From Phycisphaerales bacterium (lineage in GTDB: Bacteria > Planctomycetota > Phycisphaerae > Phycisphaerales > UBA1924), in NCBI GenBank assembly GCA_029260495.1, contig JAJDDD010000006.1:248001-312000 (forward strand): a stretch of DNA of 64,000 bases. Reading direction: 5' to 3'. Every line of letters starts with the position of its first letter. Positions within the stretch are counted from its first letter, which is position 1. Position numbers and translations under genes: made by a program. The notes beneath the pieces were generated by a model. It made no database searches and had not been told where the DNA came from. It worked only from the letters and a program-made list of their open reading frames with translations. Of the stretch, positions 1-64,000 are shown in pieces.

Positions 1-2270
1 TGAACAAGGATCACGCGGATGTGATTGAGCTTTGGAATCTGGTGTTTATACAGTTCAACCGTGCGGAGAGCGGGTTAAGCGCGCTGCCGGCGAATCATGT
101 GGACACGGGGCTCGGGCTGGAGCGCATTACACGGGTTTTGCAGGGGAAAGACAGCAATTACGACACGGATATTTTTTCGCCATTGTTTGCGCGTATTCAA
201 GAGGTGACGGGGGCGGCGGCATATGGCGGGGAGCTTGAATCAGCGCGCGATGTGGCGTATCGCGTGATCGCGGATCACATTCGGACGCTGGTCTTTGCGA
301 TTACGGATGGGGCGGACCCGAGCAACGAGGGGCGCGGGTATGTGCTGCGCAGGATCTTGAGACGGGCGGTGCGGTATGGCAGGCAAACGCTGGGCGCGAA
401 GGGCGCGTTTTTGTGCGAGCTGGCGCCGACGGTGGTTGAGCAGATGGGTGGGGCGTTTCCGGAGCTGCAAAGGAATCCACAGCGGGTTGTTGATGTGATT
501 CGCGATGAAGAGGAGAGCTTTGGGAGGACGTTAAACCGCGGGATTGAGTTGTTTCAGGACGCGGCGCAGCAGGGAGAGGGTGCGAAGCGCGTTTCCGCCG
601 AAGACGCTTTCAAGCTACACGATACCTATGGATTTCCCGTTGATCTGACGCAGATTATGGCGGAAGAGCGCGGGATGACGGTTGATGTCGCGGGGTTTGA
701 ACGCTTGATGGAGGAGGCGCGGCAGCGGGCGCGGGCGGGAGGCGGCGCGGGGGGTGATGGCGCGCATGCAGCGCTGACACTTCCCGGCGAAGCGGTGGCG
801 CAGCTTCAACATATGAAGGTCGCAGCGACGGATGATTCACTGAAGTTTGAGACATTGCCAGCGCGGGGGACGATTCGCGCGATCTGGAATGGATCGGACT
901 TTGATGAGAATGTGCACAGCGCGCATGTGCGCCCTGACGCGCGGTTCGGTGTGGTGCTTGATCGCACGAGTTTTTATGCGGAGATGGGCGGGCAGGTGGG
1001 CGATCAGGGGCGAATCAATATTGTCGGTGAGGCGCGGTCCAGTGTGCGCGACGGCAAGACGGGCGGAGAGTTTCAGGTGGAGGAGACGCGGGCGTACGGC
1101 GGGTATGTGCTGCACTTTGGCAGGATGCGCAAGGGTGAGATTCGCGTGGGGGATCGTATTGAGGCGCGGGTGGATCGCGGCCGGCGGGCGAAGATTATGG
1201 CGAACCACACCGCGACGCATCTGTTGAACCTGTCGCTGCGCGAGACGCTGGGCGAAGGCGCTGACCAGAAGGGATCGCTGGTGGCTGACGATCGGCTGCG
1301 CTTTGATTTCAGTCATGGCGGGGCGGTGACGACGGAGGAGGCTGGTCGGATTGAGCGGATGGTGAATGAGGAAATCGCTGGGGATAAAGAGGTTTTTGCG
1401 CAGCCGGCGCCTTTGGAAGCGGCGCGCAGCGTGAATGGTCTGCGTGCGGTGTTTGGGGAGGCGTATCCGGATCCGGTGCGTGTGGTTTCGATTGGGGCGC
1501 CGGTGGAGGAGCTGCTGGCGGACCCGGGATCGGAGCGATGGCGCGGGCTTTCGATTGAGTTTTGCGGCGGGACACACCTGGGGCGCACGGGAGAGGCGGA
1601 GGCGTTTGCGCTGATTGAAGAGACGGCGGTGGCCAAGGGTGTTCGGCGGATGACGGCGGTGACAGGGGCGGCGGCGAAGGAAGCGATTAAGGCTGGGGAA
1701 GGTTTGCTTGCGCGCGTGCGCGGCGCTGGGAAGTTGGAAGGGGCGGAGCTGGAGGGGGAAGTTGCAGCGATTCAGACGGAGCTTGAGGGCGCGACGTTGT
1801 CATTGACAACAAGGCGGTCTCTTCAGGAAGAGATTGCAAAGGTGCAGCAGCGGATTAAGGCGGCGCGCAAGCAGAGCGCGGCGGCGGGGAAGGATGCAGC
1901 GGTTGATGCGGCGAGGCGGATCGCAGAGCGGGCGGAGGGATCGATCATCATTGCGCGGCTGCCCGGCGCGGGGGCGGATCGCGGGGCGCTCCTCAGCGCG
2001 ATGGACTCGATTCGGAAGAAGCGGGGTGATGCTGCTGTGATGTTAATCGGCGTTGATGAAGCAGAGGGGAAGATTGCGATTGTGGCGAATGTGCCTGAGG
2101 AGTTTGTGAAGGCGGGATTGAAGGCGGGGGATTGGGTGCGGGCTGCATCGGCAGCGTGCGGCGGGAAGGGTGGCGGGCGACCCGACTCGGCGCAGGGGGG
2201 CGGGACGGAAGTTGAAAAAGTGAGTGACGCGATCGAGGCGGCGAAGAAAGTTGCCTCGGCGTTTGTTTGA
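1..2270 (+). CDS. alaS: Alanine--tRNA ligase, 5'-truncated by the window edge
   Basis: Charges tRNA-Ala with alanine in the cytoplasm and edits mischarged Ser/Gly. The reading frame is open from base 3, and its first residues (NKDHADVIELWNLVFIQFNR) match the late catalytic core of AlaRS, so roughly 200 N-terminal residues with the early class II motifs lie outside the window. The editing domain has its zinc-site HTATH at 1206-1220 and CGGTH at 1563-1577. A coiled stretch and a glycine-rich C-Ala domain (KGGGRPDSAQGGG, near the end) follow, as in full-length bacterial enzymes. No terminator is seen after the stop. Identification is firm; only the missing start is uncertain. Confidence 0.97.
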   Translation, partial: NKDHADVIELWNLVFIQFNRAESGLSALPANHVDTGLGLERITRVLQGKDSNYDTDIFSPLFARIQEVTGAAAYGGELESARDVAYRVIADHIRTLVFAITDGADPSNEGRGYVLRRILRRAVRYGRQTLGAKGAFLCELAPTVVEQMGGAFPELQRNPQRVVDVIRDEEESFGRTLNRGIELFQDAAQQGEGAKRVSAEDAFKLHDTYGFPVDLTQIMAEERGMTVDVAGFERLMEEARQRARAGGGAGGDGAHAALTLPGEAVAQLQHMKVAATDDSLKFETLPARGTIRAIWNGSDFDENVHSAHVRPDARFGVVLDRTSFYAEMGGQVGDQGRINIVGEARSSVRDGKTGGEFQVEETRAYGGYVLHFGRMRKGEIRVGDRIEARVDRGRRAKIMANHTATHLLNLSLRETLGEGADQKGSLVADDRLRFDFSHGGAVTTEEAGRIERMVNEEIAGDKEVFAQPAPLEAARSVNGLRAVFGEAYPDPVRVVSIGAPVEELLADPGSERWRGLSIEFCGGTHLGRTGEAEAFALIEETAVAKGVRRMTAVTGAAAKEAIKAGEGLLARVRGAGKLEGAELEGEVAAIQTELEGATLSLTTRRSLQEEIAKVQQRIKAARKQSAAAGKDAAVDAARRIAERAEGSIIIARLPGAGADRGALLSAMDSIRKKRGDAAVMLIGVDEAEGKIAIVANVPEEFVKAGLKAGDWVRAASAACGGKGGGRPDSAQGGGTEVEKVSDAIEAAKKVASAFV

Positions 2271-2368
2271 GTTGGCACTGGAGAAGATGAAGAGAGCGGG
2301 CGCGGATGTTGCGCGGGCGCTATGATGAGTGGTTGGTGGATATTTGTGCAGTCGTTATGGAGAAGATG

Positions 2369-3616
2369 ATGCGCCAGAGTGAAGCATGCGTTGGATTCGG
2401 GTGGGCGCGGTTGGTTGTGTTGGCGACGATTGTGTGCAGCGTTGTGATGGGGATGGCGGCTCCGACGGCGCAGGCGGGGCAGCTGCGCGAGACGCGGAGC
2501 AAGCATTACCGGATTTCGTCAGACCTACCAGCAAGAGAGTTGAAGGAATATGCGCGGCACATGGATGCGGTGCATCGGGAGTATGACCGCATCTTTGTGA
2601 ACTTTGCGGCGCGGAATGCGGATCGGGTGCAGCTGTATATTTTTGAGCATGAGGCGGATTATGTGAGTTTTCTGGCGGGACAGGGTGTTGATGCGCGGAA
2701 CACTGGGGGGTTGTTTTTTGTGCGCGGGGGCGATGCGGGGTTGGCGACGTTTGTGCGCGAGCAGACGAAGCAGCGCGTATTGCATACGTTGCAGCATGAG
2801 GGGTTTCATCAGTTTGCGTATTTGCGGATCGGGCAGATGCCGCAGTGGGCGAATGAGGGGCTGGCGGAGTATTTTGGTGAGGGGAAGGTGGTGCGGGGGA
2901 AGTTTCGACTTGGTTTGGCGACGGAGGGAAAGATTCTGGCGATGCGCGAGGCGATTGGCGCGGGGCAGCACTTTCCGATTCGACAGCTGTTTGAGATGAC
3001 GAATCAGGAATGGAATGCGCGGGTGACGGGCGGTGATCGGCGGGCGGGGTTGATGTATTTGCAATCGTGGGCGGTGGTGCATTTTTTGGTGCACGCGGAG
3101 GGCGGGCAGTTTGCGCCTTTGCTGGAGCACTATTTGAAGCTGGTGTCGAAGAGCTATACGCCGGAGCATGCGTTTCGGGAGTCATTTGGAACGGATGATT
3201 TGGGGTCGCTGGAAGTTGCCTGGGTGAACTTTTTTCAGGGGCTCCAGGCGGATCCGTTGGGGTCGGCGATTGAACGGCTGGAGTTTTTGGGTGAGGGGAT
3301 GAAGTGGCTGTATGAGGAGCAGCGAGAGACGGCGGGGGATATTGATGAACTCAAGAAGCTGTTGCGTTCGTCGGGATTTTATGTGACGCGGTTTGAGCAT
3401 GGCGCGGAGCGCCGGCAGAGCGCGAGTGAGGATCGGTGGTTTGTGGCGCCGAAACCGTTGCAGGGGCGGAAGAGCGCGGAGCTTGTGGTGACAAAGAGTA
3501 AGAAGATGGGGATGCCGTATGGGCTGAAGATTGAGGGGCTGCGGGCGCGGGTGGAGTTGGTGTGGTATCGGGATGATGAGACGGATGAGCTGCGGTATGA
3601 GGTTGAGTTGCGGTAG
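2369..3616 (+). CDS. Exported HExxH (gluzincin-like, DUF1570-type) putative metallopeptidase
   Basis: About 415 aa. I chose ATG 2369 because GGAG at 2359-2362 sits 6 nt upstream; in-frame starts at 2306, 2357 and 2366 are possible. A hydrophobic segment followed by A-P-T-A-Q-A-G looks like a signal peptide, placing the protein outside the cytoplasm. HEGFH starts near residue 143, and NEGLAEYF follows about 20 residues later, which is the arrangement of two His ligands plus a downstream Glu in gluzincin zinc peptidases. The substrate is unknown. It resembles the DUF1570-type proteins common in planctomycetes, and the central part of the protein at 18507-19967 has the same motif order. Whether it is an active peptidase is inferred from the motif only. 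Confidence 0.75.
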   Translation: MRQSEACVGFGWARLVVLATIVCSVVMGMAAPTAQAGQLRETRSKHYRISSDLPARELKEYARHMDAVHREYDRIFVNFAARNADRVQLYIFEHEADYVSFLAGQGVDARNTGGLFFVRGGDAGLATFVREQTKQRVLHTLQHEGFHQFAYLRIGQMPQWANEGLAEYFGEGKVVRGKFRLGLATEGKILAMREAIGAGQHFPIRQLFEMTNQEWNARVTGGDRRAGLMYLQSWAVVHFLVHAEGGQFAPLLEHYLKLVSKSYTPEHAFRESFGTDDLGSLEVAWVNFFQGLQADPLGSAIERLEFLGEGMKWLYEEQRETAGDIDELKKLLRSSGFYVTRFEHGAERRQSASEDRWFVAPKPLQGRKSAELVVTKSKKMGMPYGLKIEGLRARVELVWYRDDETDELRYEVELR

Positions 3617-3646
3617 GGGAAGAAGGCTGGTGGAGTTGCCCGTGGC

Positions 3647-4348
3647 GTGAGGATCTATACGGTGCGCGCGATTCCAACGGTTGTAAGAAAGATTGCATGT
3701 TGGCTGCTTGTGGCTGTGGTGATTTCACTTGGCGTCGGCATTGGGGCTGGTTTGCTGGGGCCGCCTGGCGCAGAGTTGAAGCCGGCTCATTCGATTTGGC
3801 CTCAGGCGCCAGTTGCCGGCTTGCCTCCATTTCCGGGCCCACTTCCACCACCCGGAATGGGAATACCTTTGGAGTTTCAAGTGGGGATTGCGTATCAGTC
3901 CTTGGGGCTTGGCGCCAAACTTCACCAAACGCATGTCAGCCATATGAATTTGCTAAATCCGAAAAATTGGCTTCGCGAGGAGTTTCGCGTGGGGTGGCCG
4001 TTTCACTGCTTGTCAGCAGTCCGATTCCAAGTCAATGGGCCGGGTGGCAAGCGGTTGATTCCCGTGTCATCGTGGATTGGCGCTGGCGTCAGCATCACTG
4101 ATGGACCGATGGGATCGTCTGACTTATTCGGGCGCACTGTACCGCTGCGCCCGCTGCCACTATTGCTTTTGTTCAATATCGTGTTTTGGAGCGCTACGGT
4201 GTGTGGGCTGGGTAATGCGCTTGTTTGGTTTCGGCGTTTTCGTCGGCGAGGGAAGGGCCTTTGTGTTGAGTGCAGCTATCCCACACCGCATATCGTTGGC
4301 CCGTGCCCGGAATGTGGCGGGGTAAATGATGGCGCTCGGAGTTCGTGA
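3647..4348 (+). CDS. Membrane protein with C-terminal zinc ribbon, function unknown
   Basis: About 233 aa from a GTG start at 3647; no good in-frame ATG exists nearby and GGAG lies about 11 nt upstream. The N-terminus carries a hydrophobic helix (IACWLLVAVVISLGVGIGAG). A proline-rich, probably extracytoplasmic middle follows, then a second hydrophobic helix near residue 180 and a short basic stretch. The tail has C-x2-C-x10-C-x2-C (CVEC...CPECGG), a zinc-ribbon pattern that would face the cytoplasm. The protein at 26359-27099 has the same plan with a different middle. I do not recognise a function. Confidence 0.6.
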   Translation: MRIYTVRAIPTVVRKIACWLLVAVVISLGVGIGAGLLGPPGAELKPAHSIWPQAPVAGLPPFPGPLPPPGMGIPLEFQVGIAYQSLGLGAKLHQTHVSHMNLLNPKNWLREEFRVGWPFHCLSAVRFQVNGPGGKRLIPVSSWIGAGVSITDGPMGSSDLFGRTVPLRPLPLLLLFNIVFWSATVCGLGNALVWFRRFRRRGKGLCVECSYPTPHIVGPCPECGGVNDGARSS

Positions 4349-4357
4349 GTTGCAGTG

Positions 4358-4699
4358 TTAGTTTTTGATGCGTGTGTACTTGGCTTCGTAGATGCCGAGG
4401 GTGGCGCCGCTGGGTAGTGTGATTCTTGTGAGCAGGCCCCAGCCGGCGTCTTCAATTTCGGCGCAAGGGGTGTTGTGAGAAGCGAGTTTGGCGGTGGTTT
4501 GCTCAATATCGTCACAGATGAGGAAGAGCTCGTGTTGGGGGAGGTCGGCTGAGCTTACGCCGATTTCAGAGGGGGGCAGGGCGAAGATCAGCCATCCGTC
4601 GCCGATGTCAATGTGCTTGAGTTCGAGCACATCACGAAGGAACGCGCGGTCGGCTTCGGCATTTTTGGAAGAGAGGAGAACGTGGGCGCCGGTGATCAT
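4358..4699 (-). CDS. VOC (glyoxalase/bleomycin-resistance fold) family protein
   Basis: 113 aa, a single VOC domain in the usual length range. The N-terminus (MITGAHVLLSSKNAEADRAF) followed by a strand-helix pattern, and the closing TLPSGATLGIYEAKY, are typical of the paired beta-alpha-beta-beta-beta modules. The C-terminal Glu of GIYEAKY is at the normal metal-ligand position, but I cannot assign a substrate. It points the same way as two further VOC genes at 4789-5724 and 5775-6152, so the three form a same-strand group, although gaps of 89 and 50 nt make one transcript uncertain. Confidence 0.75.
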   Translation of the reverse strand: MITGAHVLLSSKNAEADRAFLRDVLELKHIDIGDGWLIFALPPSEIGVSSADLPQHELFLICDDIEQTTAKLASHNTPCAEIEDAGWGLLTRITLPSGATLGIYEAKYTRIKN

Positions 4700-4788
4700 T
4701 GGTTGCTCCTTGCGTCTTGGCGTTGGGCATGAAGGTTGTTTATCGGGAACGAAAATAGTGTAGATGGATCAGCCGGAGCGTGAAGTTT

Positions 4789-5724
4789 TTAGCGGGTGGT
4801 TTGGAGAGTTAGGCCGAAGGAGCGTTCGCCTTGTGGTGTGGGCTCGGCGAAGCTGAAGGAAATGGCGCCGTCTTCGGCGGTATAGGTCAGGCGCTGGTGG
4901 CCGCCATCCACCTCTCGAACGAAGAGGGCGCGGTTGGCTTCGATTTCTGTGAGTGTGAAGACGAGGGGCTCATCTTCCCAGGCTTCCAGGGAGGCGCCGA
5001 AGTGGCGCAGGCGCATTTCGACGTGGTCCTCGACTTGTTCGAGGATGATGATTTCATGGAGGAGGAGTTTGCCGTTGCGGATCCAGCGAAACATGCCGGT
5101 CATGGAGTTTGCAGCGGGCGCAGTCCAGTGTTCTTCGACTTGTTGTTTGTCATCGGAGTGGATGTGGGCGCCGACGAGGAAGTCGAGATCGTTGAGCGAG
5201 GCGCGGGCGGGAGTGAGGGAGGAGTTGGGCTTGGTTTCGCTTGGTTTCGCGGAGGCGGTTGCTTTCTCACCGGGATGGCCGGCGAGGCGAATCTTGTTTC
5301 CGTCGGGATCGTTGAAGTCGGCAAGTCGGACGACGTTGGGAATGTGGATGGTTGGACCGATGAAGGTAACGCCGCGATGTTCGAGTGTGACTCGGGCGGC
5401 GTCAACATCATCGACGCCGAAGTTCATAGAGGTTGTGCCGCTGCCTTGTGATTCACCCTGGCCGAGGCCGATGGTGACGCCTGGGATGCCCGGCTTGATG
5501 CGGGCCCAGTTGATTTCATCGTTGCGGCTTTCGAGTTCGAAGCCGAGGGTGTCGCGGTAAAAAGTGATGGCGCGATCCAGGTCGGCTACGTGGAGCTGGA
5601 CGAGGAGTGTTGGCTGCCAGCCGACTTGGGCAGCGGGTTCAGCGTTTGCGTCGGATTCGGCGCGGGTGATTGTGAGTGTTGTTATCGCGGCGAGGCAGAT
5701 GACGAATGGAGTGTACAGTTTCAT
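4789..5724 (-). CDS. Exported VOC domain fused to a DUF6265-like domain
   Basis: 311 aa. The N-terminus (MKLYTPFVICLAAITTLTIT) is a signal peptide, so the protein should act outside the cytoplasm, which is unusual for VOC proteins. Residues about 36-150 form a VOC domain with the LHVADLDRAITFYRDTLGFE signature and DFNDPDGNKIRLAG near its end. After a Ser/Pro/Thr linker, residues about 175-311 match the small beta-barrel type called DUF6265: LDFLVG, then EEHWTAP, then a segment ending in TYTAEDG. The DUF6265 assignment is by memory of motif order. No known substrate. It lies between two other VOC genes. Confidence 0.72.
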   Translation of the reverse strand: MKLYTPFVICLAAITTLTITRAESDANAEPAAQVGWQPTLLVQLHVADLDRAITFYRDTLGFELESRNDEINWARIKPGIPGVTIGLGQGESQGSGTTSMNFGVDDVDAARVTLEHRGVTFIGPTIHIPNVVRLADFNDPDGNKIRLAGHPGEKATASAKPSETKPNSSLTPARASLNDLDFLVGAHIHSDDKQQVEEHWTAPAANSMTGMFRWIRNGKLLLHEIIILEQVEDHVEMRLRHFGASLEAWEDEPLVFTLTEIEANRALFVREVDGGHQRLTYTAEDGAISFSFAEPTPQGERSFGLTLQTTR

Positions 5725-5774
5725 TGGTGTTCCTCAGTGAGTTGTAGAACGGGCATGTTGTCTTGCGGATGAGT

Positions 5775-6152
5775 TCAGCTGTGATGCGAGAGCAGTTGGT
5801 ACAACATGAGTTTGTTGCCGTCAGCGTCGAAGAAGGTTGCGAGGGCGACCATATCGGGGATGGTCATGGTTTCGCCGTCGAAGCGGACGTTCTGTGATTC
5901 AAGCGTATCGCGGGCGGCGGCGATGTCCTTGACGCCGAAGGTGAGCGTGGCGCCGCCTTTGACCTCGGGGGCTTCGACCTGCGAAAGGCCGACGTTGACG
6001 CCGGTGATGTGTGTGCGCATTTCGGCCCAGCCCATTTCGTCCATTTTATAGTCGACTTCAAAGCCGAGTTTTTCCTTGTACCAGGCGAGGGCGGCGTCGA
6101 GATTGGAGCATTGGAGGCTGCAGGTGAGGCCGTTGTCATAAGAGAGGGGCAT
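5775..6152 (-). CDS. VOC family protein, divergent from the HxlR-type regulator
   Basis: 125 aa from ATG 6152, chosen because AAAGGAAC lies about 10 nt upstream on the minus strand; a longer in-frame start at 6239 would run through the operator palindrome and lacks such a site. One VOC domain: the N-terminal half has SNLDAALAWYKEKLGFEVD, and FFDADGNKLMLYQ is near the end. It sits head to head with the regulator at 6242-6823, with only 89 bp between start codons, so this VOC gene is the natural target of that regulator. The metabolite it handles cannot be told from sequence. Confidence 0.8.
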   Translation of the reverse strand: MPLSYDNGLTCSLQCSNLDAALAWYKEKLGFEVDYKMDEMGWAEMRTHITGVNVGLSQVEAPEVKGGATLTFGVKDIAAARDTLESQNVRFDGETMTIPDMVALATFFDADGNKLMLYQLLSHHS

Positions 6153-6220
6153 AGCTTGGTGTTCCTTTGTGAATGTCAGGAAGAATATGACCGAAAAGTG
6201 AGATTTCGCACTAGTCATAT

Positions 6221-6239
6221 TTGTATATGAGATATACAA
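6221..6239. promoter_or_regulatory. Operator candidate: perfect 8-bp inverted repeat in a divergent promoter region
   Basis: TTGTATAT (6221-6228), spacer GAG, ATATACAA (6232-6239): a perfect AT-rich palindrome in GC-rich DNA. It lies 2 bp before the ATG of the HxlR-type regulator and about 70 bp before the start codon of the divergent VOC gene. Winged-helix HxlR dimers bind such sites, so autoregulation plus control of the VOC gene is a reasonable inference; binding itself is not shown. Confidence 0.6.
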
Positions 6240-6241
6240 TC

Positions 6242-6823
6242 ATGTCAATGGTTGAAGTTGAAGAAATGGAGGAATCGTTGGCGGGACTCATCGAGCTAAC
6301 GGGACGGCGATGGGCGATTCCGGTGATTGCAGCATTGGGTGAAGCTGGGGGTGCGAAGTTTGTGACGCTGGCTCGGCGTCTTGGGGTGAGCGCGGAGTCA
6401 TTGTCGCGGACGCTGGGGGCATTGATTGAGATGGATTATGCGCTGCGGAATCCGGGGTATGGGCATCCGATGAGGCCGGAATATTTGCTGACGCCCTGGG
6501 GGGAGGCGGTGGCGCCGGGATGCGCAGAGGTGGAGGCGCGGGTGAAGCGGGCGGGGGCGGAGGATGTGTGCGCGAAGAAGTGGGCGCTGCCGGCGCTGGC
6601 GGCGATGGAGCTTGGGGCGGAGCGGTTCGGCGAGGTGCGGCGGGCGCTGGAGGGGGTGACGCCGCGGGCGCTTTCGATGGCGCTGCGCGAGTTGGTTGAG
6701 GCGGGGCTCATTGATCGGCGAATCATGAGCGATCAGCCTGTCGAAGTGGTGTATTTGCTGACGCAGCAGGGGCGATCGACAGCGAAGGCGGCGGTGAAGT
6801 TGGCGCGGGCGTGCGGGTATTAG
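6242..6823 (+). CDS. HxlR-type transcriptional regulator with two tandem winged-helix domains
   Basis: 193 aa from ATG 6242; ATG 6248 is also possible and no strong ribosome site precedes either. HxlR regulators are normally about 110-130 aa with one winged helix. Here two similar halves are visible: residues about 8-85 (GRRWAIPVIAAL, then LSRTLGALIEMDYALRN, then YLLTPWGE) and about 100-190 (KKWALPALAAMELGAERFGE, then LSMALRELVEAGLIDR, then VVYLLTQQGR). The second half is a textbook HxlR domain; the first is more diverged. A single chain could thus act as a built-in dimer. The palindrome at 6221-6239 is its likely binding site. Confidence 0.8.
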   Translation: MSMVEVEEMEESLAGLIELTGRRWAIPVIAALGEAGGAKFVTLARRLGVSAESLSRTLGALIEMDYALRNPGYGHPMRPEYLLTPWGEAVAPGCAEVEARVKRAGAEDVCAKKWALPALAAMELGAERFGEVRRALEGVTPRALSMALRELVEAGLIDRRIMSDQPVEVVYLLTQQGRSTAKAAVKLARACGY

Positions 6824-6874
6824 GCGGCGGGACTGGGCTGGGCGGTGGCGGTTGGCGTAGAGTTTGGCAACTGT

Positions 6875-8356
6875 ATGAGCCGCGAATCGGAAACAACATG
6901 TGAAATAGAAGAGCCGTCGCGCCCGAGCAAGGTGGCGGGGCGTGGTCGTCGGTGGACGTTGATGCGCGTGGTGTGCGGGCTGAATGCGTTGTTGGTTGGC
7001 GGGTTTGTTTTGCATGCGTGGCCGAACGTGACTGCGGAGGCTGATCTTTCGCGCGTGGGCGATGTTGCGGGGGATCTTGCAGCGATTGTTCGCGCAGGGA
7101 TTGAGCATGAAGAGGACAATGCCTGGCCCGAATATCAGCGTATTCGCGAAGAGTTCTTAGAGCTTTATTTGGAATATGAGGAGCGAACACAGCGATATGC
7201 GCGGGGAGGATCGCTGACAGGGGCGTTGTATGACGGGTGGCGGGGTCTATTTGCGGCTGGAATTGATGAAGAGGAGGTGAGGAGTGAATCGGCGGGTGGC
7301 GCATCACAATCGCAGGAATATTCAAGGGAAGAAGTGAGAATTGCGTGGCAGATGGTGGCGCCGCTCGCGGAGTCGATTGAAGAGGCGTCGCGTTTGCCAG
7401 CGATGGCGCCGGGCGAGCCCGAGCAAGATGTATTTGACGTTTGGATCTCACAACCAGGTGTGGGTATGCGGCATGTGGATTCCGTTTTGTTCGGCGGGTT
7501 GACGATGGCGATGAACGATGCGCAGTGGGATGAGGTTATCCGATGGCTGAGCGTTATTTCGCGTGTGAGCAATCAGCAGGCGAAGCTCTTTGTGCTGGGT
7601 TTGGTGCTGGCTGACGGGCGAATGGAGCAAACATTGTGGCGTTTGAATGCCGGCATTCATCAGCATGATCTAAGTGAGGAAGATGCGGAGCGATTGCTTA
7701 AAGCCCTGGAGGTGTTTGGACTCAATGATGAGACATTCGAGCGAGCGTTGAGGAGCGAAAGCCAGTTCTTTTTTAGACAGGCGGCACCGATGTTTGATCG
7801 TCGGGGGAGGATGATGATCTGGATGCATGAGAAATCGCGTTGGCATCAGGCGATCCAGCGTTATTACGGTTTTGGCCAAGTTAAAGACGCGGTTGGCGCG
7901 CGGTTGCTCAACGGCGTGTTGCTCGACATGCCGACGTGGGATGATGCGAAGCATTTGATTGACCACGACATCAGCGACGCCCGCTATTTGTTGGAGGAGT
8001 GGCGATCGGCAGCTCCGGAAGAGGTCGCAGAGGAGGATTTGACTCCCCTCCAGGCGTCGCTTGACACGCGCTCGATTCGCACTATTGCACACGACGCGCG
8101 TGCAGGAATTGAACGGCGCAAGGCGGTTCTTCGCGTCATGCTTCGGCTTGAGATTTATCACGCCCGGCATGGCGAGTGGCCGGCGAAGCTTGTTGACGCA
8201 ATGGCGATTGAAGAGACGATCGATCCAACGACGGGCAAGGGGATGGTGTATGAACGGACGCCTGATGATCCGAATCACCAGTATGTGTTGAAGACGCTGG
8301 CGTCGCCGGCGCCGCGGGGCGTCGGAGCGGATGGTGTGCTGAGTCATGGGCCGTAG
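6875..8356 (+). CDS. Membrane-anchored protein of an unnamed four-member family (copy 1)
   Basis: About 493 aa from ATG 6875 (GTG 6845 is an alternative; neither has a strong ribosome site). A short cytoplasmic start is followed by one transmembrane helix (LNALLVGGFVLHAWPN) and a long, mostly helical extracytoplasmic region. Hallmarks shared with 8450-9949, 14310-16079 and 16626-18401 are EEDNAWPEYQRI just after the membrane segment, a helical middle with repeated Ala/Leu pairs, and a C-terminal module: LRVMLRLEIYHARHGEWP, then IDPTTGKGMVYE. That ending resembles the C-terminal part of type II secretion pseudopilins, but the rest does not. Function unknown. Strongly similar to its downstream neighbour, so a tandem duplication. 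Confidence 0.7.
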   Translation: MSRESETTCEIEEPSRPSKVAGRGRRWTLMRVVCGLNALLVGGFVLHAWPNVTAEADLSRVGDVAGDLAAIVRAGIEHEEDNAWPEYQRIREEFLELYLEYEERTQRYARGGSLTGALYDGWRGLFAAGIDEEEVRSESAGGASQSQEYSREEVRIAWQMVAPLAESIEEASRLPAMAPGEPEQDVFDVWISQPGVGMRHVDSVLFGGLTMAMNDAQWDEVIRWLSVISRVSNQQAKLFVLGLVLADGRMEQTLWRLNAGIHQHDLSEEDAERLLKALEVFGLNDETFERALRSESQFFFRQAAPMFDRRGRMMIWMHEKSRWHQAIQRYYGFGQVKDAVGARLLNGVLLDMPTWDDAKHLIDHDISDARYLLEEWRSAAPEEVAEEDLTPLQASLDTRSIRTIAHDARAGIERRKAVLRVMLRLEIYHARHGEWPAKLVDAMAIEETIDPTTGKGMVYERTPDDPNHQYVLKTLASPAPRGVGADGVLSHGP

Positions 8357-8449
8357 GTACGGGGACGGCTGAAAAAAAGTCAATACGGTCATATGCTTGA
8401 GAGGTAGAGTCTCACGCGAATGGGCCGCGATCATCTGGAGCTTTGAGCA

Positions 8450-9949
8450 ATGCAATCGCCACCTTCGGCACAGTCCAGACAAGCAGCGCGCGGCCATCGG
8501 CTTTTTTCGGTTCTTGGAATAGCCTGCGTGGTGAACGCGCTGCTGGTTGGCGCGTTCGTGTGGAAGGCGTGGCCGAACGTGACAGCGGAGCCTGATCTTT
8601 TGCGCGTAGGCGATGTGCGGGGGGATATTGAAGAGATTTTTAGAAAGGAACTGGAATGGGAGGAAGACAATGCGTGGCCGGTCTATCAGCGCATAAGCCA
8701 GAAATATCAATCGCTGGATCAGGAGTTTCAGGAGCGGACGGGTCATTTTGATTCGCGAGGAATATTGCACCGCGCGCTGTCTCGGTCCATGTCACGGCGC
8801 TACATGTATTCGAGCGATGTTCAACATGCGGCGACATTAAATCACACTTCAATGCATCACCCGCGCGTGATCACCTTCACAGAGGATGAGATTAACCTCG
8901 CGTGGGAGATGGCATTTCCGCTAGCTCAAGAGGTTGAAGAAGCATCGAGTCTACGTGGAATGGCGCCTCGTGTAGAGGAGCCGGATAGAAAACATGAGGC
9001 CGTATGGATTTCAACGGAGCTCGTTATCTGGCACATCGACTCGCTTTTGTTTGGCGGATTGAATGTGGCGATCAACGACGCGCATTGGCAAGATGCAGTT
9101 CGATGGCTCGAAGCCATCAATCGTGTGAGCAATCAGCAAGCGGGTCTGCTGATTTTTTCAGGATGGGTCTACGCAAACATGAGAATGGAATCTGCTTTAT
9201 GGAGTCTGACAGCAGGTGTCAATCAGCATGATATGTCGGCGGATGATGCTCAGCAGCTACTCAGTGCTTTAGAGATGTTGTCGCTGAGCAAGGAATCACT
9301 CGATCTCGCGTTGCGAACTGAAAGCAGGCGCATGTCCAGACAAGCTGTCGAAAGGTTTGACCATCATGGCCGGATGATGATCTGGAAATACAAATGGGGG
9401 ATACGGAGTGAGTTCAGGCCCTGGGGTCACGTCATAAGCTACTTTCAGAAGTTAAGCGGCGTTGACGTTCCGCTTGTCGCCCGGCTGTTGAACTGTTTGT
9501 CATTTGATGTGCCGACATGGGATGATGTGCAGCAAGAGATTCACAGCGAGTGTGAGTTTACGCAGCAGCTTTGGGACGAATGGAGTGTCCCGATGCCTAC
9601 TTACGATCAGGTCATGGAAGACGCGCCTGCAATTCTATCTTCGTTGAGGGTGCCATTGGTTCGTGGATGGGTTCTAGGACATTTGTATGAAACCAAACTG
9701 CGGAAGACCGTCCTTCGCGTAATGCTTCGGCTTGAAATTTATCATGCCAAATTTGGCAAATGGCCGGATCAACTCGTCGACGCGATGTCTGTAGAAGACA
9801 CCATCGATCCAATTACTGGTTCGCCCTTTGTTTACGAACGGATTCCTGAGGACGAAGACCGACCGTACCTCTTGAAAACGACTTCGCCGCTCGTGCCTGG
9901 GAGGGTTGGTCACGACGGCATCGTGAACTACCGGCCGCAATTTGATTGA
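8450..9949 (+). CDS. Membrane-anchored protein of the same unnamed family (copy 2)
   Basis: 499 aa from ATG 8450, supported by TGGAG about 9 nt upstream. Organised like the preceding gene: short N-terminus, one membrane helix (VVNALLVGAFVWKAWPN), the EEDNAWPVYQRI motif, a long helical region, then LRVMLRLEIYHAKFGKWP and IDPITGSPFVYE. Its codon use is less G-ending than copy 1, so the duplication is not very recent or the copies evolve under different pressures. There is no recognisable catalytic motif. A 93-bp gap separates the copies. No function can be assigned; an envelope role is inferred from topology only. Confidence 0.7.
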   Translation: MQSPPSAQSRQAARGHRLFSVLGIACVVNALLVGAFVWKAWPNVTAEPDLLRVGDVRGDIEEIFRKELEWEEDNAWPVYQRISQKYQSLDQEFQERTGHFDSRGILHRALSRSMSRRYMYSSDVQHAATLNHTSMHHPRVITFTEDEINLAWEMAFPLAQEVEEASSLRGMAPRVEEPDRKHEAVWISTELVIWHIDSLLFGGLNVAINDAHWQDAVRWLEAINRVSNQQAGLLIFSGWVYANMRMESALWSLTAGVNQHDMSADDAQQLLSALEMLSLSKESLDLALRTESRRMSRQAVERFDHHGRMMIWKYKWGIRSEFRPWGHVISYFQKLSGVDVPLVARLLNCLSFDVPTWDDVQQEIHSECEFTQQLWDEWSVPMPTYDQVMEDAPAILSSLRVPLVRGWVLGHLYETKLRKTVLRVMLRLEIYHAKFGKWPDQLVDAMSVEDTIDPITGSPFVYERIPEDEDRPYLLKTTSPLVPGRVGHDGIVNYRPQFD

Positions 9950-10064
9950 GACTGAGTAGTGATGGCGGGGTCTTCGACGTGAAGAGGACGATCCGCCATT
10001 TTCGTAAGATTCCGCCGCTTTCGGGCATTTTCGCTGGATTGGCGCGTGGCTTGTGGCCGAGGGC

Positions 10065-10070
10065 TATAAT
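10065..10070 (+). promoter_or_regulatory. Possible -10 element upstream of the RRM gene
   Basis: A perfect TATAAT at 10065-10070 stands out in a GC-rich 245-bp gap. No good -35 lies at the ideal distance: TTGGCG at 10039-10044 is 20 bp away. If real, transcription would start near 10077 and give a leader of about 115 nt before the start codon at 10195, which would suit the leader-based control often seen for cold-inducible RNA-binding proteins. That last step is inference. Confidence 0.3.
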
Positions 10071-10194
10071 GTCTGTGCCTGCGGTGTTGGGGTTTTCCCA
10101 GCAAGGCAGGCCCAGTTTGATGGACCGATCGCCCCGCCCGAGTCGCAGAGGTTCCATGTTTCTTTTTCAGCGTCGGGTAAGGATCGAGTTCGCA

Positions 10195-10551
10195 ATGAAG
10201 CGAGTATATGTCGGTAATCTTCCATACAGTATGAATGATGATGGTCTCAGTGATCTCTTTGGAGAGCATGGGGCGGTGGCGTCGGCCAGAGTGATCGTAG
10301 ACCGGGAAACTGGTCGATCGCGCGGGTTCGGATTTGTCGAGTTTGACGCGGACGGTGAAGGCGATACAGCCATCACCGCGATGAATGGACATGAAATTGA
10401 TGGCCGGGCCCTGACTGTCAACGAAGCCCGACCGCGCGAAGAGCGTGGCGGCGGCGGTGGTGGCGGCTATCGCGGCGGCGGTGGCGGTGGCGGTGGCGGT
10501 GGTCATCGCGGCGGCGGCGGCGGACGATCGCAGGATCGCGGCGGCTGGTGA
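10195..10551 (+). CDS. Glycine-rich RRM RNA-binding protein
   Basis: 118 aa. The frame is open much further upstream, but ATG 10195 begins the RRM directly and has AAGGA about 11 nt before it. Residues 1-80 are one RNA recognition motif: RNP2 is VYVGNL at residues 4-9 and RNP1 is RGFGFVEF near residues 43-50, with the aromatic positions intact. The tail (about 84-118) is almost pure Gly with scattered Arg, Tyr and His, like RGG-type tails that favour RNA binding and self-association. This is the architecture of bacterial Rbp and plant GRP proteins, linked to cold response. A strong terminator follows at 10594-10625, so it is probably monocistronic. Confidence 0.92.
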   Translation: MKRVYVGNLPYSMNDDGLSDLFGEHGAVASARVIVDRETGRSRGFGFVEFDADGEGDTAITAMNGHEIDGRALTVNEARPREERGGGGGGGYRGGGGGGGGGGHRGGGGGRSQDRGGW

Positions 10552-10593
10552 ATCACCCCTGAAGTGTCAATAAACACCCTTTGAGAATACGAG

Positions 10594-10625
10594 AGGGAGG
10601 CCGCCTGAGTGTGGCCTCCCTTTTT
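10594..10625 (+). terminator. Rho-independent terminator of the RRM gene
   Basis: GGGAGGCC (10595-10602), 10-nt loop, GGCCTCCC (10613-10620), then TTTTT (10621-10625). The stem is perfect and can add an A-T pair at the base. It lies 43 nt after the RRM stop codon. Confidence 0.93.
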
Positions 10626-10663
10626 CATGCGCGCGATCTGAGAGACTCGTACAATGGGCGTCT

Positions 10664-11233
10664 ATGCGATCGTTGTTCGACATCCTGGCGCCGGCGCTTG
10701 TGGGCGTGGCGCTGGTTGCGATTGCTCCAGGAGGATGCTCTACGATGACAGCGACGGATGAGCCGGGGACGAAATCGGGAGCGGGTGAACGTTCTCCAGG
10801 TGAGCGTGAGATTGCTGGGCGCGTTGATGCTGAGGCTGAAATCCGGGAGTTGCACGAGTTCTTTGAGCGTTGGTATCGGGGGGATACCGAGGAAACGGAG
10901 ACCGCCTTTGTGCGGTTTGGGGCGGCGCTGGGGCCTGGTTTTCGTTTGGTTTCTCCGGAAGGCGATGTGTATGACCGCCGGGCGATTTTGGATGCTGTGC
11001 GCAAGGGGCACAGCGCAGAGGGCGACGTGCGCATCTGGATTGAGAACATCAAGGTGCGGAAGATTGGCAGGGAGTCAATCTTTGCGACGTATGAAGAATG
11101 GCAAAGCTCGCAAGGTGAAACGACGGGGCGCATCAGCACGGTTCTTTTCAAGATTGACCCACACGGATTCAACGGCGTGCTCTGGATGCACGTTCATGAG
11201 ACGTGGCTTCCTGGGGGAGGGAGCGAGCGATGA
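10664..11233 (+). CDS. Exported NTF2-like (SnoaL/DUF4440-type) protein, possible lipoprotein
   Basis: 189 aa. The first 25 residues are a signal sequence ending in APGGCS, which could be a weak lipobox (Pro at -3 is atypical) or an ordinary cleavage region. Residues about 55-185 look like an NTF2-like cone fold: an early helix (IRELHEFFERWYRGD), a region around FVRFGAALGPGFRLVSPEGD, and a final strand GVLWMHVHETWLP. Such domains serve as small-ligand binding or enzyme modules, and no catalytic residues can be named. Its stop overlaps the start of the DUF721 gene (ATGA at 11230-11233), so the two are translated together. Confidence 0.65.
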   Translation: MRSLFDILAPALVGVALVAIAPGGCSTMTATDEPGTKSGAGERSPGEREIAGRVDAEAEIRELHEFFERWYRGDTEETETAFVRFGAALGPGFRLVSPEGDVYDRRAILDAVRKGHSAEGDVRIWIENIKVRKIGRESIFATYEEWQSSQGETTGRISTVLFKIDPHGFNGVLWMHVHETWLPGGGSER

Positions 11234-11625
11234 AGGATCAGGCAGCGATCGCGAGGATTCAGTCGCTGCGCGCCGCGCGGGCCCGGCCGAATCGGGCGGT
11301 TTCGTTGGGGACGGTTCTGGCGGGGGAATCGCACAGTCTGGATGATCGGCATAGCCGGCTTGGCGCCGTCGGAGAGGCGTGGCTGGCGACGTGCCCGGCG
11401 GATCTCATAGCGCGGACGGCGATCTCGAAGGTTTCGCGCGGGGTGGTGACGGTGGCTGTCGGTGACGCTTCTGCACGATTCCGGATAGATCGTGCTCTTC
11501 GTGAGGGGCTTGAGGGGGAGTTGATTCGCGCTTCGAAGACGCCGATTCGCCGGGTGAAGGTGCAGGTTGTCGCTTCCCCCGCCGTCGGGCGCTCAGGCGG
11601 TCCTTACCGGACGACACGCCAATAA
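11230..11625 (+). CDS. DUF721 / DciA-like protein
   Basis: 131 aa from ATG 11230, which overlaps the previous stop by 4 nt (ATGA). The core, about residues 40-110, has the DUF721 pattern: a helix (GEAWLATCPADLIARTAISK), a strand pair (GVVTVAVGDASARFRI), a helix (LREGLEGELIRAS) and a closing strand (IRRVKVQVV). DUF721 includes DciA, the helicase operator that replaces DnaC in most bacteria and loads DnaB at the origin. Whether this copy does that is inference. The coding end (to 11625) precedes the spoVR start by 28 nt. Confidence 0.7.
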   Translation: MKDQAAIARIQSLRAARARPNRAVSLGTVLAGESHSLDDRHSRLGAVGEAWLATCPADLIARTAISKVSRGVVTVAVGDASARFRIDRALREGLEGELIRASKTPIRRVKVQVVASPAVGRSGGPYRTTRQ

Positions 11626-11653
11626 ACCGGTGTCCTGCGCACAAGGTCCGGCC

Positions 11654-13228
11654 ATGTTCGGACCGATATCATCCGATATGTCTCGCCGCGCCAATACAGA
11701 CCTTTCTCCTGAGCTGCTCACGCATATGCGCGCGATCAAGGCGAAGGCGACCGAGTACGGGTTGACGTTTTATGAAGTTATCTTCGAGGTGCTCGACTTC
11801 GAGACGATGAACCAGATTGCGGCGTATGGCGGATTTCCGATTCGCTATCCGCATTGGCGCTGGGGCATGGAATACGAAAAGCTCTGCAAGCGCGACGCGT
11901 ACGGGCTTGGGCGCATTTATGAGATGGTTGTCAACACCGATCCATGCTATGCGTACTTGCAGGAATCGAACTCTGTCACCGATCAGAAACTGGTGATGGC
12001 GCATGTGTATGGGCATGCGGATTTCTTTCTGAATAACGCGTGGTTTAGCGAGACCAATCGCCGGATGATGGACGAAATGGCGAACCACGCGACGCGTGTG
12101 CGCCGGCATGTCGAGCGCGAGGGATCTGAAATAGTCGAGCAGTTTCTGGATATATGCCACACGATCGAGCATTTGATCGATCCGCATTCGGTTTTCGTCA
12201 AGCGTGAAAGCCAGTCTGGGCGGCGGCGGGGGAGTTATCAGGATGCGCAGTCCAGCTTTGAGCCGGACAAGCTTCCGGCGAAGTCCTACATGGAGCCTTA
12301 TATCAATCCGCCCAGAGCGCTGGAGGCGCAGCGCATCGAACACGAGGAAAAGCTCAAGGCCAGCGAGAAAGTTCCGGCCCAGCCTACGCGCGATCTGCTG
12401 CTTTTCTTGTTGCAGAACGCACGGCTTGAGCCGTGGCAACATGACATTCTCTCGCTGATTCGTGATGAAGCGTATTACTACGCCCCGCAGGGCATGACCA
12501 AGGTCATGAACGAGGGGTGGGCGAGCTATTGGCACTCGAAGATGATGACCCAGCACTTCCTTGAAGCGAGCGAAATTATCGACTACGCGGAACAACACTC
12601 CGGCGTCGTCTATATGGCGCCTGGTGGTTTTAATCCTTACAAGATTGGGATTGAGATGTTCAAGGACATCGAGCGCCGCTGGAATAAGGGTCAGCACGGG
12701 GCTGCATGGGAGTCGCTTGACAATCTTGGGGCGCGCAACGCATTTGATGATAAGTCAATGATGGGTCGGGAGAAGATTTTCGAGGTGTCGCGCATTTATA
12801 ATGATGTGAACTTCATTGATGAGTTTCTGACGCCGGAGTTCGTTGAGAAACACAAGATGTACCGCTGCGCGACGGACCCGCACACTGGTGAGGTGAAGAT
12901 CGTTTCGCGTGACTTCCAGGAGATCAAGCAAATGCTGCTTTATCGCCTGACGAATATGGGGCAGCCGTATATTTACGCAGTCGATGCGAACTATCTCAAT
13001 CGGGGTGAGCTTTTCCTGGCGCAGCAATGGAACGGGCTTGATATTGAAATAAAGTCAGCCGTCGAGGTGCTGCGCAATTTGCGCAAGTTGTGGGGACGGC
13101 CTGTTCACTTGCAGGCGCGCATTGAAGAGGCGATGCACCTTTTCACCTGCGAAGACGCTGACGAAGAGCACATCAAGCGGGAAAAGATCACCGATGAAAC
13201 GCCGGCGCCGGCGCACATCATAACATAG
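11654..13228 (+). CDS. spoVR: SpoVR family protein
   Basis: About 524 aa. I chose ATG 11654 because AAGG lies 7 nt upstream; ATG 11678 is also possible, and the open frame from 11567 would overlap the DUF721 gene. SpoVR-family landmarks are present: [51 protein letters not shown] and [14 protein letters not shown]-type text (here [12 protein letters not shown]). The biochemical role of SpoVR is unsettled; it was named for a Bacillus spore-cortex defect. In many bacteria it sits with a PrkA kinase and a YeaH-type protein, but neither is here. It may be co-transcribed with the two genes before it. Confidence 0.93.
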
Positions 13229-13249
13229 CACGAACACCCGCAGCTCTCT

Positions 13250-14182
13250 TCATGCGCGCGGGTGAAACCGCTCGTGGATGTCTTTGAGCCGTGCTCGGTC
13301 AACGTGTGTGTAGATCTGTGTTGTGGTGACATCCGCGTGGCCAAGCAGCTCCTGCACGACGCGCAGGTCAGCGCCGCCGATGAGCAGGTGTGTGGCAAAT
13401 GAGTGCCGGAGCGTGTGGGGATGGACATCGCGGATGCCGGCTTTGGCTGCGGCGCGTTTGACGATCTGCCAGATCGCGACGCGCTCGAGCGGGCGGCCGG
13501 TGCGAGAGAGGAAGATGCAGTCTTCGTCACGGTTGTCGGGCTTGAGGAGCCTTTCCCGGCATTCAGCGACATACTGCTCCAGCGCGCATTCTGCGGGCTC
13601 GCCCATCGGAACGAGCCTTTCTTTTCCGCCTTTTCCGGAGATGCGCACGACGCCAAGTGTTTCATGAACATCGCGCAGGCGCACCGTCGCAGCCTCCGAA
13701 GCGCGCATGCCGCAGGCGTACATCATTTCGAGAAGGGCTCGGTCGCGCAGCCAGAGGGGCAGGGTGTTCGGCTTGTTATTTTCCGTAGGTGTCGGCGCTT
13801 CCACCAGAGCTCGCGCCTGGTTGGGCGAAAGCACGCCGGGAATTCGGCGCCAGCGCGTTGGCTGTTCCAACCAGTCCGCGGGGTTGACTTCAATGCGTCC
13901 GTTGGCGTGCAGCCATTTAAAGAGCATCTTGATGGTGGCGAGATGGCGAGCGATCGAAGAGGCAGCCATGCCGCGCTGGCGTTTGAGCTCGACAAGGTGT
14001 TTGGATAAATCGCGCGGACCTACTTGTTCAATGTTCCCCTGGCCAGCAGCGAGCAAGTCCTCGAAGAGATCGCGCAAATCTCGCCCGTAGGCGTCAATGG
14101 TGTTGGCGCTCAGGCCGCATTCGACGCGAATGAACGTGAGGAACCCTTCGCGGACAGTATGAAAATCAGTCGGTCGAACCAT
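13250..14182 (-). CDS. xerD: Tyrosine recombinase XerD/XerC
   Basis: 310 aa, normal length. It catalyses site-specific recombination that resolves chromosome dimers at dif, usually with a partner Xer protein and FtsK. An N-terminal SAM-like core-binding domain (about 1-105) includes LSANTIDAYGRDL. The catalytic domain has all active-site residues: R160 (ACGMRASEA), K184 (SGKGGKER), H256 and R259 (HTLRHSFATH), H282 (LLGHADV) and the nucleophile Y291 (TQIYTHVD). XerD rather than XerC is a guess. Convergent with spoVR with only 21 bp between stops, and no integrase-type neighbours or att repeats, so a housekeeping enzyme is more likely than a mobile element. Confidence 0.92.
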   Translation of the reverse strand: MVRPTDFHTVREGFLTFIRVECGLSANTIDAYGRDLRDLFEDLLAAGQGNIEQVGPRDLSKHLVELKRQRGMAASSIARHLATIKMLFKWLHANGRIEVNPADWLEQPTRWRRIPGVLSPNQARALVEAPTPTENNKPNTLPLWLRDRALLEMMYACGMRASEAATVRLRDVHETLGVVRISGKGGKERLVPMGEPAECALEQYVAECRERLLKPDNRDEDCIFLSRTGRPLERVAIWQIVKRAAAKAGIRDVHPHTLRHSFATHLLIGGADLRVVQELLGHADVTTTQIYTHVDRARLKDIHERFHPRA

Positions 14183-14309
14183 GGACCGCTCTCATCGGCC
14201 GGCGAGGCGAAGGAAGCTGATTTTCAATACTGCGCCGCGGAGAGTAGTTTGGAGGAGAGTTGCAATAATGACGGAGGGACGTGCCGCTGGGCGTCAGAGC
14301 TGGCGAGCT

Positions 14310-16079
14310 TTAGTTGGAAGGCGGGTAAAGAATCCAGTCGCCGGGCTCGTCATGTGCGCCGAAACTCCGGGCGGCGTCGGGAATCGGAGCGCCGTCTTTG
14401 TCCAGGAACGGCTGTCCGCCTTCATCAATTTGGTTGGCGCCGACGGAGTAAAGAAGGGGCGCGCCATCCTGGAGTTTGTAGCGCAGGGGCTTGCCGTCGA
14501 AGCGATCAAGCGGGAGGGTTGGCAGAAGATCCGGCGTGAGCTGCACGAGTGTTTCGGGGTAAGTGTGCTCCCTGCGTTTATAGAGTTCGAGCGCGATGAT
14601 CGCCCGGACAGCGTCGCGCTGAAGGCGAAGGATTTCTGCATGTCGGGCTGGACGATCGAGTGTTGGCATAAGAATCAGGATTGGAGAATACTTGAGCCGC
14701 GTGAGCATATTTCTATCGATCCGCTCCAGAAGCCCATTGAGGTCAAAGACAAGTTGTTGCCACAATGGAAGACCGGCAATGCGCTCCGTCTCATTCATGA
14801 TCTCGTCATATTTGTTGATGATTGTTTTGCGTGAAGCGATAACGGGCGCAAAGGCTGGGCCCGTGAAAGCCTTGGCGCTTAGTTCGAGGTTCGGCTCCAA
14901 GCCGATGTCGCTTCCGAGGCGCAAACCTTCGGGAGTAAGGCGTCCATCGCCAACGCCATCGTCGGAGTAGGCGCGCTGGATAATGTCATTGAACACGAGG
15001 CGTTCAGTTTGGAGAGCGGGGCGAACATCGAATGGGCCGCGCTCGAGATGATGTGCAAGTCGTGCAAGTTGTTCGTTTGATAAGACATCTGAGTACTCAT
15101 GCAGAATGTCTTGGAACGCGCTGAGTGCGAAGCTGTAAATAGCCATGTCAACAAGGACGTCGATCAACGTTTCTTGAACCCGTTCATGTGAGGCAATGCT
15201 GAGCACGGCAATAAGATTGTCTTCGACGCGCCCAGAATCTTTCTGTGTAGCGGCGAGTCTGGCGTCAGCAATAAGCAACTGGGCAGCTTTTCGCAGAGGG
15301 CCGAGGTGAGGCAAGAGCACTTCGAATAACATCGGGTTGGCGTTCTGTGATGGCGGACGTGGATCGCCGCCCATCGCAATTGCGATCTCTGGCTCAATCG
15401 CAGTGGTCCATGGGCGACCCAAATATGGCTTGCGGGCTGCCTGGCGGAAGAGCTCGAGCGCTTCGGATTTTTCTTTGATGAGCGCGACCTGCTCATCCCA
15501 GGTTTCATCGGCAGGCGACCTGGCCCAGATGTCTTTCACATGCTCAGGAAGCGGATAGAGACGAAGGATTGCCTTTCGATAGAGAGGCCAGGCGCGGTCC
15601 TGTTCGGGAATTGCTTCGATTTTGGCATTGGTCTCAGCGATGTAGTTGCGCGCGATGTTTGGTGAGCGCGTGTTGAAGCGGATGAACTCGAAGCTGTAAA
15701 TAAGAATGGCGAGAACAACAAAAGCGCCAACGAATTTGAGAGCTCGCATAGTGATTCTCCAGGGGAGTGGACGTGTACGGCGTTTGGCGCGGGTAATGAG
15801 CTTCGCAGCGGATTTGGAATCACCAAACGAGGTTGCAAGCTCTTCGGGAGTGGCGCCTGCTTTAACGCCGTCAGAAAAATGAGCGCAGAGCTCGCGCGCG
15901 ACATCTGCTCTTTCGAATCGCCAGAGTCTTGTGCTGCGAACGACCTTGGTCGCGAGCTGGCGAAGCGAATCAGGCAGCTCTGAGCATTCGATCACACTGC
16001 GCCAATCGAGTCGCGCGGTGAGCTTCCTGCGGAGGATGTCGCGGAGGGGCGTATGCGCAAGTTTGTTAAGGACACTCAC
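14310..16079 (-). CDS. Membrane protein with HAAS-like front end, 'AWPxY' family (copy 3), coupled to PadR
   Basis: 589 aa. Residues 1-110 are cytoplasmic. The stretch near 57-98 (ADVARELCAHFSDGVKAGAT, then ELATSFGDSKSAAKLI) resembles the helical HAAS/DUF1700-type domain that often partners PadR regulators. One membrane helix spans about 113-133. The outer part begins with EQDRAWPLYRKAILRLYPLP, continues as a long helical region, and ends with ALELYKRREHTYPETL, then LPLDRFDGKPLRY and LLYSVGANQIDEGG, which recall pseudopilin C-termini. Its ATG overlaps the padR stop by 4 nt. Closely related to 16626-18401. A PadR-linked envelope sensor is a plausible but unproven role. Confidence 0.72.
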   Translation of the reverse strand: MSVLNKLAHTPLRDILRRKLTARLDWRSVIECSELPDSLRQLATKVVRSTRLWRFERADVARELCAHFSDGVKAGATPEELATSFGDSKSAAKLITRAKRRTRPLPWRITMRALKFVGAFVVLAILIYSFEFIRFNTRSPNIARNYIAETNAKIEAIPEQDRAWPLYRKAILRLYPLPEHVKDIWARSPADETWDEQVALIKEKSEALELFRQAARKPYLGRPWTTAIEPEIAIAMGGDPRPPSQNANPMLFEVLLPHLGPLRKAAQLLIADARLAATQKDSGRVEDNLIAVLSIASHERVQETLIDVLVDMAIYSFALSAFQDILHEYSDVLSNEQLARLAHHLERGPFDVRPALQTERLVFNDIIQRAYSDDGVGDGRLTPEGLRLGSDIGLEPNLELSAKAFTGPAFAPVIASRKTIINKYDEIMNETERIAGLPLWQQLVFDLNGLLERIDRNMLTRLKYSPILILMPTLDRPARHAEILRLQRDAVRAIIALELYKRREHTYPETLVQLTPDLLPTLPLDRFDGKPLRYKLQDGAPLLYSVGANQIDEGGQPFLDKDGAPIPDAARSFGAHDEPGDWILYPPSN

Positions 16080-16444
16080 AGAGCGATCCCTGGCTGAGTG
16101 AAGCAGGCCGGCATGGCGCGGGCCAGACCCAGCGAAGCGAGGGCGGCCGTCATGGTCTGAAGTTCTTTGGCGCTGCTGGCAAGCTGGCGTTTGCCCTTGG
16201 TTGTTAAGCGGTAGTACTTACGTTTTCTGCCCGATGGAGCATCGCGCCAGACGCCTTTGATAAGGGCCTTGGCTTCAAGGTTGTAAAGCATGGGGTACAG
16301 GGTTGATTGCCCCATCGCCAGGACGCCATCCGTTTGGCTGGCGAGAGACTGGACGAGCTCGTAGCCGTACATTTCCTGGTTTTCAAGGAGTTTAAGGACG
16401 GCGGCAGGGCCGACGCCGCGCATAAGTTCTCGTTCGAGTCGCAT
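16076..16444 (-). CDS. PadR family transcriptional regulator
   Basis: 122 aa from ATG 16444 (MRLERELMRG); starts at 16501 or 16492 would extend across the palindrome and are less likely. It has the PadR winged helix: AAVLKLLENQEMYGYELVQS, GQSTLYPMLYNLEAKALIKG, then GRKRKYYRLTTKGKRQL. PadR proteins repress nearby genes, often efflux or membrane genes, as dimers. The gene overlaps the start of the HAAS-like membrane protein by 4 nt (ATGA), so both are made from one message. The inverted repeat at 16477-16497 lies about 33 bp upstream, fitting autoregulation of the pair. Confidence 0.9.
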   Translation of the reverse strand: MRLERELMRGVGPAAVLKLLENQEMYGYELVQSLASQTDGVLAMGQSTLYPMLYNLEAKALIKGVWRDAPSGRKRKYYRLTTKGKRQLASSAKELQTMTAALASLGLARAMPACFTQPGIAL

Positions 16445-16476
16445 GGGAGGGATCTCTGGATGGTAGTTGTCGTGGG

Positions 16477-16497
16477 ATACTATGTAAAGCATAGTAT
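16477..16497. promoter_or_regulatory. Candidate PadR operator, perfect 8-bp inverted repeat
   Basis: ATACTATG (16477-16484), spacer TAAAG, CATAGTAT (16490-16497). PadR sites typically have the core ATGT-N8-ACAT or a close variant, and this AT-rich palindrome includes TATG...CATA in that arrangement. It is just upstream of padR on the minus strand and 129 bp downstream of the stop region of no other gene on that strand, so control of the padR-membrane protein pair is the simplest reading. Confidence 0.6.
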
Positions 16498-16625
16498 GCA
16501 ATTGTACGAAGAAAAATCAAGGGAGTTTCTGGGAATTTGGAAGTTTGGAGGCTGGGCGGGGTGTTCTTGGCTGTTTGTCCTTCGTCCGTATCGAGCGGGC
16601 GCATCGCGGGAAAGGTTGCGACGCG

Positions 16626-18401
16626 CTAGTAAGAAGGCGGATGGAGTATCCAATCGCCGGGTCTATCGCGCTTGCTCAGATTCTGAGCTGCATCAGGCGA
16701 CGGGACGCCGTCATCATCGAGCGCGGGTTCACCGCCCTCATCTTTTTGGTTGGCGCCGACCGAGTACAGCAGTGGGGCTCCATCCACCAACAGGTATCGC
16801 AATAGCTGCCCGTCAAAGCGGTCCACGGGAAGTTCGGGCAGCAAGTGCGGCGTCAACTCCTCCAGCGATTCGGGATACGACCCCTCGCGTCTCTTATAGA
16901 GTTCCAGCGCGATCACAGTGCGCACAGTGTCGCGCTCAAGATGAAGAATTTCAATGTACCTAGCAGTGTGTTCGATGCCAATAGGCATGTACACCGCGAT
17001 GAGTTCTTGCTTACTCATCGCGACTGGGTCATTGTAGAGTCGCTCCACACGTTCGTAGTCATCGAACTTCACCAACTCCTGCAGAGGCAAACTGGACACA
17101 CGCTCCATTTCGGCAACGATTAAATCGAACTCATTGACAATGTCCGCGCGAGAGTAAACCCAATGCGCTAGTGCCGGCCCGAAGAACGGACCGAACTCGC
17201 ACCCAAACCAATTGCCAACAAGGCCAAAATTAAGCAACACACACGCTCCATAAGGCGTCAGCTTTCCGTCGCCGGCCCCATCATCCGTGTATGCGCGCTG
17301 AATGATGTCATAAAACGTTTGCCGTTCGTGTTGCGATATCGTCTGATGATTCATACTTGTCTTTCCAAGCATGTGTGACATCCGTAGCATTTGTTCGTCA
17401 GTGAAAAGGGCTGGATGCACATACAGCGCATTGTGAAGCGTTATCAGCATGATGCTATGGATTGAAACATCAACGAGTTCACCGATGATCGTCTCTTGGA
17501 TTTTGTTATGCGTTGACATTCCTGCGAGAGCTGTGAGGTTCTTCTCTACACGTTCAGAATCTTGTTCGAAGGCTGCAAGCCTGGCGTCGGCCGCAAGTAG
17601 TAATGCTCCGTTCCGCAGTGAGCTATAGTGCGGCATCGTTGTTTCAATCAGCAGCGAATGAGCAGTCTGTTGCGTGGCGATTGGTTCAATCTGCATCGCT
17701 TGAGCGATATCGGGCTCGATTGCGGTAGCCCACGGGCGACCAAAGAATGGTCTTTGGCTCGCTTGTCGAAAAAGCTCGATCGCTTGAGCTTTATCGTGAA
17801 TGATCGCGGTCTGTTCCTGCCACATCTCGTCATCTGGTGACTCAGCCCACACGCTACTCATGCGAGCTGGCAGTGGATGAAGGCTAAGAATAGCTTCGTG
17901 GTAGATCGGCCACGCGCGGTCCTCTTCCGGAATCGCTTCGATTTGTGCATTAATCTCAGCTACATAATCTCGCGTGATGGTCGGCCTGCGCATGTTGAAG
18001 CGGATCAACTCAAAAACGTATACCACAACCAGCAGCAGGAGAACAACGCCAGCAATCTTCACCGTACGCGACATGAATCTCCACAGCACGTGGCGCTGGT
18101 GTTTTCTTTCCCGCCGAATGCGCCTCGCTGCTGATTGGGCGTTGCCAAATGAGTTCGCAAGCTCTTCCGCCGTGGCGCCCTTTTCAAGCCCGTCATGAAA
18201 ACTGGCGCATAGTTCGTGCGCCACACTCGTCTTTTCCAATCGCCGCAGACGAGTGCGAAGAACAACTTTGGTTGTGAGCTTCTGAAGAGAAAGTGGAAGC
18301 TGGGCGCCGTCAATTACGCCGCGCCAATCTTCGCGCCCAGTAAGCCGGCCGCGGAGGATGTCGCGCAACGGCGTATTCGCAATCTTCCGGTAAATGCTCA
18401 C
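16626..18401 (-). CDS. Membrane protein with HAAS-like front end, 'AWPxY' family (copy 4)
   Basis: 591 aa, a full-length relative of 14310-16079 over its whole length. Cytoplasmic N-terminus with TSVAHELCASFHDGLEKGAT and ELANSFGNAQSAARRI; one membrane helix around residues 115-135 (VKIAGVVLLLLVVVYVFELI). The outer region starts with EEDRAWPIYHEAILSLHPLP and ends with ALELYKRREGSYPESL, LPVDRFDGQLLRY and LLYSVGANQKDEGG. Unlike the other copy it has no padR of its own: 124 bp of its downstream side holds the shared padR upstream region, and upstream it follows a TPR/PDZ gene after 105 bp. Its codon use is less biased than in nearby genes. Function unknown. Confidence 0.72.
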   Translation of the reverse strand: MSIYRKIANTPLRDILRGRLTGREDWRGVIDGAQLPLSLQKLTTKVVLRTRLRRLEKTSVAHELCASFHDGLEKGATAEELANSFGNAQSAARRIRRERKHQRHVLWRFMSRTVKIAGVVLLLLVVVYVFELIRFNMRRPTITRDYVAEINAQIEAIPEEDRAWPIYHEAILSLHPLPARMSSVWAESPDDEMWQEQTAIIHDKAQAIELFRQASQRPFFGRPWATAIEPDIAQAMQIEPIATQQTAHSLLIETTMPHYSSLRNGALLLAADARLAAFEQDSERVEKNLTALAGMSTHNKIQETIIGELVDVSIHSIMLITLHNALYVHPALFTDEQMLRMSHMLGKTSMNHQTISQHERQTFYDIIQRAYTDDGAGDGKLTPYGACVLLNFGLVGNWFGCEFGPFFGPALAHWVYSRADIVNEFDLIVAEMERVSSLPLQELVKFDDYERVERLYNDPVAMSKQELIAVYMPIGIEHTARYIEILHLERDTVRTVIALELYKRREGSYPESLEELTPHLLPELPVDRFDGQLLRYLLVDGAPLLYSVGANQKDEGGEPALDDDGVPSPDAAQNLSKRDRPGDWILHPPSY

Positions 18402-18506
18402 AGTGATTCTTTCGTGGACTTGGTTCTTATCTTGTCGCCATGATTATCAGGACGACGAAGAGTGCGCATGTTAACATAAAATGAGCGAATGCAACACTTC
18501 GTGTGT

Positions 18507-19967
18507 CTACTCTTCCCGCGCTTCGATCAGTTCGACCTTCAAAACCAGACGGCGGGTTCCGCGGCGGATGGTCACCTCAACCCGCTCGCCGGGCTCGTAT
18601 TCACTGAGGAACCGCACCAGATCCTCCATCGTGCGCGTCGAGCGGCCGTTGAGAGCAGTGATGACATCCCGACGGCGCATGCCCGCTTTGCTCGCGCCGG
18701 TTCGGGGAAGCACAAGCTGCACGGTGGGGCCGTCGCCGCGCCCGGGGGAAACTTCCACACCCAGACTCGCCATCCCCGGTTTGATTTCCTCAGCGACTTC
18801 GGGCAGGTCATTCACCCAGGCGAGGAATCGTTGTTCGATTGACTCAAGCTCTTCGTTGAAAACGGTTTCGATTGCGTTAACGCCGGTAGGATCTGTCTCG
18901 AAGCCGCGCACATAGGCGGCATACCACTCTGTCAGTTGTTTCGATTCATGCAGAAATATCATCACCGCCCGCGCTTCTGCATAGTGCGCATTGGGCCGAT
19001 GCGTGACGAAGCGCTTGCGCTCCATAGTCATGAGATCGCGCCAGTGTGTCAGACGGTTGCCGCGGGCCAGCCGTTTGACAATGTTCGTGCGCCAGGACGG
19101 CGCGAACGCGACCAAACGCCCGCTCTCATCAACATCTACATCCTCAACCAGCGTCCCCAGCCCTTCCATGATCCACTCGGGGTGCCGCTGATCTCGGCGC
19201 GTCATGTCGCGCCAGTGCAGGACATGCAGGAACTCATGGCGGAAGCTGGGGCCGATGTCCTGACTGATGAGCTTCCGCTGGTCGTGATCATAAAACCCAC
19301 CGACGTTAGAGGCCCGCACCATGCGCACGAAGTCTTCCGGGGAGGGGAGAATCACGGTCACCCAGGGGTCGGGTTGTTGCGAAGATCCATCATCGAGTGA
19401 TAAATCAGTGAAGAGGCGATCGAGCGCCCAGCGGGCGATTTGCCCTATTTCCGCTCGACCCTCTGTAAACGAGCGTGTGTCGAAGGCTGAAACGTAAAGC
19501 AGGCGCAGCTCAGGATCACGTTCATAGGTGTAGCGCTTGCCGAAGAGACTCTGCGCCGCCTTGAAGTTGGCGTCGGCGCGTGCGTCAAGAAGATCGCGCC
19601 AGCTTGCGATAATTGTGTCGAAGAGCTGCTCGCCTCGTAGCGCGGTGAGGTGCTCATCACGCAGCATATGATTGAAATCGATAAATCCAAATGAGATCGC
19701 CTGGATCAGCTCTTCAGTCGCAGCTTCTTTGTCACCAAGCTGAGCGAGAGCGCAGGCGAGGTTGTAGCGCACAGCGGGGTTCTTTGGCTTGGCGGAGCGC
19801 ACTTTGATGAGAGCGTTCCGCGCTGCGGAAAAATCGCGCGATTCAAACGCAGCGGTCGCCTGGTCTTGCAACTGTTGGATTGCGTTGTCGTGCTCCTGCC
19901 CGGTCGCCGCGCCGGTCGAGAGCAGCATGACAACTGCAACAATCAGAATCAGAGCTTGCTTTGTCAT
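18507..19967 (-). CDS. Exported TPR, HExxH peptidase-like and PDZ protein
   Basis: 486 aa. Signal peptide 1-23 (ending GAATGQ). Residues about 25-105 have TPR-like helices (AAFESRDFSAARNALIKV, then YNLACALAQLGDKEAATEEL). A gluzincin-like section carries HEFLH at residues 244-248 and EWIMEGLGTLVED further on, the two-His plus Glu arrangement. Residues about 400-480 form a PDZ domain (SLGVEVSPGRG, then RRRDVITALNGRST). The order TPR-peptidase-PDZ suggests a periplasmic protease or scaffold; activity is inferred. Its start codon overlaps the purN stop (19964-19967), making it the third gene of an operon. Confidence 0.78.
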   Translation of the reverse strand: MTKQALILIVAVVMLLSTGAATGQEHDNAIQQLQDQATAAFESRDFSAARNALIKVRSAKPKNPAVRYNLACALAQLGDKEAATEELIQAISFGFIDFNHMLRDEHLTALRGEQLFDTIIASWRDLLDARADANFKAAQSLFGKRYTYERDPELRLLYVSAFDTRSFTEGRAEIGQIARWALDRLFTDLSLDDGSSQQPDPWVTVILPSPEDFVRMVRASNVGGFYDHDQRKLISQDIGPSFRHEFLHVLHWRDMTRRDQRHPEWIMEGLGTLVEDVDVDESGRLVAFAPSWRTNIVKRLARGNRLTHWRDLMTMERKRFVTHRPNAHYAEARAVMIFLHESKQLTEWYAAYVRGFETDPTGVNAIETVFNEELESIEQRFLAWVNDLPEVAEEIKPGMASLGVEVSPGRGDGPTVQLVLPRTGASKAGMRRRDVITALNGRSTRTMEDLVRFLSEYEPGERVEVTIRRGTRRLVLKVELIEAREE

Positions 19968-20614
19968 CCTTTGATCATTCGCACGTTTGGCCCATCGACT
20001 GCAACTTGTCCTGAAAAAAGCATCGAAAGGGCGGCTGGATAAGCTTCTTTTTCAAGCTCAAAGACACGCTGGGCGAGGGTTTCGGCGGTGTCTCCCTCAA
20101 GCACCGGGCAGACCCGCTGGAGGACGATCGGACCGGTGTCGTATTCGTTGTCGCAGAGATGCACGGTGCAGCCGGAGACTTTCACGCCGGCGGCGAGCGC
20201 CGCTTCGTGGACGCGCATGCCGTGCATCCCCGGGCCGCCAAAGTTGGGAAGCAGGGAAGGATGAATGTTCACAACGCGGTTTTCATATCCGGGCGGGATC
20301 GGGAGGAGGCGGGCGTAGCCGGCAAGGATAATCCAATCTATTTCTTGTTCGGCGAGAAGCTGGACGAGTGTGTCGCGGGGGATGTCGCCGGGGAGAACGC
20401 GGGTATGTAAACCGAGCATGCGCGCGCGTTGGACGCCGGGGCACTGGCGCGATGCGATGACGAGTTTGATGGAAGCATCGAGTTCGTGCGCATCAATGCA
20501 GTGCTGGAGGTTCGCCAGTGTGCGCCCGCCGCCGGAGAGTAGAACGGCGAGGCGTTTGGGGCGCGCGCACGGAGTGTGATCTGTTGAGTTCTTGTGCGCA
20601 CGGTGCGCTGTCAT
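19964..20614 (-). CDS. purN: Phosphoribosylglycinamide formyltransferase
   Basis: 216 aa. Transfers a formyl group from 10-formyl-tetrahydrofolate to GAR in purine synthesis. The N-terminus has the phosphate-binding LAVLLSGGGRTLANL, and the middle has the family signature VVNIHPSLLPNFGGPGMHG with the catalytic Asn and His. The conserved Asp lies in NEYDTGPIVLQ. About 20 extra residues precede the core. It overlaps both neighbours by 4 nt (ATGA), between a thioesterase and a TPR/PDZ protein. purD lies 12 kb away on the other strand, so the purine genes are scattered. Confidence 0.95.
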   Translation of the reverse strand: MTAHRAHKNSTDHTPCARPKRLAVLLSGGGRTLANLQHCIDAHELDASIKLVIASRQCPGVQRARMLGLHTRVLPGDIPRDTLVQLLAEQEIDWIILAGYARLLPIPPGYENRVVNIHPSLLPNFGGPGMHGMRVHEAALAAGVKVSGCTVHLCDNEYDTGPIVLQRVCPVLEGDTAETLAQRVFELEKEAYPAALSMLFSGQVAVDGPNVRMIKG

Positions 20615-21093
20615 GGGCGCGCCTTTTGTGGGGCGTTTCCCGGGTTTGGATCTGGATCGGGGCAGATGCCGGCGCCGTCAACGCTTGGCGGCGAGGCGAA
20701 GGGGATCGGTTTGCAGTCGGGGCCGACAGCGACCATCGCGACTGAGGCGCTGGTGACAGCGACGGTGGCGCCGGTGAGATATCGCTGGACTTCAACATCG
20801 ACGAGAACGGTGACGCTGGTTGTGCCGAGGCGTTCGGTGCGTGTGTAGAAGTTAACGATGTCGCCGAGCTGGACGGGGGCGATGAAATCGACGCGATCCA
20901 TAGAAGCGGTGACCCAGCGATGGACGCCATGACGGCGGGCCTCGACGAAGCTGGCCTGATCGATGTAGCTGAGGATGACGCCGCCAAAGATGGTGCCGTA
21001 CTGATTGGTGTCGCGGGGCATGGTGACGATGCGGAGCGCGAGGCGGCGGTCATCATTTGGGGAGGTCTTTTTGGAGGGAGTCATATGATTCAT
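20611..21093 (-). CDS. Acyl-CoA thioesterase, hotdog fold (YciA-like)
   Basis: 160 aa. Single hotdog domain with the YciA/BACH signature: RIVTMPRDTNQYGTIFGG, then SYIDQASFVEARRHG, in which the Asn, Gly-Gly and Asp line the active site, then RVDFIAPVQLGDIVNFYT. It hydrolyses acyl-CoA in the cytoplasm; chain-length preference is not visible. The last 30 residues are Pro-rich and probably disordered. It starts an operon whose next gene, purN, overlaps it by 4 nt. Its start is 46 bp from the divergent nadB. Confidence 0.9.
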   Translation of the reverse strand: MNHMTPSKKTSPNDDRRLALRIVTMPRDTNQYGTIFGGVILSYIDQASFVEARRHGVHRWVTASMDRVDFIAPVQLGDIVNFYTRTERLGTTSVTVLVDVEVQRYLTGATVAVTSASVAMVAVGPDCKPIPFASPPSVDGAGICPDPDPNPGNAPQKARP

Positions 21094-21139
21094 AGTAGCT
21101 GGGGCGGCGGCGGGTCGGAGGGCGTAGACTCTCGGCGGT

Positions 21140-22819
21140 ATGGATGAAGTTTTTGATAGTCGGCGGTACCTGATTCCGTTTCGCGGATCGTTGTTGCCTC
21201 ATGTGTTTACGGACACATTGGTGATCGGCGCGGGTGTGGCGGGGTTTCGCGCTGCGCTGGCGGCGGCGGAGCATGGGGAAGTGATTCTGCTTTCCAAGGG
21301 GGATGTGACGGAATCGAACACGAGCTGGGCCCAGGGGGGCGTGGCGGGGGTGCTGTCGGGTGAGGACTCGGTGGATTCGCATGTCGCCGACACGATGACA
21401 GCGGGAGCGGGGCTCTGTGATGAGCCTGCGGTGCGCGCCGTGGTGAGCGCATCACGTGAACGGATTGAGGAGCTGCTTGGTTGGGGATTGCGCGCGGATG
21501 TTGATGAAGCGGGGCGTTTATTGCTCGCGCGCGAGGGCGGGCATAGTGTGCCGCGCATTGCGCATGCGGGGGGTGACGCGACGGGTTGGGAGTTTACGCG
21601 GTGCCTGAGTGCGCGCGTGCGAAGTGAGCCGTTGGTGCGTGTATTTGATCATTGCTTTGGGCTGGACTTAATCACGCCGACAGATGCAGCGGGCTCGCCT
21701 TGCATGGGGGCAATTACGCATCACCCGAAATACGGGTTGCAGATTATTTGGGCGCGGGCGACGGTATTAGCTTCGGGGGGCGCTGGGTTGCTTTGGCGCG
21801 AGACGACGAACTCGCCGGTGTGCACGGGTGACGGGTTGGCGATGGCGTATCGTGCGGGCGCGAGCCTGGCGGATATGGCGTTTATGCAGTTTCACCCGAC
21901 GACACTTTACATCGCAGGGAGCAGCCGATCGTTGATTTCCGAGGCGGTGCGTGGTGAGGGAGCGCTCCTTGTCGATCGGAGCGAGAATCGGTTCATGGTT
22001 GGTGAGCATGAGCTGGCGGAGCTGGCGCCGCGGGATGTTGTGAGCCGGGCGATTTTGAATCATCTGGCGCGCACGGGCGAGACGCATGTGTTTTTGGATG
22101 CGCGGGGTGTTTCCAATTTTGCGGAGCGTTTTCCGGGTGTGGCGAAGGCGCTGGCGAAGTTTGAGCTTGATGGCTCGCGCGATTTGATTCCGGTGCATCC
22201 GGCGGCGCATTACACGGTGGGGGGTGTGCGGGCGGATCTGGATGGGCGGACGAATGTTCCGGGGTTGTATGTGGCGGGGGAGGCGGCTTCGACGGGATTG
22301 CATGGGGCGAATCGGTTGGCGAGCAACTCTCTCCTAGAAGGTTTGGTGTGCGGTGCGCGAGCGGGCGCGGCGGCGCAGGAGATGCGAGGGCAAGAGAATG
22401 GGTGGGGAGTGGCGCCGCGGAGTGGTCCGGCGCAAGTGATTTCCGATATTCCGCTATCAGCTCGGGGTGAGCTTGATCTGGAGGATGTTCGTTCGAGCAT
22501 TCGGTCGGTGATGTGGCGAAACGTGGGCGTGCATCGGGCGGGGGCGAAGCTGGGGGATGTTGTCGAGATGTTTGATTTTTGGGGTCGGTATACGCTGGAC
22601 AAGATTTTCGATGCGCCGGGCGGGTGGGAGACGCAGAACATGCTGCTGACGGGGGCGCTGGCGGCGAGGTCGGCGCTCTGGCGTCGGGAGTCGCGCGGGT
22701 GTCACTGGCGGGCGGATTTTCCGGAGAAGTCAGCGGAGTTTGCAGCGCATGATTTGCTCACGCGCGGGGAAGGGGAGGTTCGTGCGGAGCCGGTTGCGCA
22801 GGAGGCGGCGCGGGCATGA
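21140..22819 (+). CDS. nadB: L-aspartate oxidase
   Basis: 559 aa. Oxidises L-aspartate to iminoaspartate with FAD, the first step of de novo NAD synthesis; nadA and nadC are not in the window. The FAD fold begins with DTLVIGAGVAGFRAALAAAE. SNTSWAQGGVAGVL is a NadB hallmark, HPTTLYIAG and AAHYTVGGVRADLDGRTNVP shape the active site, and GANRLASNSLLEGLV is present. The usual DATGREI-type segment reads GGDATGWEFTRC here, so Arg is replaced by Trp. The next gene overlaps by 4 nt. Confidence 0.94.
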   Translation: MDEVFDSRRYLIPFRGSLLPHVFTDTLVIGAGVAGFRAALAAAEHGEVILLSKGDVTESNTSWAQGGVAGVLSGEDSVDSHVADTMTAGAGLCDEPAVRAVVSASRERIEELLGWGLRADVDEAGRLLLAREGGHSVPRIAHAGGDATGWEFTRCLSARVRSEPLVRVFDHCFGLDLITPTDAAGSPCMGAITHHPKYGLQIIWARATVLASGGAGLLWRETTNSPVCTGDGLAMAYRAGASLADMAFMQFHPTTLYIAGSSRSLISEAVRGEGALLVDRSENRFMVGEHELAELAPRDVVSRAILNHLARTGETHVFLDARGVSNFAERFPGVAKALAKFELDGSRDLIPVHPAAHYTVGGVRADLDGRTNVPGLYVAGEAASTGLHGANRLASNSLLEGLVCGARAGAAAQEMRGQENGWGVAPRSGPAQVISDIPLSARGELDLEDVRSSIRSVMWRNVGVHRAGAKLGDVVEMFDFWGRYTLDKIFDAPGGWETQNMLLTGALAARSALWRRESRGCHWRADFPEKSAEFAAHDLLTRGEGEVRAEPVAQEAARA

Positions 22820-23400
22820 GATTTTTTCTTGCGCTCATTGTGGTTGCCGTTGCGCTCTGTGGATGCACACGGGAGGAGCGGATTGTCTCTGTGAGCGGGA
22901 TTTTGGCGCCGCAACAGCGGGCGAAGCTGGGACTTAAAGAGGAACGCCCAAGATCGGAGCGACTCAAGGGTCAGGACGATCTTGCGCTGGTGGATGAGGA
23001 GGGGAACCCACTGAATCCTCTGCGCGAGACGCGCGAGGATGGAACGGTGGTGTTGACATCGAGGTCGCCTCGGTATGTGGTTTTGCATTTGCGCGAGATG
23101 TTGATTTCGGGTGAGCTTGAACTTTTGCACGATCAGCTTTTGAGTGAGTACACGAAGGATGGCTTAAGGGCGCGGGGGCGGGAGTCGTGGGAGTGGGTGG
23201 AGGAGCTTTCGGCGGATCGTCGGGAGGTGTTGAAACTTCTGGCGCGCATGCCTCGGGGGGAGTTGACGCCAGGATTGGTGATGAAGCCGATGGGCGATGG
23301 TGTGTATCGGCTGAGGACGCAGCGCCGGAAGGATCTGAAGTATTCGAGTGTTGACTTCATTTGGGAAGGCGGGATGTGCAAGTTGGTGTATGTGAAGTGA
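22816..23400 (+). CDS. Putative lipoprotein of unknown function
   Basis: 194 aa. The N-terminus MRFFLALIVVAVALCGCTRE is a short lipoprotein signal with LCGC as lipobox, so Cys17 would be lipidated. The rest is charged and mainly alpha/beta, with no motif I know; VDFIWEGGMCKLVYVK at the end suggests a final beta hairpin. The start overlaps the nadB stop (ATGA), which ties expression to nadB but gives no functional link. Confidence 0.6.
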   Translation: MRFFLALIVVAVALCGCTREERIVSVSGILAPQQRAKLGLKEERPRSERLKGQDDLALVDEEGNPLNPLRETREDGTVVLTSRSPRYVVLHLREMLISGELELLHDQLLSEYTKDGLRARGRESWEWVEELSADRREVLKLLARMPRGELTPGLVMKPMGDGVYRLRTQRRKDLKYSSVDFIWEGGMCKLVYVK

Positions 23401-23426
23401 AGAGGTGAGAAGAAGAGGGAAGAGGA

Positions 23427-23849
23427 TTGGCGGATGATCGTTCGAGGGAGGCGCGGTCGGCGACGATGCGGCGGGTGCGGTCGCGGGATACGTCGTGCGA
23501 GATGAAGTTGCGTTCGTCGCTGCATCGGCGGGGATTGAGATACAGCTTGAAGCGAAAGTTGCCAGGTTCGCCTGATGTGGTGTTTGTGCGCGCGAAGGTG
23601 GCGGTATTTGTTGATGGTTGTTTTTGGCATGGGTGTCCGGAGCATTGCCGGCGGCCATCTTCCAATGAGGGGTACTGGGAGAAGAAAATTGCCGGGAATA
23701 TGGCGCGGGATGAGCGGGTGACGCGCGAGTTAGCGGAGCTGGGATGGCGCGTGGTGCGGATTTGGGAGCATGAGGTGGCGGCGAGCGCGGCGCGGTGCGC
23801 GGCGAGGGTTGAGCGTGTGGTGCGGGGGGCCGAGAAGAGGCGGAGGTGA
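23427..23849 (+). CDS. vsr: Very short patch repair (Vsr) endonuclease
   Basis: 140 aa from a TTG start at 23427, supported by AGAGGA immediately upstream. Vsr nicks beside T:G mismatches left by deamination of 5-methylcytosine. The family layout is intact: RSATMRRVRSRDTSCEMKLR, LHRRGLRYSLKRKLPGSPDV with the catalytic-region Asp, KVAVFVDGCFWHGCPEHC with the conserved FWHGC zinc/His segment, then WRVVRIWEHEV. No cytosine methyltransferase gene is in the window, although vsr is usually next to one. It sits alone between a lipoprotein gene and panB. Confidence 0.92.
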   Translation: MADDRSREARSATMRRVRSRDTSCEMKLRSSLHRRGLRYSLKRKLPGSPDVVFVRAKVAVFVDGCFWHGCPEHCRRPSSNEGYWEKKIAGNMARDERVTRELAELGWRVVRIWEHEVAASAARCAARVERVVRGAEKRRR

Positions 23850-23892
23850 TGGATATTTGTAGGGTCTCCGGCAGCGGGCCTAGAATGGGCCC

Positions 23893-24759
23893 ATGACTTC
23901 TCCACCCACGACACAGGCGATGGAACAGGCTGAGCGGAAGCCGATCACAGTGCGGACGCTTCGGAAGATGGCGCGTGACGGTGAAGTGTTTTCGAGTTTG
24001 ACGTGTTATGACGCGACGACGGCGCGGTGGCTTGAGCGCGCGGGTGTGCATGTGCTGTTGGTGGGTGACACTGCGGCGGAGGTTGTGCTGGGGTATGAGT
24101 CGACGATTCACATGCCGCTGGATGTCGCGGTGGCGCTGACTGCGGGTGTGAAGCGCGGGGCGCCGAACACGATGGTGATGGCGGACATGCCGTTTATGAG
24201 TTATCAGGCGGATGATGGTGATGCGGTGCGGAACGCGGGTCGCTTTTTGACAGAGGGGCTTGCGGATGTTGTGAAGATTGAGGCGGATGCGAGCCTGGCG
24301 CCGTTGGTTGGCAAGATGGCGCGGGCGGGGATTCCGGTGTGCGGGCATGTGGGAAGCAAGCCGCAGCAGGTTGGGCTGACGGGCGGGTATTCGTCGGCGG
24401 GGAAGACGGCGGCGGCGGCGGCGCGGATTGTTGAGGATGCGTGTGCGCTGGAGGAGGCGGGGTGCGTGCTTTTGTTGGTGGAGGCGATCCCGCCGGAGGT
24501 TGCGGAGTTGATTGTGAAGAAGACGAAGGCGCCGGTTATCGGGATTGGGGCTGGACCTGGTTGTCATGGTCAGATTCTGGTTCTTCAGGACTTGCTTGGG
24601 TTGACCGATTGGCAACCTGGGTTCGCGCCGCCGGTTGTTCACCTTGGAGAGGCGATTCGGGACGCTTGCCGGGACTGGGTGAAGCAGGTATCCAGACGTG
24701 AAGCGACGCCGCACCGGTATGTGATGGCGCCTGGAGAGGCTGAGAAGTTGGGCGAATAG
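23893..24759 (+). CDS. panB: 3-methyl-2-oxobutanoate hydroxymethyltransferase
   Basis: 288 aa. Makes ketopantoate from alpha-ketoisovalerate and methylene-tetrahydrofolate, the first step of pantothenate and CoA synthesis. Motifs: LTCYDATTARWLERAG at the start of the barrel, LLVGDTAAEVVLGYEST with the metal-binding Asp, VMADMPFMSYQ, VVKIEAD, GHVGSKPQQVGLTGGY, and GIGAGPGCHGQILVLQDLLG near the end. Length is usual. panC and panD are not seen here. Confidence 0.96.
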   Translation: MTSPPTTQAMEQAERKPITVRTLRKMARDGEVFSSLTCYDATTARWLERAGVHVLLVGDTAAEVVLGYESTIHMPLDVAVALTAGVKRGAPNTMVMADMPFMSYQADDGDAVRNAGRFLTEGLADVVKIEADASLAPLVGKMARAGIPVCGHVGSKPQQVGLTGGYSSAGKTAAAAARIVEDACALEEAGCVLLLVEAIPPEVAELIVKKTKAPVIGIGAGPGCHGQILVLQDLLGLTDWQPGFAPPVVHLGEAIRDACRDWVKQVSRREATPHRYVMAPGEAEKLGE

Positions 24760-24839
24760 GCGGGTGGGGGAGTTGGTTGACTTGGCGTAGTGAAAAATTT
24801 GCTCGCGCACCGCGACGCGGGAGATGAGGAGACTCAGCG

Positions 24840-26321
24840 ATGCGTCGTATTTATTTGTTTGGTCCGAGTATTTTGGTGTTGATTACTGCGGCGCTGACGC
24901 TGGTTGCGGGGCCGGCGGCGATTCAGCAGATCGGGGCGGCGCGGACGGCAGCGACGGTGGCGCTGGCGCAGCAGCGGCTTGATGATGACGATCTGCTTGA
25001 GCGGATGAATCAGGCGATTCGGGATATTGCGACGTCGGTTGAGCCTTCCGTGGTGTTCATTGAGACGGAGACATCGGCGCGTCGTGGCGGGCCGCCGCGC
25101 GCGACGGGTTCGGGCTGGGTGTACGACGAAGCGGGGCACATTATTACGAACGCGCATGTGGCGCGAGACGCGGTGCGGATTCGTGTGCAGTTTCAGAGCG
25201 GGCTCGTGCGCGATGCGACGTTTGTTGGGGCGGATGATTCGACGGACATCGCGGTGCTGAAGGTGAATGCGCCGAAGAGCATGCTGATTCCGGCGCGGCG
25301 AGCAACGGGGGGGGCGGTGTTTCAAGGTGAGTCCGTATTTGCGTTTGGCTCGCCGTTTGGGTTTAAGTTTTCGATGAGCCGGGGGATTGTGTCGGGGCTT
25401 GGGCGCGAGGCGCAAACGGGGCGCGGTTCGCCGGCGTACTCGAACTTCATTCAGACGGACGCTGCGATTAATCCGGGGAACTCGGGCGGGCCTTTGGTTG
25501 ATGTGAATGGGCGTGTGATTGGGATGAACACTGCGATTATCGCGGGGACGGAGTCGGCGCGCAACTCGACCACCGGTGTTTCAGGGGGCATTGGGTTTGC
25601 GATTCCGCTGGATACGGTTGAGACGGTTGTGGAGCAGTTGATTGATCGCGGTGTGGTGGTGCGTGGTTTTCTTGGCGTTTCGCTGTCTGATGTGAGTCGG
25701 ATGGACGATGGGACGCTGCGGAACATGGGGTATGAGTTTGGTTCGGGGGTGTATGTGAGCGCGGTGATGCCGGGGCTGGCGGCGGACCTTGGCGGCGTTG
25801 AGCTTGGAGACATCATCACGAGAGTGAACGGAGAGAAGACGCCGACGATTGCGGTGTTGCGGTCGGTGATTGGCAACAAGCCGCCTGGGGAGGGCATTGC
25901 GCTGACGGTGTGGCGCGATGAGCAGACGGTTGAGCTTGAGGTGACGCTGGTGGCGGCGGTGATGAACGCTGCGGGGCAGTTGATGGTCGTCGATCAGGAC
26001 GAGCTTGATGGTCTTGCAGACGAGGAAACCCGGCTTGCTGCTGTGAAAGAAGCGGTGAGTGTGTTTGGTGTGACGAGCGTGCAGAGCGGTGATGGGGGCG
26101 TGTTGATCGACTCGGTGCGGGCGGGTTCTGAGGCGGAGCAGATCGGCTTTATGCCCGGGCAGGTGGTGCAGCGGATTCAGAACACGCGGGTTCGGTCAGC
26201 GAGTGATTTGTATGAGGCGCTGGCGCCGGCGTATCTGTCGGTTGGCGCCGAGCTGGTGGAGGCGCTGGTGGTGGATTCGGCGGGGCAGGAGCAGGTGTTG
26301 CCGTTTGTGATTGGGCGGTGA
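24840..26321 (+). CDS. DegP/HtrA-type serine protease with two PDZ domains
   Basis: 493 aa. Periplasmic quality-control protease or chaperone. Signal peptide in the first 30-45 residues. The trypsin-like domain shows the full triad: His in HIITNAHVARDA, Asp in DDSTDIAVLKV and Ser in INPGNSGGPLVD. A first PDZ follows (FLGVSLSDVSRMDD, then GDIITRVNGEKTP) and a second, more diverged one (GVLIDSVRAGSEAEQIGFMP, then VVQRIQNTRVRS). It follows panB after 80 bp. The specific paralogue (DegP, DegQ or MucD) cannot be told. Confidence 0.93.
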   Translation: MRRIYLFGPSILVLITAALTLVAGPAAIQQIGAARTAATVALAQQRLDDDDLLERMNQAIRDIATSVEPSVVFIETETSARRGGPPRATGSGWVYDEAGHIITNAHVARDAVRIRVQFQSGLVRDATFVGADDSTDIAVLKVNAPKSMLIPARRATGGAVFQGESVFAFGSPFGFKFSMSRGIVSGLGREAQTGRGSPAYSNFIQTDAAINPGNSGGPLVDVNGRVIGMNTAIIAGTESARNSTTGVSGGIGFAIPLDTVETVVEQLIDRGVVVRGFLGVSLSDVSRMDDGTLRNMGYEFGSGVYVSAVMPGLAADLGGVELGDIITRVNGEKTPTIAVLRSVIGNKPPGEGIALTVWRDEQTVELEVTLVAAVMNAAGQLMVVDQDELDGLADEETRLAAVKEAVSVFGVTSVQSGDGGVLIDSVRAGSEAEQIGFMPGQVVQRIQNTRVRSASDLYEALAPAYLSVGAELVEALVVDSAGQEQVLPFVIGR

Positions 26322-26358
26322 TTCGTTGGGCGTGGACCGTGCCGCCTATTATTTGGCG

Positions 26359-27099
26359 ATGTCGCTGAATCGACTTGTATCAGGTGTGGGAATGAGGGCG
26401 CGGCGCGTTGTTGTGGCGCTTGTGCTTGGGGCAGCGACGACGGTTGGGTTTGCGTGGGCGCCAGGTTTTTTTGTTGATCGTTGGTCACTGCCCTATGAAG
26501 TAGTTGGCGATCCACATTTTGAAACCCTATCCGCCTCTTATCGGAGTGGCTTTGCGATTGAAACGTTTTCTCCTCATTCTGAGTTCCGCTGTGGGACTTT
26601 CCGTTCGCGTAATCCAACCTATGTTCCGCCAATGCGATCTGAGTCAACTGTAGAAATCAGTTCTCGATGGTGGAGTCGCACCAAAGACGATTCGCTTTTG
26701 CGGAACACGACGACTCATGGAATGCTTGCAGGACAAGGGTGGCCGATGATCTGTTTATATCGGGTGGACTGGCGCCTCAGAAATGGTGCGATTTCAAGGT
26801 GGCCTGTTCTTAAGGGTGGTATTCTGATTTCCAAAAAGAAGTTGCCTTTTGGCTCTATGAGACGGGTCATCCTGCCGTACTTTCCAATTTGGCCGGCGTT
26901 GGCGATCAATGTTGGCACACATAGCTTGGCATGGTTTGTGGTGTTGAGCGGGATCGTTGTGCTTCGCGGATTCATACGGACCGCGCGCGGCAAGTGCGCA
27001 AAGTGCGCGTACGATGTGACGAGGCTCTCTCAGTGTCCTGAATGCGGATTGCAGTGCGCTCCGCGGTGGCGACGGGCACAGTCTTTGCGTTCGGCTTGA
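26359..27099 (+). CDS. Membrane protein with C-terminal zinc ribbon (second copy of this plan)
   Basis: 246 aa from ATG 26359; ATG 26392 with GTGGGA just upstream is an equally good start. An N-terminal helix (VVVALVLGAATTVGFAWAPG), a Ser/Arg-rich outer domain, a second helix near residues 190-215 (SLAWFVVLSGIVVLRG), then a basic stretch and a zinc ribbon C-x2-C-x9-C-x2-C (CAKC...CPECG). Same architecture as 3647-4348, but the middles show no obvious similarity. Function unknown. It is 37 bp after the DegP-like gene on the same strand. Confidence 0.6.
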   Translation: MSLNRLVSGVGMRARRVVVALVLGAATTVGFAWAPGFFVDRWSLPYEVVGDPHFETLSASYRSGFAIETFSPHSEFRCGTFRSRNPTYVPPMRSESTVEISSRWWSRTKDDSLLRNTTTHGMLAGQGWPMICLYRVDWRLRNGAISRWPVLKGGILISKKKLPFGSMRRVILPYFPIWPALAINVGTHSLAWFVVLSGIVVLRGFIRTARGKCAKCAYDVTRLSQCPECGLQCAPRWRRAQSLRSA

Positions 27100-27120
27100 A
27101 GAGCTGACGCTGGCGAATGA

Positions 27121-27945
27121 TCAACTGCGTTTTACAGCGATGATTTCGAGCATTTGGGGAGTGATGAAGTAGGTGTGGGGATCGCGGGAGCGTTTTGCCC
27201 ATTTATCAGCCCATTGGTCGGCGTCGGTTTGTGTGAGCAGGCCCATTTCGACGAGGCGGGGGATGTAGCTGGTGAAGAAGGAGGTGGGCCATTGCCAGAG
27301 TGCGGAGCCGGCGCGGGCGACGCGGTTGAGCGGGCGGACTTCGCGGGTTTCGATGTTGTGCTTGGCGAGAAGCGTGGGAAGTTTGCCGGCGATGTCGAGG
27401 TCGCCTCCTGAGGCGCGCCAGCTTTCGGTGACGGCGTCGATGACGCGGGCGAAGGCAGGGCATCGGGGGGCGAGTGTGAGTGACTGGTAGTTGAAGTAGT
27501 CCATGACGGCGAAGGTGGCGCCGGGCTTGAGGGCGGAGGCGAGTCGCTGGATGACGAGTTCGGGCTCGGGGATGAAGCACATGAGCCAGCGTGCGTAGGC
27601 GCCATCGAGGGAGTTTGGGGGGAGGTCGAGCTCCTGGGCGTCAGCCTGGAGGGTTTCGATGTTGTTAACGCTTTCGATGTGAGCGAGTTGATCGAGGTAG
27701 GTGAGGAATTTGGAGGAGGAGTCGGCAGCGAGGACGGAGCCCTGGGGGCCGACGATGGTGGCGAGTTCGAGGCTGGTGAAGCCTGGGCCGCACCCGAGAT
27801 CGAGGATGCGTTGACCCGGAGCGAAGGCGGCTCGTTCCCAGTGGGCGGTGGTGGGCGGCGCCCAAAGGACATGCTGGAGACGGAGCCGATTGAGTTCGAC
27901 GTCGTCAGTTCCGAGGAGGTACTCGTCTTGGAGTGCTTTTCCCAT
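27121..27945 (-). CDS. Class I SAM-dependent methyltransferase
   Basis: 274 aa. Rossmann-like methyltransferase with motif I at RILDLGCGPGFTSLELA, the acidic end of strand 2 at VLAADSSSKF, motif II-like LQADAQELDLPPNSLDGAYA, and a post-motif KPGATFAVMDYFNYQS. Layout is of the UbiE/Methyltransf_25 type. The C-terminal region, rich in Trp and Thr, likely builds the substrate site. The substrate is unknown. Convergent with the zinc-ribbon membrane gene, 21 bp between stops. Confidence 0.85.
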   Translation of the reverse strand: MGKALQDEYLLGTDDVELNRLRLQHVLWAPPTTAHWERAAFAPGQRILDLGCGPGFTSLELATIVGPQGSVLAADSSSKFLTYLDQLAHIESVNNIETLQADAQELDLPPNSLDGAYARWLMCFIPEPELVIQRLASALKPGATFAVMDYFNYQSLTLAPRCPAFARVIDAVTESWRASGGDLDIAGKLPTLLAKHNIETREVRPLNRVARAGSALWQWPTSFFTSYIPRLVEMGLLTQTDADQWADKWAKRSRDPHTYFITPQMLEIIAVKRS

Positions 27946-28215
27946 GAGGGGGTATCTTAGATAGGAATTGGGGTGTGCAGGTCAAGGGTCTTCCCTCATT
28001 GTGTATGTTTTTGGTCGCTTATTCTTTTGGCGGACGAGGAGGTCCGATTTGGTCCTATAAGAACGATGGCCTAGGGCAAAAGCATTGGGCAAATCGGAGT
28101 AAACTCCTTGCCTGGCAGCGGTTTGGCGGATAGGAATCATTATTGCCGGCCGCAAGTTTCAGAGGCGAGAGAGAACTGGCATGCCGGCCAGCCGCATGCA
28201 AAGGAGTGTCGCTTG

Positions 28216-30456
28216 ATGAAGTGGTATGAGGTGGCGTTGCCGACCTGGCGTCTGTTTGGGCGGCGTGGCTTTGCTATGGGACGTGCAGCTTCTTTGGCGG
28301 CGAGCGCCGGGGCGCTGTCGGCGTCAGCGAGTGTGGCGATTGGCGCGGGTGAAGGTCCGATCATAGTGCACGTTGGGCCGGCGGCGGTGGATGCGTCGGC
28401 GCGGAAGCTTGATTTGGCGTTGGTCGCTGCGGATCCGATTCGGAAGCAGCAGTGGCAGGTGATTCAGCTTGATGGGGCGCTGACGGAGGAGCGGGCCAAG
28501 AGGCTTGCGGAAGCGGGTGTGCATCTTGGTGAGGCGATGCCTGCAAATGCGTATCTCGCGAAGCTGGATTCGGCGAATCCGGCGTTGGTGGCGGGGCTTG
28601 AGTTTGTGCGGTGGCGGAGTGAGTTTCAGAGTGACTGGAAGCTGGACCCGATGATGGGCAAGCGCGCGCTGGCGACGCAGTGGCGGCAGGGGCTTGCGCG
28701 AGAGGGGAAGCTGGCAGTGACCATCACGTTGTTTCGCGGGGAAGCAACAGGCGATACGGCGGGCTGGCTTGGCGCTCAGGATGGGGTTGAGCTGCACTGC
28801 ACAGGCGCGTGCGGGGGGAATGAGACAATTACTGCAGTTGTTCCCGGTGAGTTGGTGGATGCGATCGCGGGGCGGGGCGATGTGCAGTACGTCGAGGAGT
28901 TTCCAGAGCTTTCCTTGCGCAATGACACTGAGCGGTGGATTGTTCAGAGCAACATACTGAACGTCACGCCGCTTCATGATGCGGGATTGATGGGCGAGGG
29001 TCAGGTGATCGGGATCATCGATGGGCGGATTGATCCGAATCACTGCTCTTTTAATGATCCTGTGAACACGATTGCGTCGGGGAATCATCGCAAATTTGTT
29101 GCGTATAACACGGCGATTGGTTTTCATGATGCGCACGGGACGCATGTGGCGGGGATCGCTGCGGGCGACTCGGGGGCGTTTAACAATCTTCGCGGGATGG
29201 CGTATTTATCGCGGATTGCTTATGACCAGGTGCCCACGTTTCTGTCGGAGATGGATTATCTGAGCAAGTTGAATCAGCATCATTCGCAAGGCGCGCGTGT
29301 TCATACGAATAGCTGGGGGGCCGACCTGCGGACGGATTACAACGGCTGGACGCGGGCGGTCGATGCATTCATGTGGGATCATGAGGATGATTTGGTTCTC
29401 ACTGCGACAACGAACTTTACGACATTGTTTACGCCGGAGAATGCGAAGAACGGTCTGGCGATTGGAGCGACGCAGGATTCGCCGAATCAGGGGATTCATG
29501 GTTCGGGTGGGTCTGGTCCGACGATCGATGGTCGGATGAAGCCAGAGCTTCATGCCCCGGGCGTTGCGATTACATCTTCAGCTGCGAATACAGCGTGCAA
29601 TCAGACCGGATTTACGGGCACTTCGATGGCGGCGCCCGCAGTGGCGGGCGTTGCGGCGCTGACGCGCGAGTATTACATGCGTGGTTTCTACCCGACGGGG
29701 GCTGCGAATCCGAGTGATGAGTTCACGCCGTCCGGGGCGCTGCTGCGCGCGACGTTGATTAACTCCGGCGTTGATATGACTGGGGTGGCGGGGTATCCGA
29801 GCGATCTTGAGGGATGGGGACGCGTTCTGGCGGATGAAGCGTTGTACTTTTCCGGGCAGGCGCGGTCGCTGGTGGCGCATGATGTGCGGAGGGCTGATCC
29901 GCACGCACTTTTGACGGGGTGGAACAATGAGCACTTTATTGACGTGACGGGGGCGACTGAGAAGTTGAAGGTGACGATGGCGTTCAATGATGCGCCGGCG
30001 TGCATCGGGGCGAGCTTTGCGCCGATCAATGATGTTGATCTGGAGGTGACGTCACCGTCCGGCGTGGTGTTCCTTGGCAACAACTTTGATTTGGGAGTGA
30101 GCAGCGCCGGCGGCCTGAAGGACGCGATTAACAGCGTCGAGCAGGTGCATGTCGTCAATCCGGAGGTGGGGCTTTGGGTGGTGCGTGTTGTTGGGGCTGT
30201 GGTGAATGCGGTGGATATGGAGGAGCCGCCGAACATTGTTCGCCAGGGGTATGCGGTCGTGGTGTCGGGGGAAGTGGCTGAGGGGCAGGATCCGTGTCCG
30301 ACGGATTTGAATGGGGACGGTGTTGTGAATGCGTTTGACCTTGCGGCGTTTCTCGGGGCGTGGGGGCCGGGTGTTTTTGGTGATTTTTCGGGTGACGGGC
30401 AGGCAAATGGGCTGGATTTGCCGATTCTGCTGGGCTCGTGGGGCGCCTGCCCCTAA
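28216..30456 (+). CDS. Secreted subtilisin-like (S8, KP-43-like) protease with GC-type dockerin tail
   Basis: 746 aa from ATG 28216, set by AAGGAG at 28201-28206 nine nt upstream; the open frame extends to 28108. A long basic N-terminus with a hydrophobic Ala/Ser run acts as signal. A propeptide-like region (about 45-240) precedes the catalytic domain, with D269 (GIIDGRID), H307 (DAHGTHVAGIA) and S470 (GTSMAAPAVAG). The usual D-[ST]-G after the Asp is D-G-R. A beta-barrel like that of KP-43 follows (FNDAPACIG, then NDVDLEVTSPSG). The last 55 residues hold two EF-hand-like repeats (DLNGDGVVNAFDLAAFLGAW, then DFSGDGQANGLDLP) ending GSWGACP. Confidence 0.88.
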   Translation: MKWYEVALPTWRLFGRRGFAMGRAASLAASAGALSASASVAIGAGEGPIIVHVGPAAVDASARKLDLALVAADPIRKQQWQVIQLDGALTEERAKRLAEAGVHLGEAMPANAYLAKLDSANPALVAGLEFVRWRSEFQSDWKLDPMMGKRALATQWRQGLAREGKLAVTITLFRGEATGDTAGWLGAQDGVELHCTGACGGNETITAVVPGELVDAIAGRGDVQYVEEFPELSLRNDTERWIVQSNILNVTPLHDAGLMGEGQVIGIIDGRIDPNHCSFNDPVNTIASGNHRKFVAYNTAIGFHDAHGTHVAGIAAGDSGAFNNLRGMAYLSRIAYDQVPTFLSEMDYLSKLNQHHSQGARVHTNSWGADLRTDYNGWTRAVDAFMWDHEDDLVLTATTNFTTLFTPENAKNGLAIGATQDSPNQGIHGSGGSGPTIDGRMKPELHAPGVAITSSAANTACNQTGFTGTSMAAPAVAGVAALTREYYMRGFYPTGAANPSDEFTPSGALLRATLINSGVDMTGVAGYPSDLEGWGRVLADEALYFSGQARSLVAHDVRRADPHALLTGWNNEHFIDVTGATEKLKVTMAFNDAPACIGASFAPINDVDLEVTSPSGVVFLGNNFDLGVSSAGGLKDAINSVEQVHVVNPEVGLWVVRVVGAVVNAVDMEEPPNIVRQGYAVVVSGEVAEGQDPCPTDLNGDGVVNAFDLAAFLGAWGPGVFGDFSGDGQANGLDLPILLGSWGACP

Positions 30457-30666
30457 AAGGATCGTTGAGAAGATGGGAGGGAGAGCGCCTGGCTTGCCTG
30501 GATGATGTGATTTTACACAAGGCGCGGGAATTGCATCTTCACAATGCAGGCGGCATCGTCTACTGTGTGGTGAGAAGTAGGAGGATTTCCTTTGAGGGAA
30601 GGAAGCAAAGCTCTGCGCGGTTGTTGTATCGGTGCGCCCTGGACAGAAGTGAGAGCCAACTGAACG

Positions 30667-32370
30667 ATGCGAATCGGACGAAACGCCATTTTGGTGTTGT
30701 TTGTTCTTATGGTGACAGCGAGCGCTGCGGTGAGCTTTACGCTCTTCGGTTTTCGCTCGGCTGCTGACATTGCGAACAATCAGGTTTTCAAATGGGCAGA
30801 GGCTCCTGCGCGGACGCCTTTTGTGATGACGTATGCGTTCGCGGACGACTTTATGGCGGGTCAGGCGGACATCACGCAGCAGGAAGCGCGCGATGCGGTG
30901 GTGAGGGCGCTCAATACCTGGTCTGAAGGCACGGGCGGGTTCATCACGTTCGAGCCGGCGCTGTGGGGGGTGATAGAGAACGGGAGTTCCGATTTCAGTT
31001 GTTGTCCGTTTGATCCTGCGGGGGTGTCGCCTCCGGCGCAGTTTTTCGGGCCGCCGCTGGATGAGTGGCTGGCGGACATGAGTTTGCCGGTGCCGGGTTG
31101 GGGCACGCACATTGATTTTTTCACGAAGCCGAGCAACTTCAGCATCTGGTCACAGGTGATTACAAATGCGTTTCACATGACGCCTCCGGGGCAGGGTTCG
31201 GTGTTGGGGTTTTCGTTGGTCACTCGCTCGGGCACGAAGATGCTGGTGTCGGACATTTATTTGAACAGTGATTTTAGCTGGGACGATGACGGTTCAAATT
31301 TTGATCTTGAAACGATCGTGCTGCACGAGGTTGGGCATGTGCTTGGGCTTGATCATCCGAATCAGGCGGCTGCGAACGGGGCTGTGAATCTGGATCCGTT
31401 TACGTTTGAGGCAGGCGCGAACGTCTGTCCATGCGATGTGATGCACTCGACCTACACGGGGTCGAAGCGCGAGCTGACGGATGATGAACTGGGCGGGTTG
31501 GCGTTTCTTTACCGGGCGGGGGCTGGTGACCTGGATGGGGATCAGGCGGTGACGCTGGCGGATGTTTCAATGGCGCTTCCGTTCGCATCGGGGAGCGCGC
31601 CGAACCCGTATGAGCTTTGGACGCTTGATTTTCTCAATGAGAACGGGCGTGTGGATGCAGCGGAGCTCGCGATCATGGGGCAGTGGGCTTCGGGGACGCT
31701 TCCTTATGCGCCGGATGGCTCAACGATTTTGCGAGGCAATCCAACGCCGGCGCCGGGGGAAATTATTCTGACCGCGACTCCGTCGCCAACCGACATTGGC
31801 AAGGGCGGAACGGTGGAGATTGATGTCTTCATTGGCAATCCGAATCAGTTTCAGGTGATGGCGTGGGAGTTTGAGCTCGCGTACGACACGGGTGTGCTTT
31901 CGAATCCGGCATGCACGCCGGGCACATTCCCGGCGATGAGCTTGAAGACGGCGGACGACACCGATGACGGCGTGATCGAGACGTTTAATATCGCATTCAA
32001 CCCGGACACAGCGAGCACTGGGCTTCTGGCGACGTTCACCTTTGATGTCAATCTTCTTGCGGCAGTCGGCGCGGTCAACACGGCTGTCACGCTTAATAAC
32101 GCAGCGGTGGTGGTGGATGTGAACGGGGAGATTCGCAATTACGGGATTGACGGCAGCGAGGTGGTCACGATTAATGATGCGATGTTGTTCGCTTCGGATA
32201 TGGATGCGAATGCGGACGGCATGGTGTCGCTTGATGACCTGTATGCCTGGCATCTGTCGCCGATTGATGTGAATCAGGATGGCATGACGGATGATGCGGA
32301 TCGGACGTTTCTGGCTGAGTGTCTGCGCGAGGGTGAGCTGACGGACATTCTGCCGCCTGCAGGGAACTGA
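30667..32370 (+). CDS. Secreted matrixin-like metalloprotease with cohesin-like and dockerin-like modules
   Basis: 567 aa. Signal peptide about 1-22. The protease domain has HEVGHVLGLDH at residues 220-230 (three His ligands and the Glu) and a Met-turn candidate in CDVMHSTYTG. Directly after are EF-hand-like repeats (DLDGDQAVTLADVS, then DFLNENGRVDAAELA). Residues about 355-480 look like a cohesin-type beta sandwich (GGTVEIDVFIGNPNQFQVMA, then FEFELAYDTG-like text, here WEFELAYDTG). The end has another EF-hand pair (DMDANADGMVSLDDLY, then DVNQDGMTDDADRTFL). A single chain thus carries both partners of a cohesin-dockerin style pairing. It follows the subtilase by 210 bp. Confidence 0.85.
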   Translation: MRIGRNAILVLFVLMVTASAAVSFTLFGFRSAADIANNQVFKWAEAPARTPFVMTYAFADDFMAGQADITQQEARDAVVRALNTWSEGTGGFITFEPALWGVIENGSSDFSCCPFDPAGVSPPAQFFGPPLDEWLADMSLPVPGWGTHIDFFTKPSNFSIWSQVITNAFHMTPPGQGSVLGFSLVTRSGTKMLVSDIYLNSDFSWDDDGSNFDLETIVLHEVGHVLGLDHPNQAAANGAVNLDPFTFEAGANVCPCDVMHSTYTGSKRELTDDELGGLAFLYRAGAGDLDGDQAVTLADVSMALPFASGSAPNPYELWTLDFLNENGRVDAAELAIMGQWASGTLPYAPDGSTILRGNPTPAPGEIILTATPSPTDIGKGGTVEIDVFIGNPNQFQVMAWEFELAYDTGVLSNPACTPGTFPAMSLKTADDTDDGVIETFNIAFNPDTASTGLLATFTFDVNLLAAVGAVNTAVTLNNAAVVVDVNGEIRNYGIDGSEVVTINDAMLFASDMDANADGMVSLDDLYAWHLSPIDVNQDGMTDDADRTFLAECLREGELTDILPPAGN

Positions 32371-32419
32371 GGGGGAATTCCGTGGGCGTTCCGGGGGCGC
32401 GTTCGCTACTATCGCGCTG

Positions 32420-33751
32420 ATGGCAGCAATACCGGAAAAGATGAATGCGCTGTTGGTTGGCGGAGGCGGTCGTGAGCACGCGATCGCTCAGAAGCTGCGC
32501 GCATCCGAGCGGCTGGGGGAGTTCTACTCCACAGATAGTGTGAATCCGGGAATCGCGTCGCTCGCCCAGCACATCGGGTTTGAGTTTGACGTGCGAAGCG
32601 CGTACCGGCTAAAGCAGTTCTGTGATGCGAAGGGAGTGAATCTGGTCGTGATTGGCCCTGAGGAGCCGATCGCGTCGGGGCTTGGGGATGAGTTGGCGGC
32701 GCCCGGGCGGTCGATCGCGGCGCCATCGAAGGGGGCGGCGCAGCTGGAGAGCGACAAAGCATGGGCGAAGCAGTTGATGCGGGCGGCTTCAATTCCGACA
32801 GCCGAGGCGCATGTCTTTGGCGATCCGTCAGCGGCGCGGGCGTATCTGGAATCGCGAGAGACGGCGCAGGTGGTGAAAGCGGCGGGGCTTGCGAAGGGCA
32901 AGGGTGTCGTGGTTGGCGACTCAATGGAAGAGGCGCTGGCTGCGGTTGAGCGGATGATGGTCGAACGCGTGTTTGGGGAGGCGGGGGCGAGGGTGGTGAT
33001 TGAAGAGCGGCTGGAGGGGCCTGAAGTTTCGGTGCTGGCGCTGGTGGATGGGCGAACGATTTACACGCTTGAGACGGCGCAGGATCACAAGCGTCTGCTT
33101 GAGGGGGACTTGGGACCAAACACAGGGGGGATGGGGGCGTATTCGCCGGCGGCGTTTGTTGATGATGAAATGATGGGGAGCATTGAGCGCGAAATTCTGG
33201 TTCCGACAATTGATGCGCTCAGGCGCGAGGGGATTGAGTATCGGGGTGTGTTGTATGCGGGGTTGATGTTGACGCCGGCGGGGCCGAAGGTTTTGGAGTT
33301 CAACGTGCGGTTTGGCGACCCGGAATGTCAGGCGTTGTTGCCTCGTTTGCGCGGGGATTTTGCGGAGCTTTTATATCGCACCGGGGCGGGGACGCTGGCG
33401 GAGGCGGATCTGTCGTGGGATACGCGTGTGTCGTGCTGTGTGGTGCTGGCGAGTCGAGGGTATCCCGCGCAGCCGGAAACTGGATTTGAGATAGCGGGCG
33501 TCGATGAAGCGGGGGCGATGGAGGATGTCTTCATCACTTACGCGGGGGTTCGGCGCGACGCAGATGGCGCGTTGGTGACGGCGGGGGGGCGTGTGATTTC
33601 GGTGACGGCGTTGGGCGAAACTTTGAGTGACGCGCGTGAGAAAGCGCTGGCTGCGTGCGATGTGATTCAGTTTGACGGGAAGCAGCTCCGGCGCGACATT
33701 GGGAAGCGGCCGGAAGCTATTGGGGCGAGGGCATCAACCGGAGCTGGGTGA
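32420..33751 (+). CDS. purD: Phosphoribosylamine--glycine ligase
   Basis: 443 aa. ATP-grasp enzyme joining phosphoribosylamine and glycine to GAR. N-domain NALLVGGGGREHAIAQKL, then VVIGPEEPIASGLGDEL; the ATP-grasp body has VVKAAGLAKGKGVVVGDSME, EERLEGPEVSVLALVDG and the PurD signature AQDHKRLLEGDLGPNTGGMG, and VRFGDPECQALLPRL binds metal and substrate. Full length. It is convergent with the helicase gene at 33768-36314, 16 bp between stops, with no terminator seen. Confidence 0.97.
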   Translation: MAAIPEKMNALLVGGGGREHAIAQKLRASERLGEFYSTDSVNPGIASLAQHIGFEFDVRSAYRLKQFCDAKGVNLVVIGPEEPIASGLGDELAAPGRSIAAPSKGAAQLESDKAWAKQLMRAASIPTAEAHVFGDPSAARAYLESRETAQVVKAAGLAKGKGVVVGDSMEEALAAVERMMVERVFGEAGARVVIEERLEGPEVSVLALVDGRTIYTLETAQDHKRLLEGDLGPNTGGMGAYSPAAFVDDEMMGSIEREILVPTIDALRREGIEYRGVLYAGLMLTPAGPKVLEFNVRFGDPECQALLPRLRGDFAELLYRTGAGTLAEADLSWDTRVSCCVVLASRGYPAQPETGFEIAGVDEAGAMEDVFITYAGVRRDADGALVTAGGRVISVTALGETLSDAREKALAACDVIQFDGKQLRRDIGKRPEAIGARASTGAG

Positions 33752-33767
33752 TGTTTGCAGTTCTCAG

Positions 33768-36314
33768 TTAATTGATGACATCAAGCCGGGCGTATTGCAG
33801 GACCAGTGTTTTGACGCCTACATCGTGAAACTTGATGCGAGCGCGGCTGTTGGCGCCGCTCATGGTGATGGCTTCGACCATTCCGACGCCGAACTGGGGA
33901 TGGCGGACGCGAACTCCGACACTGAGGCCGTATTCGGCGCCGCCGCCGCTGTCGCCGGTGGCGTTTTCCCATCCGTCCGCCTCCTGGCTGGCGGAGTTTG
34001 CGGAGCGACTGGAACGGCTGCGTGAGCGGGAGTTTTCCCAGCCGCCTCGGCTTGCGCGTCCGCGGGCGGCCCAGGTGTCTTCGTCTTCCCAGCCGCCGGC
34101 TCCATGATCTGCCTGATCGCTGACGATGAGGTGTGTTTGATCGAGCTCATTGAGGAACTGGCTGGGGATGGCGCGTTCGCGCAGGCCGCGATGCGTTCGG
34201 TAGCGGGCGCTGGTCATGAGGAGTCGCTGCTTGGCGCGGGTGATGCCGACGAAACAAAGGCGGCGCTCTTCTTCGAGTTCCGCCTGGCTTTCACGGGCGC
34301 GCGAGTGCGGGAGCAGGCCGTCTTCGAGGCCGATGATCGCGACGGCGTCGAACTCAAGCCCCTTGGCGGCGTGGAGCGTCATGAGTGTGATCGCGCCGGA
34401 GGCGGGGTCGATGGCGTCGGCGTCACTGACGAGGGAGACGGTTTCGAGGTAGGCGCGCAGCATGCTGAGGAGGGGGGGAGTTTCGAGCAATTCCGCACTC
34501 GTAGATTCGCTGTTGTGATCAGGCGACTCGGATGAGTTCTCAGGAGTTTGCGGGTTGTTGAATGCGGGATCGTCTTCGGGGGAATATTCCTGCTCAAACT
34601 CATGGGCGGAGGAGATGACCTCTTCGAGATTGGCGAGGCGATCTTCATCGGGGGCCTCGCCGGATTTTTCCGCTTTGCTTTTATAGTGTTTTTCGAGTCC
34701 TGATTCGGTGATGACGCGTTCGGTGAGCTCTTCCAGGGATGAGCTGACATCGGCGCCGAGAAAGGCGCCGTGCCCGGTCCAGGCGTCGATCATCGCGACG
34801 AACTTGGTGATGGCGCTTTGTGCGCGGGCGGTCAGATCGAACTCAACTCCACCTTGAGCGATGAGGCGGAGCGCGTCAAAGAGCGATGATTGGTTTTTGT
34901 ATGCGATGGTGTCCACGCGCGCGATGGTGGTGGCGCCGATGCCGCGCGTTGGTTTGTTGAGGATCCGCCGGAGCGAGACATCGTCCGCCGGATTGGCGAC
35001 GACGCGCAGATAGGAGAGCGCGTTTTTGACTTCCTCGCGTTCGTAGAATGCGGTGCCTCGGGCGATGACATAGGGGAAGCCGGCGCGGCGAAGCTCATCT
35101 TCCATGACGCGACTGAGCGCATTCATGCGGTAGAAGACGGCCATTTCCTTCCACTCAACTCCATCCTGCTGGCGTGCGCGGAACCAATCGGTGACGAGCT
35201 CTGCTTCGTGGCGCTCGTCGGCGCAGAGTGTGAGCTCGACAAGTTCGCCGCCATCGCGGCTGGTGAACAGGTCCTTGTGTTTGCGCATTTTGTTGCGCCG
35301 GATAAGCGTGTCAGCCGTCGCGAGAATAGGAGCGGTGGAGCGGAAGTTTTCGCCCAGCGCGATGACGCGGGTCGCGGCGTATTGATCTTCAAACTCGAGA
35401 ATATTGCGGATGTCGGCGCCGCGCCAGCCGTAGATGGATTGGTCGGGGTCGCCGACAACGCAGATGTTGGGGGGCGTGTTGTCGGGTTGGGCGGCGATGA
35501 GCGAGGCGAGGACAAACTGAACTTTGTTGGTGTCCTGGTATTCGTCGATCATGACATGGCGCCAGCGATGCTGGACTTCTTCCCGGGCTTCTTCGCAGGT
35601 TTGCAGAGCGCGCACGGTGAGGAGGAGCAGATCGTCAAAATCAACAGCGTTGGCGCGGCGGAGCCCGTCCTGATAGGACTTGTAGATGGTCGCGATCGTG
35701 CGCGCATAGAAGTCGGACGCGGTGGCGGCGAAGGCTTCGGCGTCCATCATTTCGTTTTTGGCGTTGCTGATGGCGCTGAGGACGGCGCGAGGCGCCCAGT
35801 TGGAGGTGTTCAACCCAAGGTTGGCGATGGAGCGTTTGACGAGGGCTTGTTGATCGGAGGAGTCGTAGATGGTGTAGTCGGGATTAAGGCCGGGAATGTT
35901 GGCGATGTCGGCGTAGCGGCGCAGAAGGCGGGCGCAGAGTGAGTGGAATGTCGTGATGGTGAGGCCGCCCGTGCGCGCGGCGCCGATCTCTGCGAGAAGG
36001 CCGGTGACGCGTTCGCGCATTTCGCCGGCGGCTTTGTTGGTGAAGGTGAGCGCGAGGATGCTCCAGGGGGGGACGCCTGCGCGCACGAGATGGGCGACGC
36101 GGCGGGTGATGACGCGCGTCTTGCCGGAGCCGGCGGCGGCGAGGATGAGCAGCGGGCCTTCGGCGTGCTCGACGGCGTCGCGTTGAGGATCGGTGAGGTC
36201 GGTGAGGAGGGGGTCTGCCTGGGCGCGGGCGAAGTCGGCGAAGTCCGCGATGGGGTCGAAATCAGCGGAATCGGGGGTGTCAGCGGGCATGGGGGTGGTG
36301 TGGGTCTCTTCCAT
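33768..36314 (-). CDS. UvrD/PcrA superfamily 1A DNA helicase
   Basis: 848 aa. 3'-5' DNA helicase for excision repair, replication-fork repair and plasmid-type unwinding. Helicase motifs in order: LTDPQRDAVEHAEGP (Q motif), LILAAAGSGKTRVITRRVAH (I), LTFTNKAAGEMRERV (Ia), TTFHSLCARLLRRY, IDEYQDTNKVQ (II), GDPDQSIYGWRGAD (III), LGENFRSTAPIL (IV), LMTLHAAKGLEFDAVAI (V), CFVGITRAKQRLLMT (VI). An acidic Ser/Glu/Pro linker is inserted near residue 590. The tail (VRHPQFGVGMVEAI, then RIKFHDVGVKTLVLQYARL) is the Tudor-like end that in PcrA/UvrD contacts RNA polymerase. uvrD and pcrA cannot be separated from sequence alone. Confidence 0.95.
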   Translation of the reverse strand: MEETHTTPMPADTPDSADFDPIADFADFARAQADPLLTDLTDPQRDAVEHAEGPLLILAAAGSGKTRVITRRVAHLVRAGVPPWSILALTFTNKAAGEMRERVTGLLAEIGAARTGGLTITTFHSLCARLLRRYADIANIPGLNPDYTIYDSSDQQALVKRSIANLGLNTSNWAPRAVLSAISNAKNEMMDAEAFAATASDFYARTIATIYKSYQDGLRRANAVDFDDLLLLTVRALQTCEEAREEVQHRWRHVMIDEYQDTNKVQFVLASLIAAQPDNTPPNICVVGDPDQSIYGWRGADIRNILEFEDQYAATRVIALGENFRSTAPILATADTLIRRNKMRKHKDLFTSRDGGELVELTLCADERHEAELVTDWFRARQQDGVEWKEMAVFYRMNALSRVMEDELRRAGFPYVIARGTAFYEREEVKNALSYLRVVANPADDVSLRRILNKPTRGIGATTIARVDTIAYKNQSSLFDALRLIAQGGVEFDLTARAQSAITKFVAMIDAWTGHGAFLGADVSSSLEELTERVITESGLEKHYKSKAEKSGEAPDEDRLANLEEVISSAHEFEQEYSPEDDPAFNNPQTPENSSESPDHNSESTSAELLETPPLLSMLRAYLETVSLVSDADAIDPASGAITLMTLHAAKGLEFDAVAIIGLEDGLLPHSRARESQAELEEERRLCFVGITRAKQRLLMTSARYRTHRGLRERAIPSQFLNELDQTHLIVSDQADHGAGGWEDEDTWAARGRASRGGWENSRSRSRSSRSANSASQEADGWENATGDSGGGAEYGLSVGVRVRHPQFGVGMVEAITMSGANSRARIKFHDVGVKTLVLQYARLDVIN

Positions 36315-36835
36315 GAGGTTGTATTTCCGGGGGGGGGCCGGGAGGGTGGCGTTCGCTGATTAAGGATAGGTGCTGGATAGTGGATTGAAATGATTTCGGA
36401 GCAGATACGCTAGCAGGGCGGGTGAGGGTTGGAGATGGCGGAACGAGTGAAGAAATCTTTATGCGATCTAAATGGGGAACTGGCGGGGATTTCGGCGCTT
36501 TTCCACAGCTCTGGCGACAGGCTACCCACAAGAAATTGTGGCATGAGGGGTTGAGGGTACGAAATGTAGTTGTATAGTTGAGGTTTCCGTGTTGCGGACG
36601 GGCGGCGATGGCCTGTGCGTGACAGACTCTGGATAGTTTGCGAAAAGTTCAATCGAGCCACCCCTCTCCTACCCCTTTTGTTTGGGCGGGCCGGCCCTCG
36701 ACCGACCGGTCCGTTTCGGACCAGCAATGTCAGATTTTTCAGCTCTTTGAGAGTTGCTTCGGGCAGCGTGCGCCATGGTGGCGCGCGGATATTTCAGGTT
36801 TTTACGACCGGCATTCAAGGTGGGGACCGAATCGA
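36315..36835. other. 521-bp intergenic region between the divergent helicase and dcd genes
   Basis: No credible gene. It holds the divergent promoters of uvrD-like and dcd, none of which I can place firmly. Two DnaA-box-like sequences lie close together: TTTTCCACA at 36499-36507, which fits TTWTNCACA, and CTACCCACA at 36522-36530, a weaker match. Overlapping the latter, CCACAA-GAAA-TTGTGG (near 36526-36541) is a perfect 6-bp hairpin. There is no AT-rich melting region and no dnaA or dnaN nearby, so I do not call an origin. Confidence 0.5.
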
Positions 36836-37411
36836 ATGGCCGTCCTGTGCGACACGCAGATCAGGGAACTCGTCGGCATCGAGCCATTTGCTGAGGGCGA
36901 GAAGCGTCCGGGCGCGGTTTCGTATGGCGTTTCGAGCTATGGGTATGACGTGCGCGTGGGGACGCGGTTTCAGATTTTCACGCCGACGCCCGCCTCGGGT
37001 GGCGTTTCGATCGTCGATCCCAAGCGGTTTACGAATGATCTTTTTGTTGATGTGGATGTCGCGGGTACTGACACGGATCATGTGGTGATCCCGCCGAACT
37101 CGTTTGCGCTGTGCGAGACGGTGGAATGGTTTGATATTCCTCGCGATGTGCTTGTGATTTGCGTTGGCAAGAGCACGTATGCGCGTTGCGGGCTGATTGT
37201 GAATGTCACGCCGCTTGAGCCGGAATGGCGCGGGAAGATCACGCTGGAGATCAGCAATACGACGCCGCTGCCTGCGAAGGTGTACGCGAATGAGGGGATG
37301 GCGCAGCTGATTTTCCTCAAGGCTGATCGTGTGTGCGCGGTGAGCTACGCGGATAAGCAGGGGAAGTATCAGGATCAAGAGGGGCTGACGCTGCCCCGGG
37401 TGGATTCGTAG
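36836..37411 (+). CDS. dcd: dCTP deaminase
   Basis: 191 aa, starting at ATG 36836 as in other Dcd proteins ([12 protein letters not shown]); the open frame runs 66 codons further up but that part is not Dcd-like. A GGGGA lies about 9 nt upstream. Converts dCTP to dUTP for thymidylate synthesis. Residues match E. coli Dcd closely: the GKSTYARCG loop (111-119) and the catalytic Glu138 in [21 protein letters not shown] near residue 32 is also family-typical. It is followed after 72 bp by nrdJ, so the two may serve deoxynucleotide supply together. Confidence 0.95.
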
Positions 37412-37483
37412 AACTGTTGGGCAAGTAACCTCCCGCCTCGCGCTGGGCGTTGGGCGTTTTTTCGGAATGGATTCCACTTCACG

Positions 37484-40400
37484 ATGAAGATCACACGTCG
37501 TTTCACCAAGTCAGGCCACGATCCGTTTGCTTCTGTGAAGTGGGTTTCGCGGTCGAGTCGAATCTCGAACCCTGATGGGTCTGTTGTTTTTGAGATGGCG
37601 GACGCGGAGGTTCCGGAGTCCTGGTCGCAGCTCGCGACGGACATCATGGTGAGCAAGTATTTCCGCAAAGCGGGCGTGCCGCAGATGGATGATGCCGGGA
37701 ATGTGTTGCGCGACGGGCAGGGGCGCGTGATCACAGGGCCCGAGCGGTCGGCGCAGCAGGTGATTCATCGTCTGTGCGGGTGCTGGCGCCATTGGGGCGA
37801 GAAGCACGGGTATTTCGATTCGTCAGCGGACGCGCAGGCGTTCTATGACGAGATGGCGCACATGTTGGTGCATCAGATGGCGGCGCCGAACAGTCCGCAG
37901 TGGTTCAACACGGGGCTGAACTGGGCGTACGGCGTGACGGGTCCGGCGCAGGGGCATTGGTGCGTTGACCCGGAGTCGGGACGGACGGAAGAGTGTGAGG
38001 ATGCGTATACGCATCCGCAGCCGCACGCATGTTTTATTCAGAGTGTGCGCGACGATCTCGTGGGTGAAAGCGGGATCATGGACTTATGGACGCGCGAGGC
38101 GAGGCTCTTTAAGTATGGGTCGGGGACGGGGACGAACTTTTCCTCGCTGCGCGGCGAAGATGAGCCGCTCTCGGGTGGTGGTAAGAGCAGCGGGCTGATG
38201 AGCTGGCTGAAGATCGGCGATCGCGCTGCGGGGGCGATCAAGAGTGGTGGCACGACGAGACGGGCAGCAAAGATGGTGTGCCTGGATCTCGATCATCCGG
38301 ACATTGAGCAGTTCATCAGCTGGAAGGTGCGCGAGGAGCTGAAGGTTGCTGCGATGGTTGAGGGAATGCGAGCCCTGAGCCCGGATCAGAAAGAGATAGC
38401 GGTGAAGCTGGGGCTGACGCTTGATTACGACTTCAACGGCGAGGCGTACCAAACGGTCAGCGGGCAGAATGCGAATAACTCCGTGCGGATTCCGCACGAG
38501 TTTTTCGAGGCGCTCGATGCGGGCGGCGAGTGGCGCCTGGTCAATCGCACAAGTGGGGAGGTCGCGAAGACGCTCGCAGCGGGTGATCTATGGGAGCAGA
38601 TTTGCTTTGCTGCGTGGCGCTGCGCGGATCCCGGAGTGCAGTACGACACGACGATAAACGAGTGGCACACATGCCCAGCAGAGGGGCGGATCAACGCTTC
38701 CAACCCGTGCAGCGAATACCTGTTCCTTGATGACACGGCGTGTAATCTCGCATCGCTTAACATGATGAAGTTCTATGACTCGAAGCGGCGGCGTTTTGAC
38801 GTGGATAGTTTCGAGCATGCGGTGGATCTGTGGACGATCACACTTGAGATCAGCGTTTTGATGGCGGCGTTCCCGAGTGAGGCGATCGCGCGCAAGAGCT
38901 ATGACTATCGCACGCTGGGGCTCGGGTATGCGAACCTCGGCGCGATGCTCATGCAGGCTGGGATTCCGTATGACTCGGAAGAGGCGCGGTCCGTCTGCGC
39001 GATGGTGACAGCGATCATGTGCGGGCGCTCGTATCGGCAGTCCGCGGTGATGGCGAAGGAGCTGGGCGCCTTTGCGCGGTTTGATGAGAATCGCGATGAG
39101 ATGCTGCGCGTGATTCGCAATCACAGGCGAGCGGCGCGGGGAATCGCGCGTGACGCCGTTGGCAATGACGGGTATGAGCAGTTGTCGGTGGCGCCAGTGC
39201 CGATCGATCATGAAGTGGCGCGGTCGGGGCGGGTCAACATTGGCAATGCGAAGGAGATGCTGAATCGCGCAACGCACGCCTGGGATGAAGCGGGGGCGCT
39301 GGGCGAAAAGCATGGGTATCGCAATGCGCAGGTGACGGTGATCGCGCCGACGGGGACGATTGGGCTTTTGATGGATTGCGATACAACGGGGGTGGAGCCG
39401 GACTTTGCTTTGGTGAAGTTCAAGAAACTGGCGGGTGGCGGGTATTTCAAGATCGCGAATGCGTCATTGCGGCCTGCGCTTGAAGCGCTGGGGTACAGCG
39501 ATGAGCAGGTGCGCGCGATGCTCACGCATGTTCTGGGGACGCTGAGTCTTGATGCGCCAATGCCTGATGAGGTGGCGCGGCTGGGCGATGGCACTGGGCG
39601 GACGTTTGCGGAGTTTTTACTTGAAAAGGGGCTGACCGGAGATGACTTGGCGCGGGTGACTGAGGCGCTGCCAGGTGTGTTTGAGCTGAAGTTTGCGTTT
39701 AATGCGTGGACGCTTGGCGATGAAGCGATGGCGCGGCTTGGGATTGACGCAGAGCGCGCGAAGAAGGATTCATCGTTTGATGCGCTGCGTGCGATGGGCC
39801 TGACGCGAGCGCAGATTGCGGCGCTGGATGAGCGTCTTTGTGGCACGCAGACGATGGAGGGAACGCCGCACCTGAAGGATGAGCATCTGGCGGTGTTTGA
39901 TTGCGCGAATGCGTGCGGGAAGAAGGGGCGGCGCTTTATTGGGGTGGAAGGGCATATTCGGATGATGGCGGCGGCGCAGCCGTTCATCTCGGGAGCGATC
40001 AGCAAGACGATTAATCTTCCGAACAACGCGACGATTGATGAAATCGGGGCGGCGTATCGATTGAGTTGGGAGCTTGGGCTGAAGGCGAATGCGTTGTACC
40101 GCGATGGGTGCAAGCTGAGCCAGCCCTTGTCTACCAAAAGTGACAGCGGGCCCGAGGACTCCGAGCATGAGAGCGGTGGCGGGCGAAGACTGGATGAAAC
40201 CGAGTTGCGACTGTTAGAGACAGAGGAGGATGACGATGCCCTCGAATCTGCGCGTGAGGAGATTGCGGTTGAAGCGGCTCGGGCGGCGGAGGCGGTGTCT
40301 GGCGGAGATGCGCGAGGACTCGAAGTTATCCGTGAGCGGATTATCCATAGGCCCCTCCGGCGTCGACTTCCCGACACGCGACAATCGCTCACCCACAAGT

Positions 40401-41104
40401 TCAACATCGCCGGGCACGAAGGCTACCTGACTGTTGGCTTGTATGAAGACGGGCTCCCCGGGGAACTCTTCATCACGATGGCGAAGGAGGGTTCGACGAT
40501 CGGCGGGCTGATGGATTCGCTCGGAACAGCGGTGAGCGTGGCGCTGCAATATGGGGTGCCGGTCGAGAGTTTGGTGAACAAGTTTACGCATCAGCGTTTT
40601 GAGCCTGCGGGGATGACGACGAACCGGGACATTCCATTTGCCAAGAGTCTGGTTGACTACATCTTCCGTTGGGTTGGCAATGAGTTTGTGCCGGGATATC
40701 GAGACGCGATGGCGCCGGCGCGAAGTGAGTCGGAGTCAGCAGCGAATGTTCACGGGGCGGCCGACGCAGACACGCCGGAGGAAGATGGCCGGCGCATCGA
40801 GGTTGATCGGTTTGCAACTTCTGGGACGCCAACGCGCAGCTCTGGCGAAATCGCGAGCGGTGAAAAAGATCCTGGCGGTGTTCGGCGAAGCGCCGTTGCA
40901 ACATCCGCTGTTCGTATGACAACGGTTCTCGCGAGCGATGGGCAAACAAGCGTTGAAACGCGGGCAGCATCGAAGGTTCTTTCGCTTGCGATGCGCGATT
41001 GTCAGGGCGATGCGCCGGCGTGTGATGTGTGCGGGACAATAACAGTGCGCTCGGGCACGTGCTACAAGTGCCTGAACTGCGGGCACAGCATGGGGTGCAG
41101 CTAA
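37484..41104 (+). CDS. nrdJ: Vitamin B12-dependent (class II) ribonucleotide reductase
   Basis: 1206 aa. Reduces ribonucleotides to deoxyribonucleotides with adenosylcobalamin, independent of oxygen. The barrel has the first redox Cys in QPHACFIQSVRDDLV, the substrate region FKYGSGTGTNFSSLRGEDEP, and the radical-site NPCSE with Cys409 and Glu411 followed by TACNLASLNM. FISGAISKTINLPNNAT is a class II hallmark. A long charged linker (about 880-960) precedes the ATCase-unrelated domain AGHEGYLTVGLYEDGLPGEL, and the C-terminus has a Cys cluster (CDVCG...CYKCLNCG) that carries reducing power. No cobalamin riboswitch fits in the 72-bp gap upstream. Confidence 0.96.
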   Translation: MKITRRFTKSGHDPFASVKWVSRSSRISNPDGSVVFEMADAEVPESWSQLATDIMVSKYFRKAGVPQMDDAGNVLRDGQGRVITGPERSAQQVIHRLCGCWRHWGEKHGYFDSSADAQAFYDEMAHMLVHQMAAPNSPQWFNTGLNWAYGVTGPAQGHWCVDPESGRTEECEDAYTHPQPHACFIQSVRDDLVGESGIMDLWTREARLFKYGSGTGTNFSSLRGEDEPLSGGGKSSGLMSWLKIGDRAAGAIKSGGTTRRAAKMVCLDLDHPDIEQFISWKVREELKVAAMVEGMRALSPDQKEIAVKLGLTLDYDFNGEAYQTVSGQNANNSVRIPHEFFEALDAGGEWRLVNRTSGEVAKTLAAGDLWEQICFAAWRCADPGVQYDTTINEWHTCPAEGRINASNPCSEYLFLDDTACNLASLNMMKFYDSKRRRFDVDSFEHAVDLWTITLEISVLMAAFPSEAIARKSYDYRTLGLGYANLGAMLMQAGIPYDSEEARSVCAMVTAIMCGRSYRQSAVMAKELGAFARFDENRDEMLRVIRNHRRAARGIARDAVGNDGYEQLSVAPVPIDHEVARSGRVNIGNAKEMLNRATHAWDEAGALGEKHGYRNAQVTVIAPTGTIGLLMDCDTTGVEPDFALVKFKKLAGGGYFKIANASLRPALEALGYSDEQVRAMLTHVLGTLSLDAPMPDEVARLGDGTGRTFAEFLLEKGLTGDDLARVTEALPGVFELKFAFNAWTLGDEAMARLGIDAERAKKDSSFDALRAMGLTRAQIAALDERLCGTQTMEGTPHLKDEHLAVFDCANACGKKGRRFIGVEGHIRMMAAAQPFISGAISKTINLPNNATIDEIGAAYRLSWELGLKANALYRDGCKLSQPLSTKSDSGPEDSEHESGGGRRLDETELRLLETEEDDDALESAREEIAVEAARAAEAVSGGDARGLEVIRERIIHRPLRRRLPDTRQSLTHKFNIAGHEGYLTVGLYEDGLPGELFITMAKEGSTIGGLMDSLGTAVSVALQYGVPVESLVNKFTHQRFEPAGMTTNRDIPFAKSLVDYIFRWVGNEFVPGYRDAMAPARSESESAANVHGAADADTPEEDGRRIEVDRFATSGTPTRSSGEIASGEKDPGGVRRSAVATSAVRMTTVLASDGQTSVETRAASKVLSLAMRDCQGDAPACDVCGTITVRSGTCYKCLNCGHSMGCS

Positions 41105-41594
41105 ATGATTCGATTTATTTGGGGCGTTGAGGATAGAGAGACCGAGCGCAGCCCAGGCTGCGCGCAACTCTACATGAAGGAGGCCAGTTGATTCACTGTG
41201 AACCGCGAAGTTTGCAGTGAATCAGCGAGAACATGAACGCGACCTGATCGCTCCGAACAGGTCGAACAATACTCGAGAAGGCGATGACGCCTGCGTTTGT
41301 CAATGGTTGGCGAGAGGACGGACCCCCGCCCGCTTGCGAGTTAATGGAAGCATTCGCAAGCGCGCCGGACCCCGGAGAACTTTGGCGCGACGGCTTGTGG
41401 AGGCCACGGAATATTGCGCCAAGGCGCCGGACGGAAAGCGGGCGCAGCGTCTCGCGCTTCTCGGGTGTTTTTTAGAGCTGGCTGACGATCATGCTGCGCA
41501 AGAGGCGCAGCGCGGATTCGTCAGCGACATCATGGACCCCACCGGAAGGGCTCGGCGTCTGCAATGGACGCCTCGCAGCCCTTCACCTCTTCGA
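41105..41594 (+). ncRNA. Hairpin-rich non-coding stretch after nrdJ; candidate structured RNA
   Basis: Roughly 490 nt between the nrdJ stop and a strong terminator, with local perfect hairpins: 41146-41153/41156-41163, 41189-41198/41215-41224 (10 bp), 41240-41246/41258-41264, 41279-41283/41288-41292, 41331-41339/41354-41362 (9 bp), 41493-41499/41505-41511. None of the signatures of RNase P RNA, tmRNA, SRP RNA or 6S RNA is visible to me. It could be an independent structured RNA or a long 3' UTR of nrdJ. An open frame 41217-41774 crosses the terminator and two hairpins, so I do not treat it as a gene, although its codons 41400-41530 read fairly protein-like. Confidence 0.35.
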
Positions 41595-41633
41595 CCCCCG
41601 AGCGGACGCCCACCACCGCTCGGGGGTTTCTTT
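41595..41633 (+). terminator. Strong rho-independent terminator, plus strand
   Basis: CCCCCGAGCGG (41595-41605), 10-nt loop, CCGCTCGGGGG (41616-41626), then TTTCTTT. An 11-bp perfect stem. It ends transcription from nrdJ or from the hairpin-rich stretch before it. Confidence 0.92.
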
Positions 41634-41687
41634 ATGCATACCTATTTTGTCTCGCGTTTGACGTTTCATGGAATTTTTGTTTTGTGC

Positions 41688-41725
41688 AAAAAAAGAAGAC
41701 GCCCGCGCGAGGGAGTGCGCGGGCG
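41688..41725 (-). terminator. Strong rho-independent terminator, minus strand
   Basis: On the minus strand: CGCCCGCGC, 8-nt loop, GCGCGGGCG (stem 41700-41708 / 41717-41725), followed by TCTTC and a run of seven T (plus-strand A run 41688-41694). It lies 69 bp beyond the stop of the fibro-slime gene and opposes the terminator at 41595-41633. Confidence 0.92.
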
Positions 41726-41793
41726 CCTGTGCGAGCTGAGCGATGAGATGTGCTTCTGTCGCGATTCAGATTGAGGCAAGTGAGGAGGTTGAC

Positions 41794-43302
41794 TCAATCG
41801 AAGGGGTTGGTGGTGGGGGACTCGTTGCGCTTCGAGAGCAGCGCCATGTTGGTGCTGATCGAGAAGGCGGCGTCATCGACGGAGCGTTGGGCGTAGAACA
41901 GGCGGATATCGTGGATCGCGCCATCCGCCAGGCCCAGGCGGTCCATTTCGACGTACTGCTGGCCAGCGGTTCCGGCGCCGCCGAGGTCCATCACCAGCTC
42001 GCCGTCCACGAAGAGCCAGGCGTCACCTTCGCCAGCGACCTGAATGAACTGGCCGCTGCACTGGGTGTAGATGAAGCGAGCGCTGATCTCGTAGGTGAAG
42101 TTGCGGTTGTGGGCGTCGCTCTCGTTGCCGTACAGCTGGCGATCAACGGGGTGGAAATCTTCGGTGGTAAACTCATAGTTGTCACCGTTGCGGACGAGCT
42201 CGATGCCGTGAATGGTGGAAATGTTGGCGCCGGGCGCTTCGCGGAACCACTGACGGAAGGAGCGGGGCGAGTCGATGCCGCCGGCGTTTTCGGCGCCGAG
42301 GTCGGCGGCGATATCGCGGGCTTCACCACACGCAAGGGGATTGGGCTCGGGGTCGGGATCGTCAAAGTATTCGGGGTCGGTGGCGAGCGAAACAAGAACG
42401 ACGAGGTCCTGGAAGTCGGCGGCGCTGGAGTTCAGATCAGTCGTGCCAAGCTCGAAGAGGTAGATTGCCTGGTTGTCGTCAAGGCTGACGGTGTTGGTGT
42501 CTTCATCGATGAAGTCGCGGACGAAGGATTCGATATCACCCTGGCCCATGAAGCCTTCGATGTTCGGGACGGTGTCGCCATCGCGGAGAACCTTGACCTG
42601 GGGCGAGTCTTCGCGGGAAATGACGGTCATGCTGTTTTCCCAGTCACTGGCATCGTTGCCGCTGAGGCCGCTGTCGCGCTTCTGCCAGCTTGTTCCGGTG
42701 ACGGAGATGGCGCTGCCGCTGGCGTAGATATCGGAGACAAACTGCCTGCGCGGGCCGTGGTCATTGACGTTGCCGTCCATCGCATCACCGTTTTGGCCGA
42801 AGGGCTCGAAGGTGTCGGCGCCAATGCGGACCTCTACGGTGACAGGCATGTCGTACTCACCGCTGGCGGTGATGGCGGCGCCGAGAACTTCAACCTGAGC
42901 AGCGAATGCCCGACTGGGAACGACGCGGCCGGGAGTTGTTTCGAAGTCTGTGACAGCGTCGGCGCTGGCTTCGAATGCCAGGCTCGGCGCGATGGCGCGG
43001 CCGAGGACATCGGTCGCCGGAGAGAGAACCACGGCGCCGCTGCCTGTATAAACGGGCTTGCCGTTGCGATCGAGCATGTGAGCGACATTCCCGGCGCTGG
43101 ATGTGAGGCCGTCACTGGAGCTGACATTAAAGTCTGCGTGGTTGGCCTGGAAGTCCCGAATCACGCCGAAGAGCTTGATGCTCTGGGGCTGAGCGCCGGC
43201 CTGAGCGGACGCGGTCTGATCGGTGACAAAGACGGCGGCGCCGGCGGCGCATGCGATGGCGGCGGCGCGGTTGGCGACAAAACTGTTCATGCGGATCTTC
43301 AT
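41794..43302 (-). CDS. Exported fibro-slime domain protein
   Basis: 502 aa from ATG 43302 (MKIRMNSF), set by GGGAG about 7 nt upstream on the minus strand; the longer frame to 43338 lacks a site. A signal peptide of about 33 residues ends in A-S-A-Q-A. The N-terminal half is a beta-rich region of unknown type. The C-terminal half, from about residue 310, is the fibro-slime domain: SPRSFRQWFREAPGAN, then YEISARFIY, GDAWLFVDGELVMDLGG and IHDIRLFYAQRSVDDAAF, i.e. a PA14-like sugar- or surface-binding fold first noted in slime-mould and Fibrobacter proteins. A surface or adhesion role is likely. Its terminator is at 41688-41725. Confidence 0.82.
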   Translation of the reverse strand: MKIRMNSFVANRAAAIACAAGAAVFVTDQTASAQAGAQPQSIKLFGVIRDFQANHADFNVSSSDGLTSSAGNVAHMLDRNGKPVYTGSGAVVLSPATDVLGRAIAPSLAFEASADAVTDFETTPGRVVPSRAFAAQVEVLGAAITASGEYDMPVTVEVRIGADTFEPFGQNGDAMDGNVNDHGPRRQFVSDIYASGSAISVTGTSWQKRDSGLSGNDASDWENSMTVISREDSPQVKVLRDGDTVPNIEGFMGQGDIESFVRDFIDEDTNTVSLDDNQAIYLFELGTTDLNSSAADFQDLVVLVSLATDPEYFDDPDPEPNPLACGEARDIAADLGAENAGGIDSPRSFRQWFREAPGANISTIHGIELVRNGDNYEFTTEDFHPVDRQLYGNESDAHNRNFTYEISARFIYTQCSGQFIQVAGEGDAWLFVDGELVMDLGGAGTAGQQYVEMDRLGLADGAIHDIRLFYAQRSVDDAAFSISTNMALLSKRNESPTTNPFD

Positions 43303-43409
43303 GACGTTCTCCCTCGGATCTTCAGTTGCGTGGTTCAATGAATGTGTTTTTCTCAGGTGGGCGGCGAATGTGTTGTTCGCCTGATGCCCGTCAACACACC
43401 AACTGTCTG

Positions 43410-43426
43410 ATTCACTGAGAGTGAAT
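43410..43426. promoter_or_regulatory. Palindrome upstream of the fibro-slime gene
   Basis: ATTCACT (43410-43416), GAG, AGTGAAT (43420-43426): perfect 7-bp inverted repeat about 108 bp before the start codon. Its left side, TGATTCACTG, recurs exactly at 41189-41198, where it forms a hairpin beyond the other end of the gene. An operator is possible; no regulator is identified. Confidence 0.35.
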
Positions 43427-43582
43427 GCCAGCGGGGAAAAGAGATGAGTTGCGATTCACACAGGCATGCGCCGGTGCGCGAAAAGAGTGTGACGCGCGAA
43501 ACTTGAGAAGAAGGTGGGGCTGGCCGGGCAGTTTGCGCTCGCGTCCGATAGAAGCAGCATCGAAGGCTTGGCGCCTGGGCAA

Positions 43583-44107
43583 CTATGGGACGAAGGCGGC
43601 AATCGTCAGCAGGAGTGCGACGAGAACCGCGAAGCCAAGTTTGAGAATGACAGAGATCGCCCTTCCCTGAGCCGCTGCGACGCCAACGCGACGGGCGTCG
43701 CTCCAGGTTCTTTGGTGGGCAGTTCGTTCAGCCAGGGAGGCAGCCACACCCGCGCCGATGACGCCGCCAATGATCGTGCCGAGAACTGGAATCGGCAGCG
43801 CGAATGTTCCAACGATGGCGCCGACAATCCCGCCGAGAATACTGAGGATCGCCGAGCGACGGGCGCCTCCGGCCCTGGCGGCGCCAGCGCCGGATGCCAC
43901 AAGCTCGATAATCTCAGCGATTGTCGCCAGAACAATCGCGACGCCGATCGTCCACCAACTGAAAGTGCCGCTGCGCCACAGTTCGATGAAGAGCGCGATG
44001 ACGATCATCATCCAGATGCCGGGCATGACGAGGAGAGTCATCGCGACGCCGACCAGGCTTGAAAACAAGATGATAAAGCCGGCGATGATGTAAAGCGTGA
44101 GGTCCAT
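43583..44107 (-). CDS. DUF456 family membrane protein
   Basis: 174 aa from ATG 44107 (MDLTLYIIAGFIILFSS); the frame runs 52 codons further up but that text is not membrane-like. DUF456 layout: an N-terminal helix pair, a short hinge with VMPGIW, then EIIELVASGAGAARAGGARRSA, the family's typical Gly/Ala motif, then GIVGAIVGTFALPIPVLGTI and a final helix. Probably five membrane segments. Function of the family is unknown. 175 bp lie between it and the smc stop on the same strand. Confidence 0.85.
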   Translation of the reverse strand: MDLTLYIIAGFIILFSSLVGVAMTLLVMPGIWMMIVIALFIELWRSGTFSWWTIGVAIVLATIAEIIELVASGAGAARAGGARRSAILSILGGIVGAIVGTFALPIPVLGTIIGGVIGAGVAASLAERTAHQRTWSDARRVGVAAAQGRAISVILKLGFAVLVALLLTIAAFVP

Positions 44108-44264
44108 AACGCGCGAGACTATACCGGAGCCTGTCGAAGTGTGATCGTTATTGGGGAACCGGGCGTATCTCTTGCAGTTGGCAAAGAAAAGACGCCTGAG
44201 TAGGGGAGTGAAGCAGCGAGGGCAATCTTGTTTGGCTTGACAAGCCTGGTGAAGTTGCAGCAAC

Positions 44265-47200
44265 TTATTCTACAACGACAGGGTCGGCGGCTTCGGCACG
44301 CATTTTTGCAAGGCCGTCCCGAAGCGTGGGTTCGGGAAGATCAGAGGGTTGATTCTTCGACTTTGCTGCGGCGGCCGAGTTGTTTTGTGTAGCAACATTA
44401 TTCTTAATGCGGCCATCATCTTCGACATCATCGAGTTTGACACGAACGCGGGTGGAGACACCGCGCTCCTGCATCGTGACGCCGTAGAGCTGATCGACGG
44501 TGGCCATCGTCCGTTTGTGATGCGTGATAATGATGATGTGCGAGTGATCGAGAAGCTGACTGGTGACGGAGCAGAAGCGTGCGATGTTCGCCTCGTCGAG
44601 GGCGGCGTCAACTTCGTCGAGCATGAGGAAGGGCGACGGACGGCTTTTGAAAATCGCCATTAGTAGAGCGACAGCGGTGAGTGTTTTTTCACCGCCGGAG
44701 AGCTGGTCGATTCGGCGCGGTTGTTTACCGGGCGGCTTGGCGCGAACTTCAATGCCTGATTCAAGCCAGTTCACTTCGCCGGTTTCTTCGTCGGGGATGA
44801 GTCGGATTTCTGCGCTGCCTCCGCCGAAGAGCTTGCGGAACATGCCGTCAGCGCCCGCGAATCGCTCGCAGATGCGCTCGAACGTTTCGCGGAAACGTGT
44901 TTCGCTGGCGGTCGCGAGGCGCTCGATGAGGCTCTCAAGATCAGAGCGGGCAGCATCGATGTCGGCGACCTGTTGGATCAGATCCTCATTGCGCGTTTCG
45001 AGCTGGGTTTCCTCTTCGATCGCGTCGAGATTGACAGAGCCCAGCTTCTTGACCTCGCGGCGCAGCTCCTCGGCGCGAGCGGCGGTTTCGTCACGATCAA
45101 TCCGCGCAACATCTCCAGCAGACATCATCGCGCGATACTCGACAAGCTCATCGGCGAGGGGAATGGCGTGCTCTTCAAGAGCGCGCTCTTCGAGGTTTTC
45201 GCGTTTGACCTCGATTTCACGACGGGCGACTTCCAGACTGTGCCAGTCACGCTCGACCTGCGAGGAGCGATCGCGCGCCAGCGTAAGCTGTTCAGCAAGT
45301 TCAGCGGCGCTCTGCTGGGCGCGCTCCAGTTCAACAGCAGCAGCTTGCAAGCGCTGCTCGGCGTCGTCTGCATTCCTTTGAGCTGTTTCGATTTCCGAAG
45401 CGCAGCTTGTAATGGTCGCTTCCTGCTCACTCTTACGTTCGCGCTGGACTGAAAGAATATCTGTCGCGCGGCGGATGTCTGCGTCACTCTGCTCAGCGTC
45501 AAGCTCCAGCCGGCGCAGCTCGCTGCGCACAGATTGGAGTTGGTCCTCCGCCTGGCTGAGCTCAACTTTAAACGTCGTGGCTCGTTCGGTGGCGCTCTCG
45601 AGTTGATCCTGGAGATCAGCCAGTTCCTCTTCGGAGCCCGCAGCGGCCTGGCTGAGCTCTTCATGCAGGCGCAGAAGACTTTCGGCGCGATCGGCCAGCG
45701 TGCGCACTTCTGTATTGATTGTTTCACGCTGCTCAATGATCGCGTCAATATCCTTGCAAAGATACAGACGTTCGCGATCAAAACGGGCGACATCCGATTC
45801 GAGGCGTTCGTGAGCTGCCTGATCACTGACCAACGCTCGCTCTTCAGCGGCGTGCTTCACCCGGAGGTTAGAGAGCGCGCGATCGAGTGCGGCGGCTTCG
45901 GCGTCAACAACGCCAAGTTTCCGGCGCGACTCTGCGATGCGAATATCCAGCGATTCCACTTCAGCGCGTAGTTCAGAAAGCTCAGCGGCGGCGTGAAGCA
46001 GACCTCCCGTAGCGTCGCCGTTCGCAGCGCCTCCAGCGATGATGCGCCCGTCCGGCTCGACAACCTCACCGCGGCGCGTGACGAAACGAACACCGGGAAT
46101 CCCAGCGAGCCTGGTTCGACGCAAGCGCAGGGCGTCGTCTATTTCAGTGACGAGGAGCGTGCGCCCAAGAAGGCGCTCGATGAGCCCGCCTACGCGTGGG
46201 TCTGTTGTGATCAGCGCGAGCGCCGGTTCAGCGTCGGCTGGATCGAGCCCCAGCGCAGATGGATTGAGAGGCGCCGAAGCGCGACCATCAACAAATCCGG
46301 TGAGCGGAAGGAACGCCACGCGACCAGGCAGATCATCAAAAGCGCCGCGCCGGCGCAGTTCATCAATCGACGTGACGACAAGCGATTGCAAATGTTCACC
46401 AAGCGCAGCCTCAATCGCGCCCGCGTGGGCGACATCGGTGTCGATCAACTCCGCGAGCGGCGCGATGACAGGGGTGTAGGGGCCGTGTTCCGCGTCATCA
46501 TCGCGGCGAGTGAGCACTTCGCGCACCGCGTCGCCAAAGCCGGCGCGCGTCTCGATCATTTCGTCAAGCGTAGCGCAACGGCTATCGAGCGCGATTCGCT
46601 GTTGTTCCAGTTTGTTGAGCTGATGCCCCAGACTCTGCTTGCTTGAAAAGAGCGTGTCGGCAGATTGCGATTGAACATCGAGTTTCTGCGCGAGCTGGGT
46701 GACATGTGCAGCCCGCTCTAGGGCCGCGCCCTGAGCTTCAACCAAAGCAGCCGCACTAGCGTCGCGATCCTGCTTGAGCTGCGCCAGACGCTGGTCCAGC
46801 CGCACGTTTTCCGCAGCGATCGAATCAGCGCGCTTGCGGTCAGATTCCACCCGCGCGATCAGTGCGTGGCGCTCGCGATCGATATTGGCGGCGTTGGCGC
46901 GCTGCTCGGCGAGCCGTGAACGACCATCAGCCAGGCGTTGCTGAAGAGCGGTGCGGCTGGCCGCGCTCTCCTCCAGATCGCGATCCGCGTTATCCAGGCG
47001 AGACTGCAAGGCGTCAATGCGCTGTGTGTACTCGGCTGCTGTCTGCGCCAGGCGTTGTGCTTTGGTTTCAGTTTCCGTGAGGCGTGAAAGCTCAACTTTA
47101 ATAAGCTCAGCTGTCTGGATGAGGCTCGCTTCGGTCATGCGCTGGCGTTCAGCCGCGCCCTGCGCAATGTGTTGGGCGGAGGTTTTCTCTCGCTCCAGCT

Positions 47201-48176
47201 CGCGCTCGCATTGAATCAGGTCGTGACGGGTGAGCTCCGCCTGCTGCTTGGCTTCTTCAAGTGATTCAAGCGCAGCCGCAGATTGCTCGCGGGCGCTGGT
47301 AAGCTCATGCAGTCGCGATGTCAGGCCGTCCAGCCGGGCCCGCAGATCGTCGTATTCATCGAAGGCGAGCGCCATGCGCGATCCGCGCAGCTCGACATCC
47401 AGCTCCTTGAACCGACGAGCCTTGGTCGCCTGAGAGCGCACAATGCGCAGACGCCGCTCCGTGGACTGAAGTTGCTCGCGGATGCGAATCAGATTGTTCT
47501 CGGTGCGCTCGAGTTTGCGCTGCGCTTCAATCCGGCGGGCTTTGAACTTGGAAACGCCGGCCGCCTCTTCAAAGATGCCGCGCCGGTCGATTGGGGACGC
47601 GATGAGCATCGCATCGACCTTCCCCTGCTCGATGATGGAGTAGGCGTCCGCCCCGACTCCCGTGTCCAGGAAGAGTTCGCGGATGTCGCGCAGGCGCGCC
47701 TTCTTGGAGTTGATGAGATACTGGCTGTTCCCATCGCGGTAGAGCCGGCGTTCGACATCAACAGTATCGGTGTCGATAGGCAAGGCGCGGCGCCGACCGG
47801 CGCGATTAATGATGCCCTCACCTTCGTCTGAATCGGTGTTATCGTCAGCGGAGGTTGGGTGTTCTTCGAGGCCGGATTCCTCTGCCAGTCGGGCAAGGTC
47901 CGCTTCGGTGAGCAGGGGGTTGTCGAAGGTCAGCGTCACGCTCGCCAGGCCGGCGGGTTTGCGGCCGGCGCTCCCTGCAAAAATCACATCCGCCATCTCC
48001 TTGGAGCGGAGCGATTTCGCCGAGCGCTCGCCGAGCACCCACTTGATCGCGTCAACGACGTTGGACTTCCCGCAGCCATTGGGCCCGACAATGCCGGTGA
48101 TGGGCGCGTCGAAGGTGAACTCGGTCTTGTCCGCGAAGGACTTGAACCCGACGAGTGTGAGTTTGGCTAGGCGCAT
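44265..48176 (-). CDS. smc: Chromosome segregation SMC protein
   Basis: 1303 aa from ATG 48176 ([14 protein letters not shown]); ATG 48194 would add six residues. It compacts and separates sister chromosomes, normally with ScpA and ScpB, which are not here. Walker A is [20 protein letters not shown]; the long coiled coil is split by a hinge near residues 520-670 ([20 protein letters not shown]). The C-terminal ABC part has the signature [20 protein letters not shown] and Walker [18 protein letters not shown] tail of about 75 residues beyond the ATPase is Asn/Asp/Ala-rich and looks disordered, which makes the protein longer than the usual 1150-1200 aa. Confidence 0.96.
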
Positions 48177-48206
48177 CAGGCGATCGACCTCCATGTCGCT
48201 GACAGG

Positions 48207-48231
48207 CGCCGGGTCTTTCGTTCACCCGGCG
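48207..48231 (-). other. Leader hairpin upstream of smc
   Basis: CGCCGGGT (48207-48214), 9-nt loop, ACCCGGCG (48224-48231), a perfect 8-bp stem about 31 nt before the smc start on the minus strand. It is not followed by a T run on either strand, so it is not a normal terminator. It may shape the smc leader; no function is shown. Confidence 0.4.
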
Positions 48232-48374
48232 ATATTCGATGCGGGACAGGCGCCCTCCATGGCGCGGGATCAACTTTACCGTCTTGACCAGCCAGCGGCG
48301 CTGCAGGCACAAACCGCCGGCCTTGGGCGCGGTGAATGCCGGCCAGCCGGAGCGGCGGAAAAGAAACGCATTCA

Positions 48375-50297
48375 TTATTTCGGCTTGGAGAGCCTTGGAA
48401 CAGGAACAACATAGCTCTTGGGTTTCTCGGGCTCGCTGTCCGTGCTCTGGCCCTCGGGGTCGCCTTCCTCCACCTGGGTTTCGTCAGTCGGGCGATCGGA
48501 GTCGGAAGACTGCTCGTCGGCGCCGTCATCTGAGAACTCGGGCCGCTCCTCGATCGCCTGATCGGTGATGGATCGTAGGAGCTCAGCGGCGAGCTTGTCC
48601 TGCTCAGCGACGAACTGGGCGTTCATTCCGTCATTCTTCCAGATTTCGTGCAAGGCGCCGACAACCTGTGAATAGGTCAAGTTCAGGCCCGGCGCGGGGC
48701 TCTCCGGCGTCTGCTTGTGCGCCAGGAACTCGATGAACTCCACGAGATCCGGGGAGACGGTCGCCTGCGTGCTCTCGCCTGAAACATGATCGAGGTAGTA
48801 GACGCGGAGTGGATCCTGATCGGAGTCAGCCGAGAGGATGAGCCGATCGGACCAGCCGAATACGAGCGTGGGGCGGTTGATGTGCGCGTCGCCGAAGACA
48901 GCGATGCGCGGGTCATCCTGCTGTGTCACATAGATCAGGGGCTTGGTTGAAGGGAGTGAATCGAAGACGAATTTGTCGAAAAAGACACGACGATCGAGCA
49001 GCGGATCAGCGCGGGCGACGAGCGCTTCGTAAGCCGCGATTCGCACCTCGATCGCGTCATCATCGGCTAACTCGCGCAGAGTGAGGTTGATTTGCGGATC
49101 GGACCCGGCGTCGCCGAGGAGTTCGATCGCAGCGACGCGAATCGCGGCGGCGCCGTTCTGGGCCAGGCTCATGAGCTCCGCTGTGGTCAGGGCGTCGCCG
49201 AGCGCCGCGCCGGCGCGAAGGGCGGCGAGACGCGGGAGGATGTCCGGCGAGTCATAGAGATTGCGCATCATCGGAATCGCCGTCTTGCCGATCGATTGAA
49301 GACGCCAACTCAACTCTGAGGCGTATTCAGGCTGTTCTTTGAGCGCGGTCGCGTAACGATGGGCCCACTCCTCAGGAAAACTCCGTTGGATGCGGGCAGC
49401 GAGGAGAAGCTGGACAAAGTCCTCCAGGTTGTCGCGATATTGTTGCGGCGGCGTAATCTCAATGAGTTCTTCATTGACGCCCCGGGCCGTCGGCTCGCGA
49501 TCCCCCGGTGCTTGCGGGAACTGCGTGTTGATCGCGGAGACAATCAAGCGGGCCCGCGCATGAGACGGACTATCAAGCACAAGCGTCAGTTGTCTTGCTT
49601 CAGTGACGACAGCGCCGGAGAGCACCCGGCCGATCCTCCGGTTGATGTCATCTGTGCCGTCCTGAGCGGGATCTGCGAAGGGATTGATGAAGATATCCCC
49701 ACGCGCCTGCGCAATCACGCGCGTGTCAGGAGCGCCGGGGCGCAGCAGGCCGGCGCGCATGTCAGCCGTCCACAAACGCCCGCCTTCAAGGCTGGTTGTC
49801 GCCGTTCCAGGCAGCGCAGTGACGAGGACATCATGAGTTGTTCCGACGGGCGCCCCCGGGGGAATGGCGGCCTGCGCGAGAACCACGGCAGTGTTGAGGT
49901 CTGAAAGAAGCTGGGAGGGTGAAACTGCTTCAAGCCCCCGGCCCTCGCGCCCGACGCCTCGGCGCGTCATCTCCCGCTCAAGAATCGCGCGAACAGATGG
50001 CGGAATGTCTGCGCTTCCTGTGCCATTGAGTCCGACGACAAGTCCGTATCCGGAGACGAGCAGAAACTCCTCCCCGCGAAGGAGCGTTTCGGCCCCGACT
50101 GTCCCGCGCAGGATGGCGGGCGTATCGCGAAGTGTCGCCTCGGGCAGGCGCGGTCGCGGCGTGCGCGGCGGGCCGCCGGGGAAGCAGCCCGAGAGCAGCG
50201 TGACGCCAGCCACCAGCGAGCAGCAGACCAGTGCACACGAAGAGTGGCGACGAGGGCGTCGGTGTTTGGAACAGATGTGTATTCGTGAAGAACCCAT
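48375..50297 (-). CDS. FlgI-like lipoprotein with HEAT-like repeats
   Basis: 640 aa from ATG 50297, supported by AGGA about 6 nt upstream. The signal ends in a clear lipobox LLSGC with Cys38, whereas true FlgI has an ordinary signal peptide. Residues about 65-300 resemble flagellar P-ring FlgI: LLVSGYGLVVGLNGTGSADI, then DLNTAVVLAQAAIPPGAPVG and ALPGTATTSLEGGRLWTADM. After that come HEAT-like helices (about 330-450: PRLAALRAGAALGD, AAIRVAAIELLGDAG, VRIAAYEALVA), a beta-rich part, and an acidic disordered tail. No other flagellar gene is in the window. It follows the HTH membrane protein by 7 bp and precedes smc. Confidence 0.8.
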   Translation of the reverse strand: MGSSRIHICSKHRRPRRHSSCALVCCSLVAGVTLLSGCFPGGPPRTPRPRLPEATLRDTPAILRGTVGAETLLRGEEFLLVSGYGLVVGLNGTGSADIPPSVRAILEREMTRRGVGREGRGLEAVSPSQLLSDLNTAVVLAQAAIPPGAPVGTTHDVLVTALPGTATTSLEGGRLWTADMRAGLLRPGAPDTRVIAQARGDIFINPFADPAQDGTDDINRRIGRVLSGAVVTEARQLTLVLDSPSHARARLIVSAINTQFPQAPGDREPTARGVNEELIEITPPQQYRDNLEDFVQLLLAARIQRSFPEEWAHRYATALKEQPEYASELSWRLQSIGKTAIPMMRNLYDSPDILPRLAALRAGAALGDALTTAELMSLAQNGAAAIRVAAIELLGDAGSDPQINLTLRELADDDAIEVRIAAYEALVARADPLLDRRVFFDKFVFDSLPSTKPLIYVTQQDDPRIAVFGDAHINRPTLVFGWSDRLILSADSDQDPLRVYYLDHVSGESTQATVSPDLVEFIEFLAHKQTPESPAPGLNLTYSQVVGALHEIWKNDGMNAQFVAEQDKLAAELLRSITDQAIEERPEFSDDGADEQSSDSDRPTDETQVEEGDPEGQSTDSEPEKPKSYVVPVPRLSKPK

Positions 50298-50304
50298 GAG
50301 AGTC

Positions 50305-51300
50305 CTAGCTGCGCTTGCCAAGGACGAGGCCGACAATCCCAGCGACGACAGTGAATCCCGCCAGCGCGCCAATGACGACCATAAAATTGTCAGCGATCAC
50401 CGAGGTCAGCCCGTCAAGTGGCGCATTGACAAGGAACGTGAGCATATAAACCAGCCCCAATACCAGCGCAAGAATGGCCGCGAGGCTGAGCCCCGCGGTC
50501 AGCCCGCTGCCGGCCCCGTCATAGGGCTCTGCCATCACCATCCCGCCAGCCATCACAGCCGGCGCCGCGACACCGAACGCCTCCGCGCTTGTCGAACTCT
50601 CAAAAAGGGCTGAACCGCCGGAACTGCTGGCGGGCGTTGGCTCATCGTCCGCAAGCTCTTCAAGAAAATCGACCGCGCCCAGCGATGTGTCATCAGATTC
50701 GCGCGTCAAATCAAGCAGCCCCGACCCCGAGCCCACGGGATCGAGCATGAGATCGTCGTCAACTCCTTCGGTCACAAGCGTCGCTGCAGCAGGGTCAGCG
50801 TCGTCAAGATCATCCGCATCGAAAATGCTGATCCCCGATTTCCCCTTGGAGTCGCCCAGCGACAGCCCCGAGCCCATCCCCAAACCGCTCCCCGTGCCCG
50901 AAGCCCCAGCAAGATCGAGCGCCTCACCCGAAAACGATCCACTCTCCAGCGACAGTTCACCACTCCCACTCTCGAAGCTGATGTCACTCCCGATATCAGC
51001 TCCCGAGGCTGAGCCGGCGCTTGAATCGATCTCCGCATCGTCCATGGGAAACGCCGAACCTCCGGCGGAGTCGGCCAGTGTGATGGAGTCATCAAGCTCC
51101 CCAGCCAGCGGGATCATGCTGCTCATCTCCGGGTCGCCAGCTCCTTCAGCCAGCAAATTCACCTGGTCAACTTTGAACATCAGCTTGTCGCGATCGCGGA
51201 ACTCCTGAATGCGCCCCGAAGAGGCCATCTCCCGCACATCATCCTCAGACTTGCTGAGTTTCTGAGCAGCTTCCTCGAGCGTGTAAAACATCTTGGCCAT
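50305..51300 (-). CDS. Membrane-tethered excisionase-type helix-turn-helix protein
   Basis: 331 aa from ATG 51300, GGAG about 10 nt upstream. Residues 1-52 form an excisionase/MerR-type HTH of the kind used to bind DNA (MFYTLEEAAQKLSKSEDDV, then LMFKVDQVNLLAEG). Residues about 60-260 are an acidic Ser/Gly/Asp-rich linker that looks disordered. Two membrane helices end the protein (SLAAILALVLGLVYMLTFLV and a second near 305-328, FMVVIGALAGFTVVAGIVGL). A DNA- or protein-binding head on a long tether to the membrane is the visible plan. It starts the operon with the FlgI-like lipoprotein. Confidence 0.75.
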   Translation of the reverse strand: MAKMFYTLEEAAQKLSKSEDDVREMASSGRIQEFRDRDKLMFKVDQVNLLAEGAGDPEMSSMIPLAGELDDSITLADSAGGSAFPMDDAEIDSSAGSASGADIGSDISFESGSGELSLESGSFSGEALDLAGASGTGSGLGMGSGLSLGDSKGKSGISIFDADDLDDADPAAATLVTEGVDDDLMLDPVGSGSGLLDLTRESDDTSLGAVDFLEELADDEPTPASSSGGSALFESSTSAEAFGVAAPAVMAGGMVMAEPYDGAGSGLTAGLSLAAILALVLGLVYMLTFLVNAPLDGLTSVIADNFMVVIGALAGFTVVAGIVGLVLGKRS

Positions 51301-51488
51301 CGATCAGGCTCCGCGTGGGGGGCCGCCCAGGCGCCAGCAGGCGCCGAACGGTGAGACATTGGGTGTAAGAAGTAAGGAACGCTATCGCGCGCCACTATGA
51401 CGAGCAACCCCGAACCCGTCAGTCTTTACTATTCGGACGCCCGGCGGCCCGGTTCCCGCAGGCCAGCCAGGATCAATCGGATGCGCAC

Positions 51489-51521
51489 AAAAAACCCGCA
51501 GGCGAACCGTTCGCCTGCGGG
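51489..51521 (-). terminator. Strong rho-independent terminator of the S9 peptidase operon
   Basis: On the minus strand the 12-bp stem CCCGCAGGCGAA / TTCGCCTGCGGG (51495-51506 / 51510-51521, 3-nt loop) is followed by TTTTTT (plus-strand A run 51489-51494). It lies 35 bp past the S9 stop. Confidence 0.93.
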
Positions 51522-51555
51522 TGTTGGGGTTTCATAAGGCTATCTGCCGGCCTGT

Positions 51556-53667
51556 TCAGGGCCGCGAGGCGTCCGCCAGACCCGGAACCAGCGCCGCTCC
51601 TTCCGGAACCGTGATCGACGAGCCTTCAAAATCCTCATCAATCGGCTGGTAGCGTCCGCCCAAATGCTCGGCGAGGAAGGCCTCGGAGACGGCGAAAAAC
51701 GAAATATTATTCTCCGGCCGGGCAAAACCGTGCCCCTCATCAGGGAATAGCACATAGGTGACGGGGATGCTCTTCTTCTGCATCGCGTTCACAATCTGAT
51801 CAGACTCCGCCTGCTTGACGCGCGGATCGTTCGCTCCCTGACCGATCAACAGCGGCTTGGTGATCGCGTCCACGCGGGTGATCGGCGACCTCGCCATCAG
51901 CGCCGCCCGGCCTTCTTCTGTTGAATGATCGCCCACACGCTTGCGGAAAATCTCAGCAAACGAACGCCAGTACGGCGGAATCGACTCAAAGAGCGTCACG
52001 ATGTTCGACGGGCCGACGATATCCACCCCCGCGGCAAACTTGTCCGGCGTGAACGTCAGCCCCACAAGCGTCGCGTACCCGCCATAGCTCCCGCCCATAA
52101 TCGCGACTCGATCAGGATCCGCAATATTCTCAGCGATCGCCCAGTCAACGGCGTCGATGAGGTCGTCGTGCATCTTGCCAGCCCATTCCATGTCGCCGGC
52201 GTTGGTGAAGTTCTTGCCAAACCCAGTGGAGCCGCGGAAGTTCACACTGAGCACCGCATATCCGCGATTGGCGAGCAGTTGATGCAGCGAGTTGTAGCCC
52301 CAGGTGTCCCGGGCCCAGGGGCCGCCATGAACAAGCAAAACCATCGGCTGCGGCGCATCGGGGCGGGCGTCGTTGTCGCTGTCCGTCCAGACCGGGAGCG
52401 TCAGGTAGCTCACAAGATCAAGATTGTCGCGCGCCTGAATGACAACCGGGTGCATCTTCGCAAGCTGCACACCTTCAAGCTCCGGGCGATTGGTGAAGAG
52501 GAAGTTCACCTTGGAGGAATCCCGATCGTAGTGGTAGTACTGAACCGGGCCGTCATCCTTCACATAGACAACAATCCAGTCCGAGTCGTCCAGCGAGCGG
52601 CTGGAGATGATCATCTCGCCATCTTCGACAGCCCGAAGTTTTCTGAAATCACCGCGGATCGAAGGATCAAGAATCTGCCAGTCACTCTTGAGATAGTTGA
52701 AGTTCACCGCCTGAATGGTGTATTCGGTCGGGTGTGACAGAACGCCGGAAACATCAGCCTTGGCATGCTCAGCGACAATGTGCGAGTCGCCCGTCTCAAG
52801 GTTGATCGCGCGCAGCGCGCCGGTGTTTCGATCCCGGCTGTCGAGCATGTAAAATACATTTCCCGTCTTGTTGAAGCCCGCCGGCCCGGTGGTGAGCGAG
52901 TCATCACTGGGAATGTGCGTGAACTCACTCCATTCGCCATCTTTGTTTTTCTTGTGGAGGCTCGCGGACGCATCCTGATTGAAGGTCTGAATGAAGCGGA
53001 CGTTGTAGTGATCATCGCTGACTATCCCCGCGACGAAGCCGCCGTTGAGCTGGCCGGGGTTTTCCTGCACCAGTTTCATGTCGCCGGTGTGGATGTTGAT
53101 GCGGTAGAGGTCGTGAAACTGCGGATTGCGGTTGTTCAGCCCGACCAGGATTTCATCGGGATGATGATGCGAAACCTGGTTGATCTGCGCTGTGGGCTTG
53201 AGGTTCTTGCCCGTGTTGGGATCCTTCATGGGCTCGCCATCTGGGCCGGGGATGGTGTCCTGCGTCGTCAGGCGCTTCTCCTTGCCCGTGGTTAGCTCAA
53301 CGGAGAAGAGCTGCCAGTCTTCATCGCCGCCGACATCTTGCAGGAAGAGGATGTGCTCACTGTCAAACGCCCAGAAATATCTGCGAACACCGCGCACCGC
53401 ATCGTGCGTGACCGCGGTCGCTGCGTCCGGGTCTGCGATGGGCGCCACCCAGACATTGAGCACGCCGTCAACCGGCGCAAGAAAAGAAAGATGTTTGCCG
53501 TCCGGGCTGATTTGAGCGCTGGCGCGTTCAGGATTGCCGAACAACACATCGCGCTCGATTAGCGGAACGTCCGATCGAACCTGCGCATGGGCCGCGGCGG
53601 AAAACGCCACCAAACCCGTCACGGCGAACGCAGCCGATGCGATGATTGTGAGATGTCGATGATTCAT
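51556..53667 (-). CDS. Exported S9 family prolyl-oligopeptidase-type peptidase
   Basis: 703 aa from ATG 53667, AGGAGA about 10 nt upstream. Signal peptide about 1-29 (ending SAAAHAQ), so it acts outside the cytoplasm. The N-terminal two-thirds is a beta-propeller with repeated SPDGKHLSFLAPVDG-like and ISSRSLDDSDWIVVYVKDDG units. The C-terminal alpha/beta hydrolase domain has nucleophile Ser in IMGGSYGGYATLVGL, Asp in IGQGANDPRV and His in FPDEGHGFARPEN. Typical length for acylaminoacyl-peptidase-like S9C enzymes. Substrate unknown. Preceded by the ftsQ-region membrane protein after 132 bp. Confidence 0.93.
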   Translation of the reverse strand: MNHRHLTIIASAAFAVTGLVAFSAAAHAQVRSDVPLIERDVLFGNPERASAQISPDGKHLSFLAPVDGVLNVWVAPIADPDAATAVTHDAVRGVRRYFWAFDSEHILFLQDVGGDEDWQLFSVELTTGKEKRLTTQDTIPGPDGEPMKDPNTGKNLKPTAQINQVSHHHPDEILVGLNNRNPQFHDLYRINIHTGDMKLVQENPGQLNGGFVAGIVSDDHYNVRFIQTFNQDASASLHKKNKDGEWSEFTHIPSDDSLTTGPAGFNKTGNVFYMLDSRDRNTGALRAINLETGDSHIVAEHAKADVSGVLSHPTEYTIQAVNFNYLKSDWQILDPSIRGDFRKLRAVEDGEMIISSRSLDDSDWIVVYVKDDGPVQYYHYDRDSSKVNFLFTNRPELEGVQLAKMHPVVIQARDNLDLVSYLTLPVWTDSDNDARPDAPQPMVLLVHGGPWARDTWGYNSLHQLLANRGYAVLSVNFRGSTGFGKNFTNAGDMEWAGKMHDDLIDAVDWAIAENIADPDRVAIMGGSYGGYATLVGLTFTPDKFAAGVDIVGPSNIVTLFESIPPYWRSFAEIFRKRVGDHSTEEGRAALMARSPITRVDAITKPLLIGQGANDPRVKQAESDQIVNAMQKKSIPVTYVLFPDEGHGFARPENNISFFAVSEAFLAEHLGGRYQPIDEDFEGSSITVPEGAALVPGLADASRP

Positions 53668-53799
53668 ATCTGAAATATCTCCTGGAGTGAGTTGGTCAAC
53701 CACAAGGCCTATTCCCCGATGACCTGTTGTACCGGAGTGGGGCTCGTTGGATGAGGGTTGGGGCGGCGACACAGAGTATTGGGGAGCTGGAGGCTGTTT

Positions 53800-54582
53800 T
53801 TACTCGTTCGCTGGGAGTCGCCGGGGTGCGAAGATCGCCGCCAAAGCCCACAGCGGCGTCGCCAGAGCGAGCGGCGCGATGCTGGCGAGCCATTCCTGGC
53901 CTGTCATCGTGGGCGCCAGGCCGCTCGGAGCGTCGGTGAGGGCGTAAATCGCTGTAAAGGGCGAGGCGAGCCAGACAGTTGGGGTCGGCGTGATCTTGAG
54001 AATGGCGCCGATGAGTTGCGACACAGCCACGCCGCCGACCACAACAAGACACATCGCCATCCAGATCGAGCGTCGCCACGAGGGCTGACGGGCGGCGCCG
54101 ATCGCAATCATCGCGCCCAGAAGCGCCGCCCAGGAAAAAAGCAAGAGCGAAACGCCACCGGTCACCTCCCAGCTCCAGCTCGTCAGCAGCATGGTCGGCC
54201 ACACGATCGCCTGCGCCGGGAGCATCAGCGCGAAGAAGTCAGAGAACGCGCCGCGCACCGGCCGCAGCGCAGGAGCCTGACTCAAACGCACCATAGGCCA
54301 GAGGATAGTCAGCCCAGCAGCTGTCATTACCATCAATGCGCGGGTGGAGTTCTGAAACATGTTCGGCTGGTTCAGCCCGATGAACTGCACGCTGAACACT
54401 GTGATAATCGCTGCGATGAGCAGATAGATCGACCAGCACAACGTGAGCAGGCGCGGTTCTCCCCGTCGGTGAGCCCAGCGATCAGCTGTGTCTTTCGGGG
54501 CGCCAGCCTGCGCGCCGGGCGCCGTGTCGGCCGAGGGCGTCGAAGGTGATGGTTCAGGGGTCGGCGGCACGCGCGGTCTCAT
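53800..54582 (-). CDS. Multi-spanning membrane protein of unknown function, end of the mur cluster
   Basis: 260 aa from ATG 54582 (a TTG lies one codon up); no in-frame ATG occurs for some distance. It overlaps the ftsQ-like gene by 29 nt, so it is probably translated by coupling and belongs to the same transcript. A Pro/Ser/Thr-rich cytoplasmic start of about 40 residues is followed by some six membrane helices, e.g. LLTLCWSIYLLIAAIITVFS and SLLLFSWAALLGAMIAIGAA. I see no family signature. Its place right after ftsQ suggests an envelope or division task, which is only inference. Confidence 0.7.
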   Translation of the reverse strand: MRPRVPPTPEPSPSTPSADTAPGAQAGAPKDTADRWAHRRGEPRLLTLCWSIYLLIAAIITVFSVQFIGLNQPNMFQNSTRALMVMTAAGLTILWPMVRLSQAPALRPVRGAFSDFFALMLPAQAIVWPTMLLTSWSWEVTGGVSLLLFSWAALLGAMIAIGAARQPSWRRSIWMAMCLVVVGGVAVSQLIGAILKITPTPTVWLASPFTAIYALTDAPSGLAPTMTGQEWLASIAPLALATPLWALAAIFAPRRLPANE

Positions 54583-55480
54583 CAATCAGAACGTAGGGAG
54601 TGTAGAGGCGGGCGAGAGGCCGGCCCGCATGAATCCAGCCCACATCGGACAGCAGACTCTCAAAACGAGCGAGTTTGACATCGTCGGCCGGTTCGCCGTC
54701 CGCCCCCGTTCCGGGTGGATGGCCCCAGACCACGCGGGCCCCATCGGACGTAACGATCGTGAGTCGTTGCTCGCGGTCGAAGTCGCCAGCGTCGATCGCC
54801 TGGACCTTGTCGAACGCCGCCGACGCGCGAAGGGCGCCGAGCAGACGAAGTGAAGCAGCCAAATCGTCGCCGATCCACCGCGCCCCGTAAACCAACTCGC
54901 CTTCCGCAGTCATGGGAGGTCCGCCCCACACACCAAGCATGACCGGCAGCGTCCCGGCGGCGCCCGCGCGGTAAGTGATCGGGAGCAATCGTGCGTCAGC
55001 AGAGATGAGCAGATCATTCGCGCCGGCGCGCACAACCGCGGCCGGCGCGCGCCACGGACCAGTCACTTCGATCAGGCCGTGCGCTCGCCGACGGACGATC
55101 GGCCCATGGGCAAACCACCCGGTCGCCGCAAGCTCCTGCTGGGCGAGCTGGAGTGAATCAGAATCGAAGGGATCAAGAGACACGCTGATGCGCACGATCT
55201 GTTCCAGTCGCCAGCGTTCATCCTCAGGCATCCATGTTCTCGGCGCGTCGGGCGCCGCGAGAGAAGCGCCAGCGAGGGCGGGCCATGCGAAGACAACATC
55301 GATGGGATCCGCGCGAAGGTCGCCGACGCGATCCTTTATGGGGCCGACGCCGAGCAGGACCGCGCTGATGAGAACAGCGATGAAGATCGCGGTTCCGGCG
55401 CGCGCGGGCCACGGGGATTCGACGGCGAGCGCCTGGGCGAAGCGGGTTTTCAGGTCGTCGCGCTGGCGTGCCTTTGCCAT
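54554..55480 (-). CDS. ftsQ: FtsQ-like cell division protein
   Basis: 308 aa from ATG 55480, GGAG about 9 nt upstream. Short basic cytoplasmic N-terminus (DLKTRFAQALAVESPWP), one membrane helix about 28-47 (AGTAIFIAVLISAVLLGVGP), then an outer region with FtsQ-type order: ISVSLDPFDSDSLQLAQQEL as a POTRA-like unit, HGLIEVTGPWRAPAAVVRAG, a strand LLISADARLLPIT, then TLPVMLGVWGG. Assignment rests on this pattern and on position after murC-murB-ddl, the classic dcw order. The sequence is diverged, so I am moderately sure. It overlaps ddl by 31 nt. Confidence 0.7.
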   Translation of the reverse strand: MAKARQRDDLKTRFAQALAVESPWPARAGTAIFIAVLISAVLLGVGPIKDRVGDLRADPIDVVFAWPALAGASLAAPDAPRTWMPEDERWRLEQIVRISVSLDPFDSDSLQLAQQELAATGWFAHGPIVRRRAHGLIEVTGPWRAPAAVVRAGANDLLISADARLLPITYRAGAAGTLPVMLGVWGGPPMTAEGELVYGARWIGDDLAASLRLLGALRASAAFDKVQAIDAGDFDREQRLTIVTSDGARVVWGHPPGTGADGEPADDVKLARFESLLSDVGWIHAGRPLARLYTPYVLIDETARAADP

Positions 55481-56421
55481 GATGGAGAACTCCGGAATGT
55501 GGTTGTTGTGTGCGCATCGCGCAGCGCGAGGATCACGAGATGGGCGCAGAGCGCGGGCATATCCAACTCCAGCCCGGGCGGCAGCGCGCGCGCCGCCATG
55601 GGCAGTAGCGAATGGTCGGTGAAACCGGGCATGGTGTTGAGTTCGAGCAGCCAGGGTGTTCCGGCGGAATCGAGGATGAAATCAACGCGGGCGAGGTGGC
55701 GCGCGCCAAGCGCGTGAAAGAGCTGAACCGCGGCGGCGCTGATGCGCTCAGCGACTCCCAGCGGGAGTGCGGGATGGGGGGTGTAGGTCGTATCGTTGCG
55801 GGCGTATTTGGCTTCGTAGTCGTACAGACCGTCGGCGGGTGTGATTTCGATAATGGGAAGGGGGGCGCCGTCAAGAACGGAGACTGTGAGCTCGCGGCCG
55901 GCGATGTAGGGCTCGATCATGTACGGACGACCGGAGGCGGCGGCGCAGGTGTGCGCATGGCGCCAGTCAGCTTCGGAGTAGCAGACGAAGAGGCCAACGG
56001 TTGAGCCTTCGTGGATCGGTTTGGCGACGACGGGGAGCGGGAGCGGGCAGGCGGGGTCAGTTGGGGTGAGGACGCAACTTGTTGTTGTGGGGACGCCGAT
56101 CGAGAGGGCGATGGATTTGGTCGCGATTTTGTCCATCGCGAGGCGGGCGGCGCGAGGGCCGGCGCCGACGAAGGGGCGGCCGTCTGCTTCGAGAAGATCC
56201 TGAAGCGGGCCGCCTTCTCCCCAGGGGCCGTGGAGGGCGGGGAAGAAGAGGTCGGTCTTGATCTGCGCGAGGCGATCCTGATCGAGCGCATCAATGACGA
56301 GGCGGTCGACTTCGAAGGCGTCGGCGCATTCGAGGGCGGCGGCGATCGCGGCGGAGCTTTCAAGACTGACTTCGCGTTCGGCGTCGCTTCCGCCGCCGAG
56401 CACCGTGACGGTGGGCTTCAT
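55450..56421 (-). CDS. ddl: D-alanine--D-alanine ligase
   Basis: 323 aa from ATG 56421, which overlaps the murB stop by 4 nt. ATP-grasp enzyme that makes the D-Ala-D-Ala end of the peptidoglycan stem. Motifs: VTVLGGGSDAEREVSLESSA (N-domain), FPALHGPWGEGGPLQDLLEA, VVAKPIHEGSTVGLFV, MIEPYIAGRELTVSVLDG, ARVDFILDSAGTPWLLELNT and MPGFTDHSLLP. All expected ATP and metal residues look intact. The longer frame upstream runs inside murB and is not a gene. Confidence 0.96.
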   Translation of the reverse strand: MKPTVTVLGGGSDAEREVSLESSAAIAAALECADAFEVDRLVIDALDQDRLAQIKTDLFFPALHGPWGEGGPLQDLLEADGRPFVGAGPRAARLAMDKIATKSIALSIGVPTTTSCVLTPTDPACPLPLPVVAKPIHEGSTVGLFVCYSEADWRHAHTCAAASGRPYMIEPYIAGRELTVSVLDGAPLPIIEITPADGLYDYEAKYARNDTTYTPHPALPLGVAERISAAAVQLFHALGARHLARVDFILDSAGTPWLLELNTMPGFTDHSLLPMAARALPPGLELDMPALCAHLVILALRDAHTTTTFRSSPSWQRHASATT

Positions 56422-57299
56422 GGTGTCTCTCCCCGGCGCCAGATGCGGAGCTCGGTTTCGAGTTCGACGCCGATGTGCGCGCGGACGCGATCGCGGACTT
56501 GATCGATGAGCTTGAGTATGTCGGCTGCGCGGGCGTATGGAGTTGTGGTGATGAAGTTGGCGTGAACATCGGAAACCTGGGCGGCGCCGACGGCGAGCTC
56601 CTTGCATCCTGCTTCGTCGATGAGGCGACCGGCGCTGACGCGCTCGGTGTCGAGGGTTGGGTTTTTGAAGACGCAGCCGGCGGATTTTTCAGCCATAGGC
56701 TGGGTGCGGGATTTGTAAGCCATCACCTCCTTGACGCGGCGGCGGACGGCGTCGGGATCGCAGGGACGGACGCGCAGATCGACCGTCGTGATGATGAGCT
56801 GGTCGAGCCCGGAATGGCGATAGCTGAAGTCAATTTGATCGCGCGGGAGTGTGACTTCCTCACCGTCGCGAGTGAGCGCGCACACGGCGAGGACACTTTC
56901 GCAGATTTCCCCGAAGGCGCCCCCTGCGTTCATGACGATCGCGCCGCCGACCGTGGCGGGGATTCCGGTGAGGCCTTCGAGGCCGGCGAGACCTTCGCGG
57001 GCGGTGTGTGTGATGAGCTTTGGGAGATTGGCGCCGGCGCCGACGCGGAGCAGGTCGTCCTCGACGCGCTCGACATTGTTGATGTGGCTCAGCGAGAGCA
57101 CGAGGCCGTCAACGCCGTCGTCGTGGACGAGTAGGTTGGCGCCGTCGCCGAGCACGCGGATGGTTTCATAGCGCGCGACAAGCGCGCGAAGTTCATCGAG
57201 TGTGCGCGGCGTTGCGAGAGCATCGGCGCGGCCGCCTACGCGGAACCATGTGGGGATGGCGGCGTCTTTTTCAATCGTAATGGGGGGAGCTGCGGGCAT
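56418..57299 (-). CDS. murB: UDP-N-acetylenolpyruvoylglucosamine reductase
   Basis: 293 aa. Reduces UDP-GlcNAc-enolpyruvate to UDP-MurNAc with NADPH and FAD. FAD-binding part: TWFRVGGRADALATPRTLDE, then RVLGDGANLLVHDDGVDGLV and LEGLTGIPATVGGAIVMNAG. The conserved Tyr is in DFSYRHSG, and the proton-donor position reads EKSAGCVFKNPTLD. The final Glu lies in LETELRIW. Eight bp after murC and overlapping ddl by 4 nt, so in one operon. Confidence 0.96.
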   Translation of the reverse strand: MPAAPPITIEKDAAIPTWFRVGGRADALATPRTLDELRALVARYETIRVLGDGANLLVHDDGVDGLVLSLSHINNVERVEDDLLRVGAGANLPKLITHTAREGLAGLEGLTGIPATVGGAIVMNAGGAFGEICESVLAVCALTRDGEEVTLPRDQIDFSYRHSGLDQLIITTVDLRVRPCDPDAVRRRVKEVMAYKSRTQPMAEKSAGCVFKNPTLDTERVSAGRLIDEAGCKELAVGAAQVSDVHANFITTTPYARAADILKLIDQVRDRVRAHIGVELETELRIWRRGETP

Positions 57300-57307
57300 G
57301 GTGTCGG

Positions 57308-58837
57308 TCAGGCGTCGGGAGCCTTGAGGTGGAGGTATTCGTAGGCGACTTTCCAGACGGGGCCGGCGCCCATGACGACGAGGAGGTCGCCGGGTCGGCA
57401 GATGGTCTCGAGTTGTTCGACGATTGCTTCGAAGGGGTAGAGATGCATGGCGCGGACGCTGCGCGAGCGGAGGCGATCGACGAGGTCGGCGGCGCTGACT
57501 TTTGTTTTTTCAATTTCGGAGTCGCGCACAAAGTAAATGTGGGGGACGATGACGATATCGGCCTGCGAAAAGGATTGGGCGAACTCTTCAAGCAGGAAGC
57601 GCGTGCGGCTGTGCTGATGAGGCTGGAAGACGCAGATGAGGCGTCCGTCGCGTGATTCGGGTTTTTCAAACTGACGCAAAGCGCGGAGGGTTGCTTCGAT
57701 TTCGGTTGGATGATGGCCGTAATCGTCATAGACAGTGACGCCGTCTCGCATGCCGAGTTTCTGCGTGCGTCGATCGACGCCCTGGAATGTGGAGAGGGCG
57801 TGGGAGACGGGTTCTGGTTCGGCGCCGAGTGAGAGAGCGAGGGAGGCGGCGAAGGCGCTGTTGAGTGCGTTGTGCTCGCCGGGCAGTGTGAGGGTCCATG
57901 AGAGGGCGCGTTCGTCGGGTGTTGTGAGCGAGACGAGGCGCGCGTCGGTGTCGTACTCGACGCGCCAGTCGGCGCTGGGTGCGAAGCCGACGGTTTCGAC
58001 GGCGCACTCAAGGCCGGCGGTGACTTCGCGGCGGTGGGCGCTGTCATGGCCGATGAGGAGTTTTCCGCTTTGGGATTGGGGCGGGAGAAGGCGGGCGAAC
58101 TCGTGGAATGCTTCAATGACAGCGTCGACGGCGCCGTAGACGTCAAGGTGGTCTGCTTCGACGACGGAAATGGAGGCGATGCGCGGGCGGAGATTGTGGA
58201 AGGAGCGGTTGTATTCGCAGGCTTCCGCGACGAGAAGGCCGGGGGCGTCGGCGAGCGGTCCCGCGGGGATGGCGGGGGCGCCAAGCCGGAAGCCGGAGCC
58301 TCGAGCGGGGCCGGTCGAGTTGGAGGACGTTTGCGGGAGGTGTGGAGAGGTGGCGCCGACGATGACCGTGGGGTCGAGATGTGCGGTGGTGAGGACATGG
58401 GCGAGCATGGCGCAGGTGGTGGACTTGCCGTGTGTTCCAGCGAGCGCGACACCGGTGGCTGACACCATGCAGGCGCCGAGCGCTTCGGCGTAGGTCATGG
58501 TGGTGACGCCGCGGGTTTGGGCGTCAAGTAGAAGGGGATGATCCGGGGCGATTGCGGCGGAGGCGATGACCAGGTCGCACTCCTCGGGGAGAGCGAGCGG
58601 GTGATCACGCGAGTCGCGCTCGAAGATGATGGGAAGGTTGCCCGCGGCGAGGGCGTCGGTGACATGGGTCGAGGCGATGTCGGAGCCGGCGACGTTGGCG
58701 CCGCGGGCTGACAGGAGTTGGGCGAGTCCTGACATGCCGCACCCACCGATGCCGACGAGAAATGCATGGGCGCCTGGCGTTGGGAAGCCGGCGATGGTTG
58801 GACTGGTCGCTTGAGCGCTTTTGAGTTCGGTGGGCAT
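57308..58837 (-). CDS. murC: UDP-N-acetylmuramate--L-alanine ligase
   Basis: 509 aa from ATG 58837 (MPTELKSAQATS); the frame continues to 58927 but that end is not conserved-looking. Adds L-Ala to UDP-MurNAc in the cytoplasm. Domain 1: HAFLVGIGGCGMSGLAQLLS. ATP site: GVALAGTHGKSTTCAMLAHV. Central: VVEADHLDVYGAVDAVIEAF; late: VTVYDDYGHHPTEIEATLRA. Slightly longer than usual, with a Ser/Pro insertion near residue 160. First gene of the murC-murB-ddl-ftsQ run; upstream mur genes (murG, ftsW, mraY) are not here. Divergent from the NUDIX gene, 112 bp apart. Confidence 0.95.
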   Translation of the reverse strand: MPTELKSAQATSPTIAGFPTPGAHAFLVGIGGCGMSGLAQLLSARGANVAGSDIASTHVTDALAAGNLPIIFERDSRDHPLALPEECDLVIASAAIAPDHPLLLDAQTRGVTTMTYAEALGACMVSATGVALAGTHGKSTTCAMLAHVLTTAHLDPTVIVGATSPHLPQTSSNSTGPARGSGFRLGAPAIPAGPLADAPGLLVAEACEYNRSFHNLRPRIASISVVEADHLDVYGAVDAVIEAFHEFARLLPPQSQSGKLLIGHDSAHRREVTAGLECAVETVGFAPSADWRVEYDTDARLVSLTTPDERALSWTLTLPGEHNALNSAFAASLALSLGAEPEPVSHALSTFQGVDRRTQKLGMRDGVTVYDDYGHHPTEIEATLRALRQFEKPESRDGRLICVFQPHQHSRTRFLLEEFAQSFSQADIVIVPHIYFVRDSEIEKTKVSAADLVDRLRSRSVRAMHLYPFEAIVEQLETICRPGDLLVVMGAGPVWKVAYEYLHLKAPDA

Positions 58838-58949
58838 AGAGGAAACGTATCGGCGAAGGCGCTGGTGGCGGTGCAAATGACAGGATTGATTGGGGTGAGA
58901 CGCTTGGGGTCGTTGAAGCGGGCTCACAGTTGGGGGCTATGCTGGGGGG

Positions 58950-59450
58950 ATGTCAACGGAGCCTTTGCCCTATCGCGTGGCGGTGTTGTGTGACCTGCGG
59001 GATGCACAGGGGCGGTTGCTGATGCTTAAGCGGGCGAAGGAGCCGAACAAGGGGCAGTATTCGATGATCGGGGGGAAACTGGAGACGGCGGATGGTGAAA
59101 GCCCGGCTCAGTGCGCCCAGCGTGAGATTCAGGAGGAGGCGGGGATTGATGTCGCGATCGAGGATTTGCGGCTGATTGGGATGATTTCCGAGCAGGCGTT
59201 TTTGGGAGCGGGGCACTGGCTGCTGTTTGTGTACCGGGTGATGGTTTCGGTGGAGGTGGAGGCGCGGTCGATCCGTGAGGGGGAGCTTGAGTGGCACGAG
59301 GCAGATGCGATTGATGGGCTGGAACTTCCGCAATCTGATCGGGAGGTAATTTGGCCTCTTTTGCGAAAGCATGAGGGGGGGTTCTTCACCGCTCACATTG
59401 ATTGCCGGAAAGGTGGATTGTCGTGGCGGGTGGAGCAAGAACCATTTTAG
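58950..59450 (+). CDS. NUDIX hydrolase
   Basis: 166 aa. Hydrolyses nucleoside diphosphates linked to another group; MutT-like cleaning of oxidised nucleotides is a common role. The Nudix box reads GGKLETADGESPAQCAQREI followed by QEEAGI, so the catalytic REIQEEAG helix is intact. The spacing from the first Gly to the first Glu is two residues longer than in the textbook pattern, as in a known subset of the family. Substrate cannot be predicted. Divergent from murC. Confidence 0.88.
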   Translation: MSTEPLPYRVAVLCDLRDAQGRLLMLKRAKEPNKGQYSMIGGKLETADGESPAQCAQREIQEEAGIDVAIEDLRLIGMISEQAFLGAGHWLLFVYRVMVSVEVEARSIREGELEWHEADAIDGLELPQSDREVIWPLLRKHEGGFFTAHIDCRKGGLSWRVEQEPF

Positions 59451-59636
59451 TAGACAGATTGTCTTGCTATTGGGCAAACTTGCGGGTATGAAGAAGAGCA
59501 GGGTGTGGGTGCGGGCTGGTGGAAATCGGCTCGCCAAGCGGGGTCTGGTGGTTTAGGCTAACGGTGCGTGGACTGTGGGGCCGGTCGTGGGGATTGGTCC
59601 AAAACTGGGTTGCACACATGTGGAGGGTGATCGCGA

Positions 59637-60710
59637 ATGGCGAGCCCGGATGTTCTATTGATTGACGAAGATGCGCAGACGCCGACGCCGTGGACGGCGC
59701 GGGTTGAGCATGTTCAGGAATGGCTGAGTGGTCGGCTGGATCATGATCGGCTGCAGTTTTGGCTGTTCACGCCGAAGGACGTTGGCGTTGAAGGGCTGGT
59801 GTGCTCCTGGGGAAATCCCCGGGGCGATGGGGGTGATAAGCTTGCGAAGCAGTTTGCGCGCAGTGAGTTGATGGCGCGCGCGCAGCGCAGCGGGCGCGCG
59901 GTGGGCGCGGAGGGGCGCGAGCATGCGGCGCTGCATCTGCATCCGGAAACGCTGATGGACGATTTGTGGTGGGGGCTCTTGATTAGCCGGAAGGGGAAGG
60001 CGTTCAGCGATGAGGAGTTGGATATTGCGCATACGACGCTGCGTTTTTGGCAGGCGGCGTTTAATCGGCCGATGGAGCGGGGAATCGGGCGGATGATTGT
60101 GTCCAGCGACGGGCGTGTTGTGCATGTGAATCCGGGATGCAAGCTGCTCATGCTGGAGGAGGATGTTGATCCGGCGACGTGTTTTGCTGGCGCTCAGGAG
60201 ATTCGGACCCAGCGCTGGGGCGATGAAGCGAACGATCGGACGTTTGACATTGTGAAGGAGATTGGTGGGCGCGTTGTGTGGGTGGTGATGCGATGGATGC
60301 CATGCGCTGGAGTTCAGGATGCGGGGCACTGGCGCGTTGAGATTCGGGAGCTTGAGGAGAATGAGCTGCCGGCGGTGGGGATTCTTGAAGATGATCGGAT
60401 TGCGCGATCGGTTGGGTTTATTCACGACCATCATCATGAGGCGCCGAGCCTGGCGGCGATTGCGAATCATGCGCATATCAGTCCGTTTCACTTTCACCGG
60501 CTGTTTACGAAGCAGGTTGGGGTTTCGCCGAAGCACTATGTGCAGATGAAGCAGTTGCAGGTGGCGCGGTGGCGGTTGCGGGCGCAGCGGACGCCGATCG
60601 GGCAGATCGCTGAGGAGGCGGGTTTCGCGAACCACGGGCACTTCACGTCGACATTCAGGCGCGTGGTGGGGGTCTCTCCGACGATGTACCGGACGGAGAA
60701 TGCGGGCTGA
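59637..60710 (+). CDS. AraC family transcriptional regulator
   Basis: 357 aa from ATG 59637, GGAGGG about 10 nt upstream. The last 100 residues are the AraC DNA-binding domain with two HTH units: SLAAIANHAHISPFHFHRLF, then FTKQVGVSPKHYVQMKQLQV, PIGQIAEEAGFANHGHFTST, FRRVVGVSPTMYR. The N-terminal 250 residues lack the cupin typical of sugar-binding AraC; MIVSSDGRVVHVNPGCKLLM resembles a PAS-type sensor. The target is unknown: the gene stands alone, with the NUDIX gene before it and nfeD after it on the same strand. Confidence 0.9.
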   Translation: MASPDVLLIDEDAQTPTPWTARVEHVQEWLSGRLDHDRLQFWLFTPKDVGVEGLVCSWGNPRGDGGDKLAKQFARSELMARAQRSGRAVGAEGREHAALHLHPETLMDDLWWGLLISRKGKAFSDEELDIAHTTLRFWQAAFNRPMERGIGRMIVSSDGRVVHVNPGCKLLMLEEDVDPATCFAGAQEIRTQRWGDEANDRTFDIVKEIGGRVVWVVMRWMPCAGVQDAGHWRVEIRELEENELPAVGILEDDRIARSVGFIHDHHHEAPSLAAIANHAHISPFHFHRLFTKQVGVSPKHYVQMKQLQVARWRLRAQRTPIGQIAEEAGFANHGHFTSTFRRVVGVSPTMYRTENAG

Positions 60711-60902
60711 GGGCTGGCTGGCTGGCGGGGCTTGGAATATCCGGGGCAAGCCGGGGCCGGCGGGAGCCGATGGAACTGGGTCGGGGTTGGTCCGAAAGAA
60801 CTGATCCTGAAGCGGCTCTGGACGCGGCGACGCGGGAAGCATCTATTAACAGATGGAGGAGTCGTCTTTGGTTGCAGTGACGGCTCTATACTTGCCTGAC
60901 TC

Positions 60903-62750
60903 ATGACACATTGGAGACGATCAATTTTGGTTTCGCAGCTTTGCCGGCTGCCTGCGAATCGGTCGGTTCGTCTCGCGGCGCGGATCGTCATGGTCGCGGC
61001 GTTGACGCTGCTGGCGATCAGCGACGGGCTGGTGGGGGCAGCGGAGCAGACGGCTGACATTCGCGAGAGCGCGGCGCTGGCGGTTCCTGCGGGGCGTCAG
61101 GCTGATCGTGTCGCGATCATCACGATGGAGGGGCCGATCACCGAATGGACGACGAAGAGTTTTATTCGGCGGCTTGAATCAGCGGAGCGCGGCGGCGCGG
61201 ACGCGGTTGTGATTGATATGAACACGCCGGGGGGCGAGGTGTACGCGATCCTGGGGATTACCTCTGCGATTAAGGGATCGAGCATTCCGAACATTGTGTC
61301 GTGGGTGAACCGGCAGGCGATTTCAGGAGGCGCGATTACTTCAGTTGCATGCAGGGAGATTGTGGTGGCGCCGGGCGCGAGGATGGGTGATGCGGCGCCG
61401 ATCGCAATTGATCCACTGGGGCAGTTGGGCGGGCTTGCGGATACAGAGCGGCAGAAGATTCTTTCGCCACTTCTGGCTGACGTTGTGAACTCAGCGCGAC
61501 TGCGCGGGTGGGATGAGAAACTTGTGCAGGCGTTTTTGACGCTGGGTGTGGAGCTTTGGCTGGTTGAGAATCGAGAGACGGGCCGGCGACTGTTCATTGA
61601 TGAGAATGAGTATCGTCTGCTTTTTGATAGTGAGCCGCCGCGCGGCGCGGTGCGGGTTGCTTCGGGATCGTTTGACGGCTCGGCGCCTGACAAGCGCGTG
61701 CTGCGGGCGGACGAAATTGAATACTCAGCTCGGGAAGCGCCGCGTGAAGGGCATGCGTTTCAGCCGGCGTCGGGGCGCATCACTGAAGAGACGATCAAAG
61801 CGGTGACGCAGAATCTTGATGCGCCAACCATGCGTCCGACGATTTCCGGGTCTGACAGGGGGAAGTATCGCTACATCGAGTATTTCACGGACGGGAAGGC
61901 GCTGCTTGTTCTCGAAGAGGGTGATCTGAAAAAGTATGGCTTCGCGACTGAGACGATCCGTTCGGATGACGAACTCAAGGATTATTTCGGCGCGTCGGAG
62001 TTAATTCGTCTGGATATGAACTGGTCGGAGAAGCTGGCGCGGTTTTTGGACAAGCTGAGTGTGCGGGCGCTGCTTGTGATTGTATTTTTGCTGGGCTTGT
62101 TCATTGAGATGGCTGCGCCGGGCATTGGCATTCCGGGGTTGGTGGCGACAGTGGCGCTCCTGCTCTTGCTGGCGCCGGCGTTTCTTGGCGGGGCTGCGTC
62201 ATGGTGGGGATTGGGCGCTATTGGCGCGGGTATTTTGTTGGTGCTGCTGGAAATTTTGGTGATCCCGGGATTTGGACTACCGGCGGTGGGGGGAGTGCTG
62301 CTGCTGTTTGTGGGTCTTGTGGGATTATTGATTGGTCCGGACAACGAGTTTTCGGCGCCGCAATCGCAAGGTGAGTTGCTGTTCAGTGTGGCGGTGGTGT
62401 TGATGGGGTTCTTCACAGCGGGAGTTGGGGTGTACTTTGTTTCGCGGCACTATGGATCGATCCCACTGGTGAAAAATCTTGTGCTGACGAATGAGCCGGG
62501 CGAAGAGAGGATCGGAGTGCTGGAGGCGATGGGTCCGAAGGCAATGGAAGGCGCGGTGAACGTCGGCGATGTCGGCGTGGCGATTTCGACGCTTCGCCCG
62601 TCGGGTTCAGCGGAGTTTGATGACAGGATTGTTGATGTGGTGAGTGAGGTTGGCTTTGTTGAGCGCGGTGAGCGGGTGCGTGTGGTTGAGGTGAGCGCAT
62701 TTCGTGTGGTGGTTGAGCCGGACGCGCGAGGCGGGGGGGAGTTGGCGTGA
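60903..62750 (+). CDS. NfeD-type membrane-bound ClpP-class serine protease (long form)
   Basis: 615 aa. Signal/anchor in the first 45 residues. Residues about 65-220 are a ClpP/SppA-class fold: VAIITMEGPITEWTTKSFIR, VVIDMNTPGGEVYAILGITS, then the nucleophile region QAISGGAITSVACREIVVAP. Residues about 400-510 have four or five membrane helices (FIEMAAPGIGIPGLVATVAL), and the C-terminal 100 residues are the NfeD OB-fold (IGVLEAMGPKAMEGAVNVGD). Such proteins cooperate with SPFH/stomatin partners in membrane quality control; none is in the window. Its stop overlaps the short nfeD start. Confidence 0.9.
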   Translation: MTHWRRSILVSQLCRLPANRSVRLAARIVMVAALTLLAISDGLVGAAEQTADIRESAALAVPAGRQADRVAIITMEGPITEWTTKSFIRRLESAERGGADAVVIDMNTPGGEVYAILGITSAIKGSSIPNIVSWVNRQAISGGAITSVACREIVVAPGARMGDAAPIAIDPLGQLGGLADTERQKILSPLLADVVNSARLRGWDEKLVQAFLTLGVELWLVENRETGRRLFIDENEYRLLFDSEPPRGAVRVASGSFDGSAPDKRVLRADEIEYSAREAPREGHAFQPASGRITEETIKAVTQNLDAPTMRPTISGSDRGKYRYIEYFTDGKALLVLEEGDLKKYGFATETIRSDDELKDYFGASELIRLDMNWSEKLARFLDKLSVRALLVIVFLLGLFIEMAAPGIGIPGLVATVALLLLLAPAFLGGAASWWGLGAIGAGILLVLLEILVIPGFGLPAVGGVLLLFVGLVGLLIGPDNEFSAPQSQGELLFSVAVVLMGFFTAGVGVYFVSRHYGSIPLVKNLVLTNEPGEERIGVLEAMGPKAMEGAVNVGDVGVAISTLRPSGSAEFDDRIVDVVSEVGFVERGERVRVVEVSAFRVVVEPDARGGGELA

Positions 62751-63256
62751 GCGAATCACTGGTGCTGTGGGCGTTTGGGTTGATGATGATCGGCATGCTG
62801 TTGCTGGCGGCGGAGGTGCTGGTCCCGAGTGGCGGGGTTTTGGGATTGGTTGCGGGAGGATGCGCGATTGCGGGGATCGTTTTGTTTTGGCGCGTTGACA
62901 CGATGTGGGGTTTGTCGAGCACGTTGGCGGTGATGGTGCTTGGGCCTGCTGTGGTGGCGTTTGGGCTGAAGGTGTGGCCGAACACATACTTCGGGAGGAA
63001 GTTGATTCTTGGGGGTGAAATTTCGACGGATGATGTCGAGCGGCGACAGGCGGAGCTCGCAGAGCGCCAGCAGGCGCGGCGGGCGCTGATCGGGGCGCCG
63101 GGCGAGGCGGTGACGGATCTGCGACCTGTGGGAATGGTGATGATTGAAGGGGAGCGCGTTGAAGCGTTGGCTGAGGGCGGCGTGATTGAAGCGGGTGCGA
63201 AGGTGCGCGTGACGGCGGTGCTTGATAATCAGATCAAGGTGCGCCGGGCGGAGTAG
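62747..63256 (+). CDS. NfeD family protein (short form)
   Basis: 169 aa from GTG 62747, overlapping the previous stop (GTGA). Two or three membrane helices (LWAFGLMMIGMLLLAAEVLV, then AGGCAIAGIVLFWRV) and a C-terminal OB-fold (LRPVGMVMIEGERVEALAEG) without the protease domain. Long and short NfeD proteins coded together are a known arrangement. The linker near residues 95-115 is Gln/Arg-rich and helical. Confidence 0.88.
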   Translation: MSESLVLWAFGLMMIGMLLLAAEVLVPSGGVLGLVAGGCAIAGIVLFWRVDTMWGLSSTLAVMVLGPAVVAFGLKVWPNTYFGRKLILGGEISTDDVERRQAELAERQQARRALIGAPGEAVTDLRPVGMVMIEGERVEALAEGGVIEAGAKVRVTAVLDNQIKVRRAE

Positions 63257-63479
63257 CGGGCGTCGGGTATGGCGACTCGCGCTGTGCTTCGTGCTGAATA
63301 GCTATCTATGTGATTTCATTGAGGGACGGATGGTTCCTGGAGTATCCCGTAATTCGGGGGGAACACACCGAATCGCTGCGGGCTGTTCACCGGTGTTGAT
63401 CGAAGAAAACTGGAGTGAAGCAAGAACTGAGTCGCAGCGAGGTGGCGTGCTGGGGTATTCTTGGGGCTTGCATTCGCAG

Positions 63480-63498
63480 GCGCCGGAAATTCCGGCGC
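63480..63498. promoter_or_regulatory. Perfect palindrome upstream of the Kazal-like gene
   Basis: GCGCCGGAA (63480-63488), A, TTCCGGCGC (63490-63498): 9-bp arms with one central base, 37 bp before the start codon at 63535. It could be an operator or a small hairpin in the leader. The 278-bp gap that contains it has no other gene-like feature. Confidence 0.35.
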
Positions 63499-63534
63499 TG
63501 GAACACTTCAAGAGTTGAACGAAGGAGATAGGTG

Positions 63535-63777
63535 ATGAAGACTGGGATGACTTCTCAACTTGGTAAAGGTTCGTTGTGTTGTATTGCAGGGATTGCGATG
63601 GCGTTTGGCGTTGTGTCGTTGACTGCGGAGTCAGAGGCGGAGGCGGCACGGTTCAAGCCGTGCATTTGTCCTCATGTGTATGCGCCGGTGACATGTGACG
63701 GGGGCGCGGTGTTCTCGAACCAGTGCTTTGCCAACTGCGCAGAGGCAACTGGGTGTGTTCCGGGCATTTTGTTCTAA
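63535..63777 (+). CDS. Small exported Kazal-like cysteine-rich protein
   Basis: 80 aa from ATG 63535, with AAGGAG at 63522-63527 seven nt upstream, a near-ideal site. Signal peptide about 1-38 (ending EAEAA). The mature part has six Cys (43, 45, 54, 64, 68, 74) in CICPHVYAPVTCDGGAVFSN and QCFANCAEATGC. This follows the Kazal pattern C-P-x2-Y-x-P-V-C...N-x-C, with one extra residue before the third Cys and one fewer after it. Kazal domains inhibit serine proteases, so protection from a secreted protease such as the subtilase or S9 enzyme is possible, but no link is shown. A terminator follows. Confidence 0.72.
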   Translation: MKTGMTSQLGKGSLCCIAGIAMAFGVVSLTAESEAEAARFKPCICPHVYAPVTCDGGAVFSNQCFANCAEATGCVPGILF

Positions 63778-63810
63778 CTGACATACAGAAAAAGTGACAA
63801 TAAATTAAGG

Positions 63811-63846
63811 AATGGCCGCACCGCACGGAAAGGCGGTGCGGCCATT
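63811..63846 (+). terminator. Hairpin terminator after the Kazal-like gene
   Basis: AATGGCCGCACCGC (63811-63824), 8-nt loop, GCGGTGCGGCCATT (63833-63846), a perfect 14-bp stem 33 nt past the stop. The T run after it is short (TTAT), so termination may rely on stem strength and on the next hairpin. Confidence 0.8.
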
Positions 63847-63854
63847 TATCATGG

Positions 63855-63903
63855 AAAAAACGCGGCTCCGGGCATATTGATTCCCGGGGACGCGTTTTAT
63901 TTT
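63855..63903. terminator. Bidirectional terminator candidate
   Basis: AAAACGCG (63857-63864) pairs with CGCGTTTT (63891-63898); an inner CCGGG / CCCGG stem closes a 10-nt loop. TTTTATTTT follows on the plus strand, and six T on the minus strand (plus A run 63855-63860), so it can end transcripts from either side. Confidence 0.7.
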
Positions 63904-63917
63904 GAGAGGAGCTCAGG

Positions 63918-64000
63918 ATGGAGCGTTCAGCCGCCAAATGGAACGCAGGTCAATCCCGATTTGCGTTCGAACTTGATCCTATCGCAGACGGTTCCGCCGA
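63918..64000. other. Window-edge stretch; gene start (+) or gene end (-) undecided
   Basis: Two readings compete. Plus: ATG 63918 with GAGGAG 6-7 nt upstream opens a frame to the edge (MERSAAKWNAGQSRFAFELD...). Minus: a frame entering from the right ends at the stop 63927-63929 with ...SGLTCVPFGG, and the bidirectional terminator at 63855-63903 would then lie just beyond it. The sequence past the edge is needed to decide. Confidence 0.4.

Follow-up and report, generated by a model that had tools for sequence, protein, structure and literature searches.

The locus described here raises the question of what a domain of FlgI, a known flagellar component, does on a predicted lipoprotein whose gene stands next to smc. 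The gene lies in a stretch of 64,000 nucleotides from a Phycisphaerales bacterium (contig JAJDDD010000006.1, positions 248,001 to 312,000 of the forward strand), which was analysed as a whole and is referred to below as the window. The safest statement is that it is a core gene of the class, that its product is related to FlgI, lipid-anchored, of old origin and without a flagellar role, and that it is genomically linked to smc. In the parts of the literature that were accessible, which comprised open-licence papers, no account of such a FlgI-HEAT lipoprotein was found, so its absence from the literature is unproven. The accessible text of PMC12758564 deals with how a P-ring protein of anammox bacteria is signal-tagged for export, and that protein is another one than the lipoprotein considered here.

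Domain architecture of the lipoprotein

The coding sequence (48375..50297, minus strand) starts with ATG at 50297 and stops at 48375-48377; its translation gives a precursor of 640 aa and a mature protein of 603 aa. The signal peptide (50184..50297, minus strand) contains the lipobox LLSGC, and lipidation is predicted at Cys38 (50184-50186). The lipobox pattern was also recognised in 59 of the 80 named relatives and in 15 of 19 further ones. It should be noted that a lipobox predicts a lipid anchor and does not tell which membrane, inner or outer, receives it.

Based on the Pfam search, residues 81-305 belong to the FlgI family (PF02119, E=1.7e-21, 77 bits against a cut-off of 25.3). Since this match covers only profile positions 16-227 of 343, the last third of FlgI is absent from the lipoprotein. 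Residues 374-432 matched HEAT_2 (E=2.9e-06, 27.9 bits against a cut-off of 27.7), and this match, together with the helical solenoid in the structural model, places the protein among the HEAT-repeat proteins. A row-by-row Pfam scan of alignment A3, for which the analyst picked 29 relatives, found FlgI in 29 of 29 rows (E<=0.01) and HEAT_2 in 28 of them. The scores with the NCBIfam models for FlgI remained far below the cut-offs (65.5 against 300 bits for NF003676 and 33.8 against 557 bits for NF009430).

The AlphaFold2 model, calculated with 54 sequences over 603 residues (pLDDT 88.6, pTM 0.83), predicts three domains followed by a disordered acidic tail. The first domain is a FlgI-type module of IRU and OR (mature residues 20-245; 49452..50129, minus strand). 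A Foldseek search of the model against the PDB returned four hits at E<=0.001, all of them P-ring subunits (1.4e-13 to 6.1e-13). With VIA-align, residues 28-268 of the model were superimposed on residues 20-246 of FlgI with Z-scores of 15.2-15.6 over 200-204 residues; the rmsd of 8.5-8.9 Å across both domains indicates that the domain angles differ from those of P-ring chains. According to the accessible part of PMC8298488, mature FlgI consists of OR (1-11, 160-230), IRU (12-159) and IRL (231-346). If the PDB chain numbering includes a 19-residue signal peptide, as the alignment positions of Lys63 and Lys95 suggest, the modelled match corresponds to IRU plus OR, with IRL replaced. Going by the partial profile match and by the superposition, which stops at FlgI 245/246, the protein is not a full-length three-domain FlgI.

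The second domain is a HEAT-repeat solenoid (mature residues 254-391; 49014..49427, minus strand), which is supported by HEAT_2, by the helices of the model and by matches to alphaRep and other HEAT-repeat structures with VIA Z of about 9-12. It is followed by a conserved C-terminal beta/alpha domain (mature residues 392-549; 48540..49013, minus strand). Folded alone, this domain reached a pLDDT of 88.7 and found no PDB structure at E<=0.001, the best VIA Z being 2.8; the best hit of a PDB sequence search had E=0.2. Pfam gave nothing for the window row; among 42 rows, one unrelated family was matched weakly in 2 and another in 1. Judging from the model, the domain (48540-49013) possibly has an undescribed fold, and we do not claim a new one. 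The acidic tail (mature residues 550-603; 48378..48539, minus strand) is predicted to be disordered, with pLDDT <50 at mature residues 550-585 and a low conservation of 0.24. A short VVP motif was seen near the end of this otherwise variable tail (window positions 48378-48450) in most rows of alignment A1 and could be a binding peptide. The description in the earlier note, a FlgI-like domain on a lipoprotein with HEAT-like repeats and an acidic tail, is thus borne out in each of its parts.

Relation to the flagellar FlgI

Two FlgI-family matches were found in the genome, namely the lipoprotein and a full-length flgI on a different contig (profile positions 2-343 of 343, E=3.6e-61), with flgH beside it. 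The latter locus comprises, in a row, flgF, flgG, flgA, flgH, flgI, flgK, flgL, fliW, csrA and flagellin; flgI and flgH were identified by profile (PF02119 and PF02107) and the remaining names were given by eye. The earlier note was therefore right to place the lipoprotein gene away from flagellar genes, and the second, canonical flgI next to flgH and flgA that it had proposed to look for exists. The case that it had named as decisive against its idea, a flagellated strain with this gene as its only flgI, does not apply here. With a full-length flgI standing among flagellar genes elsewhere in the genome, the lipoprotein gene is not the P-ring gene of the flagellum. Neither a flagellar gene context nor a loss along with flagella, which would characterise a P-ring orthologue, was found for it.

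The maximum-likelihood tree of the FlgI part agrees with this conclusion. In this unrooted tree of planctomycete sequences, a 100/100 branch separated the lipoproteins (29 sequences) from canonical FlgI (31 sequences), and the lipoprotein was located outside the canonical clade. Two separate clades with such support indicate an old paralogue and not a stray copy. In addition, each side of the tree holds members of the class as well as sequences from beyond it, and hence the split seems to predate the divergence of these classes.

The short Pfam match might alternatively be explained by a decayed or misassembled flgI fragment, as the profile is matched from position 16 to 227 only. In contrast to such a fragment, the lipoproteins of dozens of genomes have intact frames and share one three-part architecture, they form a clade of their own, and in the alignments of relatives each of the three parts (FlgI, HEAT and C-terminal) contains residues that never vary. 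This explanation, to which we assign next to no probability, is refuted by the conservation.

A more serious alternative is that the lipoprotein is a flagellar accessory, that is, an alternative or additional subunit of the P ring or of a basal disk, used when flagella are built. The homology to FlgI and the frequency of flagella in the class speak for it. The residues by which FlgI meets the rod speak against it. According to the accessible part of PMC8298488, Lys63 and Lys95 of FlgI are critical for P-ring formation and efficient assembly on the rod. The Lys63 position was basic in 15 of 73 lipoproteins vs 25 of 31 canonical planctomycete FlgI, and the Lys95 position in 1 of 73 vs 17 of 31; the last figure means that a basic residue at the Lys95 position is no fixed feature even of canonical planctomycete FlgI. 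As far as the alignment can tell, the rod-facing lysines are mostly gone from the lipoproteins, which sets them apart from P-ring proteins.

The distribution of the gene bears on the same alternative. In a scan of 100 genomes of the family, 96 matched the lipoprotein at E<=1e-3, including G021, G054 and G077, which matched only at the level of canonical FlgI. The class was then covered by 198 genomes with a profile of 54 rows, and an E of 1e-50 or lower was taken as the full-length form. As a result, 194 genomes matched and 189 had the full-length lipoprotein; in five (G402, G433, G466, G532 and G546) the match did not exceed 9.9e-16 in strength, so these were classed as being without it, and no match was obtained in G516, G523, G539 and G544. 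Among the 155 good genomes (>=90% complete, <=5% contaminated), 153 had the full-length form, the exceptions being G402 and G532. In the same sample, FlhA was present in 147/198 genomes (120/155 good ones) and FlgH in 137/198 (114/155). Neither of the two was detected in 48 genomes, 45 of which had the full-length lipoprotein; for the good genomes this was true of 35/155, and all 35, including the single-contig genomes G224, G437 and G442, retained it.

This retention in 35/35 good genomes without FlhA and FlgH means that the lipoprotein does not depend on flagella. Together with the separate full-length flgI, it strongly supports one part of the earlier proposal, namely that the FlgI core was reused outside the flagellum. 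With the gene also lying outside the flagellar locus of its genome, we regard a flagellar accessory as very improbable. What could still be put forward in its favour are the genomes G022 and G065, where FlhA is present and the FlgI profile found only the lipoprotein. G022 also lacks FlgH by profile. The absence of a canonical FlgI from these two genomes may reflect either an assembly gap or a motor without a P ring.

Outside the class the lipoprotein is less common. A scan of 294 genomes of the phylum, using a broader profile of 29 rows and an E below 1e-90 for the full-length form, found it in 43 genomes, i.e., all 22 of the class and 21 others, which belong to the families f30 (16), f71 (3), f80 (1) and f51 (1). 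On this evidence (43/294) the lipoprotein is not phylum-wide, and absences outside the class carry little weight because at most four candidates per genome were scored. In f37 (G129, G172, G190), FlgI-like and HEAT-like pieces matched on separate contigs, which may represent a split copy. The named relatives come mostly from metagenome genomes of Phycisphaerales and Phycisphaeraceae.

Linkage to smc

On the minus strand of the window, the genes follow one another in the order S9 peptidase, HTH-type protein, lipoprotein, smc and DUF456 protein, with a 13-pair hairpin behind the first. The smc gene (44265..48194, minus strand; Pfam SMC_N, E=3.1e-62, and SMC_hinge) is the next one downstream of the lipoprotein gene, on the same strand and 180 nt away; the earlier note, too, had placed the two genes side by side. 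The upstream gene (50305..51300, minus strand) ends 7 nt before the lipoprotein gene. Its product is unusual in having an HTH_17-like N-terminus (below the Pfam cut-off), an acidic middle and two hydrophobic stretches towards the C-terminus, and is perhaps a membrane-bound HTH protein; among the relatives whose loci were read, a gene of this type adjoins the lipoprotein gene in just two genomes (L034/L043 and L037). The terminator-like hairpin, known from the consensus scan only (51494..51522, minus strand, 13 pairs), follows the S9 peptidase gene, so that the HTH-type gene, the lipoprotein gene and smc would form a later unit. In the same scan, five terminator-like sites were found vs 3.0 (sd 1.8) in shuffled sequences; three of them are weak and lie on the minus strand ahead of the lipoprotein gene, and no such site was detected on that strand between the lipoprotein gene and smc. 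About 4 kb upstream of the lipoprotein gene lies the end of a division and cell-wall cluster (54554-58927) with a MurC-type ligase, MurB, Ddl and FtsQ. FtsQ and Ddl were seen near the lipoprotein gene elsewhere only in the nearest relative (L034/L043).

The adjacency to smc proved far stronger than a single window could show. Of the 80 named loci, 14 of 10 kb or shorter were set aside; in 51 of the remaining 66, smc starts no more than 400 nt behind the lipoprotein gene and runs in the same direction. It was within 400 nt in 17 of 19 further loci sampled across families, the exceptions being L185 (f80), with no smc in reach, and L196, with a gap of 2.8 kb. These figures are counts and not probabilities, as the relatives are not independent. 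In most of the 14 short loci smc was also next, and it was not found in L108 and L120. The loci of f30, f71 and f51, all outside the class (L186-L192), had smc next in 7/7, and among five loci from genomes without FlhA and FlgH (L183, L196, L197, L198, L101) smc was directly next in four. The link is not obligatory, since the two genes were non-adjacent in 15/66 named loci.

As a control, the 8 kb before smc were inspected in 17 genomes of other families without the full-length form. No full relative was found there, the place being taken by other genes, and the profiles matched only a HEAT region in L256 (E=4.7e-07) and a FlgI region in L247; an eighteenth genome (G204) gave no smc match. In L249-L253, L256 and L259, a frame of 600-750 aa before smc starts or continues, by eye, in an ATP-cone-like way. 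The match in L247 (5983-7500; genome G144, family f28) turned out to be a different FlgI-like lipoprotein before smc, 506 aa long, without a HEAT match and just under the Pfam FlgI cut-off (E=1.5e-05, 24.5 bits against 25.3). This type (loci L247 and L260-L277) occurred in 15/15 f28 genomes tested and 0/11 others; it is about 500 aa long, has a lipobox in 14/15 and is followed by smc in 10/15, once with a gap of 934 nt. One of the five f28 genomes without smc next has a contig end there. Because a lipoprotein of a different kind thus also precedes smc, a FlgI-type lipoprotein at this place is a recurrent arrangement.

It is possible that the protein is an ordinary wall-binding lipoprotein and that its position before smc is the remainder of an old operon of growth genes, with no structural or functional link to SMC. 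The genes proximal to smc do vary by lineage: where the full-length form is absent they look ATP-cone-like by eye, and in a subset of loci dCTP deaminase-like and ribonucleotide reductase-like genes (by eye) lie divergently upstream. Because of these differences, smc can be said to sit among assorted growth genes. On the other hand, no other feature of these loci comes close to the lipoprotein-smc pair in constancy: in the 85 pooled loci, the smc cluster was present in 71 and the next commonest neighbour cluster in 31. Moreover, the pair holds outside the class, apart from L185, and is mirrored in f28. We therefore consider a mere operon relic rather doubtful, if conceivable.

The opposite proposal would be that a FlgI-derived, lipid-anchored ring or arc and SMC act in one process, the former marking or shaping the site of growth or division from the outer side of the cytoplasmic membrane and the latter ordering the chromosome inside. 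If true, this would explain the conservation of the pair in more than one class and the presence of FlgI-like lipoproteins of two kinds before smc. We find this proposal improbable.

Proposed role and comparison with known systems

Based on the above results, we favour, with about an even chance of being right, the reading that the protein is a lipid-anchored, wall-facing periplasmic scaffold, an ancient non-flagellar FlgI paralogue that reuses the P-ring module in a housekeeping role of the envelope. Sequence comparison shows that the protein is a FlgI paralogue with this domain architecture, that nearly all genomes of the class retain it whether or not they have flagella, and that its gene is linked to smc; wall contact, oligomerisation, docking of partners, co-transcription and a role in growth or division are what we infer from them. 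The lipoprotein signal would direct export, and the N-terminal lipid predicted from the lipobox would fix the protein to a membrane. Of the FlgI domains the protein keeps IRU and OR, which would lie in the periplasm; OR is the one believed to face peptidoglycan. The HEAT solenoid and the lineage-specific beta/alpha domain, which replace IRL, may offer docking surfaces for partner proteins, and the scaffold possibly forms side-by-side arcs or rings. It would serve a housekeeping envelope process, its production being tied to smc via shared transcription. Genes that are neighbours in an operon need not act together. That the process belongs to growth or division is an attractive possibility.

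A related idea is that the protein closes into a periplasmic ring, or forms a collar around a pore, at the outer membrane as part of a non-flagellar secretion or appendage system. In the P ring, according to the accessible part of PMC8298488, all three FlgI domains touch their neighbours, and the OR resembles the secretin N3 domain and the wall-binding C-terminal domain of MotY. Two of the three neighbour-touching domains are kept here, and the predicted lipid anchor and the near-universal occurrence in the class would suit a collar as well. However, the IRL-IRL contacts are made by the missing domain, so that a ring is possible while short of one contact, and the neighbours scanned with Pfam in the window include no genes for secretion or pili. 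The candidate that first comes to mind in planctomycetes, crateriform structures, which Planctopirus limnophila has according to excerpts of PMC5394234, fits poorly: the accessible part of PMC7783415 lists them as not observed in Poriferisphaera corsica, as 'no' for one related Phycisphaerae strain and as not determined for two more. A subunit of crateriform pits was considered for the ring and set aside for this reason. Taken together, a closed ring or collar appears unlikely to us.

A non-flagellar paralogue present almost throughout a whole bacterial class would show that planctomycetes, early in their history, recruited a P-ring module to a different task in the envelope. The gene would be a concrete candidate in bacteria whose division and wall biology are poorly understood; the accessible text of PMC10632474 reports that planctomycetes have lost ftsZ and that Phycisphaerae divide by binary fission. 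The main text of this transposon screen of Planctopirus limnophila, as far as accessible, contains neither 'flg' nor 'smc', the gene lists being placed in its supplements. Since smc recurs as the neighbour, a connection of the envelope with the chromosome can be tested directly.

Among known systems, the HEAT-repeat proteins (alphaRep, the phycocyanin lyase CpcE/F, YibA and others) share the solenoid architecture and indicate no specific relative. The likeness to secretin N3 and to wall-binding domains of the MotY/OmpA type is that of the FlgI OR, as described in the accessible part of PMC8298488, and the lipoprotein has kept the OR. The f28 lipoprotein is comparable in its lipobox, its FlgI-type segment and the frequent position before smc, and differs in its smaller size (506 aa in G144), the weak FlgI match and the missing HEAT match. 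The closest counterpart is FlgI itself (PF02119; PDB 7bgl, 7cbl, 7nvg, 8z5n), with homologous IRU and OR domains and export in both cases. Unlike FlgI, the lipoprotein has a predicted lipid anchor, no IRL, a HEAT solenoid, an additional C-terminal domain and an acidic tail; its rod-facing lysines are mostly absent, and its gene lies outside the flagellar locus, is kept in genomes without flagella and usually stands next to smc.
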